From positions 3,675,001-3,739,000 of the forward strand of contig NZ_CP090423.1 in NCBI RefSeq assembly GCF_023518235.1: a stretch of DNA of 64,000 nucleotides, in the 5' to 3' direction. The DNA comes from Stenotrophomonas maltophilia (GTDB taxonomy: Bacteria; Pseudomonadota; Gammaproteobacteria; Xanthomonadales; Xanthomonadaceae). Both the position numbers and the translations under genes were made by a program. Below, one piece after another: positions 1-64,000 of this stretch. The notes under the pieces are model-generated. The model worked only from the letters and a program-made list of their open reading frames with translations. It did not search any database and was not told where the DNA came from. Each line of letters begins with the position of its first letter. Position 1 is the stretch's first letter.

Positions 1-1
1 C

Positions 2-1621
2 GGCGGCTACACCGCCGTGTACCCGATCAAGGTGAACCAGCACCGTGGCGTGGCCGGCACCCTGGCCAGCCATCACGGCGAAGGCTTCGGCTTGGAAGCG
101 GGCAGCAAGCCCGAGCTGATGGCGGTGCTGGCGCTGTCGCGCCCGGGTGGCCTGATCGTCTGCAACGGTTACAAGGACCGCGAGTACATCCGCCTGGCCC
201 TGATCGGCCGCAAGCTGGGCCTGCAGACCTTCATCGTGATCGAGAAGCCGTCCGAGCTGAAGCTGGTGCTGGAAGAATCCAAGGCACTGGACGTGAAGCC
301 GGGCCTGGGCGTGCGCATGCGCCTGGCCTCGCTGGGCGCCGGCAAGTGGCAGAACAGCGGCGGCGACAAGGCCAAGTTCGGCCTGTCCCCGCGCCAGCTG
401 CTGGACCTGTGGAAGTCGCTGCGCGATACCGAGTACGCCGACTGCCTGAGCCTGCTGCACTTCCACATGGGCTCGCAGATTTCCAACGTGCGCGACATCG
501 CCAACGGCATGCGCGAAGCCACCCGCTATTTCGTCGAGCTGTCACAGCTGGGCGCGAAGATCACCCACGTGGACGTGGGTGGTGGCCTGGGCGTGGACTA
601 CGAAGGCACCCGTTCGCGCAGCTTCTGCTCGATCAACTACGGCCTGCACTCCTATGCCAGCAACATCGTGCAGCCGCTGGCCAACGCCTGCGAAGAACAC
701 GGCCTGACCCCGCCGCGCATCGTGACCGAGTGCGGCCGCGCGATGACCGCGCACCACGCGGTGCTGATCGCCAATGTCTCTGAAGTGGAGCAGGCGCAGG
801 AAGGCCGCGTGCCGGACCAGCACGATGACGAGCCGGCCGCGATCCGCCACCTGCGCGAGATCCATGAGGAACTGGACGTGCGCCCGGCGGTGGAACTGTT
901 CCAGGAAGCGCAGCACTTCCACGCTGAAGGCCTGGCCAGCTACGCGCTGGGCCAGATCGATCTGCCGCAACGTGCGCGCATTGACGATCTGTTCTACGCC
1001 ATCGCCCACGGCGTGCGTGCGCGCCTGAGCTACGACGAAAAGAGCCATCGCCCGGCACTGGATGAATTGAACGAGCGCCTGGTCGACAAGTACTTCGTCA
1101 ACTTCAGCGTGTTCGAGTCGATTCCCGATGCGTGGGCGATCGACCAGGTGTTCCCGATCGTTCCGATCGAGCGCCTGAACGAAACGCCGGACCGTCGCGG
1201 CATCATCGCCGACATGACCTGCGATTCGGACGGCATGGTGAAGACCTACGTCGAGAACGAAAGCCTGGACACCTCGCTGCCGCTGCATGCGATCAAGCAC
1301 GGCGAAAGCTACCGCATCGGTTTCTTCATGGTGGGTGCCTACCAGGAAATCCTGGGCGACATCCACAACCTGTTCGGTGACACCGACGCGGTGGAAGTGC
1401 TGGCCGATGCCGATGGCTACGCGATCACCCAGCAGCGCCGTGGCGACACCACCGACGTGATGCTGGACTACGTGGGCTACAAGCTGGACGACCTGCGTGC
1501 GGCCTATGCCCAGCGCGTGGCGGCGGCCGACCTTTCGCCGGAACGGGCGCAGGAACTGTCGCAGGCGCTGGAAGCGGGCCTGACCGGCTACACCTACCTG
1601 TCCGACGAACCGCTGGTGTGA
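2..1621 (+). CDS. speA: Biosynthetic arginine decarboxylase, 5'-truncated by the window edge
   Basis: Decarboxylates arginine to agmatine, the first step of the agmatine route to putrescine; the family is PLP-dependent (alanine racemase-like fold). The frame is already open at the first bases, and YPIKVNQ, which carries the PLP-binding lysine, occurs almost at once, so roughly the first 90-100 residues of a protein of about 630 are missing. GGGLGVDYEG, TECGRAM and a C-terminal CDSDG segment (the cysteine-containing active-site motif of this fold) are visible. The GTG at 17 is an internal Val codon, not a start. The gene ends with TGA at 1619-1621, followed by a GC-rich hairpin around 1632-1651. 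speD for spermidine synthesis is elsewhere in the window (52.4 kb) and not linked. Confidence 0.93.
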   Translation, partial: GGYTAVYPIKVNQHRGVAGTLASHHGEGFGLEAGSKPELMAVLALSRPGGLIVCNGYKDREYIRLALIGRKLGLQTFIVIEKPSELKLVLEESKALDVKPGLGVRMRLASLGAGKWQNSGGDKAKFGLSPRQLLDLWKSLRDTEYADCLSLLHFHMGSQISNVRDIANGMREATRYFVELSQLGAKITHVDVGGGLGVDYEGTRSRSFCSINYGLHSYASNIVQPLANACEEHGLTPPRIVTECGRAMTAHHAVLIANVSEVEQAQEGRVPDQHDDEPAAIRHLREIHEELDVRPAVELFQEAQHFHAEGLASYALGQIDLPQRARIDDLFYAIAHGVRARLSYDEKSHRPALDELNERLVDKYFVNFSVFESIPDAWAIDQVFPIVPIERLNETPDRRGIIADMTCDSDGMVKTYVENESLDTSLPLHAIKHGESYRIGFFMVGAYQEILGDIHNLFGDTDAVEVLADADGYAITQQRRGDTTDVMLDYVGYKLDDLRAAYAQRVAAADLSPERAQELSQALEAGLTGYTYLSDEPLV

Positions 1622-1664
1622 TGTTCATGGGAACGCCGGGCATGGCCCGGCGCCACCTGCCCTG

Positions 1665-1985
1665 ATGAGCGCGCGCGCGATCTTCCACCTGTTCCTGCAT
1701 GCCGCCGTGCCAGCCCTGCTGGCATGGCTGTTCTGGCGCAAGCGTTTCGCCTCGGCGTGGTTTTTGATGCTGCTGGGCTGGATCATCGACCTGGACCATC
1801 TGCTGGCCGACCCGATCTACGCGCCGAACCGCTGCAGCATCGGTTTCCACCCGCTGCATACTGCGCCGGCCATCGCGGTCTACGCCGGCCTGTGCGTGCC
1901 GAAGAAGACCCGGCTGGTGGGCATCGGTCTGATCATTCACATCGTGCTGGACGCGATCGACTGCTGGTGGATGCACCACCGCTGA
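1665..1985 (+). CDS. DUF6122 family small membrane protein
   Basis: 106 residues with three or four hydrophobic segments (about 8-22, 28-42, 62-75 and 82-97), so probably an inner-membrane protein. The DLDHLLADP and NRCSIGFHPLH stretches, rich in Asp and His, look like the metal-ligand signature of membrane-embedded hydrolase-like families (YdjM/DUF457 type), and the pattern is the one I associate with DUF6122. No enzymatic activity is established for that family as far as I know. It lies 43 bp after speA on the same strand, so co-transcription is possible, but a GC-rich hairpin sits in the gap. The stop codon abuts a GTAG-type palindrome. Confidence 0.72.
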   Translation: MSARAIFHLFLHAAVPALLAWLFWRKRFASAWFLMLLGWIIDLDHLLADPIYAPNRCSIGFHPLHTAPAIAVYAGLCVPKKTRLVGIGLIIHIVLDAIDCWWMHHR

Positions 1986-2007
1986 GCCGAGCATGGCTCG
2001 GCGCTAC
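1985..2007. repeat. SMAG (GTAG) palindrome
   Basis: The sequence AGCCGAGCATGGCTCGGC is followed by GCTAC, which is GTAGC plus the palindrome on the minus strand. It lies between the DUF6122 stop codon and the convergent histidine kinase, where the hairpin could act as a weak bidirectional terminator or mRNA stabiliser. Confidence 0.8.
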
Positions 2008-2064
2008 AGGAATATGCGCCGCGTTGATGCCATGCTCGGCTGCTGTTCTGGCCACGCCCGGCGA

Positions 2065-3384
2065 TCACCCCGCCAGCGGCAGCTCCAGCCGCGCGCGCAG
2101 CCCCGGGTTCTCGTTAGACAGCCGCAGTGAACCGCCATGGCTGGCGGCGATCTCGGCCGCAATCGCCAGGCCCAGGCCACTGCCTTCCACGCGTTCGTCC
2201 AGGCGCACGCCTCGTTGCAGCACGCTCTCCAGCTTGGCCTTGTCCAGCCCGGGGCCGTCGTCGCGCACTTCGATATGCAAACGATCCTGCTGGGCCAGGG
2301 CGCGCAGGCGCACCTCGCTGCGCGCCCACTTGCCGGCGTTGTCCAGCAGGTTGCCCAGCATTTCTTCCAGATCGGTGCTGGCGCCGGCAAAGGTGAGGCC
2401 GGGGGCAACATCCATCTGGAAGCGGATGTGGCGCCCGGCATGCACGCGGGTCATCAGCCGGCACAGCGCTTCGGCGGCCGGGGCCACCTCGCTGCGCTGC
2501 CGATGGTCCACCGCCAGCCCGGCGGCCAGATAGCGGTCGATGCTGGCCCGCATGCGTGCGCCCTGCTCGTGCAGGGTGCGCCGCCAGTCGCGGCCTTCGC
2601 CCTGGGCCTCGGCGGCCAGCACGCTCAACGGCGTCTTCAGCGCATGCGCCAGGTCTTCGGCACTGCTGCGGGCGCGCGCGACCATGCGCTGGTGGTGATC
2701 GAGCAGGGCATCGAGCTCATCGGCCAGCGGCACGATCTCGCGGTCCAGCCGGTCGCGTTCGATGCGCTCGGCCTCACCGCGGCGGATGCGTTCGAGCTGC
2801 TGGCCCAGCCCGCGCAGCGGACGCAGGCCGAACTGGATCTGGCTGGCCAGCACCGCCAGCCACGCGGCTACCAGCACCCCCAGGGCGATGAAGCTGCGCT
2901 GGCGGAACGTGGCGACGTCAGCATCCAGAGCGCTGCGGTCGTTGGCGACCACGGCGACGAACGGTGCCTGCGCGCGCGGCAGGCGCACCTGCTGCACCCG
3001 CGCCCGCAGCGACTGCTGCATCGGCCCGGGCAGGTTGCGTTCTGCCGGGCCATCGGCTGCGGCGGTCAGCGTCTGGTCCCACAGCGAGCGTGACTGCAGC
3101 AGCACCCGCCCGCCGCCATCGGCGATCTGCCAGTAGGCGCCGGAGAACACCCGCTGGAAGCGCGCGTCGTTGGGTTCCTGGCGCAAGTGCAGCTGGCCGT
3201 CGGCGGACACTTCCATCTGCGCCACCAGGGTCAGCATGTCCTGCTGCAGCTCGTGGTCGAGGCGGTCGCGCGCGCTGCGCTTGAACAGTTCGCCCAGCAG
3301 CGCGCTGGCCAGCACCGAGACCAGGATCAGGCCGAGGCCGCCGGCCAGCAGCAGGCGGCGCCGCAGTGAGGGTTGCCGGCTCAT
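2065..3384 (-). CDS. PhoQ-like membrane sensor histidine kinase
   Basis: 439 residues. A transmembrane helix at about 10-30, a periplasmic sensor of about 130 residues, a second helix at about 165-185, then HAMP, HisKA and HATPase domains. The H-box reads EDLAHALKTPLS, the phospho-acceptor His context of PhoQ-type kinases; the N-box is LGNLLDNAGKW and the G-box GLGLAI. It overlaps its response regulator gene by four bases (ATGA), so the two are translationally coupled. A PepSY protein gene sits upstream in the same operon, and a second PepSY gene is divergent, as in many metal or envelope-stress two-component loci. The actual signal cannot be read from sequence. Confidence 0.85.
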   Translation of the reverse strand: MSRQPSLRRRLLLAGGLGLILVSVLASALLGELFKRSARDRLDHELQQDMLTLVAQMEVSADGQLHLRQEPNDARFQRVFSGAYWQIADGGGRVLLQSRSLWDQTLTAAADGPAERNLPGPMQQSLRARVQQVRLPRAQAPFVAVVANDRSALDADVATFRQRSFIALGVLVAAWLAVLASQIQFGLRPLRGLGQQLERIRRGEAERIERDRLDREIVPLADELDALLDHHQRMVARARSSAEDLAHALKTPLSVLAAEAQGEGRDWRRTLHEQGARMRASIDRYLAAGLAVDHRQRSEVAPAAEALCRLMTRVHAGRHIRFQMDVAPGLTFAGASTDLEEMLGNLLDNAGKWARSEVRLRALAQQDRLHIEVRDDGPGLDKAKLESVLQRGVRLDERVEGSGLGLAIAAEIAASHGGSLRLSNENPGLRARLELPLAG

Positions 3385-4040
3385 GGCGCCGCCAGCCGCC
3401 AGCCCTGGCCACGCACGGTCTGGATCAGTTCGGCGCCGAGCTTGCGGCGTACCCGCCCCAGCAACACATCCAGCGCGTTGGAATCCGCATCCAGGCCGCC
3501 ATCGAAGACTTGTTCGCCCAGCCGGTCGCGGCCGATCACCTGGCCGACGTGGTGGATGAAATAGCTGAGCAGGCGGAACTCCTGCGGGCTGAGCGCAAGC
3601 GGCTGGCCGTCCAGCTCGAAGCGGCCGCCGTTAATGTCCAGCTGCAACGGGCCGCAGTGCAGGCGCGGGCTGGCGTGGCCATGGCTGCGGCGGATCAACG
3701 CGCGCAGGCGCAGCACCAGCTCGTCGGCCTGGAAGGGTTTGGTGAGGTAGTCGTCGGCGCCGGCATCGAAGCCGGCCAGCTTGTCGTGCCAGCGTCCGCG
3801 CGCGGTCAGCACCAGCACCGGGAAGTGGCGCCCGTTGCCGCGCCAGCGCTCGATCACGCTCAGCCCATCCAGCCCGGGCAGGCCGAGATCGACGATGGCC
3901 GCCTGCAGCTCTTCGATCTGGCCGATCTCCTCGGCCTGGCGCCCATCGGACACCGCCTCCACCACATAGCCGGCCTGTTCCAGCAACGGCACCAGGCGTT
4001 GCACCAGCGCGGCATCGTCCTCGACCAGCAGGATACGCAT
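3381..4040 (-). CDS. OmpR/PhoB-family response regulator (PhoP-like)
   Basis: 219 residues. The receiver domain (1-115) has the acidic pair in LLVEDD, the phospho-acceptor Asp in AAIVDLGLPG, Thr in LTARG and Lys in LTKPFQ. A winged-helix DNA-binding domain follows (about 125-217; LSPQEFRLLSYF, then DVLLGRVRRKLG and TVRGQGWRL). It is the partner of the downstream PhoQ-like kinase. The start codon overlaps the stop of the upstream PepSY gene by one base (TGATG). It probably binds 11-bp-spaced CTAAC repeats in the intergenic region at 4381-4396, which would make the locus autoregulated; that is inference. Confidence 0.88.
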   Translation of the reverse strand: MRILLVEDDAALVQRLVPLLEQAGYVVEAVSDGRQAEEIGQIEELQAAIVDLGLPGLDGLSVIERWRGNGRHFPVLVLTARGRWHDKLAGFDAGADDYLTKPFQADELVLRLRALIRRSHGHASPRLHCGPLQLDINGGRFELDGQPLALSPQEFRLLSYFIHHVGQVIGRDRLGEQVFDGGLDADSNALDVLLGRVRRKLGAELIQTVRGQGWRLAAP

Positions 4041-4330
4041 CAGTCGTCCAGCTCCGTCTTCAGCAGCTTTCCATTGCGCGCATCATAGTCCAGCTCCACC
4101 ACCACGCCGTCGCCACGCAGGATCTCCACCTCGTAGACGCCGTCGTCCAGTTCCACTTCCAGCAGCTGGCCGGGGTAGCGCCGCAGGGCATCGCGGACCA
4201 CGCCTTCCAGTGGCACGTATCGGCCCTGCTGCACCGCGCGGCGTGCGACCTGCTGGGCAGGGTCCTGCACGGGCGCGGCGGCGACCAGGGGGCCAGACAG
4301 GGCCAGCAACAGGGGCAGGGTGGAGAGCAT
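4040..4330 (-). CDS. PepSY-domain secreted protein, first gene of the two-component operon
   Basis: From the ATG at 4330 the protein has 96 residues: a signal peptide (MLSTLPLLLALSGPLVAAA) followed by one PepSY domain ending in YDARNGKLLKTELDD. The frame stays open up to 4432, but only the 4330 start gives an export signal at the N-terminus. PepSY domains are thought to inhibit or modulate peptidases or act as periplasmic sensors; exact function is unknown. Gene order PepSY - regulator - kinase, with one- and four-base overlaps, implies one mRNA and a role in signal input. Confidence 0.78.
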   Translation of the reverse strand: MLSTLPLLLALSGPLVAAAPVQDPAQQVARRAVQQGRYVPLEGVVRDALRRYPGQLLEVELDDGVYEVEILRGDGVVVELDYDARNGKLLKTELDD

Positions 4331-4380
4331 CGCGCACGCCGCAAAGAGAGGGGGGACGGGCGTGAGTGTGCCGATGGCGA

Positions 4381-4396
4381 CTAACCGTTGGCTAAC
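4381..4396. promoter_or_regulatory. Putative response-regulator site: CTAAC direct repeat, 11-bp period
   Basis: CTAAC occurs at 4381-4385 and again at 4392-4396, exactly 11 bp apart, with a further GTTAAC at 4415-4420. Direct repeats spaced 11 bp are the usual target form of OmpR/PhoB-family regulators. The site sits between two divergent PepSY genes, next to the operon that encodes such a regulator. Inference only. Confidence 0.4.
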
Positions 4397-4476
4397 AGCC
4401 TTGGCTAGGGCGCTGTTAACCCAGGCGGGCATCGTGGCGTTGCCGGGATGGTCCGGCCACGAACAGGAGAACCCCC

Positions 4477-4911
4477 ATGTTGAAGTCGCTCACCCTGGCC
4501 ACCGTTGCCACCCTGGCGCTGGCGCCGGCCGTGCAGGCCGCGCCGCTGGGCCTGGCCCAGGCCGAACAGGCCCTGCGCAAGGCCGGCTACACCCAGATTC
4601 ACGAGATCGAACGCGAGGATGGCCTGTGGGAAGCGGACGTGAGCCGCGCCGATGGCCGCTTCAGCGAGGTCTTTGTGGACCCCAGGACCGGCGAGATCTT
4701 CGACGAGCACAGCGGCCGTGCGCTGCTGAGCACCGAGCAGGTGCTGGCACGGGCACAGGCGCATGGCCTGCGTGACATCCACTCGCTGGAACGCGATGGC
4801 GCGACCTGGACGCTGGAAGCCCGCAATGCGCGCAACCAGAAGGTGGAAGTGCGCCTGAGTGGCCATGACGGCCGCATCCTGCACAGCGAGCGCGACGGCT
4901 GGCTGGATTGA
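4477..4911 (+). CDS. Secreted protein with tandem PepSY domains
   Basis: 144 residues: signal peptide (MLKSLTLATVATLALAPAVQAA), then two PepSY-like units (about 28-80 and 88-143). The first ends VDPRTGEIFDEH and the second has VRLSGHDGRILHSERDGWLD. A good ribosome site (AACAGGAGAAC) precedes the ATG. It is divergent from the PepSY/PhoP/PhoQ-like operon and shares its intergenic region, so it is likely a target or a periplasmic partner of the same two-component system. Periplasmic location is predicted from the signal peptide. Confidence 0.8.
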   Translation: MLKSLTLATVATLALAPAVQAAPLGLAQAEQALRKAGYTQIHEIEREDGLWEADVSRADGRFSEVFVDPRTGEIFDEHSGRALLSTEQVLARAQAHGLRDIHSLERDGATWTLEARNARNQKVEVRLSGHDGRILHSERDGWLD

Positions 4912-4922
4912 TTCCGGCCCAT

Positions 4923-4984
4923 GTAGAGCCGAGCCCATGCTCGGCTTTGCGGCCAACAACAGCCGAGCTTGGGCTCGGCTCGAC
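4923..4984. repeat. Inverted pair of SMAG palindromes
   Basis: GTAGAGCCGAGCCCATGCTCGGCT at 4923-4946 faces AGCCGAGCTTGGGCTCGGCTCGAC at 4961-4984, where the second copy has GTCG instead of GTAG. The pair separates two convergent genes and could fold into one long stem, a plausible bidirectional terminator. Confidence 0.8.
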
Positions 4985-4991
4985 AGAATGA

Positions 4992-5471
4992 TTACCAGCC
5001 GTACGGCGGCGGGTAATCCCAGCCCGGGCCACGGCCGTAGTAGCCGCCATAGGGGCCGAAGAAGCCCGGGCCCTTGCCCTCGCTCACATGGATGTTGAGG
5101 TTGACCCCGCGGGTCTTGCCTTCATCGGTGGTGTAGTTCTTGCTCAGGTTCAGCGTGGCTGCGTTGTAGTGGCTGTTGCCGCCGCCCTTGGAATAGCCGA
5201 TGCCGGTAGTGAAGCTGCCGGACACCTTGACCTTGTCGTCAGTCACATCGGCGATCTTCGCGTCATCGTGCACGCGCGGGCCGCTCTTGTCGCCGTAATA
5301 GGTGCCGGGCGGATCCTGCTGTACGGACGGATCATTGAGGTAGCGCATCGGCGCCTGCGGCACGGTCAGATCCAGGCCAGCGGCCTGCGGCGCGGTGGCG
5401 CCGGCAGCGGACTGGGCCAGCACGGTTCCCGGCAGGGCCAGGCACAGCAGCAGGGTGAGGGGGCGGATCAT
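4992..5471 (-). CDS. Secreted Gly/Tyr/Pro-rich protein of unknown function
   Basis: From the ATG at 5471 the protein has 159 residues with a signal peptide ending LPGTVLAQS. The middle has alternating polar/hydrophobic stretches (VKVSGSFTTGIGYSKG, HYNAATLNLSKNY, TRGVNLNIHVSEG) that resemble three beta-strands, each about 10 residues. The C-terminus is a GPYGGYYGRGPGWDYPPPYGW low-complexity tail. I do not recognise the family; a small outer-membrane-associated or periplasmic beta protein is possible. A start at 5498 would put nine residues before the signal peptide and is less likely. Confidence 0.6.
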   Translation of the reverse strand: MIRPLTLLLCLALPGTVLAQSAAGATAPQAAGLDLTVPQAPMRYLNDPSVQQDPPGTYYGDKSGPRVHDDAKIADVTDDKVKVSGSFTTGIGYSKGGGNSHYNAATLNLSKNYTTDEGKTRGVNLNIHVSEGKGPGFFGPYGGYYGRGPGWDYPPPYGW

Positions 5472-5562
5472 CACGGCGCTCCAGCGGACAGGGACCACGC
5501 AACATGCGGCGGTACAGCCCGACGCTAGCAGGGCCAGCTTGAATGATGCCTGTCGCGGGCCC

Positions 5563-5623
5563 GTAGCGTCGAGCCATGCTCGACTGCCTCTGCCAGAAGC
5601 AGTCGAGCATGGCTCGACTCTAC
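5563..5623. repeat. Inverted pair of SMAG palindromes
   Basis: GTAGCGTCGAGCCATGCTCGACT at 5563-5585 and AGTCGAGCATGGCTCGACTCTAC at 5601-5623 are near-perfect inverted copies separated by 15 bases. They lie between the secreted protein's promoter side and the end of the FAD oxidoreductase gene. Confidence 0.82.
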
Positions 5624-5656
5624 CAAGGCGTTACGCCATCCGTTCAATCCTCGGCG

Positions 5657-6868
5657 TCATGCCACCCGCCCGAACCCGAACAGCTCCTCCAGCGGGTGCT
5701 TCCGCCGCTCGATGCGGGCCCGCAGCAGCTGCGCGCCGATCATGGAATAGGTAATACCGTTGCCGCCGTAGGCCATGGCGAAATGCACCCGGGGGCCCCA
5801 CTGCGCGTGCGGGCCGAAGAACGGCAGGCCGTCGGCGGTCTCGGCGAAGGTGCCGGCCCAGGAGAAGGCAGGCACCGGGTCCAGCCGTGGGAACCAGTGC
5901 CGCAACTGCTTCATCAGCTGGTCGGCCTTGCGCTGCACACGGCGGTCGCGGCGGGCGGGGATATCGATGGCGTCGTCCAGGCCCCCCACCAGCAGCCGGT
6001 GGTCGCCGGTGGCGCGCAGGTACAGGTAGGGCCGTGCGCTTTCCCACACCATCGTGTTCCGTAGCCGCCCCAGCAGGTCCGTGTCGATGGGATCGGTGAT
6101 GAAGGCATAGCTGCTGCGGTTACGGGCCACGCGCTGCTGCAACCACTGCTGGTTGGCATAGCCCATCGCCAGCACCACATGGCGCGCACGCAGGGTGGCA
6201 CCGTCTTCGGTGCAAGCGCTCACGCCACGCGTGCTGGGCGTGAGCGTATGCAGGACGGTGCGGTCATGCACGTGGCCACCACGCCGGCGCACGCGCTGCA
6301 GCAGTGCATAGGTCAGCCGGTACGGATCGACGCGGGCCGCCTGCCGGGTCAGTAGGGCGCCGCCGCCCGCCACGTCGAAGCGCTCGCGCAGCGCGTCCGG
6401 CCCCAGCCAGCGGGCATCCAGGCCGATGCTGCGGCGGGCATCGCCTTCTGCCATCAGGCGCGGCACGTCGCGCGTGCGGCTGGCCAGGTACAGGCTGTCC
6501 ATCCGCTGGAAATCCACGTCCTTCAGGCCGTGCGCCACCTCGCCCAGCGCCGGGATCGCCTCGGCACAGGCGAGGTAGGCCGCCGCCGCCGCGTCATGGC
6601 CGTAGCGCTGGGTCAGTTCCAGCAGGTGCGTGTCGATCTCGTACTGCAGCAGCGCCGTGCTGGCGGCGGTGCTGCCCCAGCCGATGTCGCGCTGCTCGAT
6701 CACCGCAACATCCTGGCCATGCCGGGACAGTTCGTCGGCGATCAGCGCACCGGTAATGCCGCCGCCGACCACCAGCACGTCGCAGCGCAGGTCCTGCTGC
6801 AGCGGCGGGAAGGCGTGGATCAGGCCGTTGCGTACCGCCCACCACGGGTAGCCACTCTTGAGGTCCAT
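5657..6868 (-). CDS. FAD-dependent oxidoreductase of the DAO (DadA-like) family
   Basis: From the ATG at 6868 the protein has 403 residues. The dinucleotide-binding motif CDVLVVGGGITGALIADEL lies near residue 30, followed by the EQRDIGWGSTAAS segment that contacts FAD in glycine/D-amino-acid oxidase-like enzymes. The C-terminus has WAGTFAETADGLPFFG and MAYGGNGITYS, typical of the second FAD-contacting region. The substrate is unknown. It starts 11 bp after the lipocalin gene on the same strand, so the two are probably one operon. The open frame runs farther upstream, but that part overlaps the lipocalin gene and has no domain match. Confidence 0.82.
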   Translation of the reverse strand: MDLKSGYPWWAVRNGLIHAFPPLQQDLRCDVLVVGGGITGALIADELSRHGQDVAVIEQRDIGWGSTAASTALLQYEIDTHLLELTQRYGHDAAAAAYLACAEAIPALGEVAHGLKDVDFQRMDSLYLASRTRDVPRLMAEGDARRSIGLDARWLGPDALRERFDVAGGGALLTRQAARVDPYRLTYALLQRVRRRGGHVHDRTVLHTLTPSTRGVSACTEDGATLRARHVVLAMGYANQQWLQQRVARNRSSYAFITDPIDTDLLGRLRNTMVWESARPYLYLRATGDHRLLVGGLDDAIDIPARRDRRVQRKADQLMKQLRHWFPRLDPVPAFSWAGTFAETADGLPFFGPHAQWGPRVHFAMAYGGNGITYSMIGAQLLRARIERRKHPLEELFGFGRVA

Positions 6869-6879
6869 GGGGTGGTGGC

Positions 6880-7374
6880 TCAGGCCGTGGGCTGGCCGGT
6901 ATGCGGGGTCTGGATCAGTTCGGACAGATCGAAGCCCTGCAGGCGCGCGGCCGCCAGATAATGGTCCTGCACGGTGGCGTCCAGGCGGGGCTCGCGGGCC
7001 AGCAGCCACAGGTACTTGCGATCGGGGCTGCCGACCAGTGACACGCTGTAGTCCGGCGCAACCTGGATCACCCAGTAGTCGCCCTTGGCGAACGGCAGCC
7101 AGCGCAGGCCCTTGGGCAGGAAGCTGACCTCCAGCCGCGCGCTGTCGTTGTCGATGGCGCAGGCTTCGCCGCTGGCCTCCTCGATCTCACCGTCCATGCG
7201 GCAGCGGTTGGTGACGCCGACGTTGCCGTTGTCGAGCAGGGTGTAGTGCGCCGACACGTCGGTGCAGCCCTCCGGTTCGTGGCGCATGGGCAGGCGCGCG
7301 ATCTCGTACCAGGTGCCCAGGTAGCGGGGCAGGCGCAGGTCGGCAACGGTCTTCAGGGGCGGCAGTTCGGTCAT
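6880..7374 (-). CDS. Blc-like bacterial lipocalin
   Basis: 164 residues from the ATG at 7374. The lipocalin signature YLGTWYEIARLPM is near the N-terminus, followed by VTNRCRMDG, LEVSFLPKGLRWLPFAKGDYWVI and WLLAREPRLD, as in Blc/apolipoprotein D-type lipocalins that bind lipids. Unlike E. coli Blc, no lipoprotein signal is seen at this start. An alternative in-frame ATG at 7407 has a GGCAGGG upstream, but it also adds no signal peptide. The gene is followed after 11 bp by the FAD oxidoreductase, a pairing that hints at lipid or pigment modification but does not prove it. Confidence 0.82.
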   Translation of the reverse strand: MTELPPLKTVADLRLPRYLGTWYEIARLPMRHEPEGCTDVSAHYTLLDNGNVGVTNRCRMDGEIEEASGEACAIDNDSARLEVSFLPKGLRWLPFAKGDYWVIQVAPDYSVSLVGSPDRKYLWLLAREPRLDATVQDHYLAAARLQGFDLSELIQTPHTGQPTA

Positions 7375-7557
7375 CGGTGGGCTGGGCTGGGCAGTGGCCC
7401 CCACCATGCCGATGGCCCTGCCACGGACGGGTGAAGCCGGGGCGATGGCCGTGTCCAGAACGTTGCGTCGCCCCGGCGCTGCGTCCGCTGTCACCGGCGC
7501 GGCGGTATCCTGCTGCCAGCGCCGGTCTTTTCCGTTCCAACCGAGGTGGAGGTGCCG

Positions 7558-7806
7558 ATGTACCAGGTGATCCTGTTGAAGAGTGAATCCGCGTTCGCAC
7601 GCGAGCAGTGGCCACAGGTCGATGACTTGGTGGATTACGAAGGCGTCAGCTACAGCCTGCGTGCCGGCCCGCGCCAGCCGCTGCCCACCGACCACGACTG
7701 GCACCCGGTGGCGGTGTATGCGCCGGACGAGATCACCGAGGAAGAGTTCCAGGACTGGTACGCGCTGCAGCAATCCACAGTGGAAGAGCTGCGGCTGAAG
7801 TACTGA
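7558..7806 (+). CDS. Conserved small protein of unknown function
   Basis: 82 residues starting MYQVILLKSE. The ATG at 7558 is placed by a clear ribosome site (AGGTGGAGG at 7544-7552). The protein is acidic toward the C-terminus (DEITEEEFQDWYALQQSTVEEL) and has no signal peptide or membrane segment, so it is probably cytosolic. I do not recognise a named family. It is divergent from the lipocalin operon and is followed by a SMAG repeat. Confidence 0.62.
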   Translation: MYQVILLKSESAFAREQWPQVDDLVDYEGVSYSLRAGPRQPLPTDHDWHPVAVYAPDEITEEEFQDWYALQQSTVEELRLKY

Positions 7807-7839
7807 TGCTGGCGATGGGGCCTGGGACCACGCAGACGC

Positions 7840-7861
7840 GTAGCTTCGAGCTTGCTCGACG
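7840..7861. repeat. SMAG palindrome, single copy
   Basis: GTAGCTTCGAGCTTGCTCGACG is a single GTAG palindrome between two same-strand genes, downstream of the 82-residue ORF. Confidence 0.75.
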
Positions 7862-7932
7862 GCCGTTCCATCCGCCCTTTACCGGCTCTGCCGTATAGTC
7901 GCGCGCAGGCGCGGTGGTCCGCGTGAACCGGT

Positions 7933-10362
7933 GTGGCTGGCTTGTCTTCCTTCCTGCAATTGATCCGTAAACGAGGGCCCTGGCTGGCCCTGCTGCTGTG
8001 CAGCGTCTTCCTGTTGTCCGCGCCGGTACTGGCGCAGGATGAGGACCCCACGCCCAAGCAGCAGCTGGCGGACATCGATGCGAAGCTGAAGGACGTTGAC
8101 CGTAAACGCGGCGATGCGGAGGCCATCGAAACACTGGCCATGCTGTCCGAGGATGCCTCGAAGGCGCGGCGTGATGCCGAGGCACTGGAAAAGGCGCTGC
8201 AGCCACAGAAGGACCGGCTCGACGAACAACTGGCGCAGCTGGGCACGCCTGCCGAAGGCGTTAGCGAGCCGCCCGAACTGGCAGCGCAACGACGCACCCT
8301 CACCAAGCAGCGCGACAACCTGGCCGCCTCGGTCGCGCAGGCCAAGGCCAGCGCCGTGCGCGCGCAGCAGCTGGCGACCGACATCGACCAGCAGCGCACC
8401 GCACAGCGCACTGAAGAACTGGGCCAGAAGGTGGCCTCGCCGTTGTCGCCGGCATTGTGGAGCAAGGTCGCCGAGCGCTTGCCGATCGATATCGCGCGCG
8501 TCGCCCCGCTGGCCGAGCAGGGGCGCGCTGCGCTGGTGGCCGGTATCGCCACCCACGGCTGGGGCACCCTGCTGCTGGGCGTGGTGGTGGCACTGGTGAT
8601 GATGTTCCCGCTGCGGCTGTGGCTGCGCGCGCTGGGGCGGCGCTTTGCCGCGTCCGAGCGTGCGCCCGATGGCCGCCTGCGCCGTTCCGGCCTGGCCATG
8701 TGGCTGCTGCTGGTGGGCACGCTGCTGCCCGGCTACGCGGTGGTGGTGCTGATGGCGGCATTGAAGGCCATCGATGCGATCGCGCCGCGCCTGCAAGTGG
8801 TGGCCGACGGCCTGGAGACCGCGACCTTCCGCGCCGCCTTCATCGCCGCACTCAGTGCCTGCCTGCTGGTGCCCAAGCGCCCATCGTGGCGCCTGTTGAA
8901 CCTGGATGACACCGCCGCGCTGAAGCTGCGCAAGTACGCCTGGGGCGCGGCAGCCCTGGCCTGGCTGAGCACGGTGCTGGTGGCGATCGACCAGGCCACG
9001 CGCACCAGCGATGTGACCACAGTGGCGCTGGATGGCCTGATCGCGCTGACCTACCTCGGCCTGATCATGGCCATGTTGGTGACACTGGCCCGCCTGCACC
9101 GCCGGCAGACCGCCGAAGCCGAAGCCAAGCTGGAGGCACAGGCCGACGGGCAGGGCGCGAGCACGCCAGTGCGGCGCAGCAGCTGGCTGGTGCTGGCCCG
9201 GGTGGCCGGCAACATCGCGGTGGTGGCCGCCATCGTTGCAACGTTGCTGGGCTACTTGAACTTCGCCAAGTTCGTGAACCAGCAGCTGATCGGCGGCAGC
9301 ATCGTGGTGCTGGCCGCGACCCTGCTGTTCAAGTTCGTGGATGACCTGAGCACCTGGATGCTCAACGCCGACAGCAAGGTCGGCCAGACCATCCTGCTCA
9401 GCACCGGCCTGAGCGTCTCGCGGCTGGAGCAGGCCGGCGTGCTGCTGTCGGCGGCGCTGCGTACGGTGGTCGTGCTACTGGCACTGCTGGCGCTGGTGGC
9501 GCCGTTCGGCAACATCGGTGCGGTGGTGGAGCGTTTCGCTTCGCTGCTCACCACCGGCATTCCGCTGGGCGGCACCACGTTGAAGCCGATGGGGATCGTG
9601 CTGGCGGTGCTGGTGCTGCTGGCCGGCCTGGCCGTCACTCAGCTGGTGCAGCGGTGGCTGACCGATACCTACCTGCCCAAGACCGAGCTGGATCTGGGCG
9701 CACGCAATTCGGTGAGTACGGTGGCCCGGTATCTGGGCATCATCATCGCCGTGTTCTGGGCGCTTTCGGCGATGGGCCTGCCGCTGAGCAAGCTGGCGTT
9801 GCTGGTCAGCGCGCTGTCGGTGGGTATCGGCTTCGGCCTGCAGGTGATCACCCAGAACTTCGTGTCCGGCCTGATCCTGCTGGCCGAGCGTCCGGTGAAG
9901 ATTGGTGACTGGGTGAAGCTGGGTGACCAGGAAGGCGACATCCGTCGCATCAGCCTGCGTTCGACCGAGATCCAGGTGAGCGACCGGTCGACACTGATCG
10001 TGCCTAATTCCGAGCTGGTCACCAAGACCGTGCGCAACATGACGATGGGCAACAACCAGGGGCGCATCCAGATCCAGTTCGCAGTGCCGCCCAGCACCGA
10101 TGTCGGCAGCCTGCGCGATGCGCTGTTGCAGGCCTACGCCGCGCATACCAACGTGCTGAAGCAGCCGGAGCCGTCGGTCTACATCGACAGCATTGCCGGA
10201 GGGCAGATCACCATCAACAGCTTTGCCTATGTGGCCAGCCCGCGGCAGGTGTACGCCACCCGCAGCGATCTGTACTTCAGCCTGCTGCAGATTCTGGCCG
10301 AGCGGAACATTCCGCTGTCGACGCCGACCGACATCCACATCACCCGCGACCCGCAGGAATAA
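7933..10362 (+). CDS. DUF3772 domain mechanosensitive ion channel (MscK/YbiO-like)
   Basis: 809 residues from a GTG start. Signal peptide (about 14-33, ending VLAQDED), then a coiled-coil periplasmic region (about 35-165; many KQQL/KDVDRKRGDAEA heptads, DUF3772), about ten transmembrane helices, and a C-terminal MscS core. The core shows the pore helix SALSVGIGFGLQVITQNFVSG and the beta domain IGDWVKLGDQEGDIRRISLRSTEI plus VPNSELVTKTVRNMT. Family members release solutes on hypo-osmotic shock; the large periplasmic part may sense the envelope. It lies in the inner membrane. No operon partner is evident. Confidence 0.88.
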   Translation: MAGLSSFLQLIRKRGPWLALLLCSVFLLSAPVLAQDEDPTPKQQLADIDAKLKDVDRKRGDAEAIETLAMLSEDASKARRDAEALEKALQPQKDRLDEQLAQLGTPAEGVSEPPELAAQRRTLTKQRDNLAASVAQAKASAVRAQQLATDIDQQRTAQRTEELGQKVASPLSPALWSKVAERLPIDIARVAPLAEQGRAALVAGIATHGWGTLLLGVVVALVMMFPLRLWLRALGRRFAASERAPDGRLRRSGLAMWLLLVGTLLPGYAVVVLMAALKAIDAIAPRLQVVADGLETATFRAAFIAALSACLLVPKRPSWRLLNLDDTAALKLRKYAWGAAALAWLSTVLVAIDQATRTSDVTTVALDGLIALTYLGLIMAMLVTLARLHRRQTAEAEAKLEAQADGQGASTPVRRSSWLVLARVAGNIAVVAAIVATLLGYLNFAKFVNQQLIGGSIVVLAATLLFKFVDDLSTWMLNADSKVGQTILLSTGLSVSRLEQAGVLLSAALRTVVVLLALLALVAPFGNIGAVVERFASLLTTGIPLGGTTLKPMGIVLAVLVLLAGLAVTQLVQRWLTDTYLPKTELDLGARNSVSTVARYLGIIIAVFWALSAMGLPLSKLALLVSALSVGIGFGLQVITQNFVSGLILLAERPVKIGDWVKLGDQEGDIRRISLRSTEIQVSDRSTLIVPNSELVTKTVRNMTMGNNQGRIQIQFAVPPSTDVGSLRDALLQAYAAHTNVLKQPEPSVYIDSIAGGQITINSFAYVASPRQVYATRSDLYFSLLQILAERNIPLSTPTDIHITRDPQE

Positions 10363-10414
10363 GGGGCTCTGCAGGGCTACGCCCTGCACCCGCGCTGGCC
10401 GGCAACATCGATCC

Positions 10415-10455
10415 GGGGTCAGATCCGTTTTCCGCAGGAAAACGGATCTGACCCC
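10415..10455. repeat. GGGGTCAGATCC palindrome (non-SMAG repeat family)
   Basis: A perfect 19-bp inverted repeat (10415-10433 and 10437-10455) with a three-base loop. A similar palindrome with GGGGTCGGATCC ends occurs at 53696-53735, so this is a dispersed family distinct from the GTAG elements. It also sits between convergent genes and may terminate transcription both ways. Confidence 0.75.
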
Positions 10456-10468
10456 TTGCGTCGAGCGT

Positions 10469-10491
10469 ATCCACGCACGGCATGGATCTAC
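10469..10491. repeat. SMAG-like element whose GTAG contains the opgB stop codon
   Basis: On the minus strand the element reads GTAGATCCATGCCGTGCG followed by TGGAT. The TAG of its GTAG end is the stop codon (10488-10490) of the downstream frame of opgB, so the repeat lies directly against the gene. Confidence 0.65.
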
Positions 10492-12594
10492 CCGCGCGGT
10501 CGGCTGCGCGAGGGCACCAGTGCGAAGGTATCCACCGCCAGCTTCTCGGCATGGTTCAACCACGCGCGGATCTCCAGATCGTCCACTTCGTGGTCCAACC
10601 CGAACGACACGTTGATCTTGCCGTCCGCATCAGGCTGCACCCACTGCTGGGCCAGCACCACCTTGCGCTGCGAGGACACCGCTTCGATCCAGAAGCCGCG
10701 ATCCGGGCGCGTGCTCGCCACCAGCTGCAGCATGTACTGGCCGGCACGGGTGCGACGGCCCTTCTGGGTGATCATGTGTGCCTGGCGCACGCTCGGACGG
10801 GGGGCCCTGGAACGCATCCAGCGGCGCATCCACGGCGATGCCGCCGCGCAGGTCGTTGTCGCGGTACAGCTTGATGCCGTTATCGCGGTTGACCAGCAAT
10901 GCACACCAGTCGCCGTCGGCCGAGCCATCCTCGAACGCGGTACAGCGATCGACATAGGCCAGCGTGTTGTCCGGGTCCGCATCATCGAACTGGCGTGAGG
11001 TGTTCTCCAGGTACACCGACTTCAGGCCCCAGTTCTTGTCGTACTCCAGCAGCACCGGCGGCTGCACCTGCTGCAGGCCGACCAGCACCTGGTCGTCGCC
11101 GTTGATCTTCAGTTCGCGGGTGGGCTCGCCCAGCCACAGCGAGCGGGCGAAGGCGAGGTACTGCGGGTAATCGCGGCCGCCCTCGCGGCGGGTGGCCACG
11201 CTGGCGCTGGGTGCGCGCTGCGGGTCGATCAGCGAGCGGCCAAAGCCCATCGTCTTCAGGTTCGGGTCCAGCAGGCTGAGCAGGGTGGCGCCCGAATCCA
11301 GCGTGGTGCCGGCGTCGCTGGCCAGCTGGCGCGGGGCAATGCCATCGCCCAGGAACAGCAGCAGGTTCTCGCGCTTCTGCTGGGTCAGGATGTGGCTCAG
11401 ATCGTTGGGCATGGCCAGATGATCGGAGGCGATCACGATCAGCGTGTCCTTGCCGTACGGGCTGGCCTGGATGCGCTGCACCAGCTGCGAGATCAGCCGA
11501 TCGCTGCACTTCAGCGCGTTGAGCATGTTGATGTTGCCGTACGGCCCCTGGTAACGCTGGCCCTTGCAGGCCACCGGCAGATGCCCGGCCGGGTGGTGCG
11601 TATCCATGGTCAGCGTGGTCAGCATGAACGGCGCTCCCTCGCGCGAGAGCTGCTCAAAGCGCTGGTAGGCCGTATCCAGCAGCACGTCGTCGTGCACGCC
11701 CCACGGCGAGTAGTGCATCCGGCCGATCTTCTTCTGCTGCTTGAACCAGTCCAGATCGTGTACTTCGTCGAAACCGTGGCTGGCCAGGAACCGGCCCTTG
11801 CCGGCGAAACGGCCGTTGGCACCGCCCAGGTAGTGGTTGGTGTAGCCCTGCTGCTTCAGGTAGTCGCCCAGGCACACCGCCTTGGGCAGGAAGCTGCCCA
11901 TGCGATCCATGCTGTTCTCATCGCCCTGCGAGGTGGTCAGCGGCACGCCGCACATCGACGACACCAGCCCGGCGATGGTCCAGCCGCTGCCTTCGGCTGA
12001 GGCCAGCCCGCGAACGTCCAGCGATCTGGCGGCCAGCCGGTTGAGGTTGGGCATCAGGCCGGGAAACACCGCCTCGTCCAGATAGGTGCGCTCCAGGCTT
12101 TCACCGTAGATCCAGACGATGTTGCGCGGGCGCTGCAGCGGCTGCGTCGGTACCTGGTATTCAGGGGCGATGCGGGCGAAATCGACCGGGCGCAGCTGCT
12201 GGTAAAGACGCTGGCCGTCGCGGGCCAGCGGACTGATCATGACCGTGGCCAGCCACACCGCCGCGAAACCGGCAAACCATGCACCGCCCGGGCCGGGCCG
12301 GCGCCAGCGCTTCACCCGCGTGGCAAACAGCGGCAGCAGCGAGACCAGCGCCAGCACGATGAAACCGGCGATATAGCCCTTGAAGTCGGAGACGCCGGCG
12401 CCCTCCATGTCCGCGCCGAGGTGGTACAGGGTGGCGGCGTTGAGCCCATCACCCGAGAGCTTGTCGATCAGCCACCACGCGCTGAGCATGAGCAGCAGCA
12501 GCGAGAATGCAGCGGCCTTCCACCACACCCACTTTGCGGACGCGAGGAACAACCAGCACAGCAGCAACAACGACAGCAGCAGTATCCAGAGCAT
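10488..12594 (-). CDS. opgB: OpgB-like phosphoglycerol transferase, apparent 3' frameshift
   Basis: Periplasm-facing enzyme that transfers phosphoglycerol to osmoregulated periplasmic glucans. From the ATG at 12594: four N-terminal transmembrane helices, then a sulfatase/LTA-synthase fold. Resemblance to E. coli OpgB is strong: WIYGESLERTY (nucleophile Thr region), GWTIAGLVSSMCGVPL, FLPKAVCLGDYLKQQGYTNH, DTHHPAGH and IASDHLAM. The main frame runs on to 10630, but after residue DAFQG it becomes low-quality sequence, whereas the neighbouring frame continues sensibly (ITQKGRRTRAGQYMLQL... to a stop at 10488). Removing one C from the six-C run at 10799-10804 joins both parts. This is either a real frameshift, a slippery phase-variable tract, or a sequencing error. 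Confidence 0.82.
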
Positions 12595-12804
12595 AGGCAG
12601 CTTCGGCAGTGACGGGGTGGTGGCGATGGACGTCGTACCGACGCGTGTCCATCCGACCGGCGCTGCCGCAAGCACATACACATGACAGGCCGATGACCCG
12701 ATAGTGCATGCACGAACCTGACTGAAATGTTTGTTGAAATGACGCGCGCGAAATCGCGCTCAGAAGGTAAAACGAGCGTGAAAGGCTTCGTTGGATTGCA
12801 TTAA

Positions 12805-12827
12805 AAACCGCATGAATACGGCGGTTT
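12805..12827 (-). terminator. Intrinsic terminator of the ABC1-kinase gene
   Basis: On the minus strand AAACCGC and GCGGTTT form a 7-bp stem with a nine-base loop, followed by TTAATG, about 10 bases after the stop codon at 12836. The stem is short and the U-run weak, so confidence is moderate. Confidence 0.5.
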
Positions 12828-12835
12828 GTTCTACG

Positions 12836-14527
12836 TCAGCGATGGCCCCGTTCTTCGCGTGCACGCGCGCGACGATCGAACAGCAAGGCGCTGGTCACGA
12901 TGCCCAGCCCCAGCACCACGCCGATCAACAACAGCACCAGCGCGATCAGTGGATAGCCGAACAGATGCCATCCGGTGTCGATCTTCATCATCATCGCAGC
13001 GGCCATGATCAAGGCAGCACTGATGATGCCGGCGGCCACGCGGTTGGCGATCTTCTGCAGATTCTCCATCAACCGCGATTCTTCCAGCCCGGTCACTTTC
13101 ATCTGCAGGCGGTTCTCGGCCAGCAGCGCCATGATGTCCGACAGCTTGCGCGGCCCGTCGCGCAGCAGCTGCTGCAGTTCCATCGCCTCGCTGGCGATGT
13201 TGGCCGCCGACAGCGATTTCTTCAGGCGTGCGCGCATCACGTGCTGCAGCTGGCGCTCGACGATGCGGCGTGTGTCCAACTCCGGCGCCAGCAGCCGGCA
13301 CACCGTTTCCAGGTTGAGCAGGGCCTTGCCCAGCAGGCTCAGTTCCGGTGGCGTGCGCAGCCCACAGGCGGTGGCGATGCGCACCATGTCCAGCACCACG
13401 CGGCCTTCGGAAAAGCTGCCGCTGGCCGCGTAGCGTGCGATCAGCTGGCCGGTTTCGCGCAGGTAGCGCTCTTCGTCGAACGCTTCCAGTCGCGTACTGA
13501 TGCTGATCAGGTCATCGGCCACTTCCTCGCCACGGCCATCAACGGCGGCGAACAGAATCTTCAGCAGGCGTTCGCGCAGGCGCGGCGGCATGTGCGCGAC
13601 CATGCCCAGGTCGAAGATCGCCAGGCGCCCGTCGGGCATCACCCGCAGGTTGCCTGGATGTGGATCGGCGTGGATTTCGCCGTGCACGAAGATCTGGTCC
13701 AGGTAGCCGCGGATCAGCGCGGCCGCCAGCGGGTCCATCGATTGTTCGGTGCGGCGCACGCCGGGAATCGCATCCACGCGCACGCCGGTGGCCAGCTCCA
13801 TGGTCAGCACGCGCTGGCTGCTGTAGTCCCAGATCGGCTGCGGCACCCACAGCCGGCGGAAGGGCTTGAGGTGGCGGCCGAAGCGCGACAGGTTCTCGGC
13901 CTCGGCGTGGTAGTCCAGCTCCTGCATCAGCGTCTTGGCGAACTCGTTGAGCCAGTCGCGCAGCCGAACGCGGCGGCCGACCTGGGTCAGATGGTCGGCC
14001 GCCAGCGCAAAGCTGCGCAGCGCTTCAAGGTCAGAACGCACCTGTGCGGCGACCTCGGGCTTCTGCACCTTCACCGCGACCTGTCGGCCATCGTGCAGCA
14101 CCGCGCGATGCACCTGGGCCAGAGATGCGCACCCCAGTGGCTCGGGATCGAACGCGGCGAACAGCTTGTTCACCGGCGCCCCCAGCTCCTGCTCGACGAT
14201 GGCGTGGATGCGCTCGACCGGTACCTCGGCCACCTTTTCCTGCATGCGCTCCAGCGCGGTGGCGAACTCCACTGGCACCATATCCGGGCGCGTGGAGAGC
14301 ATCTGGCCCAGTTTGACGAAGGTCGGCCCCAGCGCTTCCAGGTCGCTGACGAACTGCTCCGGGTTGCCATCGGCCGGCACGTCGGCATGGTTGCTGGCCG
14401 CGTCCAGGTTCATGCCCGAGAACACGCCCGAATGGCGGTAGCGCATCAACAGGCGCAGGATCTGGCTGCGCCGGTTCATGCCTTTGACCAGTGGAGGATT
14501 GCCAGCGGCGGTGGGCGGGTTGCTCAA
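12836..14527 (-). CDS. ABC1/UbiB (AarF) family atypical kinase
   Basis: 563 residues from a TTG start at 14527, which has a GGGAG ribosome site six bases away; an ATG at 14479 is the alternative. The family signature FVKLGQMLSTRPDMVP (KxGQ region) is followed by EPLGCASLAQVHRA (Ala-rich loop), VAVKVQKP (Lys), YHAEAENL, HGEIHADPHPGNL (catalytic loop) and IFDLGMV (DFG-like). Two C-terminal hydrophobic helices (about 505-560) anchor it in the inner membrane. Relatives act in ubiquinone biosynthesis (UbiB) or as ATPases/kinases of lipid factors. A coq7 gene is in the window at 53.7 kb but unlinked. Confidence 0.85.
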   Translation of the reverse strand: MSNPPTAAGNPPLVKGMNRRSQILRLLMRYRHSGVFSGMNLDAASNHADVPADGNPEQFVSDLEALGPTFVKLGQMLSTRPDMVPVEFATALERMQEKVAEVPVERIHAIVEQELGAPVNKLFAAFDPEPLGCASLAQVHRAVLHDGRQVAVKVQKPEVAAQVRSDLEALRSFALAADHLTQVGRRVRLRDWLNEFAKTLMQELDYHAEAENLSRFGRHLKPFRRLWVPQPIWDYSSQRVLTMELATGVRVDAIPGVRRTEQSMDPLAAALIRGYLDQIFVHGEIHADPHPGNLRVMPDGRLAIFDLGMVAHMPPRLRERLLKILFAAVDGRGEEVADDLISISTRLEAFDEERYLRETGQLIARYAASGSFSEGRVVLDMVRIATACGLRTPPELSLLGKALLNLETVCRLLAPELDTRRIVERQLQHVMRARLKKSLSAANIASEAMELQQLLRDGPRKLSDIMALLAENRLQMKVTGLEESRLMENLQKIANRVAAGIISAALIMAAAMMMKIDTGWHLFGYPLIALVLLLIGVVLGLGIVTSALLFDRRARAREERGHR

Positions 14528-14554
14528 GCGGAACTCCCATGCGGCGAAGACGGG

Positions 14555-14577
14555 GTAGTGCCGGCCACTGGCCGACA
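14555..14577. repeat. SMAG palindrome
   Basis: GTAGTGCCGGCCACTGGCCGACA, a degenerate copy of the TGCCGGCC subfamily, in the divergent promoter region between the ABC1-kinase and DUF808 genes. Confidence 0.65.
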
Positions 14578-14691
14578 ATGTGCGGGTCCTGCAGTGTCGC
14601 CGGGGCAGGGTAGGCACGCGGTGAACTCGCCGGCTTCCGCAGCGGCCCCGGTATCGGTCAGAATCCGCACATTCCCTCTCTTGGACGCCCC

Positions 14692-15618
14692 ATGGCCGGT
14701 GCCAGCCTGTTTGCCCTGCTCGACGATATCGCTTCCCTGCTCGACGATGTCTCGGTGCTGACCAAGGTCGCTGCCAAGAAGACTGCGGGCGTGCTCGGCG
14801 ACGACCTGGCGCTGAACGCGCAGCAGGTGACCGGCGTCAACGCCAATCGCGAGCTGCCGGTGGTATGGGCGGTGGCCAAGGGCTCGCTGGTGAACAAGGT
14901 GATCCTGGTACCGGCGGCGCTGGCGATCAGCGCGCTGGAGGCGTGGCTGCATGGCCGCGGCTGGAACGTGCCGCTGATCGTGCCGCTGATGATGATCGGC
15001 GGCGCGTTCCTGTGCTTCGAGGGCGTGGAGAAGCTGGCGCACCGCTTCCTGCATTCCTCCGACCACGATGCCCAGCGCCAGGCCGAGCGCCGCAAGGCGT
15101 TGGCGGATGCCGAGGTGGACATGGTGGCGTGGGAGAAGGACAAGGTGAAGGGCGCGATCCGCACCGACTTCATTCTTTCGGCCGAGATCATCGTGCTCAC
15201 CCTGGGCGTGGTCGCCACTGCGCCGTTCACCAATCAAGTGGTCACGCTGGCGGTGGTCGCGCTGGCGATGACAGTGTTCGTGTATGGGCTGGTGGCGGGC
15301 ATCGTCAAGCTCGACGACGTCGGCCTGTACCTGTCGCGCAAGGGCGGTGCCATCGCCGCGTTCGGTCGTGGCCTGGTTGCCTCGGCGCCGTGGTTGATGA
15401 AGTTCCTGTCGGTGGCCGGCACCATCGCCATGTTCCTGGTCGGCGGCGGCATCCTGGTGCACAACGTGCCGGCGCTGCACCACGCGGTGCAGGCGATGGG
15501 CGGCGAAGGGTCGTGGGGTTGGCTGATCAGTGCCGCGGCCAACATGGTGGTAGGCATCGTCGCCGGTGCCATCGTGCTGGCGGCGGTGACCGGGTTCCAG
15601 AAGCTGCGCGGGAAGTAA
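14692..15618 (+). CDS. DUF808 family inner-membrane protein (YedI-like)
   Basis: 308 residues. The N-terminus MAGASLFALLDDIASLLDDVS is the hallmark of the YedI/DUF808 family. A soluble portion with AAKKTAGVLGDDLALNAQQV is followed by about six transmembrane helices (near 68-85, 97-115, 165-180, 185-205, 235-255 and 275-300). The EGVEKLAHRFLH segment is also typical. No biochemical function is established. It is divergent from the ABC1-kinase gene and ends just before a SMAG cluster. Confidence 0.88.
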   Translation: MAGASLFALLDDIASLLDDVSVLTKVAAKKTAGVLGDDLALNAQQVTGVNANRELPVVWAVAKGSLVNKVILVPAALAISALEAWLHGRGWNVPLIVPLMMIGGAFLCFEGVEKLAHRFLHSSDHDAQRQAERRKALADAEVDMVAWEKDKVKGAIRTDFILSAEIIVLTLGVVATAPFTNQVVTLAVVALAMTVFVYGLVAGIVKLDDVGLYLSRKGGAIAAFGRGLVASAPWLMKFLSVAGTIAMFLVGGGILVHNVPALHHAVQAMGGEGSWGWLISAAANMVVGIVAGAIVLAAVTGFQKLRGK

Positions 15619-15621
15619 CCT

Positions 15622-15744
15622 GTAGAGCCGAGCCCACGCTCGGCTGTTCTACGGCGCTCCGCGCCGCCGCTAGCGGCGGTTTCGTCGAGCTTGCTCGGCG
15701 GCTGTTTGCGGGGAAGAAAAGCAGTCGAACAAGCTCGACTCTAC
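15622..15744. repeat. Cluster of SMAG palindromes
   Basis: GTAGAGCCGAGCCCACGCTCGGCT at 15622-15645, a CCGCCGCTAGCGGCGG palindrome at about 15664-15679, a GTCGAGCTTGCTCGGC half-degenerate copy near 15684, and AGTCGAACAAGCTCGACTCTAC at 15723-15744 in inverse orientation. The cluster fills the gap between convergent DUF808 and diguanylate cyclase genes. Confidence 0.75.
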
Positions 15745-15755
15745 GCAAGGGTCAT

Positions 15756-17294
15756 TCAACCCGCCTGCACCCGGTTCTTGCCCTGGCGCTTGGCCGCATA
15801 CAGCGCATCATCGGCACGCCGCAGCAGCGCGTCGGCATCGTCGCCGGGCTGCCATTGCGCCAGGCCGGCACTGAAGTGCACCGGCACGCGCCGATCCTGT
15901 ACGGTCAGCACGCGGTGCGCCAGCGAGCGCTGCAGGCGCTGTACGGTGGCCATGCTGTCGGCCCCCTGGGTTTCCGGCAGCACCAGCACGAACTCGTCGC
16001 CACCCAGCCGCGCGATGCCATCGGTGGCGCGCAGCAGCAGCTTGCAGACGCTCACCAGGTGCTGCAGCAGCGCATCGCCGCCGGCATGCCCGTGCGCGTC
16101 GTTGGTCTGGTGGAAATCATCCAGGTCGATCACCGCCACGCCCAGTGGTGAGTTGTTGCGCGCGGCGCGCGCCAGCTCGCGCTGCAGCAGTTCGTCCAGG
16201 CCGCGGCGGTTCAGCGCCTGGGTCAACGGATCGATGCGCGCCAGATCACCGGCCGCGCGCAGTTCCTTTTCCAGTTCGACAATGCGCTGTTCGGCACGCT
16301 CCACTTCCTGCCGTGCGTTGGCCAGATGATCGCGGGCCTGCGCCGCCTGCTGCTGCACCTTGCCGGTATCGCGCATCACCTCCTGCAGCAGCTGGTTGAG
16401 ATCGGCGATGCTGCGTGCCTCGCGCAGCTGCAGCGCATAGCTGCCGATGCGGTCGTGATACTCGCCGGTGCTGGTGGCCATGCCATCCATGCGCTCGATG
16501 AACTCGCCCATCAAGCCGCGCATCGCCGCCTTCGAATCGTCGATGCCCTGGCGCAGCAGGCCCTGCTTGTAGATCACTTCGCGCAGCTCGGCGCGGGTGC
16601 GTTCGACCGCTTCGGCTTCCAGCGGACCATCCAGCAACTGGCGTACCGCCGCGATCTGGCCCTGCAGCCAGCTGCGGTCATCCAGCAGCTCGCTCACGTT
16701 CTCCAGCAGCAACGCGAACAGCTCCAGCAGCAGCGCCTGCTGCTCCTGCCAGCTCTCGGCGCGCACACCCACCTGGTGGCCGAGCTCGCGTACGCCCTGT
16801 TCGATCGGTTCCAGCGCCGTGCCCGGTTGCCACTGGCGCAGGCGCGTGGCCAGCGCCTGCGCCTGCTCGCGCAGGTCCGGGTCGTGCTGCAGCAGGGCGA
16901 CGACCGCGCCGCCCAGCAGCAGCCGCAGCTGCTCGGACAGGCGCAGGCTTTCCGGTTGGCCGTCCGGCGAATGCTGCTCGATGGTGCGGATGTACTTGTC
17001 GATGAGCTGCCGCATCGCGCGCCCATAGCGCGGCCAATCGGCGCTGGCCTGTGCCGATTGCAGGCGGTCGCCCATGTCACCCAGTTCGCCGGGCAGGGTG
17101 GCCATGCCATTGGCGAACGCGGCCAGCAGCGGCTCCGGCGCATCGGCGCCGGCGAACAGCTGCTGCAGGGCCACGCCACCGCCGCCCTGCAGTACCACGC
17201 GGTCACCCCGCCCATCGTCGGCCACCGCGCGCACGCGTGCCGGCGGCCCAAGGGCGGTACCGGGTGCGGGGCGAGGGTCGGGCTGGTCCGTCAT
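15756..17294 (-). CDS. GGDEF diguanylate cyclase with a long coiled-coil N-terminal region
   Basis: 512 residues from the ATG at 17294. Residues 1-about 330 have no recognised enzymatic domain but are helix-rich, with a predicted coiled coil (HLANARQEVERAEQRIVELEKELR) linking to the C-terminal GGDEF domain. There, DPLTQALNRRGL opens the domain, the active site is RLGGDEFVLVLPE (intact GGDEF), and RATD five residues upstream is a canonical c-di-GMP inhibitory I-site. It should make c-di-GMP and be product-inhibited. No transmembrane helices, so cytosolic. The window also holds clp, a c-di-GMP receptor in this family, but not linked. Confidence 0.87.
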   Translation of the reverse strand: MTDQPDPRPAPGTALGPPARVRAVADDGRGDRVVLQGGGGVALQQLFAGADAPEPLLAAFANGMATLPGELGDMGDRLQSAQASADWPRYGRAMRQLIDKYIRTIEQHSPDGQPESLRLSEQLRLLLGGAVVALLQHDPDLREQAQALATRLRQWQPGTALEPIEQGVRELGHQVGVRAESWQEQQALLLELFALLLENVSELLDDRSWLQGQIAAVRQLLDGPLEAEAVERTRAELREVIYKQGLLRQGIDDSKAAMRGLMGEFIERMDGMATSTGEYHDRIGSYALQLREARSIADLNQLLQEVMRDTGKVQQQAAQARDHLANARQEVERAEQRIVELEKELRAAGDLARIDPLTQALNRRGLDELLQRELARAARNNSPLGVAVIDLDDFHQTNDAHGHAGGDALLQHLVSVCKLLLRATDGIARLGGDEFVLVLPETQGADSMATVQRLQRSLAHRVLTVQDRRVPVHFSAGLAQWQPGDDADALLRRADDALYAAKRQGKNRVQAG

Positions 17295-17399
17295 GGAGCG
17301 AATCCTGGGGTTGGCAGGGGCAGGTTCCAGCATATCGGCGCGGCCGCCGATCGCTTGAACGGCTAGGATGGGCGACAGGATGCCGCAGTGGAGGTGGTG

Positions 17400-18035
17400 A
17401 TGCGCGTGATGTTGCTGGGGGCGACCGGCCTGGTCGGCGGGCTCACCCTTCCCAGGCTGCTGGAGGACCCGCGCTGCAGCGCCGTGGTGGCGCCCACCCG
17501 CCGCCCGTTGGGCGTAACCCACGGGAAGCTGGAGAACCCGGTGCTGGCCTTCGACGCGTTGCCCACCTCGCCCGAATGGGCGCGCGTAGACGCGGTCATC
17601 TGCGCGCTGGGCAGCACCATTGCCCAGGCCGGCAGCCGCGAGGCTTTCCACCGAATCGACCATGATTACCCGCTGGCGTTCGCACGGCTCGCACAGGCAC
17701 AGGGGGCCAGTACCTATGTGCTGAATTCCGCGGCCGGCGCCAACCCGCAGTCGTCGATCTTCTACAGCCGGGTGAAGGGTGAGCTGGAGCGCGATCTGGC
17801 CACGCTGGGCTTTGATTCCCTGACCCTGGTTCGCCCGGGGCTGATCGGCGGCGAGCGCAGCGAGGTACGCCGTGGCGAGCGCCTCGCGTTGAAGGTGCTG
17901 GGCGTGCTGGGGCCGGTGCTGCCGCGTGCGTGTTGGATCAATCCGGCCACTGAAATCGCCAAGGCACTGATCGAGGCCGCGCTGGCACCGCAACCGGGTC
18001 AGCATGTGGTGGCATCGAGCGCGCTGGTCGGCTGA
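17400..18035 (+). CDS. NAD(P)-binding Rossmann oxidoreductase (HTATIP2-like)
   Basis: 211 residues from the ATG at 17400 (ribosome site GGAGGTG overlaps upstream GTG codons; a GTG start at 17388 is possible). The nucleotide-binding loop is VMLLGATGLVGG; SAAGANPQSSIFYSRVKGELER carries the Tyr/Lys pair used by atypical short-chain dehydrogenases, followed by LTLVRPGLIGG. Substrate unknown. Its stop overlaps the start of the WYL regulator by one base (TGATG), so the two genes form a translationally coupled pair. Confidence 0.82.
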   Translation: MRVMLLGATGLVGGLTLPRLLEDPRCSAVVAPTRRPLGVTHGKLENPVLAFDALPTSPEWARVDAVICALGSTIAQAGSREAFHRIDHDYPLAFARLAQAQGASTYVLNSAAGANPQSSIFYSRVKGELERDLATLGFDSLTLVRPGLIGGERSEVRRGERLALKVLGVLGPVLPRACWINPATEIAKALIEAALAPQPGQHVVASSALVG

Positions 18036-18742
18036 TGTCGCGTGCGTTGCGCCTGGCCCAGCTTCAACAGCTGTTGCGCCGCCATCGGCGGCCGGTGGCG
18101 GGGCAGGTGCTGGCTGATGCGCTGGGCATCAGCCTGCGCACGTTGTACCGCGACATCGAAACCCTGCGCGCGCAGGGCGCCGACCTGCGCGGTGAGGCCG
18201 GCATCGGTTACCAGCTGGCGCCGAGCGACACCCTGCCGCCGATGACCCTGCCCCCGGCCGAGATCGACGCGCTGGTGCTGGGCCTGCGCTGGGTCGCGGC
18301 CCGTACCGAGCCGGCGTTGGCCGAAGCCGCACGCGATGCGCTGGCGCGTATCGCGCATGTGCTGCCTGCGGCGCGCCGCGAAGCGCTGCGTGACAGTGGT
18401 CTGCGCGTGGGGCCTTCACGCGTCGCGGCCAAGGTGCCGGCAACGCGACTGCAGGTGGTGCGCGAAGCGGTAAGTGCACAGCAACGGCTGCAGTTCGGCT
18501 ACCAGGACGCGCAGGGCCAGCGCACCGAGCGCATCGTCTGGCCGTTCGCGCTGGCCTATTTCGATGAAGTGCCGATGCTGGCCGCGTGGTGCGAGGGTCG
18601 CGAGGATTTTCGCCACTTCAGACTGGACCGCATCCGCCAGGTGCGCGTGCTGGAGGATCGTTACCTTGTGCCGCGCGCTGCCTTGCTGCGGCGCTGGCAG
18701 AAGGCGCAGGGCATCGCCCCGGACTGGCTGGACCGGTCGTAG
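18035..18742 (+). CDS. YafY-type transcriptional regulator (HTH + WYL domain)
   Basis: 235 residues. N-terminal winged helix (about 5-60) with LADALGISLRTLYRDIETLRAQGADLRGE, the HTH_11 signature, then a WYL domain (about 135-225) with RIVWPFALAYFDEVPMLAAWCEGREDFRHFRLDRI. In this copy the WYL tripeptide position reads FAL-YF, as in YafY-like proteins. WYL domains sense nucleic acid or nucleotide-like ligands. It is coupled to the upstream oxidoreductase, which may be its target. The TAG stop lies within a GTAG repeat end. Confidence 0.83.
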   Translation: MSRALRLAQLQQLLRRHRRPVAGQVLADALGISLRTLYRDIETLRAQGADLRGEAGIGYQLAPSDTLPPMTLPPAEIDALVLGLRWVAARTEPALAEAARDALARIAHVLPAARREALRDSGLRVGPSRVAAKVPATRLQVVREAVSAQQRLQFGYQDAQGQRTERIVWPFALAYFDEVPMLAAWCEGREDFRHFRLDRIRQVRVLEDRYLVPRAALLRRWQKAQGIAPDWLDRS

Positions 18743-18930
18743 CGTCGGGCTTGTCCGCCTGCTTCCGCGCTTCGTTTCCTGCTGCTGGCGTGATGGGTTG
18801 GCAGCCTTTGCTCTTAGCTCTGGTAGAGGTCGAGCTTGCTCGACTGCCCTTGATCTTCGCGAACAGCTGTCGAGCAAGCTCGACATCTACCAAGGCAAGG
18901 ACAACAGCTGTCGAGCAAGCTCGACGCTAC
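18739..18930. repeat. Cluster of four SMAG palindromes
   Basis: A degenerate copy starts at 18739 (GTAGCGTCGGGCTTGTCCG) and supplies the stop codon of the WYL gene. GTAGAGGTCGAGCTTGCTCGAC is at 18823-18844. Inverse copies are at about 18868-18890 (TGTCGAGCAAGCTCGACATCTAC) and 18908-18930 (TGTCGAGCAAGCTCGACGCTAC). The 248-base gap before the next gene holds essentially only these repeats. Confidence 0.8.
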
Positions 18931-18990
18931 TGACAGAAACTGTCAGCAGGGCCGTTCCATCATGAACGCTCCCAACCACGGAGCTTTCCC

Positions 18991-19377
18991 ATGTTCATGC
19001 CCAGCACCCTGCTGCAATACGTGCGCGACGTTGCCGCCAGCGCCACCTTCTACAGAGGCATCCTCGGCACGCCACCGGTCGAGCAGTCGCCGGGCTTTGC
19101 CCTGTTCCTGCTTGGCGATGGCGCTGCCTTGGGCCTGTGGCAGCGTGACGACGTGCAACCGTCGGTGTCCGCACAGGCCGGCGCCGCCGAACTGGCGATG
19201 GTGGTGGCCAACCCTGATGCCGTGCAGCAGATGCACGACGCGTGGCGCGCCCTCGGTGTGCAGATCCTGCAGGCGCCGGTGACGCTGGAGTTTGGCCACA
19301 CCTTCGTCGGTGCCGACCCGGATGGCCATCGCCTGCGTGTCTACAGCCGTGCCGAGGGAATGGTCGCCCGCGATTGA
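18991..19377 (+). CDS. VOC-family (glyoxalase/bleomycin-resistance fold) protein
   Basis: 128 residues. The start at 18991 has a GGAG ribosome site seven bases away. The two beta-alpha-beta-beta-beta modules of the vicinal oxygen chelate fold are visible: LLQYVRDVAASATFYRGILG at the start of the first and HTFVGADPDGHRLRVYS at the end of the second. Such proteins range from dioxygenases to antibiotic-binding proteins; this one resembles small drug-binding/uncharacterised members and the substrate cannot be named. It is monocistronic, flanked by repeat clusters. Confidence 0.8.
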   Translation: MFMPSTLLQYVRDVAASATFYRGILGTPPVEQSPGFALFLLGDGAALGLWQRDDVQPSVSAQAGAAELAMVVANPDAVQQMHDAWRALGVQILQAPVTLEFGHTFVGADPDGHRLRVYSRAEGMVARD

Positions 19378-19390
19378 TCGCATGCGTTCT

Positions 19391-19482
19391 GTAGAGCCGA
19401 GCCGATGCTCGGCTTGCGTTTCAGTAGATTCACGCCATGCGTGGATGAAGGTAAAAGGCAGCCGGGCACGGCTCGGCTCTAC
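19391..19482. repeat. SMAG palindromes, inverted pair with a third degenerate copy
   Basis: GTAGAGCCGAGCCGATGCTCGGCT at 19391-19414 and, inverted, AGCCGGGCACGGCTCGGCTCTAC at 19460-19482, with a degenerate TTCACGCCATGCGTGGAT palindrome between them (about 19428-19445). Confidence 0.78.
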
Positions 19483-19496
19483 AGTAGAGCGCGCAC

Positions 19497-19525
19497 AAAA
19501 AAACGCCGGGCATTGCCCGGCGTTT
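19497..19525 (-). terminator. Intrinsic terminator of the 2-oxo acid dehydrogenase operon
   Basis: On the minus strand AAACGCCGGGC and GCCCGGCGTTT form an 11-bp stem with a 3-base loop, followed by a run of seven U (A-run 19497-19503 on the plus strand). It lies 25 bases after the E2 stop codon. Confidence 0.85.
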
Positions 19526-19549
19526 CCTGTGTTTCAGAGGGGGGGCCGA

Positions 19550-20938
19550 TCAGCTGGCCAGCGCCAGGTCGTCCATCATCGCGCGCAGGAAGCGTGCGGC
19601 CTCGCCGCCCGTCGCCGCGCGGTGGTCGAAGGTGACCGACAGCGGGATCACCTTGTGCGCTTCCACGCCGCCCATCACCGGGGTCATCTGGTGGCGGGCA
19701 CGGCCGGCACCGACGATGGCCACGCACGGCGGCACCACGACCGGGGTCGCGTAGCGGCCGGCGAACATGCCGAAGTTGGACAGCGAGATGGTGTAGCCGC
19801 TCAGTTCCGAGGCAGCGATCGAACGCGATTCGACCTGCTCGCGCAGGCGGTTCACGCCCTCGCGGATGCCACGCGCATCGAGCATGTCGGCATTGCGCAG
19901 CGCGGGCACGAACAGGCCATCGTCGGTGTCCACGGCGATGCCGATGTCCACCTGGGCGTGCAGGGTGCGGGTCAGCGCTTCACCGTCGAACCAGGCGTTC
20001 ATCGCCGGCACCTTCTGCGCGGCCACCACGATCGAACGCACCAGGCGTGCGGTGACGTCGTTGCCCGGCAGCCAGGCATGGATGTCGGCGTCGTCGTTCA
20101 GCGTGGTCGGCACGACCTTGCTGTGCGCATCGGCCATGACGCGGGCCATATTGCGGCGCACGCCCTTCAGCGGCTCCGGCTGGCCCTTGGCGACCACGCC
20201 CGGCGGCTGGGTGCGCATCGGCTTGCCGGCGGCAGACAGCGGGGTGCGGGCTTCGCTCTGCACCGGGGCAGACACCTGCGCCGGGGCCGGGGCGGCATAC
20301 GCGGCGGCAGCGACCGGCGCTGGCGCAGCGCCGAGCTTGGCGGTGCCGTTGGCGGCGGCCTGCTTGACGTCGGCCATGGTCACCGCGCCATCGGTGCCGG
20401 TGGCAGGCACGCGGCTCAGGTCCACGCCCAGCTTGCGCGCCATCGCACGCACGGCCGGCACGGCCTTGACGCCGCCGACGGCCAGCGCCTGCTCGGCGTG
20501 CACGGCGTTGGAGCTCTGCATCGCGCCAACCACGGTGCCGGCGTCATCACGCTCGGCGGCAACCGGCTTGGCTTCTGCGGCAGCCACCGGGGCGGCAGCG
20601 GTCGGCAGCGGCGGCGGAGTCGGTGCGGTGGCCGGCGCGGCATGGCCGTGGCTGTGGCCGGTGTCCTGGCCATCAGCGCGCTGCGGCAGGTTCGGGTCCA
20701 GTTCGAAGCTGGCCAGCACCGAGCCGGTCGGGATGATGTCGCCGGCGCCGCCGGACAGCTTCAGCACCTTGCCGGAGAACGGCGAGGGCACTTCGACGAC
20801 GGCCTTGGCGGTCTCCATCGAGACCAGCGGCTCGTCCAGCTTGATCACATCGCCTTCCTTGACGAACCACTCGACGATGGTCGCGTCCGGCAGGCCTTCG
20901 CCCAGGTCGGGCAGGTTGAAGTTCTTGGTCTGGCTCAT
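19550..20938 (-). CDS. Dihydrolipoamide acyltransferase (E2) of a 2-oxo acid dehydrogenase complex
   Basis: 462 residues. One lipoyl domain (about 5-80) with the lipoylated Lys in METAKAVVEV; an Ala/Pro-rich linker; a peripheral subunit-binding domain (about 165-200, VRAMARKLGVDLSRVPATGTDG); then the acyltransferase core. Transfers the acyl group from E1-bound thiamine to CoA. Catalytic-core motif reads VTFDHRAATGGEAARFL: the His is present, but the usual Asp of HxxxDG is Thr. This may be a subfamily trait. Last gene of an operon with E1alpha, E1beta and an SH3 gene; no E3 gene is in the window. E1 features favour a branched-chain rather than pyruvate substrate. Confidence 0.88.
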   Translation of the reverse strand: MSQTKNFNLPDLGEGLPDATIVEWFVKEGDVIKLDEPLVSMETAKAVVEVPSPFSGKVLKLSGGAGDIIPTGSVLASFELDPNLPQRADGQDTGHSHGHAAPATAPTPPPLPTAAAPVAAAEAKPVAAERDDAGTVVGAMQSSNAVHAEQALAVGGVKAVPAVRAMARKLGVDLSRVPATGTDGAVTMADVKQAAANGTAKLGAAPAPVAAAAYAAPAPAQVSAPVQSEARTPLSAAGKPMRTQPPGVVAKGQPEPLKGVRRNMARVMADAHSKVVPTTLNDDADIHAWLPGNDVTARLVRSIVVAAQKVPAMNAWFDGEALTRTLHAQVDIGIAVDTDDGLFVPALRNADMLDARGIREGVNRLREQVESRSIAASELSGYTISLSNFGMFAGRYATPVVVPPCVAIVGAGRARHQMTPVMGGVEAHKVIPLSVTFDHRAATGGEAARFLRAMMDDLALAS

Positions 20939-21288
20939 TTGCAGTTCTCTTCCAGCAGTTCCAGTTCGCGGGCCGGCAGCCAGCCCGTCGCGCCATTGGC
21001 GCGCTCGGACCACCACCACCCACCGTGTTCGTGATGAAGCTTCACCATCTCGCCACTTTCCACATCCAGCTCGCGGGCGTCGTAGTCGCACAGGGCTTCG
21101 GCGCGACCCTCGTCCAGCAGCTGCAGCCAGGCGATGGGCGCCCATCCAGCGCGCCCATCGTTGGTGCGTACCCAGGCAAACGCCGGCCATTCCTCGTCAC
21201 GTACACCGACTTCGACGATCTGGCCGGCGCGGAACCGGAGCGGGTTGGGATACTGGCTGCGGTAAGCCCCCAGAAGGCGGGCCCGCAT
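20935..21288 (-). CDS. Small tandem SH3-domain protein inside the dehydrogenase operon
   Basis: 117 residues from the ATG at 21288. Two SH3-like modules: residues about 1-58 (ARLLGAYRSQYPNPLRF, WVRTNDGRAGWAPIAWLQLL) and about 60-114 (EALCDYDARELDVESGEMV, WWWSERANGATGWLPARELELL). ALYDY-type and GWxP motifs are clear in both. No signal peptide or membrane helix, so cytosolic. The start lies one base after the E1beta stop, and its stop overlaps the E2 start by four bases (ATGA), so it is translationally locked into the operon. Its role is unknown; a scaffold or regulatory subunit binding a Pro-rich partner, such as the E2 linker, is conceivable. Confidence 0.75.
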   Translation of the reverse strand: MRARLLGAYRSQYPNPLRFRAGQIVEVGVRDEEWPAFAWVRTNDGRAGWAPIAWLQLLDEGRAEALCDYDARELDVESGEMVKLHHEHGGWWWSERANGATGWLPARELELLEENCK

Positions 21289-21289
21289 G

Positions 21290-22276
21290 TCAGCCGGCCG
21301 CCACCGCGCGCTTGGCCGCCGCCACGATCCGCTCAACGCTCGGCAGGTACTTCATTTCCAGGCGGAACAGCGGAATGTGGGTGTCGTAGCCAGTGACGCG
21401 CTCGACCGGGGCCAGCAGGTCGTAGATCGATTCCTCAGCCAGGCGCGCGGCGATCTCGGCGCCGAAGCCCGCGGTCTTCGGGGCCTCCTGCACGATCACG
21501 CAGCGGCCGGTCTTGGCCACCGATTCGGCGATGGTGGCGAAGTCCAGCGGACGCAGCGTGGCCACGTCGATGACTTCGGCACTGATGCCTTCGCCGGCCA
21601 GCTTGTCGGCCGCTTCCAGCGCTTCCTTCACCTGCGCGCCCCAGGTCACCAGGGTCACGTCGGTGCCGTCGCGCAGCACGAAGCAGACGTCCAGCGGCAA
21701 CGCTTCGCCGTCGTTGACGACCACTTCCTTGTACTGGCGATAGATGCGCTTGGGCTCCATATAGATCACCGGATCCGGTTCGCGGATCGCGGCCAGCAGC
21801 AGGCCATAGGCACGCTGCGGCGAGGACGGCAGCACCACGCGCAGGCCCGGCACGTTGGTGAAGATCGCCTCGTTGGCTTCGCTGTGGTGTTCCGGCGCGC
21901 GGATGCCGCCGCCCCACGGCACGCGCAGCACCATCGGGCAGTGCAGGCGGCCACGGGTGCGGTAACGCAGGCGTGCGGCGTGGCAGACGATATGGTCGAC
22001 CATCGGATACATGAAACCGTCGAACTGGGCCTCGGCCACCGGCTTCATGCCCTGCGCGGCAAGACCAATGGTCAGGCCGGCGATGGTGGTTTCATCCAGC
22101 GGGGTGTCGAGGATGCGCTCGGCGCCGAAGCGCTGCTGCAGGCCGGCGGTGGCGCGGAACACGCCGCCGTTGACGCCCACGTCCTCGCCCAGCACCAGCA
22201 CCGACGGATCATGCTCCAGCTCCCAGGCCAAGGCCTGGGTGATGGCTTCGATGAGGGTGATCGGCGTGGTGGTCAT
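21290..22276 (-). CDS. 2-oxo acid dehydrogenase E1 component, beta subunit
   Basis: 328 residues from the ATG at 22276 (ribosome site GGAGAAG). Transketolase pyrimidine domain (VLVLGEDVGVNGGVFRATAGLQQRFG, with catalytic Glu) and the C-terminal transketolase domain (VTLVTWGAQVKEALEAADKL, EVIDVATLRPLD). It pairs with E1alpha to decarboxylate a 2-oxo acid using thiamine diphosphate. The sequence YMEPKRIYRQ is usual in branched-chain E1beta. An in-frame ATG at 22357 with an equally good GGAG site would add 27 residues and overlap the E1alpha stop by eight bases, so the start is uncertain. Confidence 0.88.
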   Translation of the reverse strand: MTTTPITLIEAITQALAWELEHDPSVLVLGEDVGVNGGVFRATAGLQQRFGAERILDTPLDETTIAGLTIGLAAQGMKPVAEAQFDGFMYPMVDHIVCHAARLRYRTRGRLHCPMVLRVPWGGGIRAPEHHSEANEAIFTNVPGLRVVLPSSPQRAYGLLLAAIREPDPVIYMEPKRIYRQYKEVVVNDGEALPLDVCFVLRDGTDVTLVTWGAQVKEALEAADKLAGEGISAEVIDVATLRPLDFATIAESVAKTGRCVIVQEAPKTAGFGAEIAARLAEESIYDLLAPVERVTGYDTHIPLFRLEMKYLPSVERIVAAAKRAVAAG

Positions 22277-22349
22277 GCTTTCTTCTCCGCGCGCGATGGC
22301 AGCGCTGTCGGCGGCGTTGATGTGCGCGCCGGGCGCGCCGTTCTTGATC

Positions 22350-23432
22350 TCATCCATGGCGCTTCTCCAGGGCAATCGCCTGGGCACGCTGGGCCAGCAG
22401 GTCCGGCGGCGGATCGGCATACAGGAAATCGAACATCGCCTCGACCGGCTGCACCGGCGTGTTGAGGTACAGGTTCACTTCCTCGTCCACGCGCGTGCCG
22501 CACTCGGCAACCCAGGCGGTTTCTTCTTCTTCGCTCCACACACCAGCGTTGATCAGGTACTTGCGCAGGCGCAGCATCGGTTCGCGCTGCCAGGCATCCT
22601 TCACCTCGGCATCGTCACGGTAGCGGCGCGCGTCATCGGCGGTGGTGTGGTCGGACAGGCGGTAGGTCATCAGTTCCAGCACGGTGCCACCGTCGCCGGC
22701 CAGCGCACGTTCGCGCGCCTGTTCCATCGCCGCCAGCACCGCAATCAGATCGTTGCCATCCACCTGCAGGCAGTGCAGGCCGCCGGCCAGGCCCTTCTGC
22801 GCCAGCGTCTCGGCACCGGTCTGGGCCGAACGCGGAACCGAGATGGCCCAGCCGTTGTTGACGATGCACAGGATCAGCGGCAGCTTGTAGGCGCCAGCCG
22901 AGTTCAGCGCTGCGTAGAAGTCGGTCTTGGAGCTGCCACCGTCACCGCATACCGCCACGGCGATCTGCGCTTCCTTGTTGAGCTTGAACTTCAGCGCGGC
23001 ACCTGCGGCGTGCAGGCACTGGGTGGAGATCGGCACGCAGAACGGGAAGTCCTTGGCCGCGTTGCCACCGTAGTCGTTGCCGCGCTCGTCGCCGCCCCAG
23101 TACATCAGCACGTCGTGCGGGCGCACGCCACGCATGAACATCGCGCCGTACTCGCGGTACGAAGGGGCGAACACGTCGTCCTTCTGCATCGCAGCGCCGA
23201 TGCCCACGTGCGCCGCTTCGTGGCCCAGGCAGGCGGCATAGGTGCCGAGCTTGCCGGTGCGCTGCAGCGCGATGGACTTGCTGTCGAACGTGCGTACGAA
23301 CAGCATCTGCTTGAACAGCGGTACCAGGACCTTGGGGTCGCGCAGCGACGCGGGCAGGTCATCGCGGACGAGCTTGCCGTCCGCGTCCAGGTACTGCAGG
23401 TATTCGATCTTGAATTCAGCGGCAACCGTCAT
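22350..23432 (-). CDS. 2-oxo acid dehydrogenase E1 component, alpha subunit (branched-chain type)
   Basis: 360 residues from the ATG at 23432 (GAAGG about ten bases upstream). The thiamine diphosphate motif starts AVCGDGGSSKTDFYAALNSAG and ends IVNNGWAIS. Resemblance to branched-chain E1alpha is seen in LQVDGNDLIAV, MTYRLSDHTTADDARRYR and YLINAGVWSEEEETAW. First gene of the operon E1alpha-E1beta-SH3-E2. Oxidative decarboxylation of 2-oxoisovalerate and related acids feeds branched-chain acyl-CoA, the primers of the iso/anteiso fatty acids that dominate in Xanthomonadaceae. Naming it bkdA is inference; pyruvate as substrate is not excluded. Confidence 0.87.
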   Translation of the reverse strand: MTVAAEFKIEYLQYLDADGKLVRDDLPASLRDPKVLVPLFKQMLFVRTFDSKSIALQRTGKLGTYAACLGHEAAHVGIGAAMQKDDVFAPSYREYGAMFMRGVRPHDVLMYWGGDERGNDYGGNAAKDFPFCVPISTQCLHAAGAALKFKLNKEAQIAVAVCGDGGSSKTDFYAALNSAGAYKLPLILCIVNNGWAISVPRSAQTGAETLAQKGLAGGLHCLQVDGNDLIAVLAAMEQARERALAGDGGTVLELMTYRLSDHTTADDARRYRDDAEVKDAWQREPMLRLRKYLINAGVWSEEEETAWVAECGTRVDEEVNLYLNTPVQPVEAMFDFLYADPPPDLLAQRAQAIALEKRHG

Positions 23433-23767
23433 TGCGTACTGCACCTTCGACAGAGAAGTTACAAATGATATGAATCGCCATGTTAAGGAACGCGTACGGA
23501 ATAGCCTTCCTGCGCCGCAACACGGCGATTCCCCGTTTTACCCCTGCCGGTGGGTGGGGGGCCAATAACAACAACGTATTCAGTCGTTGCTGCAAAGCAT
23601 CAGAATACGCCTCTGGCTGACCGCCAGCGCAACGCCCTGATCGGTTCCACGCGCAGCCCCGGTATCGGCCGATGCTCCACGGCCAACCGCACGGCCCGGT
23701 ATGGACCCGGCGGCTGCCAGCGCGGCGGCAACGCGCTACCCTTGCCGCCCCTGATCTGGTCCCACCC
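23433..23767. other. Divergent intergenic region between E1alpha and kynA
   Basis: 335 bases with no convincing gene. The stretch near 23455-23490 is unusually AT-rich for this genome (GTTACAAATGATATGAATCG) and probably holds the promoter of the dehydrogenase operon on the minus strand (TATCAT-like -10). A second AT-rich patch at about 23567-23580 (CAATAACAACAACG) may serve kynA. Transcription signals cannot be fixed further. Confidence 0.4.
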
Positions 23768-24643
23768 ATGTCCGTCGACAACAACCAACGCGACCTCGAA
23801 GCCGGCATCCACACCGATCTGCACGGGCGCCTGACCTACGGCGGCTACCTGCGGCTGGACCAGCTGCTGAGCGCGCAGCAGCCGCTGTCCAACCCGCCGC
23901 ACCACGACGAGATGCTGTTCATCATCCAGCACCAGACCTCGGAGCTGTGGCTGAAGCTGCTGGGTCACGAGCTGCGTGCAGCGATCGGCTTCCTGCAGCG
24001 TGATGAAGTCTGGCAGTGCCGCAAGGTGCTGGCGCGCAGCAAGCAGGTGCTGCGCCAGCTGACCGAGCAGTGGTCTGTGCTGGAAACGCTGACCCCCTCC
24101 GAATACATGGGTTTCCGCGACGTGCTGGGCCCATCCTCGGGTTTCCAGTCGCTGCAGTACCGCTACATCGAGTTCCTGCTGGGCAACAAGAACGCGCAGA
24201 TGCTGCAGGTGTTCGAGCACGACCCGGCCGGCCAGGCGCAGCTGCGCACCGTGCTGGAGGCGCCGAGCCTGTACGAGGAGTTCCTCAAGTACCTGGCCCG
24301 CTTCGGCCATGCCGTGCCGGTGGTGTACGAAACCCACGACTGGACCCAGCCGCATGTGGCCGACGACGCCCTGCAGCCGGTGTTCGAGCGCATCTACCAG
24401 GACACCGACCGCTACTGGCGCGAATACTCGCTGTGCGAAGACCTGGTGGACCTGGAGACCGCCTTCCAGCTCTGGCGCTTCCGCCACATGCGTACGGTGA
24501 TGCGGGTGATCGGCTTCAAGCGCGGCACGGGCGGCTCGTCCGGGGTGGGCTTCCTGCGCCAGGCGCTGGAGCTGACCTTCTTCCCCGAGCTGTTCCAGGT
24601 GCGCACCACCCTGCAGGCCGCGCCCCCGGCAGAACGGGGCTGA
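23768..24643 (+). CDS. kynA: Tryptophan 2,3-dioxygenase
   Basis: 291 residues from the ATG at 23768. Heme enzyme that opens the indole ring of L-tryptophan to N-formylkynurenine. Conserved segments: [33 protein letters not shown] (distal His and substrate contact), [42 protein letters not shown] (proximal His and the C-terminal GTGGS substrate loop). Length matches bacterial TDO. No kynB or kynU is adjacent, so the rest of the kynurenine route is elsewhere. It lies divergent from the 2-oxo acid dehydrogenase operon and upstream of a peptide transporter, in a region rich in amino-acid catabolism. Confidence 0.95.
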
Positions 24644-24824
24644 TGCGCATTCAGCTTGGACCCCGGCAGGTGGCTGGATCGTTTCAGATGCAAGTTCAGC
24701 GAGCAGGTGGGCACCTGCCTCAAACGGCGTGTATTTGACGTGAACGCCACAAGTCGGTGATCCTCGCGCGTTGCTTCAACTGCACATCGGACGTGCTCGT
24801 CATCCACCGAACCAGGAAACCCGC

Positions 24825-26324
<1,500 letters not shown>

Positions 26325-26343
26325 TGATGAGAGGGTAGAAGGC

Positions 26344-26943
26344 ATGCGCATGAAGCTCGGTGGTGCAATGGTGGTGGTCTGTGCGGCGCTGATCGGCGCC
26401 TGTTCCCAACCGCAACCGCCTGCCGCCGCCGAGCCCACGCAGCCTCTGGATACCCGACCCACCGAGCCACCGGTCGCTGACCCCAGCGAACCGGTGGCCT
26501 CGGGCAACACCCCGGTGGCGGCGGACATCGCCGCCATCGCCGGGCTCGGCGCGCAGTTCGACCCGGCCCGCAACCCCGCCGACGACCTGGCCACCGCCAA
26601 GGTGGAAGCCCAGCGCGGCAAGAAGCGCATCCTGCTGGAGGTCGGCAACGCCGCCTGCGACCGTTGCCACGCGCTGGATGAGATCGTGGAAGGCAACGGC
26701 GACCTGCGCCGCTTCCGCGATGCCCACTACGTGTGGGTGAAGGTCAATGTCAGTGACGAACAACCCAACACCGCCTTCTTCGCCCAGTTCCCGGTGATGG
26801 AGCGCGACTATCCGCACCTGCTGGTGCTGGATGCCGACGGCGGCCTGCTGGTCTCGCAGGCCACTGCCGAGCTGCGCCGGGGCGAAGCGTTCCAGCCCGC
26901 GCGGGTGAGCGCCTTCCTCAAGCAATGGGCACCCGCCCGGTAG
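26344..26943 (+). CDS. Thioredoxin-like lipoprotein
   Basis: 199 residues. Lipoprotein signal with lipobox IGAC (Cys near residue 20), a Pro-rich spacer, then a thioredoxin-fold domain (about 80-195) with KKRILLEVGNAACDRCHALDEIV; the redox motif is CDRC. Expected to be membrane-anchored in the periplasm, reducing or isomerising disulfides. The second ATG at 26350 is better spaced from AGAAGG and may be the true start. The stop codon TAG belongs to the GTAG end of a SMAG element. Confidence 0.8.
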   Translation: MRMKLGGAMVVVCAALIGACSQPQPPAAAEPTQPLDTRPTEPPVADPSEPVASGNTPVAADIAAIAGLGAQFDPARNPADDLATAKVEAQRGKKRILLEVGNAACDRCHALDEIVEGNGDLRRFRDAHYVWVKVNVSDEQPNTAFFAQFPVMERDYPHLLVLDADGGLLVSQATAELRRGEAFQPARVSAFLKQWAPAR

Positions 26944-27055
26944 TGCCGGCCGCTGGCCGGCAGGCTCTGGTGGGTGCCATCTGCTGGCCACCCACCTGGT
27001 GGGTGCCGACCGTTGGTCGGCATTGAGGCACATCCACGCCTCGCGTGGCTCTACT
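26940..27055. repeat. SMAG cluster
   Basis: GTAGTGCCGGCCGCTGGCCGGCA begins at 26940 and provides the TAG stop of the lipoprotein gene. TGCCGACCGTTGGTCGGCA (about 27004-27022) and ATCCACGCCTCGCGTGGCTCTAC (about 27032-27054, inverse) follow, plus a GGGTGCCATCTGCTGGCCACCC stem between. Confidence 0.75.
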
Positions 27056-27164
27056 GCGCGCGCCGTCACACTCCCTGAATCGGCATCTCAACTTCGCGAC
27101 GCGCTCGCCGTTACCGGCAAGGACCTCAGTCGACATCCCGTCGATGCTCCCTACCGGAACGCCC

Positions 27165-28304
27165 ATGCACAGCGACCACGCCGAACGATTGCCCGAACCC
27201 GCCAGTGAGCTGGCCGAGGCCGGAGCAGGCGAGGGCGTGACCCTGCCGCCGCAGGAAGCGCTGCTGGATGACGCCGGCACTGGCGAAGGCACCGTTGAAC
27301 TGGCACCGCCACGCCACCGCCTGCCGCAGATCGCGCTGCCCGACAACGTAGTGCTGAAGGGCGCGGTGCAGAAACTGGTGGAGCAGAAATCGCGACTGGA
27401 CGCATTGGCCGCCGAGGGCCAGCTGGCCGGCCTGCTGCCGCCGGAATGGCAGGGCCACGGCGTGCGTGCGATCGAACTGTCCACCTTCATCCAGGGCGTG
27501 CTGCCGTTCCTGCAGCCGGGCGAGCGCGGCGAGACCGCTCCGGCGCGCCTGCCGGTGCGCCATGTGCTGGGCGACGACAGCCGCTGGGGCCTGGCCGATG
27601 TGTCCGAACCGAAATCGCTGGCGTGGTACCTGGCCAGCGACGAGCGCGCCACCGCCGGCAGCAAGGACGTGGCAGAAGCCTACCTGGTCGGTGCGCTGGG
27701 CCTGGCGTGGATGCAGGAAGGGCGCAGCCGGCCGGGCTTCCTGCGCGCGATGGGGCAGGACAGCCTGGCCGCGCGGGTGACCATGCTGGGGTATCCGCCG
27801 GCCAGCGAACTGGCGCTGTACAGCGTCACTGCGCACGGCCAGCCGCAGATCTGGTGCGTGCATGGCCGCCGCCGCATGCGGCCGCTGGTGGCACCGTGGC
27901 TGAGCGTACCGCTGCTGACCGCCTATGGCGTGCCGGCGCCGGTGGCGTGGCCGACCACGTTCCCGCCGGTGGACGCGGTGGCCGAACTGCTGGCCACCGC
28001 GCGACTGGGGCGCGCGCTGCCCGAAGTTGACCTGGGCAAGGCGGTGGCGAAGATCGCCGAGGACGCCGCCTCGGAGGCCTGGCAGCCGGTCAGCCTGCTG
28101 CAGCTCAACACCTGGTCGCCGCGCTGGCACTTCTTCCTGGGCACCTTCGTCGGCCTGCCGTCGCTGCTGCTGGTGGCTGCGGCCCTGGCGTTGCCGGGGG
28201 CGGTCGAAGCGGCCACGGTTGCCGCCTCGCTCGGCTTCGCCGGCGGCGCCATCGCGGCGCTGGCGGTGCCGTGGATCCACGCACGGCGCAAGCATCTGAG
28301 CTGA
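27165..28304 (+). CDS. Hypothetical protein with two C-terminal membrane helices
   Basis: 379 residues from the ATG at 27165 (MHSDHAERL). The frame is open upstream but runs through repeats, so the later start is preferred. An acidic, disordered N-terminus (about 1-60), a mixed globular middle (ALAWYLASDERATAGSKDVAEAYL, LGLAWMQEGRSRPGFLRAMG), then two hydrophobic helices at about 315-360 (LPSLLLVAAALALPG, AATVAASLGFAGGAIAALAVPW) and a basic tail. I do not recognise a family. Codon use looks normal for this genome, so it is a real gene. Downstream is a long palindrome shared with the convergent MarR gene. Confidence 0.65.
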   Translation: MHSDHAERLPEPASELAEAGAGEGVTLPPQEALLDDAGTGEGTVELAPPRHRLPQIALPDNVVLKGAVQKLVEQKSRLDALAAEGQLAGLLPPEWQGHGVRAIELSTFIQGVLPFLQPGERGETAPARLPVRHVLGDDSRWGLADVSEPKSLAWYLASDERATAGSKDVAEAYLVGALGLAWMQEGRSRPGFLRAMGQDSLAARVTMLGYPPASELALYSVTAHGQPQIWCVHGRRRMRPLVAPWLSVPLLTAYGVPAPVAWPTTFPPVDAVAELLATARLGRALPEVDLGKAVAKIAEDAASEAWQPVSLLQLNTWSPRWHFFLGTFVGLPSLLLVAAALALPGAVEAATVAASLGFAGGAIAALAVPWIHARRKHLS

Positions 28305-28382
28305 AAAAAGGGGACGGAGGGGATTAAGCCGCAATCAGCACAGGTGTGCTTGAAACGACTTAATCCCCTCCGTCCCCTTTTT
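28305..28382. terminator. GGGGACGGAGGGG palindrome, likely bidirectional terminator
   Basis: A 24-bp perfect inverted repeat (28305-28328 and 28359-28382) with a 30-base loop: A5-GGGGACGGAGGGGATTAAG and its complement ending in T5. It sits immediately after the hypothetical gene's stop and four bases before the convergent MarR stop. A shorter copy lies at 43128-43177, so it is also a dispersed repeat family. Confidence 0.75.
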
Positions 28383-28385
28383 CAC

Positions 28386-28880
28386 TCACACCCCTTCGCC
28401 CATCCGCTCCAGGCCATCGCCGGCCAGGCGCAGGATCAGCTTCTCCAGCAGCTGCTCCTCCTCCTCGCTCAGCACCGACATCAGCTTGCGGGTGATCTCG
28501 ATCACCATCGGTGCGATGGTCTCGTACACCTCGAAGCCGGCCGCCGACAGCGCCAGCACCGAGCGGCGGCGGTCATCGCCGTGGGTCTCGCGCTTGATGA
28601 AGCCGCGCTCCAGCAGGCGGGCCACGGCGCGGCTGACCGCCACCTTGTCCATCGCCGTGCGGTCGGAGACCTCGCTGGCCGAGGAACCCGGGTACAGCGC
28701 CAGGATGGTGATGACCCGCCATTCGGGAATCGCCAGACCGTAACGATCACCGTATAGCTTGGCGATGTTGCCGCTGACCCGGTTGGACAGCACGCTCAGC
28801 CGGTAGGGCAGGAACTGTTCCAGGTCGAGCAGGACGTGCGAGGCACGCAGGCGGGTCGAGGCGGGATCGGCGGGGCTCAT
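28386..28880 (-). CDS. MarR-family regulator, divergent from hppD
   Basis: 164 residues. Winged-helix core with IPEWRVITILALYPGSSASEVSDRTAMDKVAVSRAVARLLERGFIKRE (about 50-95; split here across helix and recognition helix) and DDRRRSVLALSAAGFEVYE in the wing. MarR proteins bind palindromes as dimers and release DNA on binding phenolic or aromatic ligands. Divergence from 4-hydroxyphenylpyruvate dioxygenase and closeness to hmgA make it the likely repressor of tyrosine/homogentisate catabolism; this is inferred from context. Confidence 0.85.
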   Translation of the reverse strand: MSPADPASTRLRASHVLLDLEQFLPYRLSVLSNRVSGNIAKLYGDRYGLAIPEWRVITILALYPGSSASEVSDRTAMDKVAVSRAVARLLERGFIKRETHGDDRRRSVLALSAAGFEVYETIAPMVIEITRKLMSVLSEEEEQLLEKLILRLAGDGLERMGEGV

Positions 28881-28902
28881 GTTGCGGTGCACCTTGCTGG
28901 TG

Positions 28903-29000
28903 GTTTCAACTGTAACTATAAGGGGAAGGTCCAGACCCTGCATTCTCGCCGGGTCCCAACCTGCCCGCACCTGGTTTGTACCGATGCGGTACCGATTCGG
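28903..29000. promoter_or_regulatory. marR-hppD divergent control region with 11-bp tandem repeat
   Basis: GTTTCAACTGTAACTATAAG (28901-28920) contains a GTTTCAACTGTAAC quasi-palindrome overlapping a TATAAG -10-like box, a credible MarR operator/promoter. Near the hppD start, TACCGATGCGG (28979-28989) is directly followed by TACCGATTCGG (28990-29000), a tandem repeat differing by one base. Function inferred. Confidence 0.4.
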
Positions 29001-29009
29001 AGCCACGCC

Positions 29010-30122
29010 ATGAATACCGCAGTCCCGACCACCTCGCACCCCAACCCCGGCATGCAGGTCACCACCTTCGAGAACCCGATGGGCATCGACGGCTTCGAGT
29101 TCGTCGAATTCGCCGCCCCCGCCGGCCGTGGCCAGGAGTTGCACGCGTACTTCCGGAAGATGGGCTTCAGCGCGGTGCTCAAGCACAAGCAGCGTCCGAT
29201 TACCGTCTATCGCCAGGGCGACGTCAACTTCCTGGTCAATGAAGACCCCGATTCGTTCGCCGCCGACTTCGCCGAGAAGCACGGCCCCTGCGCCTGTGGC
29301 TTCGCCATCCGCTTCAAGAAGCCGGGCCAGGAGGTCTACCAGACTGCGCTGGGCAACGGCGCCGAAGCGGTCGCCTTCAAGCCGGACAGCAAGGCGGTCA
29401 ACGCCCCGGTCATCAAGGGTATCGGCGACTGCATGCTGTACCTGGTGGACCGCTACGGTGCGGCCGGCAGCATCTTCGACGGCGACTACGAGCCGATCGC
29501 CGGCGCCGACCTGCACCCGTTCGGCTTCGGCCTGACCTTCATCGACCACCTGACCCACAACCTGTACTTCGGCAACATGCAGCAGTGGTCGGACTACTAC
29601 GAGCGACTGTTCAACTTCCGCGAGATCCGCTACTTCGACATCAAGGGCCTCAAGACCGGCCTGGTGTCCAAGGCGATGACCGCCCCGGATGGCATCGTGC
29701 GCATCCCGCTGAACGAATCGTCCGACCCGAAGAGCCAGATCAACGAGTACCTGGACGCGTACAAGGGCGAGGGCATCCAGCACATCGCCTGCTTCACCGA
29801 CAACATCTACGAGACCGTTGAGGCCATGCGCGCGCAGGGCGTGGACTTCCTCGACACGCCGGAGACCTACTTCGACGTGATCGACCAGCGCGTGCCGAAC
29901 CATGGTGAAGACGTCGCGCGCCTGGCGAAGAACAAGATCCTGATCGACGCCGACCCGGAAACCCACCAGCGCAAGCTGCTGCAGATCTTCACCCAGAACT
30001 GCATCGGTCCGATCTTCTTCGAGATCATCCAGCGCAAGGGCAACGAAGGCTTCGGCGAAGGCAACTTCACCGCGCTGTTTGAGAGCATCGAGCGCGACCA
30101 GATCCGCCGCGGCGTGCTGTAA
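29010..30122 (+). CDS. hppD: 4-Hydroxyphenylpyruvate dioxygenase
   Basis: 370 residues. Converts 4-hydroxyphenylpyruvate to homogentisate, the second step of tyrosine breakdown and the precursor of pyomelanin. Two glyoxalase-fold halves; iron ligands lie in the C-terminal half: His in FIDHLTHNLYFG, His in GIQHIACFTDNIYET and Glu in GPIFFEIIQRKGNEGFGEGNF. The ATG at 29010 follows GGAGCCACGCC. The frame is open upstream but has no homologous sequence there. It is followed 87 bp later by hmgA on the same strand, and is divergent from a MarR regulator. Confidence 0.95.
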   Translation: MNTAVPTTSHPNPGMQVTTFENPMGIDGFEFVEFAAPAGRGQELHAYFRKMGFSAVLKHKQRPITVYRQGDVNFLVNEDPDSFAADFAEKHGPCACGFAIRFKKPGQEVYQTALGNGAEAVAFKPDSKAVNAPVIKGIGDCMLYLVDRYGAAGSIFDGDYEPIAGADLHPFGFGLTFIDHLTHNLYFGNMQQWSDYYERLFNFREIRYFDIKGLKTGLVSKAMTAPDGIVRIPLNESSDPKSQINEYLDAYKGEGIQHIACFTDNIYETVEAMRAQGVDFLDTPETYFDVIDQRVPNHGEDVARLAKNKILIDADPETHQRKLLQIFTQNCIGPIFFEIIQRKGNEGFGEGNFTALFESIERDQIRRGVL

Positions 30123-30171
30123 GGTCTGCACGGGCAATGTCGGCCTCCCGCCGGCATTGCCTGATTGAATG

Positions 30172-30194
30172 GTAGTGCCGGCCGCTGACCGGCA
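30172..30194. repeat. SMAG palindrome between hppD and hmgA
   Basis: GTAGTGCCGGCCGCTGACCGGCA, one mismatch from perfect, 16 bases before the hmgA start. A stem here could uncouple expression of the two catabolic genes. Confidence 0.72.
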
Positions 30195-30209
30195 ATCTCA
30201 GGAGCCCCC

Positions 30210-31517
30210 ATGTCCACCGCCATCACCGCCCGCGGCTACCAGTCCGGTTTCGGCAACGAATTCGCCACCGAGGCCGTTGCCGGCGCGCTGCCGGTCGGGC
30301 AGAACTCGCCGCAGAAGGTAGCCCACGGCCTGTACGCCGAACAGTTGACCGGTACCGCGTTCACCGCGCCGCGTGGCAGCAACCGCCGCAGCTGGCTGTA
30401 CCGGATCCGCCCGGCGGTGACCCATGGCGAGTTCACCCCGTTCGCGCAGTCGCAGCTGCAGTGCGATTTCGGCGCGCAGCCGGCCTCGCCCAACCAGCTG
30501 CGCTGGAGCCCGCTGCCGCTGCCGGAACTGCCGACCGACTTCGTCGAGGGCCTGTACACGATGGGCGGCAACGGCTCGCCCGATGCACACGCCGGTGTTG
30601 GCATCCACCTCTACGCCGCCAACCGCGACATGGTCGGCCGCTACTTCTACAACGCCGATGGCGAACTGCTGATCGTGCCGCAGCTGGGCGCGCTGCGCCT
30701 GCTGACCGAGCTGGGCGTGATCGAGATCGAGCCGCAGCAGATCGCGGTGATTCCGCGCGGTGTGCGCTTCCGCGTCGAGCTGCCTGATGGCCCGAGCCGT
30801 GGCTATATCTGCGAAAACTACGGTGCGCTGCTGAAGCTGCCCGACCTGGGCCCGATCGGCTCCAACGGCTTGGCCAATCCGCGCGACTTCGAGACCCCGC
30901 ACGCCGCATTCGAGGATGTGGACGGTGATTTCGAGCTGATCGCCAAGTTCGAGGGCCGCCTGTGGCGTGCGCCGATCGACCATTCGCCGCTGGACGTGGT
31001 GGCCTGGCACGGTAACTACGCGCCGTACCGCTACGACCTGCGTCGCTTCAACACCATCGGTTCGATCAGCTACGACCACCCGGACCCGTCGATCTTCCTG
31101 GTACTGCACTCGCCCAGTGACACGCCGGGCACCAGCAACATGGACTTCGCGATCTTCCCGCCGCGCTGGCTCGTGGCGCAGAACACGTTCCGGCCGCCGT
31201 GGTTCCACCGCAACATCGCCAGCGAGTTCATGGGCCTGGTGCATGGTGCCTACGATGCCAAGGCCGAAGGCTTCGTGCCGGGCGGCGCCTCGCTGCACAA
31301 CTGCATGAGCGGCCACGGCCCGGACGCGCCGACCTTCGACAAGGCCTCCAATGCCGACCTGTCCAAGGCGGATGTGATCAAGGACACGATGGCCTTCATG
31401 TTCGAGACCCGCGCGGTGATCCGCCCGACCGCGCAGGCGCTGGCTGCTGGCCATCGCCAGGGCGATTACCAGCAGTGCTGGAACGGCCTGCGCAATAATT
31501 TCCGGCCGACCCGCTAG
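30210..31517 (+). CDS. hmgA: Homogentisate 1,2-dioxygenase
   Basis: 435 residues. Non-heme Fe(II) enzyme that cleaves homogentisate to maleylacetoacetate. N-terminal [14 protein letters not shown] is the usual family start. The iron site is in the C-terminal cupin: [20 protein letters not shown] supplies His and Glu, and [14 protein letters not shown] supplies the second His. Length agrees with bacterial HmgA. Ribosome site AGGAG eight bases upstream. Works directly after hppD; the later pathway genes for maleylacetoacetate isomerase and fumarylacetoacetase are not in the window. Loss of hmgA leads to pyomelanin accumulation in related bacteria. Confidence 0.96.
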
Positions 31518-31600
31518 GTTGGTGGGGGCCGCGGATCTACCGAACGCGGCCTTCGGTGGGTGCCGACCGTTGGTCGGCACGGATGCGCCGGAACCTGCGC

Positions 31601-32140
31601 TCACGCCACCTCGGCAAAGGCGTCGCAATGCTCCAGCGGCAGGGCTTCGAGCAGGCGCTGCCGCACGCGCTGACAATAGCCGTCCGAGGTCAGCCCGGGC
31701 AGCATCCGCATCGCCGAATGCAGCCGCTGCACCACCTCGTCTTCCGCGCGCGCCTGCTGCAGGTCGCGGAACAGCGCCGCTGCCTGCGGGTGGCGCTGCA
31801 TCTCCAGGATGCCCAGCACATAGATGCGTGCGGCCACCAGCGAGCGGCGGCGTTCGACTGGCGTGGCGGCGGGCGCTGCCGTCACCTGCGCCGGTGCGGC
31901 CCTGGCCGGCTCGGCAACGGCTGGGGGGGAGGGGGCCGCCGCTGCCGGGCCGGTGCTCAGGTACCCTGCCTGCACCAGCTGGATGACCATCGCGGGCGCT
32001 TCCTGCCCGAGCAGGCCGGTCAGTTCGGCGATGCTGCGCTGGCCGTCGCACAGGATCAGCAGCCGCCGCTGGCGCATGTCCAGCGGCGCGCGATGGGCCT
32101 GCAGCGCGGTTCGGGCGAGATCGGTCTTGCGCGGTTGCAT
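31601..32140 (-). CDS. Hypothetical cytosolic protein with a winged-helix-like N-terminus
   Basis: 179 residues from the ATG at 32140. The N-terminal part (DMRQRRLLILCDGQRSIAELTGLLG, then MVIQLVQAGYLS) looks like a compact helix-turn-helix that scores a threshold or state, a pattern seen in gliding/type IV pilus-associated and DUF4388-like proteins. An Ala/Pro linker (about 65-100) follows, then an all-helical C-terminal domain (RRSLVAARIYVLGILEMQRHPQ). No signal peptide. I cannot name the family. It is divergent from the downstream lipoprotein gene. Confidence 0.55.
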   Translation of the reverse strand: MQPRKTDLARTALQAHRAPLDMRQRRLLILCDGQRSIAELTGLLGQEAPAMVIQLVQAGYLSTGPAAAAPSPPAVAEPARAAPAQVTAAPAATPVERRRSLVAARIYVLGILEMQRHPQAAALFRDLQQARAEDEVVQRLHSAMRMLPGLTSDGYCQRVRQRLLEALPLEHCDAFAEVA

Positions 32141-32265
32141 GGAAGGGACAGCCAAGTCGGTGCACGCCGAGCCTGAACGAAGGCGATGAAACGGCGATGA
32201 CAATGCAGCGCCTGCACGCGCGCTGCGCTAGCGTGCAGCCAACCACGTGCCAGGGAACCGCACCG

Positions 32266-32898
32266 ATGAAGCATCTTCCACTTGCTGGTCTTCTGCTCCT
32301 TTCGCTCGCCGCCTGCGGCCGTGCGCCTGAAACACCCGCTGAGGCCCCGGCCAAAGGCACGGCGCCGCCCACTGCAGCGGCCGATGCCGATCTGGCGACC
32401 CGATCGCCGGCCGATCCCCGCACCGACAGCCCTGCGCGGCTGGATGGCTACGGCGGTGCAACGCTCGGCGCCGGCATCGCCGAGGTCCGCAGTGGCTTCG
32501 GCACGCCGCTGCAGGGGCTGGGTACCGACTCTGCCGGCAAGCCATTGCCGGCCGACGATAGCAATGACGGCTGCTACTTCCTGCGCCCGCAGGGCGCCGA
32601 GGATCCGCGCCTGATGATCGAGGCCCGCAAGCTGGTGCGCTATGACGTGCGCAGCGCGGCGATCACCGCGCCGGGCGGTGGCAAGGTCGGCATGACGTTG
32701 GGCGAACTGCAGGTGCTGTATCCCGAGCGCGCCGACGTTGGCCCCGACAAGTACGATGAGAAGGCCCAGCACCTGCGCGTGCGCCCGGCGCAGGAGGGCG
32801 CGGCGGTGATCGACTTCGCGCTCGGTGCCGATGGCCGGGTCGGCGCCTGGCGGGTCGGTCGCACTCCGCAGGTCGATTATGCCGAAGGCTGTGGCTGA
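32266..32898 (+). CDS. Lipoprotein of unknown function
   Basis: 210 residues from the ATG at 32266. Signal peptide with lipobox LAAC (Cys 19), an Ala/Pro-rich spacer to about residue 60, then a globular domain with GYGGATLGAGIAEVRSGFG, CYFLRPQGAEDPRLMIEARKLVRYDV and KVGMTLGELQVLYPERA. The GMTLGELQ segment resembles small BamE/SmpA-like or inhibitor-type repeats that regulate a gate by a GMT-turn, but identity is not certain. Anchored in a membrane and facing the periplasm. Confidence 0.65.
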   Translation: MKHLPLAGLLLLSLAACGRAPETPAEAPAKGTAPPTAAADADLATRSPADPRTDSPARLDGYGGATLGAGIAEVRSGFGTPLQGLGTDSAGKPLPADDSNDGCYFLRPQGAEDPRLMIEARKLVRYDVRSAAITAPGGGKVGMTLGELQVLYPERADVGPDKYDEKAQHLRVRPAQEGAAVIDFALGADGRVGAWRVGRTPQVDYAEGCG

Positions 32899-32971
32899 TC
32901 CTTGATCCACGGCCCAGCCACGCGGCTGGGCCCAGCGTAGAATCGCGCCACGACCGCTGGGGGAGTGCTCG

Positions 32972-33937
32972 ATGATCGCCATTGCCATTGCCTGGTTCCT
33001 GCTTGGCCTGCTGCTGCTGGCACTGGGCGGGGACTCCATCGTCAAGGCGGTGTCTGGCCTGGCCCAACGCTTCGGGGCGACGCCCTTCACCGCAGGCCTG
33101 CTGCTGCTCGGGGTGACCACCTCGCTGCCCGAGCTGGCGGTCAATGCACGAGCATTGGCGGTCGGACAGCCCGAGCTGGCACTGGGCAATGCGGTGGGCA
33201 GCAGCGTGGTCAACCTGGGCCTGACCCTGGCCGTGGCGGCCATGGTGGCGCCGTTGCTGCTGCGCGCACGCCTGCAGACGGTGTTCTGGGGGGCGCTGCT
33301 GGCGGCCGGCGTGCTGTTGATCCTGTTCGGCCTGGATGGCCGGCTGGTGCGTTGGGAAGGCGCGGTGCTGGTGGCCGGCTTCATCGTCATGCAGGTGCTG
33401 CTGCTGCGTCGTGGTCGCAGCGAAAGCGCCGAGGTGCAGGCGGCCATTGCCGAATCCGCGCTGAGCCGCACCAGCCTGCCATTGAACGTGTTGCGGGTGT
33501 TGATCGCCGTACTGGCGCTGTACTGGGGCGCCCGACTGGTGGTCGGTGCCGCTGCGGACTTCGGCGCCGCGCTGGGTTGGACGCCGCTGCTGGTGGGCCT
33601 GTTGCCGGTGGCGATCGGCACGGCGCTGCCGGAGGTGGCCACGGCCATCGCGGCCGCACGCCGCGGGCATGGCGACATGGTGCTGGGGCATGTGCTGGGA
33701 TCCAGCGCGGTGAACCTGCTGCTGGTGGTCGGCGCGATGGCGATGCTGCAACCGCTGGCGCTGCCGGCTTCGTTCGTGCGGCTGGAACTGCCTGCACTGC
33801 TGGCGTTCGCGCTGGTGCTGTACCCGTTGCTGCGCGGCGACCTGAAGATCAGCCGCGGTGAAGGCGCGATCCTGCTGGTCGCGTTCGCCGGCTGGTTCGT
33901 GCTGGAGCTGCTTCTGGTGGGCGCGCCGGCGTTGTAA
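32972..33937 (+). CDS. Calcium/sodium:proton antiporter, CaCA family (YrbG-like)
   Basis: 321 residues, ten or eleven transmembrane helices. The two inverted alpha-repeats of the CaCA family are intact: LLLGVTTSLPELAVNARAL...LALGNAVGSSVVNLGLTL in the first half and LLPVAIGTALPEVATAIAAARRGHGDMVLGHVLGSSAVNLLLVVG in the second, each with the Glu that binds the cation. Exchanges Ca2+ or K+ against Na+ or H+ at the inner membrane. It neighbours the Mnh operon but is convergent to it. Confidence 0.9.
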   Translation: MIAIAIAWFLLGLLLLALGGDSIVKAVSGLAQRFGATPFTAGLLLLGVTTSLPELAVNARALAVGQPELALGNAVGSSVVNLGLTLAVAAMVAPLLLRARLQTVFWGALLAAGVLLILFGLDGRLVRWEGAVLVAGFIVMQVLLLRRGRSESAEVQAAIAESALSRTSLPLNVLRVLIAVLALYWGARLVVGAAADFGAALGWTPLLVGLLPVAIGTALPEVATAIAAARRGHGDMVLGHVLGSSAVNLLLVVGAMAMLQPLALPASFVRLELPALLAFALVLYPLLRGDLKISRGEGAILLVAFAGWFVLELLLVGAPAL

Positions 33938-33991
33938 CGGTGATCCACGCCACGCGTGGATGCGGTTACCGGTCAACGTACCGATGATGCG

Positions 33992-34052
33992 GTAGCTGCC
34001 AACCTTGGTTGGCACTCATGGAAACAATGCGCCGACCAAGGTCGGCCTCTAC
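33992..34052. repeat. SMAG pair between convergent genes
   Basis: GTAGCTGCCAACCTTGGTTGGCAC at 33992-34015 and, inverted, GCGCCGACCAAGGTCGGCCTCTAC at about 34029-34052. A degenerate GATCCACGCCACGCGTGGAT palindrome at 33942-33961 precedes them. Confidence 0.75.
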
Positions 34053-34057
34053 CGGAG

Positions 34058-34447
34058 TTACCGGCCCGGCGAACCATCTTCTTCCCGCGCCGGTTCCGGC
34101 GGCGGCAGCTGCTCTTCGGCGGCCGGCTCGTTGCCGGGCAGGCTGGGGCGGGTCTCCATCAGCAGCGACAGCGCGGCCTTGGCCATCATGTGCGCGCTGA
34201 TCGGTGCGGTGATGAACAGGAACACGGTGATCAGCAGCTCGCGCGGCTGCGGGTCCTGGCCCAGGAAGATGTGGTAGCACACCGAACACACCAGCACGCA
34301 GCCCACGCCCAGCGTGCTGGCCTTGGTGGGGGCGTGCAGCCGCTTGAAGAAGGTGGACAGCTTCACCAGGCCCAGTGCGCCGACCAGGATGAAGAAGCTG
34401 CCGAACAGCAGCAGGATCGACAGGCCGATCTGGATCGCGGTGATCAT
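34058..34447 (-). CDS. mnhG: Na+/H+ antiporter subunit G
   Basis: 129 residues, three transmembrane helices (about 5-27, 40-60 and 68-90) and a charged C-terminal tail (NEPAAEEQLPPPEPAREEDG). KLSTFFKRLHAPTKASTLGVG is the MnhG/MrpG signature. Last of the six-gene Mnh operon; overlaps mnhF by four bases. Subunit G is needed to assemble the multisubunit antiporter. Confidence 0.9.
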   Translation of the reverse strand: MITAIQIGLSILLLFGSFFILVGALGLVKLSTFFKRLHAPTKASTLGVGCVLVCSVCYHIFLGQDPQPRELLITVFLFITAPISAHMMAKAALSLLMETRPSLPGNEPAAEEQLPPPEPAREEDGSPGR

Positions 34448-34728
34448 TCGACGATGTCCCGGCGCAGCACGAACTTGCTCAGCACCACCGTGCTGCCGAA
34501 GCCGAGCATGGCGATGATCAGCGCGGCCTCGAAGTAGATCGGCGAGTTGAGGTACATGCCGAACAGCATCAGTTCGGCGATCGCGGTCACCGACAGGGTG
34601 TCCAGCGCGAGGATGCGGTCGGGCACGGTCGGCCCGCGCAGCAGGCGCCAGGTGGCCAGCAGCATGGCCAGGCCGACCACGTGCATGCATACCACCAGGG
34701 TGGTCTGGATGACTTCAAAACCGGTCAT
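34444..34728 (-). CDS. mnhF: Na+/H+ antiporter subunit F
   Basis: 94 residues with three transmembrane helices. LLRGPTVPDRILALDTLSVTAI is the conserved MrpF core, with the Asp that is essential in characterised systems, and YFEAALIIAMLGFGSTVVLSKFVLR ends the protein. Four-base ATGA overlaps with mnhE upstream and mnhG downstream indicate translational coupling within the operon. The tail DIVE is short, as in other Mrp systems. Confidence 0.92.
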   Translation of the reverse strand: MTGFEVIQTTLVVCMHVVGLAMLLATWRLLRGPTVPDRILALDTLSVTAIAELMLFGMYLNSPIYFEAALIIAMLGFGSTVVLSKFVLRRDIVE

Positions 34729-35231
34729 GGGAAGATCTCCATCAACGGCGCCTCGTAACGGCGCTTGATCGTATCGATCAGGTCCTGCGGGTCCTCCAGG
34801 TGCAGCACGTGCACCAGCAGGAATCGGCGGTCGTCGCTGAGCGCGGCCGAGACCGTGCCCGGGGTGAGGGTGATCATGCTGGTCAGCGCAGCGATGCCGT
34901 GGATGTTGGCGATGTCCAGCGGCAGCCAGATGAAGCCCGGATGGATGTTCTTCTCCGGGCCCAACACCTGGATGGCCACGCGGATGTTGGACATCAGGAT
35001 GTCCCACAGGGTCACGCACAGCAGCTTGGGCAGCGGCCGCAACGTACCGATGCGGGCGAACTCGCGGTCCAGGCGCGCGGCGAACAGCGGCACCACCACG
35101 CCCAGCACCAGCCCCAGCACGATCTGGCCGAGGGTGAAGCTGTCGGACATCAGCAGCCAGAACGCCACCACCATGATGCTGAGCATCGGCGAGGGAATCA
35201 GGCGGCGGAACAGGGAACGCTGGGCGGTCAT
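34725..35231 (-). CDS. mnhE: Na+/H+ antiporter subunit E
   Basis: 168 residues; two N-terminal transmembrane helices and a soluble C-terminal domain. Family motifs: LPKLLCVTLWDILMSNIRVAIQVL, IWLPLDIANIHGIAALTSMITLTPGTVS and HVLHLEDPQDLIDTIKRRYE. MrpE is the accessory subunit that raises cation-efflux capacity. Overlaps by four bases with mnhD and mnhF. Confidence 0.92.
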   Translation of the reverse strand: MTAQRSLFRRLIPSPMLSIMVVAFWLLMSDSFTLGQIVLGLVLGVVVPLFAARLDREFARIGTLRPLPKLLCVTLWDILMSNIRVAIQVLGPEKNIHPGFIWLPLDIANIHGIAALTSMITLTPGTVSAALSDDRRFLLVHVLHLEDPQDLIDTIKRRYEAPLMEIFP

Positions 35232-36763
35232 GGCTGGCGGATCTCCGGCGTGGTCGCACGCAGCTGCTGCACATACTCGCTGGGCTGCAGCAGCTGGACG
35301 GCGGTGGCGTCGGTGTAGCGCATCAGGGGCGCAGCGGCCAGGGTCATGCCGATGCCGTAGGCCAGCAACAGGCACGCGGCGTACAGCTCGACCCGGCGCA
35401 GACGCGCCTTGCGCGGTTTCGGGGCATCGGCCTCCACCGGCGGCACGCGCCAGAACAGGCGGATGCCACCGCGGGTCAGGCCCATGATCACCAACAGGCT
35501 GCTGACCAGCACCGCGGTCCAGACCGGGCCGGTGTACTGCGCCGGCATGCCGGTCAGCAGTGCGGCCTTGGCCAGGAACCCGGAAAGCGGCGGCAGCCCG
35601 GCCACCGATACCGCACCGATCAGGAACAGCACCGCCGGCGTTTCCTTGCCCGGCATCGGCGCGACCACTTCCTTGCGGTCGCTGGCGCCACCACGGCGGC
35701 GACGGATCAGGTCGGCGATCAGGAACAGCGCAGCAGCCACAAAGCTGCTGTGCGGCAGGTAGTACAGGCCGGCCGAGAGTACCTGCGGTGTCCCCACCGA
35801 GAAGGCGATGAACAGGGTGGCCGCCGACACGATCACCAGGTAGGAGATCAGGACGCGCAGGCGGGTCGCGGCCAGTGCACCCAGACCGCCGAGTACCAGC
35901 GTTGCCACGCCGGCCCACAGCAGCCAGTCACGGCCATAGCCGGCCATCGCCCCGGCATCGTCGCCGAGCCACAGCATCTGGATGCGCAGCACCGAGTACA
36001 GGCCGACCTTGGTCATGATCGCGAACAGCGCAGCCACCGCCGCTGGTGCGCGCGAATACGCTTCCGGCAGCCACAGGTAAAGCGGCATCAGCGCGGCCTT
36101 GGCGCAGAACACCAGCAGCAACAGGCCCATGGTCGCCTTGACCAGGGTCAGCTGCGCCGGCGGCACCTCGGCAATGCGCTGCGACAGCTCGGCCATGTTC
36201 AGCGAGCCCAGCGAGGCGTACAGCAGACCCAGTGCGATCAGGAACAGGGTCGAGGCGGTGACATTGAACACCACGTAGTGCAGGCCGATGCGCATGCGCA
36301 GGCCACGGCCGCCACTGAGCAGCAGGCCGTAGGAGGCGATCAGCATCACCTCGAAGAACACGAACAGGTTGAAGATGTCGCCGGTGAGGAACGCGCCGTT
36401 CAGGCCGACCAGCTGGAACTGGAACAGCGCATGGAAGTGCGGTGCACGCCGGTCCCAGCCCGAGCAGGCGTGCAGCAGGCAGGGAATGGCCAGCAGCAGG
36501 GTGGTCAGCAGCATCCACGCCGACAGGCGGTCGGCCACCAGCGCGATGCCCAGCCGCGACGGCCAGTCGCCCAGCAGATAGACGTTGATGTCACCGCTGG
36601 CGGTACTGGCGAACAGCAGGCCCACCGCCAAAGCCAGCGCCGACAGCGAGGTCCAGGCCACTGCGCGCTGTACCTTGGGGCCGTAGCGGCGGTGTTCGAC
36701 AAACAGCGACAGTGCGGCGCCGAGCAGGGGAATCAGGATCGGCAGGATCACCAGATGGTTCAT
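35228..36763 (-). CDS. mnhD: Na+/H+ antiporter subunit D
   Basis: 511 residues, about 14 transmembrane helices, homologous to complex I subunits NuoM/NuoN. GDIFNLFVFFEVMLIASYGLLLSGG contains the conserved Glu of TM5, and LVKATMGLLLLVFCAKAALMPLYLWLPEAYSRAPAAVAALFA carries the TM7/TM8 Lys and proton-channel residues. Second channel-forming subunit after A. Coupled by four-base overlaps to mnhC and mnhE. Confidence 0.95.
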   Translation of the reverse strand: MNHLVILPILIPLLGAALSLFVEHRRYGPKVQRAVAWTSLSALALAVGLLFASTASGDINVYLLGDWPSRLGIALVADRLSAWMLLTTLLLAIPCLLHACSGWDRRAPHFHALFQFQLVGLNGAFLTGDIFNLFVFFEVMLIASYGLLLSGGRGLRMRIGLHYVVFNVTASTLFLIALGLLYASLGSLNMAELSQRIAEVPPAQLTLVKATMGLLLLVFCAKAALMPLYLWLPEAYSRAPAAVAALFAIMTKVGLYSVLRIQMLWLGDDAGAMAGYGRDWLLWAGVATLVLGGLGALAATRLRVLISYLVIVSAATLFIAFSVGTPQVLSAGLYYLPHSSFVAAALFLIADLIRRRRGGASDRKEVVAPMPGKETPAVLFLIGAVSVAGLPPLSGFLAKAALLTGMPAQYTGPVWTAVLVSSLLVIMGLTRGGIRLFWRVPPVEADAPKPRKARLRRVELYAACLLLAYGIGMTLAAAPLMRYTDATAVQLLQPSEYVQQLRATTPEIRQP

Positions 36764-37152
36764 GCGCGGTCCCCGCCCTGGCGCGGCGATGCGCTCTCAT
36801 CCTGCAGGTCGTCGTCAGGCTCGTGGGCATCCACGTGGTCGCTGTGGTTGTCGCTGCGGCTGCGCATGGCCAGCACGATGCTCACTGCAGTCATCGCGAA
36901 GGCGATCACGATCGCGGTCAGCACCAGCGCCTGCGGCAGCGGGTCGGTGTAGTTGCCCAGGTGGCTGTCCACGCCGTCCTGCAGCACCGGCGCCTTGCCC
37001 AGCACCACGCGGCCACCGGCGAAGATCAGCAGGTTGGTGGCGTAGGACAGGAAGGTCATGCCGAGGATCACATCGAAGCTGCGCGCACGCAGCAGCAGGT
37101 AGATGCCGATCGCGGTCAGCACACCGATCGCGGTAGCCAGGGCCAGTTCCAT
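36760..37152 (-). CDS. mnhC: Na+/H+ antiporter subunit C
   Basis: 130 residues with three transmembrane helices, similar to NuoK. ATAIGVLTAIGIYLLLRARSFDVILGMTFLSYATNLLIF carries the typical helices, and DPLPQALVLTAIVIAFAMTAVSIVLAM the NuoK-like end, followed by a charged tail (DHVDAHEPDDDLQDE). Its start overlaps the end of the fused A/B gene by one base, and its end overlaps mnhD by four. Confidence 0.92.
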   Translation of the reverse strand: MELALATAIGVLTAIGIYLLLRARSFDVILGMTFLSYATNLLIFAGGRVVLGKAPVLQDGVDSHLGNYTDPLPQALVLTAIVIAFAMTAVSIVLAMRSRSDNHSDHVDAHEPDDDLQDESASPRQGGDRA

Positions 37153-39983
37153 CAGTGCATCTCCCCGGTGCGGGCCGAACGGCGTTGCAGGTCGATCTCG
37201 CCCTTGCGGGCGGTGCGGGTACGCGAGGGCTTGATCGTGCCCATCATCGACAGCATCAGCATGGCGCCGCCGAACACCACCAGGTAGACGCCGATGTCAA
37301 AACCAATCGCGCTGGCCAGCGGCACCTCGCCGATCAGCGGCAGGTGCAGGTCGAGGTGGCCACTGGTCAGGAACGGCACGCCGAACAGCATCGAGGCGCT
37401 GCCACTGAGCAGGGCGATCAGCAGGCCCATGCCGATGCAGCGGATGTAGTCGAAGCCGAAGCGCGATTCCACCGACGCGGTGCCCTGGATCACGTACTGG
37501 ATCAGCAGCGGCACCGCCAGCACCAGGCCGGCGATGAAGCCACCGCCCGGCGCGTTGTGGCCGCGCAGGAACAGGAAGATCGACACGGTCAGGGTCAGCG
37601 GGAACATGATCTGCGCCAGGTCGGCCGGCACCGGCAGCTTGATCGGCGGGCCGGGCATGATCTGCTCCGGCGCCATCCGCGTGCGCCGCAACAGCGCATG
37701 CACCACCAGCGCGGCGATACCGAACACGGTGATCTCGCCAAAGGTATCGAAGCCGCGGAAGTCGACCAGGATCACGTTGACCACGTTCTGCCCATACGCC
37801 TCGGGCAGGGCACGGGCCAGCAGCTCACCGGCCATGGTGTTCGGCGGCAGGGTCATCGCGGTGTAGGCCAGCGCGCCCAGGCCGGCGCCGGCGATGATCG
37901 CGATCACCGCGTCGCGGCGCTTGCGCCAGCGCGGCCGCTCCGGGCCGGACTGCGCGGGCAGGTAGTTCATGGCCAGCAGCATCAGCACCAGGGTGACCAT
38001 CTCCACCAGCAGCTGGGTCAGTGCCAGGTCGGGCGCGGACAGGAACACGAAGGTCAGCGCCACCATCAGGCCGACGCCGCCCACCAGCAGTACCGCCAGC
38101 AGGCGCTGCTTGTAGACGCGCAGGGTGGCCACCGCGCAGGCCATCATCACCAGCCACAACGCCCAGCCCAGCAGCGGCATCGGCTGCGGCGCGGTCCAGT
38201 TCGGTGAGGACGGATTGGCCACGAACGGCGCGGCGGCCACGGTGATGGCCACCAGCACCAGGCCCAGCAGCATGCGTTGCAGGCTGCCATTGGCGATGCC
38301 GTTGGTCAGGCGCATGGCCAGCGCGGAAATTGCATCCAGCTGTGCATGGAACACGTTGCGGCCGGTGGCGCGGGTTTCCACGGCGTGCAGGTTGATCAGC
38401 TTGCGCAGGCCGAAGTACAGCGCCACGCCGCCGACCACGCCGACCACGCTCATCGCCAGCGGCAGGTTGAAGCCGTGCCAGACCGCCAGGCTGTACTCGG
38501 GCATGGCATTGCCGAGGATCGACCCTGCGGCCGCATGCAGCACCGGCGCCACGGTCAGTGCCGGTGCCACGCCCACCGCGATGCAGATCACCACCAGCAG
38601 TTCCACCGGCACCTTCATCCAGCGCGGCGGCTCGTGCGGCACGCGGTCCAGATCATGGGGGCCGGGGCCGAAGAAGGTGTCGTGCACGAAGCGCAGGCTG
38701 TAGGCCACGCCGAACACGCCGGCCAGCAGCGCGGCGATCGACACCGCCGTGCGCATCGCGCCCGGGCCGCCACCGGCGGTCAGTGCCTCGGCGAACAGCA
38801 TTTCCTTGGACAGGAAGCCGTTGAGCAACGGGATGCCGGCCATCGCCAGCGAGGCAATGATGGCCAGCGCACTGGTGAACGGCATCAGCCTGCGCAGCCC
38901 GCCCAGCTTGCGCATGTCACGGGTGCCGGTCTCGTGGTCGATGATGCCGGCGGCCATGAACAGCGAGGCCTTGAAGGTGGCGTGGTTGAGGATGTGGAAC
39001 ACGCCGGCCACCACTGCCATCGGCGTGGACAGGCCGAACAGCAGGGTGATCAGGCCCAGGTGCGAGATCGTCGAATAGGCCAGCAGGCCCTTCAGGTCGT
39101 GCTGGAAGATCGCGTTCCAGGCACCGATCAGCAGGGTCAGCGCGCCGATGCCGCTGACGGTGTAGAAGAACAGGTCGCTGCCGGCCAGCGCCGGGTGCAG
39201 CCGCGCCAGCAGGAACACGCCGGCCTTCACCATGGTGGCCGAGTGCAGGTAGGCCGAGACCGGGGTGGGCGCGGCCATCGCGTGCGGCAGCCAGAAGTGG
39301 AACGGGAACTGCGCGCTCTTGGTGAAGATGCCGGCCAGCACCAGGAACAGCGCATACGGATACAGCGCGCTGGCGCGGATCTGCTCGCCGGCGGCCAGCA
39401 CCACATCCAGGTCGAAACTGCCGACGATGCGGCCGATCAGCAGCACGCCACCGAGCAGGGCCAGGCCGCCGCCACCGGTGATCACCAGCGCCATGCGCGC
39501 GCCCTCGCGGGCATCCTGGCGGTGCGACCAGAAGCCGATCAGCAGGAACGAGCTGATGCTGGTCATTTCCCAGAAAATCATCAGCAGCAGCAGGTTGCCG
39601 GAGATCACCATGCCCAGCATGGCGCCCATGAACAGCAGCAGGTAGCAGTAGAAGCGGTGCGCGTTGTCCTGCTGGCTCAGGTAGTAGCGCGCATACAGCA
39701 CCACCAGCGCGCCGATGCCCAGCACCAGCCCGGCAAACATCCAGGCCAGCCCGTCCAGGCGCAGGGTGAAGTCCAGCCCGATCTGCGGCAGCCACGGCAC
39801 CAGGGTGCGGACCACCTGGCCCTCAAGTACAGCGGGCGTCAGCCAGCCGAGGATGGCCAACCCGCCCAACGGCGCCAGCGCCGCCAGCCAGGCAGCAGTC
39901 GAGCGCGAACTACGGGGGAAGGCCGCAACAGCCGCTGCCATCAGGAACGGCAGGGCCAGCAGCAGGGGCAGGCTGGGGAGCAT
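37152..39983 (-). CDS. mnhA: Na+/H+ antiporter subunit A with fused subunit B
   Basis: 943 residues. Residues 1-about 770 match MrpA: about 20 helices, IFWEMTSISSFLLIGFWS with the conserved TM5 Glu, and FPFHFWLPHAMAAPTPVSAYLHSATMVKAG. From about 800 on the sequence matches MrpB (FLRGHNAPGGGFIAGLVLAVPLLIQYV), followed by GFDIGVYLVVFGGAMLMLSMMG. In Bacillus these are separate genes; a fused AB gene is normal for group-2 Mrp/Pha systems of proteobacteria. First gene of the operon A/B-C-D-E-F-G. Exports Na+ (or K+) in exchange for protons. Confidence 0.95.
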   Translation of the reverse strand: MLPSLPLLLALPFLMAAAVAAFPRSSRSTAAWLAALAPLGGLAILGWLTPAVLEGQVVRTLVPWLPQIGLDFTLRLDGLAWMFAGLVLGIGALVVLYARYYLSQQDNAHRFYCYLLLFMGAMLGMVISGNLLLLMIFWEMTSISSFLLIGFWSHRQDAREGARMALVITGGGGLALLGGVLLIGRIVGSFDLDVVLAAGEQIRASALYPYALFLVLAGIFTKSAQFPFHFWLPHAMAAPTPVSAYLHSATMVKAGVFLLARLHPALAGSDLFFYTVSGIGALTLLIGAWNAIFQHDLKGLLAYSTISHLGLITLLFGLSTPMAVVAGVFHILNHATFKASLFMAAGIIDHETGTRDMRKLGGLRRLMPFTSALAIIASLAMAGIPLLNGFLSKEMLFAEALTAGGGPGAMRTAVSIAALLAGVFGVAYSLRFVHDTFFGPGPHDLDRVPHEPPRWMKVPVELLVVICIAVGVAPALTVAPVLHAAAGSILGNAMPEYSLAVWHGFNLPLAMSVVGVVGGVALYFGLRKLINLHAVETRATGRNVFHAQLDAISALAMRLTNGIANGSLQRMLLGLVLVAITVAAAPFVANPSSPNWTAPQPMPLLGWALWLVMMACAVATLRVYKQRLLAVLLVGGVGLMVALTFVFLSAPDLALTQLLVEMVTLVLMLLAMNYLPAQSGPERPRWRKRRDAVIAIIAGAGLGALAYTAMTLPPNTMAGELLARALPEAYGQNVVNVILVDFRGFDTFGEITVFGIAALVVHALLRRTRMAPEQIMPGPPIKLPVPADLAQIMFPLTLTVSIFLFLRGHNAPGGGFIAGLVLAVPLLIQYVIQGTASVESRFGFDYIRCIGMGLLIALLSGSASMLFGVPFLTSGHLDLHLPLIGEVPLASAIGFDIGVYLVVFGGAMLMLSMMGTIKPSRTRTARKGEIDLQRRSARTGEMH

Positions 39984-40314
39984 GCAGGGAATCCATGATT
40001 CACGAGCAGGTCAGGGAGGATAACAGGCTGCGAAATGTCGCCGAAACCCATCGAACAGCGATCAATTGCATGTAACGTCCGCTGATTCATTTTTTCTGCA
40101 GCGCAACATCACGTTCCTGCGGTACCTCGCTGGCTGCCCTCGGGGATCACCCTACGCCCACGCAGGGAGACCGCAGGCCCTGTCGCACAGGGGCTGCCGT
40201 CGACGGGCGGGAAGTGGGGAGCGGGTCACCGACGCAGGCTGGCAGGCCTGCCGTGGAGTGAGGGTGACGGAATCTGCCCGTTCAGGAAAGAATGGCCGCG
40301 ACCGGGCGGGCAGG
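39984..40314. other. Upstream region of the mnh operon
   Basis: 331 bases with no supported gene. The stretch 40015-40105 is relatively AT-rich (TCAATTGCATGTAACG, GATTCATTTTTTCTG) and likely contains the mnh promoter on the minus strand; 40106-40314 is GC-rich with no recognisable element. Confidence 0.4.
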
Positions 40315-40800
40315 TCAGTAGCGCCAATCGAGCTTGCGGTAGAACTTGGCCATCACCCAGGCCGGGCCGATCAGCAGGTAGGTCAGGTCGGTCAGGAAGC
40401 TGGGCTTGCGGCCTTCGAACTTGTGGCCGATGAACTGCGCCACCCAGGCCACCACGAACACGCCCACCGCCAGCCAGAACAGGTTGTGCAGGCCGATCTC
40501 GGCCTCCAGCAGGCGGCACAGGCAACCGAACACGAAGAACTGGATGAGCATGCCGATGCCCAGCGGGCGCGACAGCTTGTTGTAGAAGCACCAGGCGCTG
40601 AACATCGCAAACGCCGACCAGATGCCGTACTGGAACCAGGTGATCAGCGGCGGCAGGCACCACAACAGGGCCACCACCGACCACAGGATGGCCGGCACCG
40701 CCACCACGTGGATGCGCTGGTTGATCACATTGCGGTGGTCATCGGAGTAGCTGGCGAAATAGCGGTCGATCGGCCGCGCAAGCTCGGTGGATGTCTGCAT
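40315..40800 (-). CDS. DUF962/Mpo1-like membrane protein
   Basis: 161 residues from the ATG at 40800. Four transmembrane helices (about 28-46, 50-68, 80-97 and 105-125). The His-containing segments HRNVINQRIHVVAVPAI and FIGHKFEGRKPSFLTDLTYLLIGPAWV are the DUF962 signature shared with yeast Mpo1, an Fe(II)-dependent dioxygenase for 2-hydroxy fatty acids. A similar alpha-oxidation role here is inferred from the family only. Divergent promoter region is crowded with SMAG repeats. Confidence 0.85.
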   Translation of the reverse strand: MQTSTELARPIDRYFASYSDDHRNVINQRIHVVAVPAILWSVVALLWCLPPLITWFQYGIWSAFAMFSAWCFYNKLSRPLGIGMLIQFFVFGCLCRLLEAEIGLHNLFWLAVGVFVVAWVAQFIGHKFEGRKPSFLTDLTYLLIGPAWVMAKFYRKLDWRY

Positions 40801-40824
40801 GCTGCGTCGCTTCCTCGAACAACG

Positions 40825-40936
40825 GTAGTGCCGGCCGCTGGCCGGCAATCCAGAGCATAGCTGAGTTCGCGCGGGTGCCGGCCAGCGGCCGGCACTACCC
40901 TGGGTGCCCTGCGGTAGAGCCAGGCCATGCCTGGCT
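40825..40936. repeat. SMAG cluster (three copies)
   Basis: GTAGTGCCGGCCGCTGGCCGGCA at 40825-40847, its inverse TGCCGGCCAGCGGCCGGCACTAC at 40876-40898, and GTAGAGCCAGGCCATGCCTGGCT at about 40913-40935. All lie in the gap between purC and the DUF962 gene. Confidence 0.8.
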
Positions 40937-40996
40937 GCGAAAGTGGGGCAGGCCTTCAGAACGCCCCCAGCCTTTCCGGCCGGGGGCGCAGGGGCA

Positions 40997-41923
40997 TCAA
41001 TCGACGCTGATGCCGGCCAGGCGCTGCAGCGCCTCGGCGTACTTGGCGCGGGTGCGCTCGATGATCTCGGCCGGGATGCTCGGGCCCGGGGCGGTCTTGC
41101 CCCAGTCCAGCGTCTCCAGGTAATCGCGCACGAACTGCTTGTCGTAGCTCGGCGGGCTGGTGCCCACCTCGTACTCGTCGGCCGGCCAGTAACGCGAGGA
41201 ATCCGGGGTCAGCATCTCGTCCATGATGTACAGGCGGCCATCGGCATCGGTACCGAACTCGAACTTGGTATCGGCCAGGATGATGCCGCGCTCGCGCGCG
41301 TAATCGGCGGCGAACTTGTAGATGCGCAGGGTGGCGTCGCGCACGCGCTCGGCCAGGTCGGCACCGACCTGCTTGACCATCGCATCGAAATCGATGTTCT
41401 CGTCGTGGTCGCCGACGGCGGCCTTGGTCGAGGGGGTGAAGATCGGCTCGGGCAGCTGCTCGGCCTGGCGCAGGCCGTCGGGCAGGTCGATGCCGCTGAC
41501 CTTGCCGGTGCGCTGGTAGTCCTTCCAGCCGCTGCCGATCAGGTAGCCGCGGGCGATCGCTTCCACCGGCACCGGCTTCAACTTGCGGGTGACCACCGCG
41601 CGCTTGGCGTACAGGGCCGGGTCCACGCCTTCGGGCAGCACGCTGGCCACGTCAATGCCGGTCAGGTGGTTGGGCATCAGGTGCGCGGTCTTGGCGAACC
41701 AGAAATTGGACACCTGGCAGAGCATCTCGCCCTTGCCCGGGATCGGGTCGGGCAGCACCACGTCGAACGCCGACAGGCGATCGGTGGCCACCATCAGCAG
41801 GTAGTCGCCCGGCGGGGTCCCTGCGGGCAGCCGCTCGCGCGGGATATCGAACACATCACGCACCTTGCCGCGATGGCGCAAGGGCAGGCCGGGGAGATCG
41901 GATTGCAACAGCGTGGTTGGCAC
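40997..41923 (-). CDS. purC: Phosphoribosylaminoimidazole-succinocarboxamide synthase (SAICAR synthetase)
   Basis: 308 residues from a GTG start at 41923 with an AGGAG site six bases upstream; the ATG at 41959 is less likely. Joins CAIR and aspartate with ATP in purine synthesis. Family marks: [11 protein letters not shown] (ATP loop), [49 protein letters not shown] and [13 protein letters not shown]. This is the long, eukaryote/proteobacterial-type SAICAR synthetase rather than the 237-residue E. coli form. Monocistronic and divergent from the J-domain gene. Confidence 0.95.
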
Positions 41924-42064
41924 GGGCACTCCTGGGGCGTTGTCGATACGGCTGGCCAACGGACCCGGCGGGCCCGCTGACCAGCGGGCGGCCTAGTGTA
42001 AAGCGGTCCGGGCCCGCTGTGACGTAAAATGAGCGTCCATTTCGCCGGTCGACCCTGGGGCGCC

Positions 42065-42394
42065 ATGCGCTGGTACGGAAAACTGCTCGGTTTCATCGCC
42101 GGGGCCCTGCTGTTCCGGCCCAATCCGCTGTTCGGCGCGGTGGTCGGCCTGTTGATCGGCCACGCCTTCGACTCGGACTGGTTCCGCCTGAACAAGGAGA
42201 ACCCGTACCGGGAGCTCGGGCTGACCTCGGAGGCCACCGATGCCGAGATCGAGCGCGCCTACCGCCGGCTGATCTCCCAGTACCACCCCGACAAGCTGGG
42301 CGGCGCCGCCCCCGAGCTGCAGCAGCAGGCCGAACAGAAGTCGCGGCGCATCAACGCCGCCTACGACCGCATCAAGGCCTTGCGCAAGCGCTGA
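42065..42394 (+). CDS. Short DjlA-like J-domain membrane protein
   Basis: 109 residues from the ATG at 42065. The N-terminus MRWYGKLLGFIAGALLF and FGAVVGLLIGHAFD matches the glycine-rich membrane anchor of DjlA, and a C-terminal J domain (about 52-109) has the HPD motif in QYHPDKLGG. The central TerB-like domain of full DjlA (about 270 residues) is absent. It should act as an inner-membrane co-chaperone of DnaK. Because the upstream ATG at 42029 lies before the conserved DjlA start, it is less likely. Followed by rpe after 57 bases. Confidence 0.8.
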   Translation: MRWYGKLLGFIAGALLFRPNPLFGAVVGLLIGHAFDSDWFRLNKENPYRELGLTSEATDAEIERAYRRLISQYHPDKLGGAAPELQQQAEQKSRRINAAYDRIKALRKR

Positions 42395-42451
42395 TCCCAT
42401 CGTCCCGCCTGCGGGCGGGAGAACCCTTTCCCCGTTCCGAAGGCCCCGGCC

Positions 42452-43126
42452 ATGTCCAACTGCCTCATCGCCCCGTCCATCCTGTCCGCCAACTTCGCCC
42501 GCCTCGGCGAGGAAGTGGACAACGTCCTCGCCGCCGGCGCTGACTGGGTCCACTTCGACGTGATGGACAACCATTACGTGCCGAACCTGACCATCGGCCC
42601 GATGGTCTGCCAGGCCCTGCGCAAGCACGGCGTGACCGCGCCGATCGACGTGCACCTGATGGTCGAGCCGGTGGACCGCATCATTCCCGATTTCGCCGAG
42701 GCCGGTGCCACCTACATCAGCTTCCACCCGGAGGCCAGCCGCCACGTGCACCGCACCATCCAGCTGATCCGTTCGCTGGGCTGCAAGCCGGGCATCGTGC
42801 TCAATCCGGCCACTCCGGTGGACATCCTCGACTGGGTGCTGGATGACCTGGACCTGGTGCTGCTGATGTCGGTCAACCCGGGCTTCGGCGGCCAGGCGTT
42901 CATCCCCTCGGCGCTGGACAAGCTGCGCGTGGTGCGCAAGATGATCGATGCCAGCGGCAAGGACATCCGCCTGGAAATCGACGGTGGCGTGAAGGCCGAC
43001 AACATCGGCGAGATCGCCGCCGCCGGCGCCGACACCTTCGTCGCCGGCTCGGCCATCTTCAATGCCAAGACCAGCTACCAGGACGTGATCGCGCAGATGC
43101 GCGCCAACGTCGCCGCCGCCCGCTGA
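42452..43126 (+). CDS. rpe: Ribulose-phosphate 3-epimerase
   Basis: 224 residues. Interconverts ribulose 5-phosphate and xylulose 5-phosphate in the pentose phosphate cycle; TIM barrel with a bound metal. [35 protein letters not shown] (metal Asp/His), [22 protein letters not shown] and [12 protein letters not shown] are the canonical motifs. Near trp genes, as in several proteobacteria (rpe-gph-trpE order), though gph is not seen here. Confidence 0.96.
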
Positions 43127-43127
43127 C

Positions 43128-43177
43128 AAAAAGGGGACGGAGGGGATTAATCTCGTTCAATTCCCTCCGTCCCCTTT
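43128..43177. repeat. GGGGACGGAGGGG palindrome, second copy
   Basis: A5-GGGGACGGAGGGGATT at 43128-43148 and AATTCCCTCCGTCCCC-T3 at 43159-43177, almost perfect (one G-T). Same family as 28305-28382. It separates rpe and the GNAT gene and can form a terminator for rpe (stem followed by TTTATC). Confidence 0.75.
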
Positions 43178-43185
43178 ATCTGCGC

Positions 43186-43668
43186 ATGGCACTGTTGAAC
43201 ATCCGTCCGGCCACCGTAGCCGATGCTGGCCTGATCCTGCATTTCATCCGCGAGCTGGCGATCTACGAGAAGGCCGAGCATTCGGTGCAGACCGATGAGA
43301 TCGGCATCGCCGAAAGCCTGTTCGGCGCCGATGCCACGGCGCGCGCGCTGATCTGCGAAGCCGACGGCGAGGCCATCGGTTATGCGGTGTATTTCTACAA
43401 CTACTCGACCTGGCTGGGCCGCAAGGGCATCTACCTGGAAGACCTGTACGTCAGCCAGGAAAAGCGCGGCGGCGGTGCCGGCAAGGCGCTGCTGAAATAC
43501 ATCGCACGCCAGGCCGTGGCTGAAGGCTGCGGCCGGTTCGAATGGTCGGTGCTGGACTGGAACACCCCGGCCATCGAGTTCTACACCGCTGCCGGCGCGA
43601 AGCCGCAGGACGAGTGGACCGTGTACCGGCTGCAGGGCCAGGCGCTGCGCGATTTCGCCAATGGTTGA
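43186..43668 (+). CDS. GNAT acetyltransferase, SSAT-like
   Basis: 160 residues. The acetyl-CoA loop is QEKRGGGAGKALL, preceded by GIYLEDLYV (beta-4/5) and followed by CGRFEWSVLDWNTPAIEFYTAAGAKP, which closely resembles diamine/thialysine N-acetyltransferases (SSAT1/2 type). Likely acetylates a polyamine or a diamino acid; this is inference. No coupling to rpe because a hairpin repeat separates them. Confidence 0.85.
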   Translation: MALLNIRPATVADAGLILHFIRELAIYEKAEHSVQTDEIGIAESLFGADATARALICEADGEAIGYAVYFYNYSTWLGRKGIYLEDLYVSQEKRGGGAGKALLKYIARQAVAEGCGRFEWSVLDWNTPAIEFYTAAGAKPQDEWTVYRLQGQALRDFANG

Positions 43669-43735
43669 GGCCTGAAGTGGGTGCGAACCGCGATCCGGTG
43701 GGTGCGAACCTGGGTTCGCACTCCCTGCACACCCC

Positions 43736-43767
43736 AAAAAAAGGCCACGCCAATCACTGGCGTGGCC
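43736..43767 (-). terminator. Strong intrinsic terminator on the minus strand, no obvious gene
   Basis: GGCCACGCCA (43743-43752) and TGGCGTGGCC (43758-43767) form a perfect 10-bp stem with a 5-base loop. The seven A at 43736-43742 give a U7 tail for minus-strand RNA; on the plus strand no T-run follows. It could still slow GNAT transcription, but as a terminator it reads minus-strand RNA that would arise from 43770-43920. Confidence 0.65.
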
Positions 43768-43918
43768 CTGCTGCATGCGTGGGAGGCTGATCCTGCCTCC
43801 ATCCATCGTCCCTGCTATGGCCTTCCATTCTCCAGCAGCTGAATGACACCTGCGTGACATTCACTGCGGACAAACAGCGCATTGCTAGCCTGTGCCGCCC
43901 CATCCCTGGAAGCACTGC

Positions 43919-44854
43919 ATGACCACCCCGCGCTGGCGCCTGATCCTCAACGGCAAGTCCGCAGGCAATGACCAACTGCGCGACGCGGTCGGCCTTTGGC
44001 GCGGGCAGGGCGTACAGCTGGAAGTGCGGGTGACCTGGGAGGATGGCGACGCCGAGCGCTACGTGGCCGAGGCGATCGATCATGGGGTGGACGTGATCGT
44101 GGCCGCCGGAGGCGATGGCACGCTCAGCGCCGTGGCCGAAACCTTGGCCCATCGCGACGAAGCGGCCGAGGCGCTGCCCTCGCTGGCGCTGGTGCCAATG
44201 GGCACCGCCAACGATTTCGCCGCCGCCGCCGGCATTCCCACCGAGCCGCAGGACGCCTTCGCGTTGATCGGCCAGGTGGCCCCTCACGTCATCGATCTGC
44301 TGCGCGTGGACGCCGATGGCACGCCCTGGTGGTGCGCCAATCTGGCCAGCGGCGGCTTCGGCACGCAGGTCACCGTGGAGACCGATGCCGGGCTGAAGAA
44401 GATGCTGGGCGGTCTGGCCTATGTGATCACCGGCATCGCCAAACTGGGGCGCATCGAGCCGATCAACGCGCGCCTGTCGGGCCCGGATTTCGAATGGGAA
44501 GGCGACTTCATCGCGCTGGGCATCGGCAACGGGCGCCAGGCCGGTGGCGGCCAGCAGCTGTGCCCGCAGGCGCTGATCGACGATGGCCTGCTGGATGTGA
44601 CGGTGCTTCCGGAGCTGGAGGGTGAAGTGGCTGCCACCCTTGGCCAGATGTTGAAGTCCGGCACCCAGGCCGCGCTGGAACAGTTGGCTACGCGTGCGCG
44701 CCTGCCGTGGCTGCAGATCGACGCGCCGAAGACGCTGACCCTGAACCTGGACGGCGAGCCGGTGCAGGCCCGGCAGTTCCGCATCGACTGCGTGGCGGGC
44801 CGGGTGCGCATGCATCTGCCGGCCGGTTGCCCGTTGCTGGGCGGGCAGGGGTAG
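43919..44854 (+). CDS. YegS/DgkB-type lipid kinase
   Basis: 311 residues. Diacylglycerol-kinase catalytic fold with [13 protein letters not shown] (nucleotide loop) and [11 protein letters not shown] in the first domain, and [12 protein letters not shown] in the second. Phosphorylates a lipid such as phosphatidylglycerol or diacylglycerol; E. coli YegS is the best-known relative. No transmembrane helix, probably peripheral at the membrane. Followed by the trpE leader region. The TAG stop and downstream CGCCGACTCTGCCGG may be a decayed GTAG repeat. Confidence 0.87.
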
Positions 44855-44949
44855 CGCCGACTCTGCCGGTCCCCGCCGCCGGCCCGGCGCTTGCCGTGGT
44901 TCAGGTTCACAGGGTTTCCCTCCCGCCGATCCTGCGATACAGTCAAGGG

Positions 44950-45099
44950 GTGTCCAGCCTGACGACCCCGCATACCCTTTCTTCCGCACGCCGTTGGTGG
45001 CGATGGTGGCCCGTTGCCGTCGTCCGCCCCCATAACGCTGTGTCCCGGAAGGAAAGTCGTCTTGAATTCGCACGCTCAGTTTCAGCTGCAGGCCGCTGA
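44950..45099 (+). CDS. Putative trp leader peptide, overlaps trpE
   Basis: A 49-codon frame from a GTG at 44950, reading MSSLTTPHTLSSARR and then WWRWW at codons 16-20 (Trp codons 44995-45000 and 45004-45009), ending 38 bases inside trpE (TGA 45097-45099). Four Trp codons in five just before trpE are characteristic of leader-peptide control. The start is weak by classical rules: AAGGGG directly abuts the GTG. A TACAGT -10-like box at 44938-44943 would put the RNA 5' end at or near the GTG, so translation might be leaderless, as known for some Xanthomonadaceae transcripts. The role is inferred. Confidence 0.55.
   Translation: MSSLTTPHTLSSARRWWRWWPVAVVRPHNAVSRKESRLEFARSVSAAGR
44961..45061 (+). 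promoter_or_regulatory. Candidate translational attenuator sequestering the trpE ribosome site
   Basis: CTTTCTTCCG (44977-44986) is complementary to CGGAAGGAAAG (45046-45056), the trpE Shine-Dalgarno region, giving ten pairs with one bulged G. Outside it, GACGA (44961-44965) can pair with TCGTC (45057-45061), which abuts the TTG start at 45062. The Trp codons lie in the loop. A ribosome stalled there would cover the 5' arm and free the trpE site. GTCGTC also occurs at 45019-45024 as a rival partner for GACGAC. No U-tailed terminator is visible. Seen by eye; no folding energy was computed. Confidence 0.5.
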
Positions 45100-46537
45100 A
45101 GGCCACACCCATATTCCCGTCGTCCGCGAAGTGCTGTCCGACCTGGACACGCCGCTTTCGGTCTATCTGAAGCTCGCCGACGGCCCCAATACCTACCTGT
45201 TTGAATCCGTCGAAGGCGGCGAGCGCTTTGGTCGTTACTCGATCATCGGCCTGCCGGCGCGCCGCGTGTACGCCTTCCACGGTCACACGCTGACCGTGCG
45301 CGAGGACGGCCAGGTGGTGGACACCCGCGAGGTGGCCGACCCGTTTGCCGAGGTCGAGGCGCTGCGCAGCGCCCACTCGGTGCCCAAGCTGGAGGGCCTG
45401 CCGGGCTTCACTGGTGGGCTGGTCGGCTGGTTCGGTTTCGAGTGCATCGGCTACATCGAACCGCGTCTGGCACCGCCGGCCGGCCGCGATGAGCTGGGCA
45501 CCCCGGACATCCTGCTGCTGGATTCCAACGAGCTGGCGGTGTTCGACAATCTCAAGGGCCGGCTGTACCTGATCGTGCATGCCGACCCGCGTGTCGACGG
45601 TGCCTTCGAACAGGCGCAGGCACGCCTGGATGCGCTGACTGCGAAGCTGCGTGCACCGGGCGCCGGCTATCCGGCGCCGCTCAACAGCGACGTGCTGGAC
45701 GAGTCCGATTTCGTCTCCGGTTTCACCCGCGAAGGCTTCGTCGATGCGGTCCAGCGCAGCAAGGAGTACATCCGCGCCGGTGACATCTTCCAGGTGGTGC
45801 TGAGCCAGCGCCTGAGCGTGCCGTTCAAGGCGCGCCCGGTGGATGTGTACCGTGCGCTGCGCGCATTGAATCCGTCGCCGTACATGTACTTCCTCGATGT
45901 CGGCGACCTGCAGGTGGTCGGTTCGTCGCCGGAAATCCTGGTGCGTCTGCAGGATGGGGAAGTGACCGTGCGCCCGATCGCCGGCACCCGCCCGCGCGGC
46001 GCCACCGTCGAGCAGGACCTGGCGCTGGAAGCCGAGCTGCTGGCCGATCCGAAGGAACGCGCCGAGCACCTGATGCTGATCGACCTCGGCCGCAACGATG
46101 CCGGCCGCGTATCCAAGGCCGGCACCGTGGAAGTGGGCGAGCAGTTCGTGATCGAGCGCTACAGCCACGTCATGCACATCGTCAGCGAAGTGACCGGGCA
46201 GCTGCAGCCGGGCCTGAGCTATGCCGACGTGCTGCGTGCCACCTTCCCGGCCGGTACGGTCAGTGGCGCGCCGAAGATCCGCGCGCTGGAAGTGATCCGC
46301 GAGCTGGAACCGATCAAGCGCAATGTGTATGCCGGCAGCATTGGCTACATCGGCTGGCACGGCGATGCCGATACCGCAATCGCGATCCGCACCGCGGTGA
46401 TCAAGGACGGCCGCCTGTACGTTCAGGCCGGCGCCGGCATCGTCTACGACTCGGACCCGGACAAGGAATGGGACGAGACGATGAACAAGGGCCGCGCCCT
46501 GTTCCGCGCCGTCGCCCAGGCCGCCAAGGGGTTGTGA
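45062..46537 (+). CDS. trpE: Anthranilate synthase component I
   Basis: 491 residues from the TTG at 45062, spaced eight bases from GGAAGGA; the Xanthomonadaceae N-terminus (QAAEGHTHIPVVREVLSDLDTPLSVYLKL) fits this start. LLESVEGG-type sequence (FESVEGGERFGRYSIIG) is part of the Trp feedback site. Chorismate-binding core: RPIAGTRPRG, LIDLGRNDAGRV, FPAGTVSGAPKIRA and YIGWHGD...QAGAGIVYDSDP. Converts chorismate plus ammonia from TrpG into anthranilate. A SIMPL gene and trpG follow. Confidence 0.95.
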   Translation: MNSHAQFQLQAAEGHTHIPVVREVLSDLDTPLSVYLKLADGPNTYLFESVEGGERFGRYSIIGLPARRVYAFHGHTLTVREDGQVVDTREVADPFAEVEALRSAHSVPKLEGLPGFTGGLVGWFGFECIGYIEPRLAPPAGRDELGTPDILLLDSNELAVFDNLKGRLYLIVHADPRVDGAFEQAQARLDALTAKLRAPGAGYPAPLNSDVLDESDFVSGFTREGFVDAVQRSKEYIRAGDIFQVVLSQRLSVPFKARPVDVYRALRALNPSPYMYFLDVGDLQVVGSSPEILVRLQDGEVTVRPIAGTRPRGATVEQDLALEAELLADPKERAEHLMLIDLGRNDAGRVSKAGTVEVGEQFVIERYSHVMHIVSEVTGQLQPGLSYADVLRATFPAGTVSGAPKIRALEVIRELEPIKRNVYAGSIGYIGWHGDADTAIAIRTAVIKDGRLYVQAGAGIVYDSDPDKEWDETMNKGRALFRAVAQAAKGL

Positions 46538-46604
46538 GCCTTTCCGTGCCGTGGCCTGCGCCGCGGCACCTTCCGCTGTTCCCGTTCACGACAAGGAGTA
46601 CCGC

Positions 46605-47393
46605 ATGAAGCTGCTGAGCGCATTGCTGTGGTCGTCACTGCTGGCCACGATGGCCCCGTCTGCGTGGGCGCAGGCCAATACCATTCCCTCGCAGCCGCAC
46701 CTGCTGGTGAAGGGCAGTGCCGAGCGCCAGGTCATGCCGGATCGCTTCGGTGTCTTGGTCCGGCTCGACTCGGTGGACATGAAGACCGAAGCGGCCCGCA
46801 GGCGCGTCCAGGAAAATGGCCGCCAGGTCATGGCGCTGTTCAAGCGCCATGGTGCAGTGGCCGACAGCATCAAGGCCGAGAACCTGCAGGTCAGTCCGCA
46901 GAGCCGGTACAAGGATGGAGAGAGCGTCTTCATCGGCGTCTCGGTCAGCCAGTCGTTGAGCGCCAGTTTCGCTGATGGCGAAAGCCTGCAGCGCTTCCTC
47001 GGCGCACTGCAGGCAAGCAGGGAAGTACAGGTTTCCACGCAGAGCCCTACCTATTCCGCAGCATCGAAGCTGCGCGCCGAACTGAAGGCTGAGGCCGCCC
47101 AGCAGACCCGCGAATCGGCAGCGGGCCTGGCCGGTGCCTATGGCGCGAAGGTCATCGGCCTGTACAGCATTTCCGACGTCGCCCCTGACTTTGCCTATGG
47201 CGTGCAGGCCGGCGATTGGCCACGCGGCCAGAACGGGCCGAGTGCGCTCAAGAACCTCTCCCCGCCCAAGCCAGGCCCGGTGTCGGCGCCGCCGCAGGGC
47301 GGCTTCAATTACAGCGGCGAAGTCATTGCCTCCGGCCCCATCACCTACACCGAAAACGTATACGCCATTTTCCTGATAAGCGACGGAACCTGA
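46605..47393 (+). CDS. Periplasmic SIMPL (DUF541) domain protein
   Basis: 262 residues from the ATG at 46605 (site AAGGAG). Signal peptide [28 protein letters not shown] domain from about 35 to 255 with [23 protein letters not shown] at the start and [22 protein letters not shown] at the end. Relatives (E. coli YggE, mammalian SIMPL) are implicated in oxidative stress or oligomeric periplasmic assemblies. It lies between trpE and trpG with one base between its stop and the trpG start, so it is co-transcribed with trp genes although no link to tryptophan is known. Confidence 0.85.
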
Positions 47394-47394
47394 C

Positions 47395-47982
47395 ATGTTG
47401 TGGATGATCGACAACTACGACAGCTTCACCTACAACCTCGTGCAGTACCTGCAGACGCTGGGCGCCGAGGTCAAGGTGGTGCGCAACGATGCGATGAGCG
47501 TGGACGAGATCGCCGCGCAGAAGCCTGAGCGCATCGTCATCTCGCCCGGCCCGTGCACGCCTAACGAAGCGGGCGTGTCGCTGGAACTGATCCAGCGGCT
47601 GGGCCCGACCACGCCGATTCTCGGCGTCTGTCTGGGCCACCAGGGCATCGGCCAGGTCTACGGCGGCACGGTGATCCGTGCCGGCAACATCATGCACGGC
47701 AAGACCTCGCCGATCCGCCATGAAGGCAAGGGCGTGTTCGCCGGCCTGCCGGACCGCTATCAGGCCACCCGCTACCACTCGCTGGTGGTGGACAAGAACA
47801 GCCTGCCGGACGTGCTGGAAGTGACCGCCTGGACCGAGAACGACGACGGTTCGATCGAAGAGATCATGGGCCTGCGCCACCGCCAGTTCCCGGTGGAAGG
47901 CGTGCAGTTCCACCCCGAATCCATCCTCACCGAACACGGCCACGCCCTGCTGCGCAATTTCCTGCAGCGCCCGGCGGCCTGA
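47395..47982 (+). CDS. trpG: Anthranilate synthase component II (glutamine amidotransferase)
   Basis: 195 residues. Glutaminase subunit giving ammonia to Trp[17 protein letters not shown] at the start, [13 protein letters not shown], the nucleophile in [13 protein letters not shown], and the His-Glu pair in [16 protein letters not shown] complete the catalytic triad. May also serve aminodeoxychorismate synthase (PabA) as in many bacteria. One base after the SIMPL gene and 16 bases before trpD. Confidence 0.95.
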
Positions 47983-47998
47983 TCCAAGGAGCATTCCC

Positions 47999-49030
47999 AT
48001 GAGCTTCTCCCCCCAGGAAGCCCTGCACCGCACCATCGAGCACCGCGAAATCTTCTTCGACGAAATGGTCGACCTGATGCGGCAGATCATGCGCGGCGAT
48101 GTCTCGCCGATGATGACCGCGGCGATCCTCACCGGCCTGCGCGTGAAGAAGGAGACCGTGGACGAAATCGCCGCGGCGGCCACCGTGATGCGTGAATTCG
48201 CCCGGCCAGTGCCGGTGGCCGACACCACGAACCTGGTTGATATCGTCGGTACCGGTGGCGATGGCTCGCACACCTTCAACATCTCCACCTGCGCGATGTT
48301 CGTCGCCGCCGCCGCAGGCGCGCGCGTGGCCAAGCACGGCAACCGCAGCGTGTCGTCCAAGTCCGGCAGCGCCGATGCGCTCGAAGCGCTGGGCGCGGTG
48401 ATCGAGCTGCAGCCGGCGCAGGTGGCGCAGGCCATCGACCGGACCGGCATCGGCTTCATGTTCGCGCCGATCCATCACCCGTCGATGAAGGTGGTGGCCC
48501 CGGTCCGCCGCGAAATGGGTGTGCGCACCATCTTCAACATCCTCGGCCCGCTGACCAACCCGGCCAGCGCACCGGCGGTGCTGATGGGCGTGTTCCATCC
48601 CGATCTGGTAGGCATCCAGGCGCGCGTGCTGCGCGAACTGGGCACCGAGCGCGCCATGGTGGTCTGGGGCCGCGACAACATGGACGAGATCTCGCTGGGC
48701 GCCGGCACCCTGGTGGGCGAACTGCGCGACGGCAAGGTGCGCGAGTACGAGATCCATCCGGAAGACTTCGGCATCGCCATGTCGGCCAGCCGCAACCTGC
48801 GCGTGGATGGCCCGGAGCAGTCCATTGCCCTGCTGCGCGCGGTGCTGGACAACGAGCCGGGCCCGGCGCTGGATATCGTTGCCCTCAACGCGGGCGCGGC
48901 GCTGTACGTGGCCGGCGTGGCCAGCGACATCGGCGACGGCCTGGCCCGCGCCCGTGCCGCCATCGCCAACGGCAGCGCCCGCCAGCGCCTGCAGCAGTAC
49001 GTTGACACCACCCGCGCGCTGATTGCCTGA
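47999..49030 (+). CDS. trpD: Anthranilate phosphoribosyltransferase
   Basis: 343 residues. Transfers the ribose-phosphate of PRPP to anthranilate. Motifs: [19 protein letters not shown] (PRPP loop), [56 protein letters not shown] and [12 protein letters not shown]. Good site AAGGAG seven bases before the ATG. Between trpG and trpC in the operon; length is typical. Confidence 0.96.
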
Positions 49031-49104
49031 GCGCGCGGTTCAGCCTGACCCATCCGATGGCCGATAATGGCCGTCCTCACCGCCCCAGTACCGAAGCGAC
49101 GACG

Positions 49105-49899
49105 ATGAGCGACATCCTGCAGACGATCCTGGCCCGCAAGGCCGAAGAAGTAGCCCAGCGCCGCGCCCAGCGCCCGCTCGAGGAGCTGCAGGCCGCCCTG
49201 GCCAGCGCCCCGCCGGTCCGTGGCTTCGTGCGCGCGCTGCAGGCGGCGGTGGCCAACGGCGACCCGGCTGTGATCGCCGAGGTGAAGAAGGCCAGCCCGT
49301 CCAAGGGCGTGATCCGCCCGGATTTCCGCCCGGCCGACATTGCCGTCAGCTACGAATTCGGCGGTGCCAGCTGCCTGTCGGTGCTGACCGACGTCGATTT
49401 CTTCCAGGGCGCCGACGCCTACCTGCAGCAGGCCCGCGAGGCCTGCACGCTGCCGGTGCTGCGCAAGGACTTCGTGATCGACGCCTACCAGGTGTACGAA
49501 GCGCGCGTGCTTGGCGCCGACTGCATCCTGCTGATCGTCGCCGCGCTGGACGACACCCAGCTGGCCACCCTGTCCGAACTGGCGCTTTCGCTGGGCATGG
49601 ACGTGCTGGTGGAAGTGCATGACATCGATGAGCTGGAGCGCGCGCTGCAGGTGCCGGCGCCGATGATCGGCATCAACAACCGCAATCTGCGCACCTTCGA
49701 GGTGTCGCTGCAGACCACCCTGGACATGCAGAAGGCGGTGCCGCGTGATCGCCTGCTGGTCACCGAAAGCGGCATCCTCGGCCCGCAGGACGTGGCCCTG
49801 ATGCGCGACGCCGGCATCCACGCGTTCCTGGTCGGCGAGGCCTTCATGCGCGTGGAAGAGCCGGGCGAGGGCCTGCGTCAGCTATTCTTCGCGGCATGA
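49105..49899 (+). CDS. trpC: Indole-3-glycerol phosphate synthase
   Basis: 264 residues from the ATG at 49105. TIM barrel: [19 protein letters not shown] (catalytic Lys), [58 protein letters not shown] and [32 protein letters not shown]. Monofunctional, not fused to TrpF. Overlaps the downstream HAD gene by four bases (ATGA). Closes the ring to give indole-3-glycerol phosphate; trpFBA are not in the window. Confidence 0.95.
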
Positions 49900-50612
49900 C
49901 AACGCACTATCCAACGCCGCGCGGGGATGCGCCGCTGGTGGTCTTCGACTTCGACCACACCCTCTACGATGGCGATTCGGGCACGCACCTGTTCGCCTCG
50001 CTGATCAAGCGCAACCCGTTGCGCATGCTGGCCGCGCTGCTGGTCACGCCGATTGCCGGGCCGATGGTGGCGATGCTGCCCACGCGCCGTGCCGGCATTT
50101 CGGTCTACGTGTGGATCGGCAGTTTCGGCCTGCATCGCGCGCGTGATTTCAACCGCGTGATCGACGCCTATGTGCTGCGCAACGAGGCACAGATGCGCGC
50201 CAAGTTGCTGCCGCAGGCGCTGGAGGTGTTCGCCGCGCACCGCGCCAAGGGCGACCGGGTGGTGGTGGCCACCGGCGCGCCACCGGAGCTGGCGCGGGCG
50301 ATCCTGGCGTTCGTCGCCCATCAGGACGTGCCGGTGATCGGCACCGAGGTCGGCCCGCGACTGGGCGGCGTCGGCCCGACCCGCCACTGCCACAACGAAG
50401 AAAAGATGCGCATGCTGCGCGAGCGCGGCTACGGCGATATCGATATCGCGTATTCGGACAGCACCGCCGATCTGCCGCTGCTGCTGGCGGCCAAGGCGCC
50501 GGTGGTGGTGAACCCGAAGCGCTCCAAGGTGGATTTCTTCCGCAGCGTGTTGCCGGCCGGCACCCGCATCCTCAACTGGGGCTGCGTCGAGCGCGGCGGC
50601 GAGAAGGCGTAG
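49896..50612 (+). CDS. HAD-IB family phosphatase (SerB/PgpC-like)
   Basis: 238 residues. HAD motif I is [15 protein letters not shown] (nucleophile and acid/base Asp), motif [13 protein letters not shown], motif III Lys in [12 protein letters not shown], and motif [14 protein letters not shown]. Hydrophobic stretch ([18 protein letters not shown]) recalls membrane-active PgpC phosphatases that dephosphorylate phosphatidylglycerol phosphate, but phosphoserine-like substrates are possible. Overlap by four bases with trpC places it at the end of the trp operon. Confidence 0.83.
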
Positions 50613-50623
50613 ACCGCGCCTGT

Positions 50624-50700
50624 TGTAGAGCCGAGCCATGCTCGGCTGCTCTTCGTTGCGGCATCCGTGCGCCATCAGCCGAGCATGGCCCGGCTCTACA
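50624..50700. repeat. Inverted SMAG pair
   Basis: GTAGAGCCGAGCCATGCTCGGCT at 50624-50646 and AGCCGAGCATGGCCCGGCTCTAC at 50677-50699. Lies between convergent HAD and TauE genes; likely shared terminator region. Confidence 0.82.
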
Positions 50701-50709
50701 AGGGATGCC

Positions 50710-51471
50710 TCAGCGGTACAGGTGCCCGTACACCGCGTGGCCGATCTGGAACAGGCTGATGCCCAGCACCAGCACGCCCACCGCTACCAGCACCCAGCGC
50801 TCCTTCACCCGCTTTACCAGGATCGCCGCCACCGGCGCGGCCATCATGCCGCCGATCAGCAGCCCGGCGACGATCTGCAGGTGCTGCACGCCCATCGAAA
50901 GCAGGAAGGTGGCCGAGATGGTCAGGGTGACGATGAACTCGGCGGCATTGACCGTGCCGATGGTGGTGCGTGCCTGGCCGCCACGGGCGAGCAGGGTGGA
51001 GGTCGCCACCGGACCCCAGCCGCCGCCGCCGCTGGCGTCCAGCAGGCCGGCGAAGAAGCCCAGCACCGGCACCCGGCGGATCTCGCCCTGTGGCATCCAG
51101 CGGCCCGCGGCGCGGGCCAGGATGATGATGGCCAGCACCAGCAGGTACAGGTAGATCAGCGGCCGGATGATGTCGCCGGGGATCTGGGTGAGCACGTACG
51201 CGCCCAGAGCGCCACCGACCGCACCGGGCAGGGCCAGACGCAGGAACAGGCGTTTGTCGACATTGCCGGCGGCCAGGTGCGACACGCCGGAAGCGCCTGT
51301 GGTGAAGACTTCAGCGGTGTGGATGCTGGCACTGACCTGCGCAGGCGGCAACCCCATGCTCAGCATCACCGAGGAGGACACCAGGCCGAAGGCCATGCCC
51401 AGCGCGCCGTCCACCAGTTGTGCGCCGAGACCGATGAGGATGAACCACCAGAATTCGCTGCTCAGTTCCAT
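50710..51471 (-). CDS. TauE/SafE family anion exporter
   Basis: 253 residues, about eight transmembrane helices. QLVDGALGMAFGLVSSSVMLSMG and SASIHTAEVFTTGASGVSHLAAGNVD are the first-repeat motif, and GFFAGLLDASGGGGWGPVATSTLLARGG with TTIGTVNAAEFIVTLTIS the second. The family moves sulfite, sulfoacetate or related organosulfur compounds. No sulfur gene adjacent, so substrate remains open. Confidence 0.9.
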   Translation of the reverse strand: MELSSEFWWFILIGLGAQLVDGALGMAFGLVSSSVMLSMGLPPAQVSASIHTAEVFTTGASGVSHLAAGNVDKRLFLRLALPGAVGGALGAYVLTQIPGDIIRPLIYLYLLVLAIIILARAAGRWMPQGEIRRVPVLGFFAGLLDASGGGGWGPVATSTLLARGGQARTTIGTVNAAEFIVTLTISATFLLSMGVQHLQIVAGLLIGGMMAAPVAAILVKRVKERWVLVAVGVLVLGISLFQIGHAVYGHLYR

Positions 51472-51565
51472 GCACCGAGCCTAGCGGATGCACATGTGCG
51501 GGGCGTGCGATGGTGTGTCGCACGTACGACGATCCGCCGGGCATGGCCCGGCGGACATCTGTCGA

Positions 51566-52231
51566 TCAACGGGTGCCGTACAGCACCACGGTCTTGCCGC
51601 GGGCATGCAGCAGGCCATCGGTCTGCAGCTTCTTCAGCACACGGCCGGCCATTTCGCGCGAGCAGCCGACCAGGCGCGCCAGTTCCTGGCGCGAAACGCG
51701 CAGCTGGCTGCCCTGCGGATGGCTCATCGCCTCCGGTTCCTGGGCCAGGTCGTGCAGAGTGCGCACAATCCGGTCGGTAACGTCCAGGAATGCCAGGCGG
51801 CTGGCCTTGCGGCTGGTGTCGAGCAGGCGCTTGGAGATCTGCTGGCCCAGCGCGTACAGCAGGCGCGGGGCATCGGCCGACAGCGGGCCGAGGAACAGCT
51901 GATGCAGGCGTTCGTAGCTGATTTCGGCTAGCTCGCAGGCGGTACGGGTCCGCAGGATCACCTCGCGGCGGTCCGATTCGACGAACAGACCCATTTCACC
52001 GACGAACTCGCCGGCACCGAAGTAGCCCAGCACCAGCTCGCGATCGTCATCTTCCTCGGCCATGATCGAAACCGAGCCGCTGATGACGTAATACAGGGTT
52101 CCCGCCGGGTCACCGGGTCGGAAGACGTCGGTACGGGTGGGATATCGCCGCCGGTGGCTGTGCGCCAGGAAACGATCGATGGTGGCGATATCCAGGGCCA
52201 GTGGACTGCTAGCTAGGCGCACGGTTGACAC
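51566..52231 (-). CDS. clp: Clp, CRP-family global regulator responsive to c-di-GMP
   Basis: 221 residues from a GTG at 52231; an ATG at 52255 would add eight. GAGGGAG lies about ten bases before the GTG. Cyclic-nucleotide fold (about 25-135: HSHRRRYPTRTDVFRPGDPAGTLYYVISG, LGYFGAGEFVGEMGLF) and a crp-type helix-turn-helix (RVSRQELARLVGCSREMAGRVLKKL). Nearly identical in pattern to Xanthomonas Clp, whose DNA binding is inhibited by c-di-GMP and which controls extracellular enzymes, motility and biofilm. A GC-rich palindrome at 51533-51554 may be its terminator. Divergent from speD. Confidence 0.93.
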   Translation of the reverse strand: MSTVRLASSPLALDIATIDRFLAHSHRRRYPTRTDVFRPGDPAGTLYYVISGSVSIMAEEDDDRELVLGYFGAGEFVGEMGLFVESDRREVILRTRTACELAEISYERLHQLFLGPLSADAPRLLYALGQQISKRLLDTSRKASRLAFLDVTDRIVRTLHDLAQEPEAMSHPQGSQLRVSRQELARLVGCSREMAGRVLKKLQTDGLLHARGKTVVLYGTR

Positions 52232-52405
52232 GATAGGGGCGCTCCCTCTGCGCATGAACGGATTCACGGGGTCGATAGCGGAGCTTAACCAGCGCAATTG
52301 TTAAGGGCAAACAGTGTGCCAGAACTCTTGCGTCTTCACGTTCCCCCCGGGGGCAGTTTGCCCCATAATTCACCCTTTCCCCTTCTTACACAGGAATCGA
52401 CCGCC

Positions 52406-53200
52406 GTGGTCAAGCCGTTGCCTCGCCTGAGGCTGCAGGGTTTCAACAACCTCACCAAGGCGCTGAGCTTCAACATCTATGACGTGTGTTACGCGCGCAC
52501 CGAAGAGGAGCGTCAGCGTTACATTGAATACATCGATGAAGAGTACAACGCCGACAGGCTGACTCAAATCTTGACCGATGTCGCCGAGATCATCGGCGCC
52601 AACATCCTGAACGTGGCCCGCCAGGACTACGACCCGCAGGGTGCCTCGGTGACCATCCTGATCTCCGAAGAACCGGTGATCGACAAGAAGCTGGCCGGCA
52701 AGGAGCTGATCTCCGACGCCGTGGTCGCGCACATGGACAAGAGCCACATCACCGTCCATACCTACCCGGAAACCCATCCGCAGGAAGGTATCGCGACGTT
52801 CCGCGCGGACATCGACGTGGCCACCTGTGGCGTCATTTCGCCGCTGAAGGCCCTGAACTACCTGATCGAGAGCCTTGAGTCGGACATCGTGATCATGGAC
52901 TACCGCGTCCGTGGCTTCACCCGCGATGTGAAGGGCAAGAAGCACTTCATCGACCACAAGATCAACTCGATCCAGAACTTCCTGGCCAAGAACATCAAGT
53001 CGCGTTACGAGATGTTCGACGTCAACGTCTACCAGGAAAACATCTTCCACACGAAGATGCACCTGAAGGACTTCGACCTGGACCAGTACCTGTTCGAGGA
53101 AAAGGCCAAGAACCTGTCGTTCAAGGAACGCATGAAGATCGAAGCGCTGCTCAAGCGCGAGATCGAAGAGCTGTTCCACGGCCGTAACCTGTCCGAGTAA
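52406..53200 (+). CDS. speD: S-adenosylmethionine decarboxylase proenzyme
   Basis: 264 residues from a GTG at 52406 with AGGA about ten bases upstream, exactly the E. coli SpeD length. Makes decarboxylated AdoMet for spermidine. Self-cleaves before the Ser in [14 protein letters not shown] to form the pyruvoyl group. [44 protein letters not shown] and [30 protein letters not shown] are the family blocks. The frame is open to 52298, but that sequence has no homologue in the family. CATAAT at 52364-52369 may be its -10. speE is not present in the window. Confidence 0.95.
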
Positions 53201-53209
53201 GCCCCATGC

Positions 53210-53340
53210 GCGATGCCCGCAGGCATCGCCACCTAGGCGGGACGACCCGCCCCGTGGAACCTGTGTTGCGCAAGCGGTATAGTTCCACGGTGATGTACCG
53301 ACCCACGGCCCGGTGTGAAAACACCGGGCCGTTTCGTTTT
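53210..53340 (+). promoter_or_regulatory. Structured leader with intrinsic terminator before the SMR transporter
   Basis: Four successive hairpins: GCGATGCC/GGCATCGC (53210-53229), GGCGGG-ACGA-CCCGCC (53236-53251), CCGTGGAAC/GTTCCACGG (53252-53290), and ACGGCCCGGTGT-GAAA-ACACCGGGCCGT (53305-53332) followed by TTCGTTTTT. The last is a clear terminator. The second has the ACGA tetraloop on a GC stem as in guanidine-II RNA, but only one such hairpin is present. Either a riboswitch/attenuator for the next gene, or the end of the speD transcript plus an sRNA. TATAGT at 53278-53283 could be a -10 for the SMR gene. Confidence 0.5.
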
Positions 53341-53368
53341 TGTCAAAAAAGGTAAGGAGCCCCCACCC

Positions 53369-53689
53369 ATGCCCTGGATCTACCTGTTGCTGGCCGGTCT
53401 GTTCGAGATCGGTTTCGCGCTTGGAATGAAGTACTCCGAAGGCTTCAGCAAGCCCCTGCCCACCGTTGCCACGGTGGTGTCCGCACTGATCAGCCTGTAC
53501 CTGATGAGCCAGGCGATGAAGAGCATCCCGGTCGGTACGGCCTATGCGATCTGGACCGGTATCGGCGCCCTGGGCGTAGCCGTGCTGGGCATCTACCTGT
53601 TCAACGACAGCGCATCGCCGGCCCGCCTGGCCTGCGTGGGCCTGATCGTGGCCGGTGTGATCGGCCTGAAGCTGGTCTCGCCCAACTGA
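53369..53689 (+). CDS. sugE: SMR-family transporter, SugE/Gdx-like guanidinium exporter
   Basis: 106 residues and four transmembrane helices. The helix-1 Glu is in LLAGLFEIGFALGMKYSEGF, and helix 3 reads IPVGTAYAIWTGIGALGVAVLG. The sequence FEIGFALGMKYSEGF and GTAYAIWTGIGA fit the SugE/Gdx subgroup, which exports guanidinium, more than EmrE. A strong AAGGAG site precedes the ATG at 53369. Upstream RNA folds into several hairpins with a terminator. It is flanked downstream by a palindromic repeat and convergent coq7. Confidence 0.87.
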   Translation: MPWIYLLLAGLFEIGFALGMKYSEGFSKPLPTVATVVSALISLYLMSQAMKSIPVGTAYAIWTGIGALGVAVLGIYLFNDSASPARLACVGLIVAGVIGLKLVSPN

Positions 53690-53695
53690 CATGAT

Positions 53696-53735
53696 GGGGT
53701 CGGATCCCTTTTCCCGTGAAGAGGGATCCGACCCC
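53696..53735. repeat. GGGGTCGGATCC palindrome
   Basis: GGGGTCGGATCCCT (53696-53709) and AGGGATCCGACCCC (53722-53735) form a perfect 14-bp stem that may extend through G-T pairs. Related to 10415-10455. Sits between convergent sugE and coq7, a likely shared terminator. Confidence 0.72.
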
Positions 53736-53744
53736 GTGTCGCGG

Positions 53745-54389
53745 TTACAGCCGGTAGGCGATGGTCTTCATCACCTTGGAGGCCAGCGCCATCGCGCCCG
53801 GAATCGGGAACGGCAGGCGGCGTGCGCCGGCCTGCTCGGCATGATCCGCATGGCGGGCCTCGTCTTCCTTCATCACGGCGATGACCGCGCGGCTGCGCAG
53901 GTCGCCGGCCGGCAGGTCGACCAGGTGCTCGTCCAGATGGGCCTCCACCTGGCGTTCGGTCTCGACCACGAAGCCCAGGTTCCAGCCGTCGCCGCGCAGC
54001 CCGGCCAGGGTGCCGATGGTGTAGCTGCCGGCATACCACAACGGGTTGAACAGGCTGGGACGGCTGTCCAGTTCGCCCAGGCGGGTGGCGCACCAGGCCA
54101 GGTGGTCGGTCTCCTCCTGGGCCGCTTCCAGCAGGTGTTCACGCGTGGCCGGGTCGCGGGCCACGGCGGCCTGGCCGAAATACAGGCCCTGCGCGCAGAC
54201 CTCGCCGACGTGGTTGATCCGCATCAGGCCCGCGGCGTGGCGACGCTCGGCGCGGTCCATGCCCGGCTCGTCGGTGTCCGCCGCCGGGTAGGGGCGGGCC
54301 GCCGGTGGGTTGCCAAAAACCGTGTCCAGGGCGCGCTGCGCCTCGGTCAGCAGGTGGTCCAGCGGGGTGGTCTGGCGGAGCACGGTCAT
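53745..54389 (-). CDS. coq7: Demethoxyubiquinone hydroxylase (Coq7/CAT5)
   Basis: 214 residues from the ATG at 54389. Di-iron monooxygenase that adds the last hydroxyl in ubiquinone synthesis. Iron ligands in [20 protein letters not shown] (E..H region), [17 protein letters not shown] (ExxH), [17 protein letters not shown] (Glu) and [16 protein letters not shown] (ExxH). C-terminal hydrophobic helix [15 protein letters not shown] associates with the inner membrane. It takes the place of UbiF in this lineage. Confidence 0.94.
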
Positions 54390-54587
54390 GGCGGTACGCG
54401 GTGGGGCGGAAGACCCCTCGATTCTCGCCCGGCCCCGCGCCCCTGCCAACCCGGTGTAGCGGGCGGCTTGCACCCGCCGGCCAAGGTGAGTACAATCCCG
54501 CCTCTTACGCTTCACCTTTTCACAACGCGTGGCAGAGTTCCGGCGAGCCTTTCGCCGCAATGAGCCCGACCTAACCTAGAGTTCTTC

Positions 54588-55016
54588 ATGAGCACTTTCA
54601 CTGCCAAGAACGAGACCGTCCAGCGCGACTGGTACCTCGTCGACGCCGAGGGCAAGACCCTGGGCCGTCTCGCCACCGAGCTGGCCCGCCGTCTGCGCGG
54701 CAAGCACAAGCCGGTCTACACCCCGCACGTTGATACCGGCGACTACCTGGTCGTCATCAATGCAGAAAAGATTGCCGTCACCGGCAAGAAGCTGCAGGAC
54801 AAGATGTATCACCGTTTCACCGGCTACATCGGCAACCTGAAGACCGAATCGCTGGCACAGGCGCTGGAGCGCCACCCGGAGCGCGTGATCGAGATCGCCG
54901 TGAAGGGCATGCTGCCGAAGGGTCCGCTGGGTCGCCAGATGTACCGCAAGCTCAAGGTCTACGCCGGCACTGAGCATCCGCACGCCGCACAGCAGCCGCA
55001 GGTTCTGGATATCTAA
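54588..55016 (+). CDS. rplM: 50S ribosomal protein L13
   Basis: 142 residues. [45 protein letters not shown] near the N-terminus and [21 protein letters not shown] toward the end are universal L13 sequence. First of the two-gene rplM-rpsI operon, a near-universal pair; two bases separate it from rpsI. Binds 23S rRNA early in 50S assembly. Confidence 0.98.
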
Positions 55017-55018
55017 TC

Positions 55019-55411
55019 ATGGCTATCACTCAAAACTACGGCACTGGCCGCCGCAAGTCCTCCACCGCTCGCGTGTTCCTGCGCAAGGGTTCGGGCAACA
55101 TCACCGTCAATGGCCGTCCGCTGGACGAGTTCTTCGGTCGTGAGACCGCGCGCATGATCGTGCGCCAGCCGCTCGAGCTGACCAAGAACACCGAAAGCTT
55201 CGACATCCTGGTCACCGCCGCTGGCGGCGGCACCACCGGCCAGGCCGGTGCGATCCGTCTGGGCATCGCCCGTGCACTGGTCGAGTACGACGAAACCCTG
55301 AAGTCCGAGCTGCGCAAGGCTGGCTTCATGACCCGTGACGCCCGTGAAGTCGAGCGTAAGAAGGTCGGTCTGCACAAGGCCCGTCGCGCCACCCAGTTCT
55401 CCAAGCGCTGA
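55019..55411 (+). CDS. rpsI: 30S ribosomal protein S9
   Basis: 130 residues. [33 protein letters not shown] at the start and [31 protein letters not shown] at the end; the C-terminal KR tail reaches the P-site tRNA. Follows rplM after two bases and ends before a clear terminator. Confidence 0.98.
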
Positions 55412-55460
55412 TCTACCGCGCCTGGTTGGGCTCCTTCGGGAGCCCGCTGGATGGAAACGC

Positions 55461-55486
55461 AAAAGCCCGGCTTCGGCCGGGCTTTT
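55461..55486 (+). terminator. Intrinsic terminator of rplM-rpsI
   Basis: AAAAGCCCGGC, TTCG loop, GCCGGGCTTTT: 11-bp stem with a UUCG tetraloop and a U4 end, about 50 bases after the rpsI stop. Confidence 0.88.
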
Positions 55487-55512
55487 GTCGTTCTGGGGTT
55501 GCGCATTTCGAG

Positions 55513-55538
55513 GTTGCCGGCCAGCGGCCGGCACTACC
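55513..55538. repeat. SMAG palindrome (inverse)
   Basis: GTTGCCGGCCAGCGGCCGGCACTAC, the inverse of the GTAGTGCCGGCC subfamily. It lies in the 290-base gap between rpsI and tRNA-Gln; the rest of that gap, apart from the two terminators, has nothing recognisable beyond a GGATCCGACCCC fragment (55556-55567) resembling half of the 53.7-kb palindrome. Confidence 0.72.
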
Positions 55539-55646
55539 CTTGGTTCCGCATCAAAGGATCCGACCCCGGAGTTCTGTCTGGAGAAAAGCCCCCTTGATGT
55601 TCAAGGGGGTGCGCCGACAGGCGCGGGGATAAGGAAGGATGCGTGA

Positions 55647-55704
55647 CCAAACAAAAAAGAAAAAAGCCTGATCTTTCGATCAGGCTTTTTTCTTTTTTGT
55701 TTGG
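55647..55704 (-). terminator. 27-bp perfect inverted repeat, terminator of the tRNA pair
   Basis: 55647-55673 is the exact reverse complement of 55678-55704, with a TTTC loop. The stem holds A6GA6 opposite T6CT6 tracts, so it terminates in either direction. Its outer end includes the three bases encoding the CCA end of tRNA-Gln. Confidence 0.85.
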
Positions 55705-55776
55705 CTGCCCCGGATGGATTCGAACCACCGAATGCCTGAGTCAGAGTCAGGTGCCTTACCGCTTGGCGACGGGGCA
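55702..55776 (-). tRNA. tRNA-Gln (anticodon CTG)
   Basis: 75 bases on the minus strand. Acceptor TGCCCCG pairs with CGGGGCA, the anticodon loop is CTCTGAC within CCTGA/TCAGG, giving anticodon CTG, and the T-arm is GGTGG-TTCGAAT-CCATC. CCA is encoded. Decodes CAG. Confidence 0.95.
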
Positions 55777-55831
55777 AAACGTGCAACTATTTTCTCACTT
55801 TTCACATTGAAAAACAACTTCATTTTCAATG

Positions 55832-55908
55832 TGGTGGCTATGGGTGGACTCGAACCACCGACCCCAGCATTATGAGTGCTGTGCTCTAACCGGCTGAGCT
55901 ACATAGCC
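55832..55908 (-). tRNA. tRNA-Met (elongator, anticodon CAT)
   Basis: 77 bases on the minus strand. Acceptor GGCTATG pairs with CATAGCC, D-arm TAGCTCAGCCGGTTAGAGCA, anticodon loop CTCATAA in CAGCA/TGCTG, T-arm GGTGG-TTCGAGT-CCACC, and an encoded CCA. The paired first acceptor base (G1-C72) marks it as elongator rather than initiator. Upstream of tRNA-Gln by 55 bases, probably one transcript. Ile2 type is less likely but the CAT anticodon cannot by itself exclude it. Confidence 0.9.
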
Positions 55909-56028
55909 TTGGTGAGCCCGCTATTCTGCGGATGTGTAACGGGCATGTCAACACTTTTGTGCCGAGCTTGTGGGCCGGCAGAGGGCATGGGATAGTCCCG
56001 GACAGTAGATTTTTTAGGAGTCCGCATC

Positions 56029-56649
56029 GTGATCGATCCGGACGGCTATCGACCGAACGTCGGCATTGTGCTGATGCGGCAGGACGGCCAGGTGTTCTGG
56101 GCACGACGCGTGCGCCGGGACGGCTGGCAGTTCCCGCAGGGTGGCATGAACACCGACGAGACGCCTGTCGAGGCCATGTATCGTGAACTGCAGGAAGAGA
56201 CCGGCCTGCTGCCTGAGCATGTGGAAGTGCTTGGGGCAACGCCCGGCTGGCTGCGCTACAAGCTGCCGGCGCGGGCCATCCGCCGCAACGAGCGGCAGGT
56301 CTGCATCGGCCAGAAGCAGGTCTGGTTCCTGCTGCGGCTGACCGGCGACGAATGCCATGTGAAGCTGGACCACACCGACTCGCCCGAGTTCGATCACTGG
56401 CGCTGGGTGGATTTCTGGTACCCGGTGGAGCATGTGGTGATGTTCAAGCGCGGCGTCTATGCCCGCGCATTGCGACATCTGGCGCCACTGGCCCGCGGGG
56501 TCGCAGGTCAGGGGGTCACCGCCATGCCCAAGAGCGCTGCCGAGGCCTGGATGCCGGGGCACAACGCCGGTCACGACCGCCCACGCAAGCGCCCCCGTAC
56601 CCGCGGTTACTGGCCCAAGAAGGCCCAGGGTGACGGCCCGGCGAGCTGA
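56029..56649 (+). CDS. rppH: RNA pyrophosphohydrolase
   Basis: 206 residues from GTG 56029 with TTAGGAG upstream. Nudix enzyme that removes pyrophosphate from mRNA 5' ends and starts RNase E decay. [28 protein letters not shown] and the Nudix box [23 protein letters not shown] are typical of RppH/NudH. Compared with E. coli (176 residues) it has a basic tail ([23 protein letters not shown]), common in Xanthomonadaceae. Divergent from the tRNA genes. Confidence 0.93.
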
Positions 56650-56664
56650 TCGGCTGAACGGTAT

Positions 56665-56702
56665 CGAGAATGGTTCATGTCCTTGATTGACAACCATTCT
56701 CG
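56665..56702. promoter_or_regulatory. 11-bp inverted repeat upstream of bfd, Fur-like half-sites
   Basis: CGAGAATGGTT (56665-56675) and AACCATTCTCG (56692-56702) are perfect inverted copies with 16 bases between. GAGAATGG resembles the GAGAATGAT part of Fur boxes in this family; bfd genes are usually Fur- and iron-controlled. It could also form the rppH terminator stem. Inference. Confidence 0.4.
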
Positions 56703-56757
56703 TTTCCATTGGAATAGGCAACAGGCCGCTTCTGGCCTGTCAGCCCGGTTCCTGCCT

Positions 56758-56964
56758 GTGTACGTCTGCATCTGCAACGGAGTCACCGACCACCAGATCC
56801 GTGAAGCGGCCTCACAGGGCGTCACCTCAGTGGGCGAGCTGACCATGCGTACCGGTTGCGGCGCAACCTGCGGTTCCTGCCTGGACATGGCCGGTGATCT
56901 GCTGGCCAAGGCGTTGAACACCCACGACCTGCCGCTGCCGGTGCTGGGCCTGCAGGCGGCCTGA
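56758..56964 (+). CDS. bfd: Bacterioferritin-associated ferredoxin
   Basis: 68 residues from a GTG at 56758, which gives the canonical Bfd start [14 protein letters not shown]. [2Fe-2S] ligands C4, C6, C38 and C41 match those of known Bfd. It reduces and releases iron from bacterioferritin, whose gene bfr follows 142 bases downstream. The frame is open to an ATG at 56677, but that would add 27 residues unlike the family and overlap the inverted repeat. No strong ribosome site is seen. Confidence 0.87.
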
Positions 56965-57106
56965 TCCGCCCTTCGCGCGGCGCCCACGCCACGCCCACAT
57001 CCGGCTCACCGCTGGCCGTACTGGCCAATGCGCACGATTCGCGTTCCTTCACGCCTGCGCGCAAGGGGTTAAAGTGCCCGCGTTTTCAGCGCGCAGGAGC
57101 ACCGCC

Positions 57107-57577
57107 ATGAAGGGCGACACCAAGGTCATCGAATTCCTCAACAAGGTCCTCTACAACGAGCTGACCGCGATCAACCAGTACTTCCTGCACGCCAAGATGC
57201 TCAAGAACTGGGGCATCAAGGAACTGGCCGAGCATGAGTACAAAGAATCGATCGACGAGATGAAGCATGCCGACATGCTTGCCGACCGCATCCTGTTCCT
57301 CGAAGGCCTGCCGAACTTCCAGGCGCTGGGCAAGCTGCGCATCGGCGAGAACCCGACCGAGATCCTGCAGTGCGATCTGTCGCTGGAACGCGACGGTGTG
57401 GTCACCCTGCGCGAGGCCGTGGCGTATGCCGATTCGGTGGGCGATTACGTCAGCCGCCAGCTGTTCGTGAAGATCCTCGATTCGGAAGAGGAGCACATCG
57501 ACTGGCTGGAAACCCAGCTTGACCTGATCGAGCGCATCGGCGAGCCGAAGTACCTGCTGAGCAAGCTGGAAGAGTGA
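57107..57577 (+). CDS. bfr: Bacterioferritin
   Basis: 156 residues from the ATG at 57107 (site CAGGAG). Heme-binding 24-mer ferritin that stores iron. Ferroxidase residues in [17 protein letters not shown] (Glu), [26 protein letters not shown] (ExxH; the heme-ligand Met is in this helix) and [22 protein letters not shown]. Works with bfd. Typical full length. Confidence 0.96.
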
Positions 57578-57594
57578 CCTGACGCCGGATCCGC

Positions 57595-57652
57595 GTAGCG
57601 TCGAGCTTGCTCGACCGATGATTCCCTGGCGTCGAGCAAGCTCGACGCTACC
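57595..57652. repeat. Inverted SMAG pair
   Basis: GTAGCGTCGAGCTTGCTCGACC at 57595-57616 and GCGTCGAGCAAGCTCGACGCTAC at about 57629-57651, ending three bases from the stop of the convergent hybrid kinase gene. Confidence 0.82.
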
Positions 57653-57654
57653 GG

Positions 57655-59871
57655 TTACCGGTGCTGCGCCAGATAGCCCGTCAGCGCCACCCGCGCACGG
57701 GCGAATTCGGCCACCAGCAGCGCGACCGCCACGGCGGGGCGCTTCAGGCTGCCACTGCGTGCTTCATGCTCGATGCGTGCAGCAACCGCCGACAGCGACA
57801 GCGCACCCACATTCGCACTGGATGATTTCAGGCTGTGCGCGACGGCCTGCAGGCGCGATTCATCGCCGTTCTGGGCGGCCAGCTGCAACTGCTGCACCAT
57901 CGCCGGCGCATCTTCAAGAAAGACCGTAACGATCCGGATGGCCGCCTCGCCGATCACCGCGTGCAGTTCGTCCAGCACATCGCGGTCGAGCACCGGTTGG
58001 GGCGCCGCGCTGGGTGGCTTGGTCTGTAGCGTCGAGCTTGCTCGACGATCGCCAGGCTGATCGCAGTCGAGCTCCGTCAGCCGAGCATGGCTCGGCTCTA
58101 CAGCAGGCAGGGGCAGTGACGCAGGTTTGCCCCCGGCCCAGCGCTGCAGCAGCGCATGCAACGCGGTGCGCGCGATCGGCTTGGACAGGTAGTCGTCCAT
58201 GCCGGCCTGCAGGCAGCGCTCCCTGTCGCCGGCCATGGCATTGGCGGTCATCGCGATGATCGGCAGGCGCGTGCGCCCGGCCTCGGCTTCCTCGGCGCGC
58301 CAGCGGCGTGTGGCGGCATAGCCGTCAAGTACCGGCATCTGGCAATCCATCAGGACCACGTCCGTGCCGCCTTCGCGCAGCACAGCAAGCGCCTGCTCAC
58401 CATGGGCGGCATGGCGGACATCGCACTGGAACACGCGCAGCAGTTGCTCGGCGACCATCCGGTTGACCGTGTTGTCCTCCACCAGCAGCACGCGCAGATG
58501 CAGCGGCGCCAGCGCCGCCGCCGCCGGCAGGGCTTCGGCACTGGCCAGCAGGGCCGAGGGCCGTGCGTGGGCTACCGGAGCGCCCAGCAGTGCATGCAGG
58601 GCGGCGTCTTCGAAGTCGGTGGGCAGCCGGTGCTGGCGCGCGCGCGCCGGCATGGCCTCGTCCTGCAGCCACAGTAGTTGCAGGGTGTCATCCTCGCCAC
58701 GTTCGGCCACGACCTGCTGCAGCGTGGCCCCGCCATTGCGACGGGCACGTGCATCGGCCAGCAGCCAGGCCGGTGCCAGCTGCCCGGGGCCGGGGGCTGC
58801 CCGCAGGCGCTCGACCACGGCATCCAGCTGCGCGAGCACCTGCACCTGCAGACCGTGATGGGCCGCGATGCGCTGCACGCGCGCCTGCAGCATCGCATCG
58901 GTACTGAACAGCAGCAGCGGGGCCGGGGCGCGTGCCATCGCAGGCAGGTCGCCGGGCACCTTCAGCAGCGGAATCTCGAACCAGAACGTGGCACCCTGGC
59001 CGGGCGTGGACTGCACGCCGATGCGGCCCTGCATCAGGTCGATGATGCGCTTGCAGATGGCCAGGCCCAGGCCGGTTCCGCCATAGATGCGGGTGGTCGA
59101 GGCGTCGGCCTGGCTGAAGGACTGGAACAGGCGGGCCTGCAATGCCGCATCGATGCCGATGCCGGTGTCGATGATCTCGAAGCGCAGCTGATGCTGCGCG
59201 GCCGCTTCGCCCAGGCGCAGCACGCGCAGCTGCACCTGGCCGCGTGCGGTGAACTTGATGGCGTTGGCCAGCAGATTGCTCAGCACCTGGCGTAGACGCA
59301 CCGGATCACCGCGCACCGGCAGGCGTACCGACGGGTCCAGCTGCAACGCCAGTACCAGGCCCTTGTTGTCGGCGGCCCGCTGCATCAGCTGCACCACGCC
59401 GTCGAGCAGATCGCGCAGGTTGAAGCTGGTGATCTCCAGTTCCAGTGCCTGTGCTTCCAGCCGTGAGTAATCGAGGATGTCGTCGACGATGCGCAGCAGC
59501 TGTTGCGAGCTGGCCGACGCGGTGGCCAGCATCTGCCGCTGGTCATCGCCCAGCGGCCCGCGTGCGATCAGCTCCAGCATCGGCAGGATGCCGTTGAGCG
59601 GAGTGCGGATTTCGTGGCTCATCGTGGCCAGGAATTCGCCCTTGGCCAGCACCGCCGCCTCGGCTGCCTGCTTGGCCTGCAGCAGCTGCTGCTCCAGCTG
59701 GCCCTGGCGCTCGGTGGTCCGCCGCAGCTGGTCGCGCTCGCCGAGCAGTGCGTCATGCCCGCGCTGCAGCGCGCTCAGCGCATGCCGTTGCGCACGCAGG
59801 CGCAGGCTCGACAGCAGCAGCGCGCAGGCCACCACCGCCAGAGCCACCAGCAGCGCCGCCCACAGCGGCAC
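57655..59871 (-). CDS. Hybrid sensor histidine kinase with receiver and HPt domains
   Basis: 738 residues from a GTG. One N-terminal transmembrane helix (about 3-24) and a coiled coil, with almost no periplasmic sensor. HisKA with [16 protein letters not shown], HATPase with [14 protein letters not shown] and [14 protein letters not shown], then a degenerate receiver (about 305-410), a true receiver (about 435-560: [34 protein letters not shown]), and a C-terminal HPt ([14 protein letters not shown]). Its start follows the stop of the REC-GGDEF-EAL gene by one base, so the two act together. SMAG repeats sit inside the REC-HPt linker. Confidence 0.88.
58026..58101. repeat. SMAG pair inside a kinase coding region
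   Basis: GTAGCGTCGAGCTTGCTCGACG at 58026-58047 and AGCCGAGCATGGCTCGGCTCTAC at 58079-58101. Both are translated in frame by the hybrid kinase gene, encoding RRASSTLQ and SHARLTELD between the receiver and HPt domains. Confidence 0.8.
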
Positions 59872-59872
59872 C

Positions 59873-61753
59873 TCAGAGCACCGCGTTGTGGAAGTCGAAG
59901 TTCAGATCGCTGCCGGCCGACTGCACCATGTTGCCCTGGATGTAGTCGACACCGCCGACCCACATCGCCGCGGCGGCCTGCGGGTCTTCGATCTGCTGGC
60001 CGATGATCTGCAACCCGGCAGCGTGCGCCTGTTCGATCGCCCGGCGCAGTTCCTCGCGCGTGGCCGGGTTGGAATGGCTGCTGGAAAAGCGCGCGGCCAT
60101 GCGCACGAACGACAGCGGCAGCTGGGTCAGCAGCGCGTCGGCGTCGGCGCCGGGCTCGAACTGGCTCAGGCAGAAACGTACGCCGGCACTGGCCATGCGC
60201 TGGCAGAACTGCTGCAACGGCACGGTGTGGATCAGCGCGTCGGGCAGGCGCACGTCGATCACCAGCGCGCTGCCGGGCAGATCGCGCTGCTGCAGCGATT
60301 CCAGCAGCCAGTCGCCGAAGGCATCGCGCTGCAGGGTGCGCAGCGACTGCGAAACGAACAGGTTCAGCGGCTGGGTGGCATGCCGGTACAGGTCCAGCAG
60401 GCCCAGCGCATGGTCCATCACCTGCTGGTCGAGGTCGGCGATGCGGCCGGCCGCTTCGGCCGCCGGAATCACCTGGCCGGCGGCCAGCACCGTGCCATCG
60501 GCCTGGCGCAGGCGCAGCAGCAGCTGGTACTGCGCGGTATTGCCACCGGCCACGGCGACGATCGGCTGGTAGGCCAGTTCCAGCTGGCCTTCCAGCAGGG
60601 CCAGGTGCTCCTGCTCGGTCACGGCCTGGCGATGCACGTGGCCGGCCACGCCTGCGCTGAGCAGGCGCGCCTGCAGGGTGGTTCTTTCCACCGCTTCCAG
60701 CGCGCTGCTGGCGTCGTCGAAGCCCGGCGACAACGGCGCATATCCGACCACGCCACGCAGGTGCACCGACTCGTCATCGCGGATCACGAAGGCGCGCGCC
60801 GAGAGCTGTTCGCGAAGGGTCGCGGCGATGCCTTCCAGCGAGTCTTCGCCGGCATTGCGGGCCAGCAGCAGGAAGCTGTTGTCGTTCAGGCGGGCCAGCA
60901 GATGCGGTTCGCCGGCCTCGGCCAGACGTTGCCCGGCCTGCACCATCAGCCGCTCGAAGGCGGCGTAGCCGTAGCGCTCGCGCAGCCCGAGGGCGCTGGC
61001 CACCTCGATGAAGAACACACCGCCCGCGTCGCGGTGGGCGAGCGCGGCATTGAGCTGCTGCAGCACATGGTGGCGCGTCGGCAGGCCGGTTTCCGGATTG
61101 CTGGTGGCCGGCGCACCGCCCACCCCCGGCAGCGTCGCGGCCTGCGCACGCGCACGGCGGATGCGGTTGGCCACGGCCGCGATCAGGTGACGGGGCCGGA
61201 TCGGCTTGCTCAGGTAATCATCGGCGCCGCTGTCGAGCACTTCGAACTGGCGCTCCGGATCCGGGTCGCCGCTGAGGAACACGATCGGCAGCAGTTGCAG
61301 GCCAGGTTGCTGGCGGATCAGGGCGGTCAGCCGCATGCCATCCAGCCCCGGCAGGTGCAGGTCCATCAGGATCAGGTCGGGATGGTGTTCCTTGATGGCC
61401 TGCAGCGCGCCGTCGGCATCGCTGTGCACGATCGCCTGCATGCCGGCGCCGTGCAGCACGCTCTGCGCGAACAGGGCCTGGGCACGGTCGTCCTCGACGA
61501 TCAGCACGCGATAGGGCGAGTCCGCAGGTGGCGGAGCCGGGTCCGAGTTGCCGGCGTCGGCCAGCACCGCCGCGCCAGGCAGCGCCGGGGGCGCGAGCGG
61601 GGGCGGTGCTGTTGCCGCCGCCGGGCTGGCCGGAGGCGGCGGTGTTGCCATCACCGGAGCTGTCACCGGGTGTGCCCAGCGCTGCCAGTGGTCGGCCGGC
61701 GGGGTTTCAGCGCGTCCCGGGCGGGCGCCCGCGGGGGATTCGTTTGCGGCCAT
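59873..61753 (-). CDS. REC-GGDEF-EAL protein with degenerate catalytic sites (FimX-like)
   Basis: 626 residues. An Ala/Pro-rich N-terminus (1-80), a receiver (about 80-200: VLIVEDDRAQ, phospho-Asp in LILMDLHLPG, LSKPI), a GGDEF-like domain in which the motif is NDNSF (LNDNSFLLLAR), and an EAL-like domain where the catalytic Glu is missing (YQLLLRL for the EALLR motif). It should neither make nor break c-di-GMP and may be a receptor, as FimX is. Forms a coupled pair with the downstream hybrid kinase, its likely phosphodonor. Confidence 0.85.
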   Translation of the reverse strand: MAANESPAGARPGRAETPPADHWQRWAHPVTAPVMATPPPPASPAAATAPPPLAPPALPGAAVLADAGNSDPAPPPADSPYRVLIVEDDRAQALFAQSVLHGAGMQAIVHSDADGALQAIKEHHPDLILMDLHLPGLDGMRLTALIRQQPGLQLLPIVFLSGDPDPERQFEVLDSGADDYLSKPIRPRHLIAAVANRIRRARAQAATLPGVGGAPATSNPETGLPTRHHVLQQLNAALAHRDAGGVFFIEVASALGLRERYGYAAFERLMVQAGQRLAEAGEPHLLARLNDNSFLLLARNAGEDSLEGIAATLREQLSARAFVIRDDESVHLRGVVGYAPLSPGFDDASSALEAVERTTLQARLLSAGVAGHVHRQAVTEQEHLALLEGQLELAYQPIVAVAGGNTAQYQLLLRLRQADGTVLAAGQVIPAAEAAGRIADLDQQVMDHALGLLDLYRHATQPLNLFVSQSLRTLQRDAFGDWLLESLQQRDLPGSALVIDVRLPDALIHTVPLQQFCQRMASAGVRFCLSQFEPGADADALLTQLPLSFVRMAARFSSSHSNPATREELRRAIEQAHAAGLQIIGQQIEDPQAAAAMWVGGVDYIQGNMVQSAGSDLNFDFHNAVL

Positions 61754-61797
61754 CGGTGCTCCTGGTGTTCGCGTCCATTATGCGACAAGCCTGGTGA

Positions 61798-62415
61798 TCA
61801 ACCGCTGCCGGATGGCCTTGTGACCGACGCCGAGCCGCCACGTGCCAGCCAGCGCACGCCTTTCCACAGGGCGCGCCAGACCAGCCACACCGCCAGTGCA
61901 CCGGCCAGGCTGCAGGCCAGCACCACCACCAGCGCGATCCACGGGTGCGCCAGTGCCAGCGCCAGGCCGCCGATCACCACGGTGTCCTCGGCGGCCGAGG
62001 CGACCCAGTTGCTGGCCGGCTCCGGCGAGGTGTTGAGCAGGGCGCGGGTGCCGGCCTTCAGGCCGTGGCTGGCCAGGGCGACACCGGCGCCAGCGGCGAG
62101 TGCGCCGGTTCCCAGCTGGCCGTCCGGCGACAGCGTGGCGGCGGCGAGGAAGGCTCCGGCGGGCACGCGCGCCAGGGTCTGTACCAGGTCCCAGGCCGAG
62201 TCCACGCCAGGGATCTTGTCGGCAAAGAATTCGGTGATCGCCAGTGCCGCGGACGTGCCCAGCACCCACCACGATTCGGTCGCCTGCAGGGCGGGCGGCA
62301 GGTCGACCCAGCCGAGCAGGCCGGCCAGGCCGACGCCGAACACGGTGAGGTAGACGCGGATGCCGGCCAGCCAGGCCAGCAGGATGCCGATCACGAACAG
62401 GTGGGCTTCGGTCAT
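61798..62415 (-). CDS. DUF4126 family membrane protein
   Basis: 205 residues from the ATG at 62415. About five hydrophobic helices; GIRVYLTVFGVGLAGLLGWVDLP, ITEFFADKIPGVDSAWDLVQT and ALASHGLKAGTRALLNTSPEPASNW, AEDTVVIGGLALAL are typical DUF4126 sequences. Function unknown. Monocistronic, 44 bases upstream in coordinate from the REC-GGDEF-EAL start side; a frame up to 62499 is open but not conserved. Confidence 0.85.
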   Translation of the reverse strand: MTEAHLFVIGILLAWLAGIRVYLTVFGVGLAGLLGWVDLPPALQATESWWVLGTSAALAITEFFADKIPGVDSAWDLVQTLARVPAGAFLAAATLSPDGQLGTGALAAGAGVALASHGLKAGTRALLNTSPEPASNWVASAAEDTVVIGGLALALAHPWIALVVVLACSLAGALAVWLVWRALWKGVRWLARGGSASVTRPSGSG

Positions 62416-62594
62416 GGCGGTGCTCCGGCGACGGAACTGTGCAGGGGGCCACACTATCGGCGATGGCGTGGCTGAACGCCACAGACCGTGGCGGGCCACT
62501 GCGCAGGAAACCCACCCGTCCTGTCATACACTAGCCCGTCGTTTGCCACAGGGGCCGTACCGGTATCGCCCTGGCGATGCCCCGGAATCCACCC

Positions 62595-63338
62595 ATGAAC
62601 AACCGCCCACCCATGCGCGTGCAGGTGCGCCTGCCGGGTGCCTCGCAGCCCCCCACCGACCGTCGCCGGCTGCTGGTGATCGGCGGCATCTGGCTGCTCA
62701 GCCTGGTGCTGGCGGTCCTCGGTGGCTGCTGGCTGGCCACCCCGCGCGATGCCCAGGGCCAGCGCCTGCAGGCTGCCGAGAAGCGCGCCGAGACGCTGCA
62801 AGGGCAACTGACCGAGCTGCGCCAGAAGCAGGCCACGCTGGAAGCCTCCGACCGCATCAGCCGCGCCGCCAATACCGAGGTGCAGTCCTCGCTGGCCGAG
62901 CGTGATGAGGAAATCGCCGGCCTGCGTGCCGACGTCGCCTTCTACGAGCGCCTGGTCGGCTCGACCAGCCAGCGCAAGGGGTTGAATACCCATTCCATCG
63001 AGTTCAGCCCGGAGACCGCCGGCACCTGGCAGTACACCGCTGTGCTGACCCAGAACCTCAACCGCGGTGCCATCAGCCAGGGGCAGATGCGCTTCACCGT
63101 GGAAGGCGTGAAGAACGGCAAGCTGGCCACGATCAGCTGGGATGATCTGCACCAGCGCAGCAAGGTACCGGGGCAGGATTACTCGTTCCGGTACTTCCAG
63201 CAGATCACCGGCAGCGTCATGCTGCCGGCTGACTTCACCCCGCAACGCGTGCGGGTGACATTGGGGAGTGGTACGGGGGGTACCACCCAGGTATTCGACT
63301 GGAAACAGGCCGGTGCGCCGGCCAGCAAAGGGGAGTAG
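62595..63338 (+). CDS. DUF6776 family membrane-anchored protein
   Basis: 247 residues from the ATG at 62595. One membrane helix (about 26-48: LLVIGGIWLLSLVLAVLGGCWLA), a coiled coil (about 55-110: LQAAEKRAETLQGQLTELRQK), then a beta-rich C-terminal domain (FYERLVGSTSQRKGLNTHSIEF, YTAVLTQNLNRG). Pattern fits DUF6776. Four bases before the bactofilin gene, a conserved pairing that suggests a role in envelope or cytoskeletal assembly. Confidence 0.78.
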   Translation: MNNRPPMRVQVRLPGASQPPTDRRRLLVIGGIWLLSLVLAVLGGCWLATPRDAQGQRLQAAEKRAETLQGQLTELRQKQATLEASDRISRAANTEVQSSLAERDEEIAGLRADVAFYERLVGSTSQRKGLNTHSIEFSPETAGTWQYTAVLTQNLNRGAISQGQMRFTVEGVKNGKLATISWDDLHQRSKVPGQDYSFRYFQQITGSVMLPADFTPQRVRVTLGSGTGGTTQVFDWKQAGAPASKGE

Positions 63339-63342
63339 GCAG

Positions 63343-63807
63343 ATGTTCGGGAACAGCAAATCCAACCGTGATGGCCAGCTGGTGGTCGACGCCCTGATCG
63401 GCAACCAGGTGGTGATCCGCGGCGATGTGGAATTCAGTGGTGGCCTGTACGTGGAAGGCCGCATCCACGGCAAGGTGATCGCCGCCGAGGGCGCCAGTGG
63501 CGCGACCCTGACGGTGGCCGAGCACGGCGTGATCGAAGGCGAGATCCGTGCCCAGGTGGTGGTCATCAGTGGCCGCCTGGACGGCGATGTGCACGCCACC
63601 GAGAAGGTTGAACTGACGCCGAGCGCGCGGGTCAACGGCAACGTCCATTACCAGGTGGTGGAAATGAATGCGGGCGCCCAGCTGAACGGCCGCCTGATCC
63701 ATGCCAGCGCCCCGATGGCGGCGCTGCCGGCCCCGGACGGCGATGAGGCCAATGCGGGCAAGGGCGACACCGCCGCGCGCCGCAAGCTGGCCGAGGCGAT
63801 GGCTTGA
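63343..63807 (+). CDS. Bactofilin
   Basis: 154 residues. Polymer-forming cytoskeletal protein with a right-handed beta-helix made of repeats: VVIRGDVEFSGGLYVEGRIHGKV, VAEHGVIEGEIRA, VVISGRLDGDVHATEKVELTPSARVNGNVH. ATG at 63343, site GGGGAG. Follows the DUF6776 gene by four bases. Roles in morphology or positioning of envelope machinery are known for family members. Confidence 0.92.
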   Translation: MFGNSKSNRDGQLVVDALIGNQVVIRGDVEFSGGLYVEGRIHGKVIAAEGASGATLTVAEHGVIEGEIRAQVVVISGRLDGDVHATEKVELTPSARVNGNVHYQVVEMNAGAQLNGRLIHASAPMAALPAPDGDEANAGKGDTAARRKLAEAMA

Positions 63808-63838
63808 AAGCCATCGTCGGCGCCCCCATGCTGACACC

Positions 63839-64000
63839 ATGAGCACGCTAGTCTCCCTGCCCGGCGCCACCCCGGCCGCCGCGCCCGATTACCAGTCGCT
63901 GGAGCGCCCGCTGAACTTCACCGAGTCGGCGGCCGCCAAGGTCAGATCCCTGATCCAGGAAGAGGGCAACCCCGACCTGGCCCTGCGCGTGTACATCGAA
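63839..64000 (+). CDS. erpA: Iron-sulfur cluster insertion protein ErpA, cut by the window end
   Basis: 54 codons present. MSTLVSLPGATPAAAPDY is followed by LNFTESAAAKVRSLIQEEG and LRVYIE, the start of an A-type Fe-S carrier (HesB/IscA fold). The Cys ligands lie beyond the edge. It begins 31 bases after the bactofilin stop and may be co-transcribed. Confidence 0.9.
   Translation, partial: MSTLVSLPGATPAAAPDYQSLERPLNFTESAAAKVRSLIQEEGNPDLALRVYIE

Follow-up and report, generated by a model that had tools for sequence, protein, structure and literature searches.

A predicted tryptophan-sensing leader reading frame that overlaps trpE in Stenotrophomonas maltophilia and other Xanthomonadaceae

The trp attenuator is the textbook example of transcription control by a ribosome on a leader: in Escherichia coli, trpL encodes a leader peptide with tandem Trp codons before trpE and acts through a transcription terminator. 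In translational attenuation of the ermC type, a stalled leader ribosome frees a hidden Shine-Dalgarno (SD) sequence, the signal being an antibiotic together with an arrest peptide. Canestrari et al. (2020, in Mol Microbiol) are said to have described mycobacterial polycysteine ORFs at which a stalled ribosome keeps the RNA from forming a structure that would hide the ribosome-binding site downstream. These mycobacterial frames are presented as short and leaderless, with the speed of the ribosome controlling downstream translation (PMC9031893, PMC9094748). Two further systems are related: trpL-trpE(G) of Sinorhizobium meliloti, where the RNA starts at the trpL ATG and a 14-residue leader with Trp codons comes with a transcription terminator (PMC7298713), and the actinobacterial LEU element, a leader frame with Leu codons and a base stem involving the SD of leuA, in which it is the Leu codons that form the pairing with the SD, a pseudoknot is present and the authors give several readings (PMC1262725).

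We analysed a stretch of 64,000 nucleotides of Stenotrophomonas maltophilia (contig NZ_CP090423.1, positions 3,675,001 to 3,739,000; hereafter the window, with all coordinates counted from its first letter) and consider it likely that positions 44950 to 45099 constitute a tryptophan-sensing translational attenuator of trpE, as predicted from the letters and from comparison with relatives. The element resembles E. coli trpL in its tandem Trp codons before trpE, but here no terminator was found, sequestration of the SD is predicted and the leader overlaps trpE; since the terminator that defines the trpL type was looked for and not found, we do not class the element as such. The release of an SD by stalling is shared with ermC, where the signal is however not codon hunger. 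With the mycobacterial polycysteine ORFs it shares cognate codons in a short ORF (probably leaderless here) and, as predicted, control of downstream translation, the differences being Trp instead of Cys codons and Proteobacteria instead of mycobacteria. Here the leader crosses the SD and the start codon of trpE in a different reading frame, and its stop lies inside that gene. The mycobacterial leaderless polycysteine ORF attenuator is the closest mechanism that we know of, and by analogy the trpE leader would work like it, with the overlap and the in-gene stop as its own features. No report of this trpE leader was present among the matches listed in open-licence papers, a scope that does not include the comparative surveys Vitreschak 2004, Merino 2008 and Lopatovskaya 2010. 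An earlier note on this DNA had already proposed that a paused leader ribosome regulates trpE translation; what the present analysis adds to it is the likely leaderless start, the stop of the leader within trpE codons and the published precedent for the mechanism.

All elements of the putative leader lie on the plus strand. The reading frame starts with GTG at 44950, at or near the inferred transcription start, and ends with TGA at 45097-45099, inside trpE; its peptide, with GTG read as M, is MSSLTTPHTLSSARRWWRWWPVAVVRPHNAVSRKESRLEFARSVSAAGR. It is preceded by a -10-like element, GATACAGT (44936 to 44943, with the hexamer TACAGT at 44938-44943), the spacing of which to the leader start is conserved in the family. 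trpE itself, encoding anthranilate synthase component I, extends from TTG 45062 to 46537, and the nearest named matches of its product are those of S. tumulicola and S. pennii. A predicted frame of 280 aa (46551-47393) separates trpE from trpG and thereby splits the trp genes, and two tRNA genes are found on the minus strand at 55705-55908. The arrangement drawn in the earlier note could be read back directly from the letters: the control codons TGG TGG CGA TGG TGG, encoding WWRWW, at 44995-45009; an anti-SD arm CTTTCTTCCG (44977-44986) that can form ten pairs with one bulge with the trpE SD stretch CGGAAGGAAAG (45046-45056), or nine pairs without a bulge, one of them G-U; an outer stem of GACGA (44961-44965) and TCGTC (45057-45061) that touches the TTG start; and a leader/trpE overlap of 38 nt. 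The leader stop is supplied by a GCT Ala codon of trpE (45095-45097) together with the GA that follows it (45095 to 45099 in all).

Folding of 44945-45120 (RNAfold) returned both stems that had been predicted in a minimum-energy structure of -64.2 kcal/mol, the outer one as GACGAC:GUCGUC (44961-44966 with 45056-45061, beside the TTG start), and in addition paired the stretch of Trp codons with the sequence that follows it. The energy is unexceptional for the composition (z = -1.80 versus shuffles, with 10 of 200 shuffles as stable), and a single fold therefore proves little. Simple consensus scans between 44840 and 45140 recovered neither terminator-like sites, whose absence had been claimed before, nor sigma-70-like sites, and Rfam gave no match up to E = 10 in 44800-45200. 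The DNA motif for WWxWW, TGGTGGNNNTGGTGG, occurs 30 times (19 + 11) in the genome versus 24 times for the reversed control; because it is thus not rare genome-wide, the case rests on its position before trpE and on conservation.

For the comparison, TrpE was searched in 41 genomes including that of the window, 198 genomes of the family, 91 of the genus and a number of named genomes, and was matched in 187 of the 198 (11 had none at the cut-off) and in 91 of the 91. Of the 187 family genomes with a match, 130 supplied upstream regions, as did part of the genus genomes, while at least one of the other 57 matched family genomes (G004) entered via the 41-genome search; because the choice of the 130 was mostly by best score, the family fractions given here lean towards closer relatives. 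The resulting 231 loci were reduced to 170 unique Xanthomonadaceae upstreams: duplicate upstreams, loci from other families (L026-L030) and a group that was examined separately (L055-L110) were excluded before counting. Where a set of 183 sequences is used, it includes, as do its 36 members without a called leader, 13 named loci from outside the family (L042-L054).

The sequence CGNTGG was found 40-100 nt 5' of trpE in 157 of the 170 upstreams, and a full leader could be called in 147, of which 49 come from the window's own genus; the start was uncallable in the other 10, several of which resemble chance matches. The core cluster contains four Trp codons in 51 leaders, three in 65, two in 23 and one in 8, so that tandem cognate codons ahead of the biosynthetic gene (two to four) are present in 139 of the 147. 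Leaders were called in 30 of the 40 sampled genera, overlapping trpE in 29, and in ten genera none was called; some sequences in the 'no leader' class (L171 and L199 among them) look like leaders that were missed by the calling rule. An overlapping leader is present in Xanthomonas sp. GPE 39, Pseudoxanthomonas, Luteimonas weifangensis and Stenotrophomonas koreensis (the upstream of which is identical to L021), and in Lysobacter xinjiangensis the leader stops upstream of trpE.

A TANNNT hexamer precedes an in-frame ATG or GTG by 6-10 nt in 147 of the 157 CGNTGG-bearing upstreams and by 6-7 nt in 141 of them; the calling rule for the 147 leaders itself requires this hexamer, and 137 of the 147 have it at 6-7 nt. 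The background for the latter spacing was 168 of 9097 ATG/GTG codons in the same sequences. Because a hexamer at this distance from the start codon has the spacing expected when translation begins where transcription begins, the leader mRNA is probably leaderless. In the window the hexamer would put the start of transcription at or very near GTG 44950, which agrees with the earlier requirement that it should not lie downstream of 45010.

We then asked how the two arms of the predicted switch behave in the orthologues. The expectation that the Trp codons are kept was borne out by the called leaders, whereas the compensatory changes expected along with them were not found: RNAalifold on 27 aligned leaders returned an inner hairpin only (44999-45007, within the Trp codons, with 45016-45024), did not recover the SD stem and contained no pair that had changed on both sides. 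The register of the SD stem seems to shift from one genus to the next, which would explain why column-wise covariation was not obtained, and tests that are independent of register, in which partners are swapped, were therefore used instead. When each of 29 genera was represented by a single sequence, the mean duplex energy of the 5' arm with the SD was -20.88 kcal/mol for true and -17.51 kcal/mol for swapped partners, a difference reached in 0 of 2000 permutations. The controls gave 1179/2000 for the Trp codons with the SD, 141/2000 for the Trp codons with the stretch after them and 31/2000 for the 5' arm with that same stretch, the last of which indicates that relatedness contributes to the effect. 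The effect is also modest, as a genus' own arm was the best partner in 0 of 29 genera (median rank 7 of 29). The unbroken helix at the SD core measured 6.90 bp for true and 5.95 bp for swapped partners (3/5000 permutations, 29 genera), and 6.57 versus 5.54 bp (8/5000, 21 genera) without the Stenotrophomonas-like clade; it was 4 bp or shorter, or absent, in 6 of the 29 genera. Pairs of arm and SD that differ in sequence yet match include TTTCTTCCG with CGGAAGGAA in the window, GCATTCCTTC with GAAGGAATGC in L191, CATTTCCTG with CAGGAAATG in L194 and GTTTCC with GGAAAC in L167. Shuffling of the 5' arm raised the mean unpaired fraction of the SD from 0.13 to 0.35; for 31 of the 35 sequences folded, the native value was the lower one (Wilcoxon p = 2e-8). 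The anti-SD pairing is thus mostly kept, with exceptions in some genera, and in silico the downstream ribosome-binding site is sequestered by the leader RNA according to the folds and the swap tests, though not according to RNAalifold.

The effect of a ribosome was approximated by folding 35 sequences with a 31-nt footprint held unpaired. The median unpaired fraction of the SD was 0.06 without a ribosome and 0.40 when its A site was placed at the first Trp codon, the value being raised in 30 sequences and the SD failing to open in the other 5; with the ribosome on the last Trp codon the openness was 0.26. Mean openness held at about 0.4 over the nine codons that lead up to the first Trp codon and on that codon itself, fell to 0.13 six codons after it and regained about 0.3 from eight codons past it. 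The opening is not specific to the Trp codons alone, being equally high up to nine codons earlier, and by this profile the Trp codons mark the downstream limit of the positions from which a ribosome covers the anti-SD arm. In the window, openness was 0.46-0.48 at codons 15-17 (the first two Trp codons being 15 and 16), 0.10 at the third Trp codon (18), 0.18 at the fourth (19) and 0.03-0.05 at codons 20-25; stalling should therefore expose the SD when it occurs on the first two Trp codons, but hardly when it occurs on the last two. The proposal of a terminator-free translational attenuation by a paused leader ribosome is supported in silico by this masked folding and by the comparison.

We infer the transcription start, the stalling, and the direction and size of the regulation, and the scheme would run as follows. 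The mRNA would begin at or very near the leader GTG and be read by ribosomes from its 5' end. With ample tryptophan, leader ribosomes would clear the Trp codons, cross the trpE start and come off at the in-gene TGA; in their wake the anti-SD arm would pair with the trpE SD over the inner hairpin, keeping initiation at trpE low. When charged tRNA-Trp is scarce, a ribosome halted at the first Trp codons would cover the anti-SD arm and so free the SD, and would additionally end the leader traffic across the trpE start.

A mechanism at the level of transcription, in which Rho or a non-canonical terminator acts through the leader structure or through untranslated trpE when the leader is translated quickly, is unlikely but has some points in its favour. 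Blocked translation of trpE could secondarily expose the RNA to Rho, and in betaproteobacterial relatives T runs stand between a Trp leader and trpE (L096, L097, L099, L100, L102, L104, L107, L109), from which it follows that classical attenuation probably exists nearby. Against it, besides the lack of a terminator-like site in the consensus scan of the window's leader region, stands the finding that a T run of at least 5 between the leader start and position +60 of trpE is present in only 2 of the 147 leaders (once in the anti-SD arm and once 8 nt before trpE), and that T-rich stretches (6 of 8) occur in 9 of the 147, all of them 5' of the Trp codons. Moreover, a terminator model gives no reason to expect the 5' arm to vary together with the SD, as it was found to do.

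The position of the leader relative to trpE provides a second line of evidence for the translational attenuator. The leader extends past the trpE start in 139 of the 147 cases and stops before it in 8. Among the 139, the last Trp codon is found at ten different distances from the trpE start, and the frame of the leader relative to trpE is identical in 138, representing 28 of 29 genera; the exception is L159, sole member of genus g65, which uses another frame and stops at +46. The first stop in the usual frame is encountered within 62 nt past the trpE start in 138 of the 139 (at +35 in 116), and the overlapping leaders as a whole stop between +20 and +62. In the eight leaders that stop upstream, the first stop of the usual frame lies at 158, 650, 959, 1517 or 1595, or is absent from the available stretch (three cases); in the 36 uncalled sequences its position is scattered: 10 have it within the first 62 nt (three of these at +35), and 11 do not have it. 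The usual stop is built from a GCT Ala codon followed by GA or AA. This Ala codon is GCT in 106 of 110 sequences with an overlapping leader, in whose trpE genes GCT accounts for only 7 of the 175 Ala codons between nt 60 and 180, and in 0 of 4 with an upstream-stopping leader and 0 of 3 without a leader; it could not be located in 23 of 139, 2 of 8 and 21 of 36 sequences, respectively, and another residue was present in 6 of the 139. The counts for frame, stop and codon come from related sequences and do not represent independent events. Five genera (g26, g35, g38, g44, g48) have a TrpE with a longer N-terminus; their leader stop, at +47 or +50, is formed at the same TrpE codon, again GCT, which implies that it follows the codon and not the trpE start. 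We read this as selection that ends translation of the leader soon after the trpE start, and a selected stop within trpE would in turn mean that the leader is translated across the SD and the start codon. The leader frame and its Trp codons, the match between anti-SD arm and SD, the constancy of the frame relative to trpE and the selection on the stop are the elements of the predicted attenuator that sequence and comparison support.

The overlap and the in-trpE stop being so strongly kept, they could also point to a dominant role for coupling or occlusion, in which ribosomes reinitiate from the stop within trpE, or leader ribosomes block the trpE start, with the anti-SD stem playing a secondary part. 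The lysis genes of RNA phages are a known case of reinitiation upstream of a stop. We regard this explanation as even less likely than the previous one, because the position of the stop varies from +20 to +62, keeping to the same TrpE codon in the five genera with the longer N-terminus, and thus shows no fixed distance; because stalling of the leader ribosome would reduce trpE expression under purely positive coupling; and because eight leaders stop upstream of trpE, of which three, all from genus g40, nonetheless have their SD sequestered in the fold. These g40 leaders (L134, L164, L173) end right after WRWWP, and their outer stem GUCACGCG:CGCGUGAC takes in the GTG start codon of trpE; the folds of the other five early-stopping leaders are not clear-cut with respect to SD sequestration. 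That a constitutive SD hairpin merely sets a low level of trpE, with the Trp codons as chance occurrences or relics of an older attenuator, is very improbable. In its favour, the residues of the leader peptide are not conserved as a protein (substitutions at codon positions 1, 2 and 3 numbered 72, 108 and 74 in 54 nearest-neighbour pairs, with no excess at the third position) and a single Trp codon remains in 8 of the 147 leaders, but a relic is not expected to keep its frame, its start spacing and a selected stop across 28 or 29 genera.

A more ambitious version of the attenuator reading, to which we give somewhat better than even chances, holds that it is family-wide and wholly translational: a leader threaded through the SD and start of trpE, with a stop kept by selection for a rare Ala codon, in which run-through ribosomes together with SD pairing would form the off state and one stalled ribosome the on state. 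The family of Stenotrophomonas and Xanthomonas then seems to have shifted its trp sensor from transcription to translation, and to have fused it to the gene that is regulated. The selected in-gene stop is an unusual and directly testable sign of regulatory overlap coding, and its signature offers comparative genomics a handle on other overlapping leaders that are missed by gene callers.

Leaders with Trp codons that end before trpE were found in other Gammaproteobacteria and in betaproteobacteria, and the eight betaproteobacterial ones that are followed by T runs look like classical attenuators. Marinobacter and Microbulbifer have short Trp leaders of the WRW type that end at a stop of their own ahead of trpE (L056, L057, L059, L060, L066, L071), and no T run of at least 5 was found within 260 nt before trpE in these six. 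A similar His leader was sought at hisG, where nothing obvious appeared; the His-codon pattern had 16 matches in the genome.

A covariance model built from 27 leaders retrieved the trpE leader in the window's genome with an E-value of 4e-18, the next match being at 0.65. Among 151 genomes of the order, 31 matched at E ≤ 0.01: 20 in the family at E ≤ 2e-7, two weak ones in the family and nine weak ones (4e-4 to 0.01) in other families. Five of these nine and both weak family matches have no TrpE start within the following 180 nt and look like chance matches. In one Xanthomonadaceae genome (G091) the model also matched strongly (5e-9) ahead of trpG, about 4.5 kb downstream of the first match; here TACAGT precedes the ATG of a leader with three consecutive Trp codons. 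This second Trp leader copy (L343, G091:C2:183030-182919, minus strand) reads MIVRMPLPFLGADRDARWWWPSAPVRPAPSSSQEPPRALPLPI followed by a stop, and suggests, from this one genome, a movable Trp-responsive module. After the SD-like stretch of this copy, a GTG opens a frame of 53 codons that ends just past the trpG start and may perhaps act as a coupling relay.
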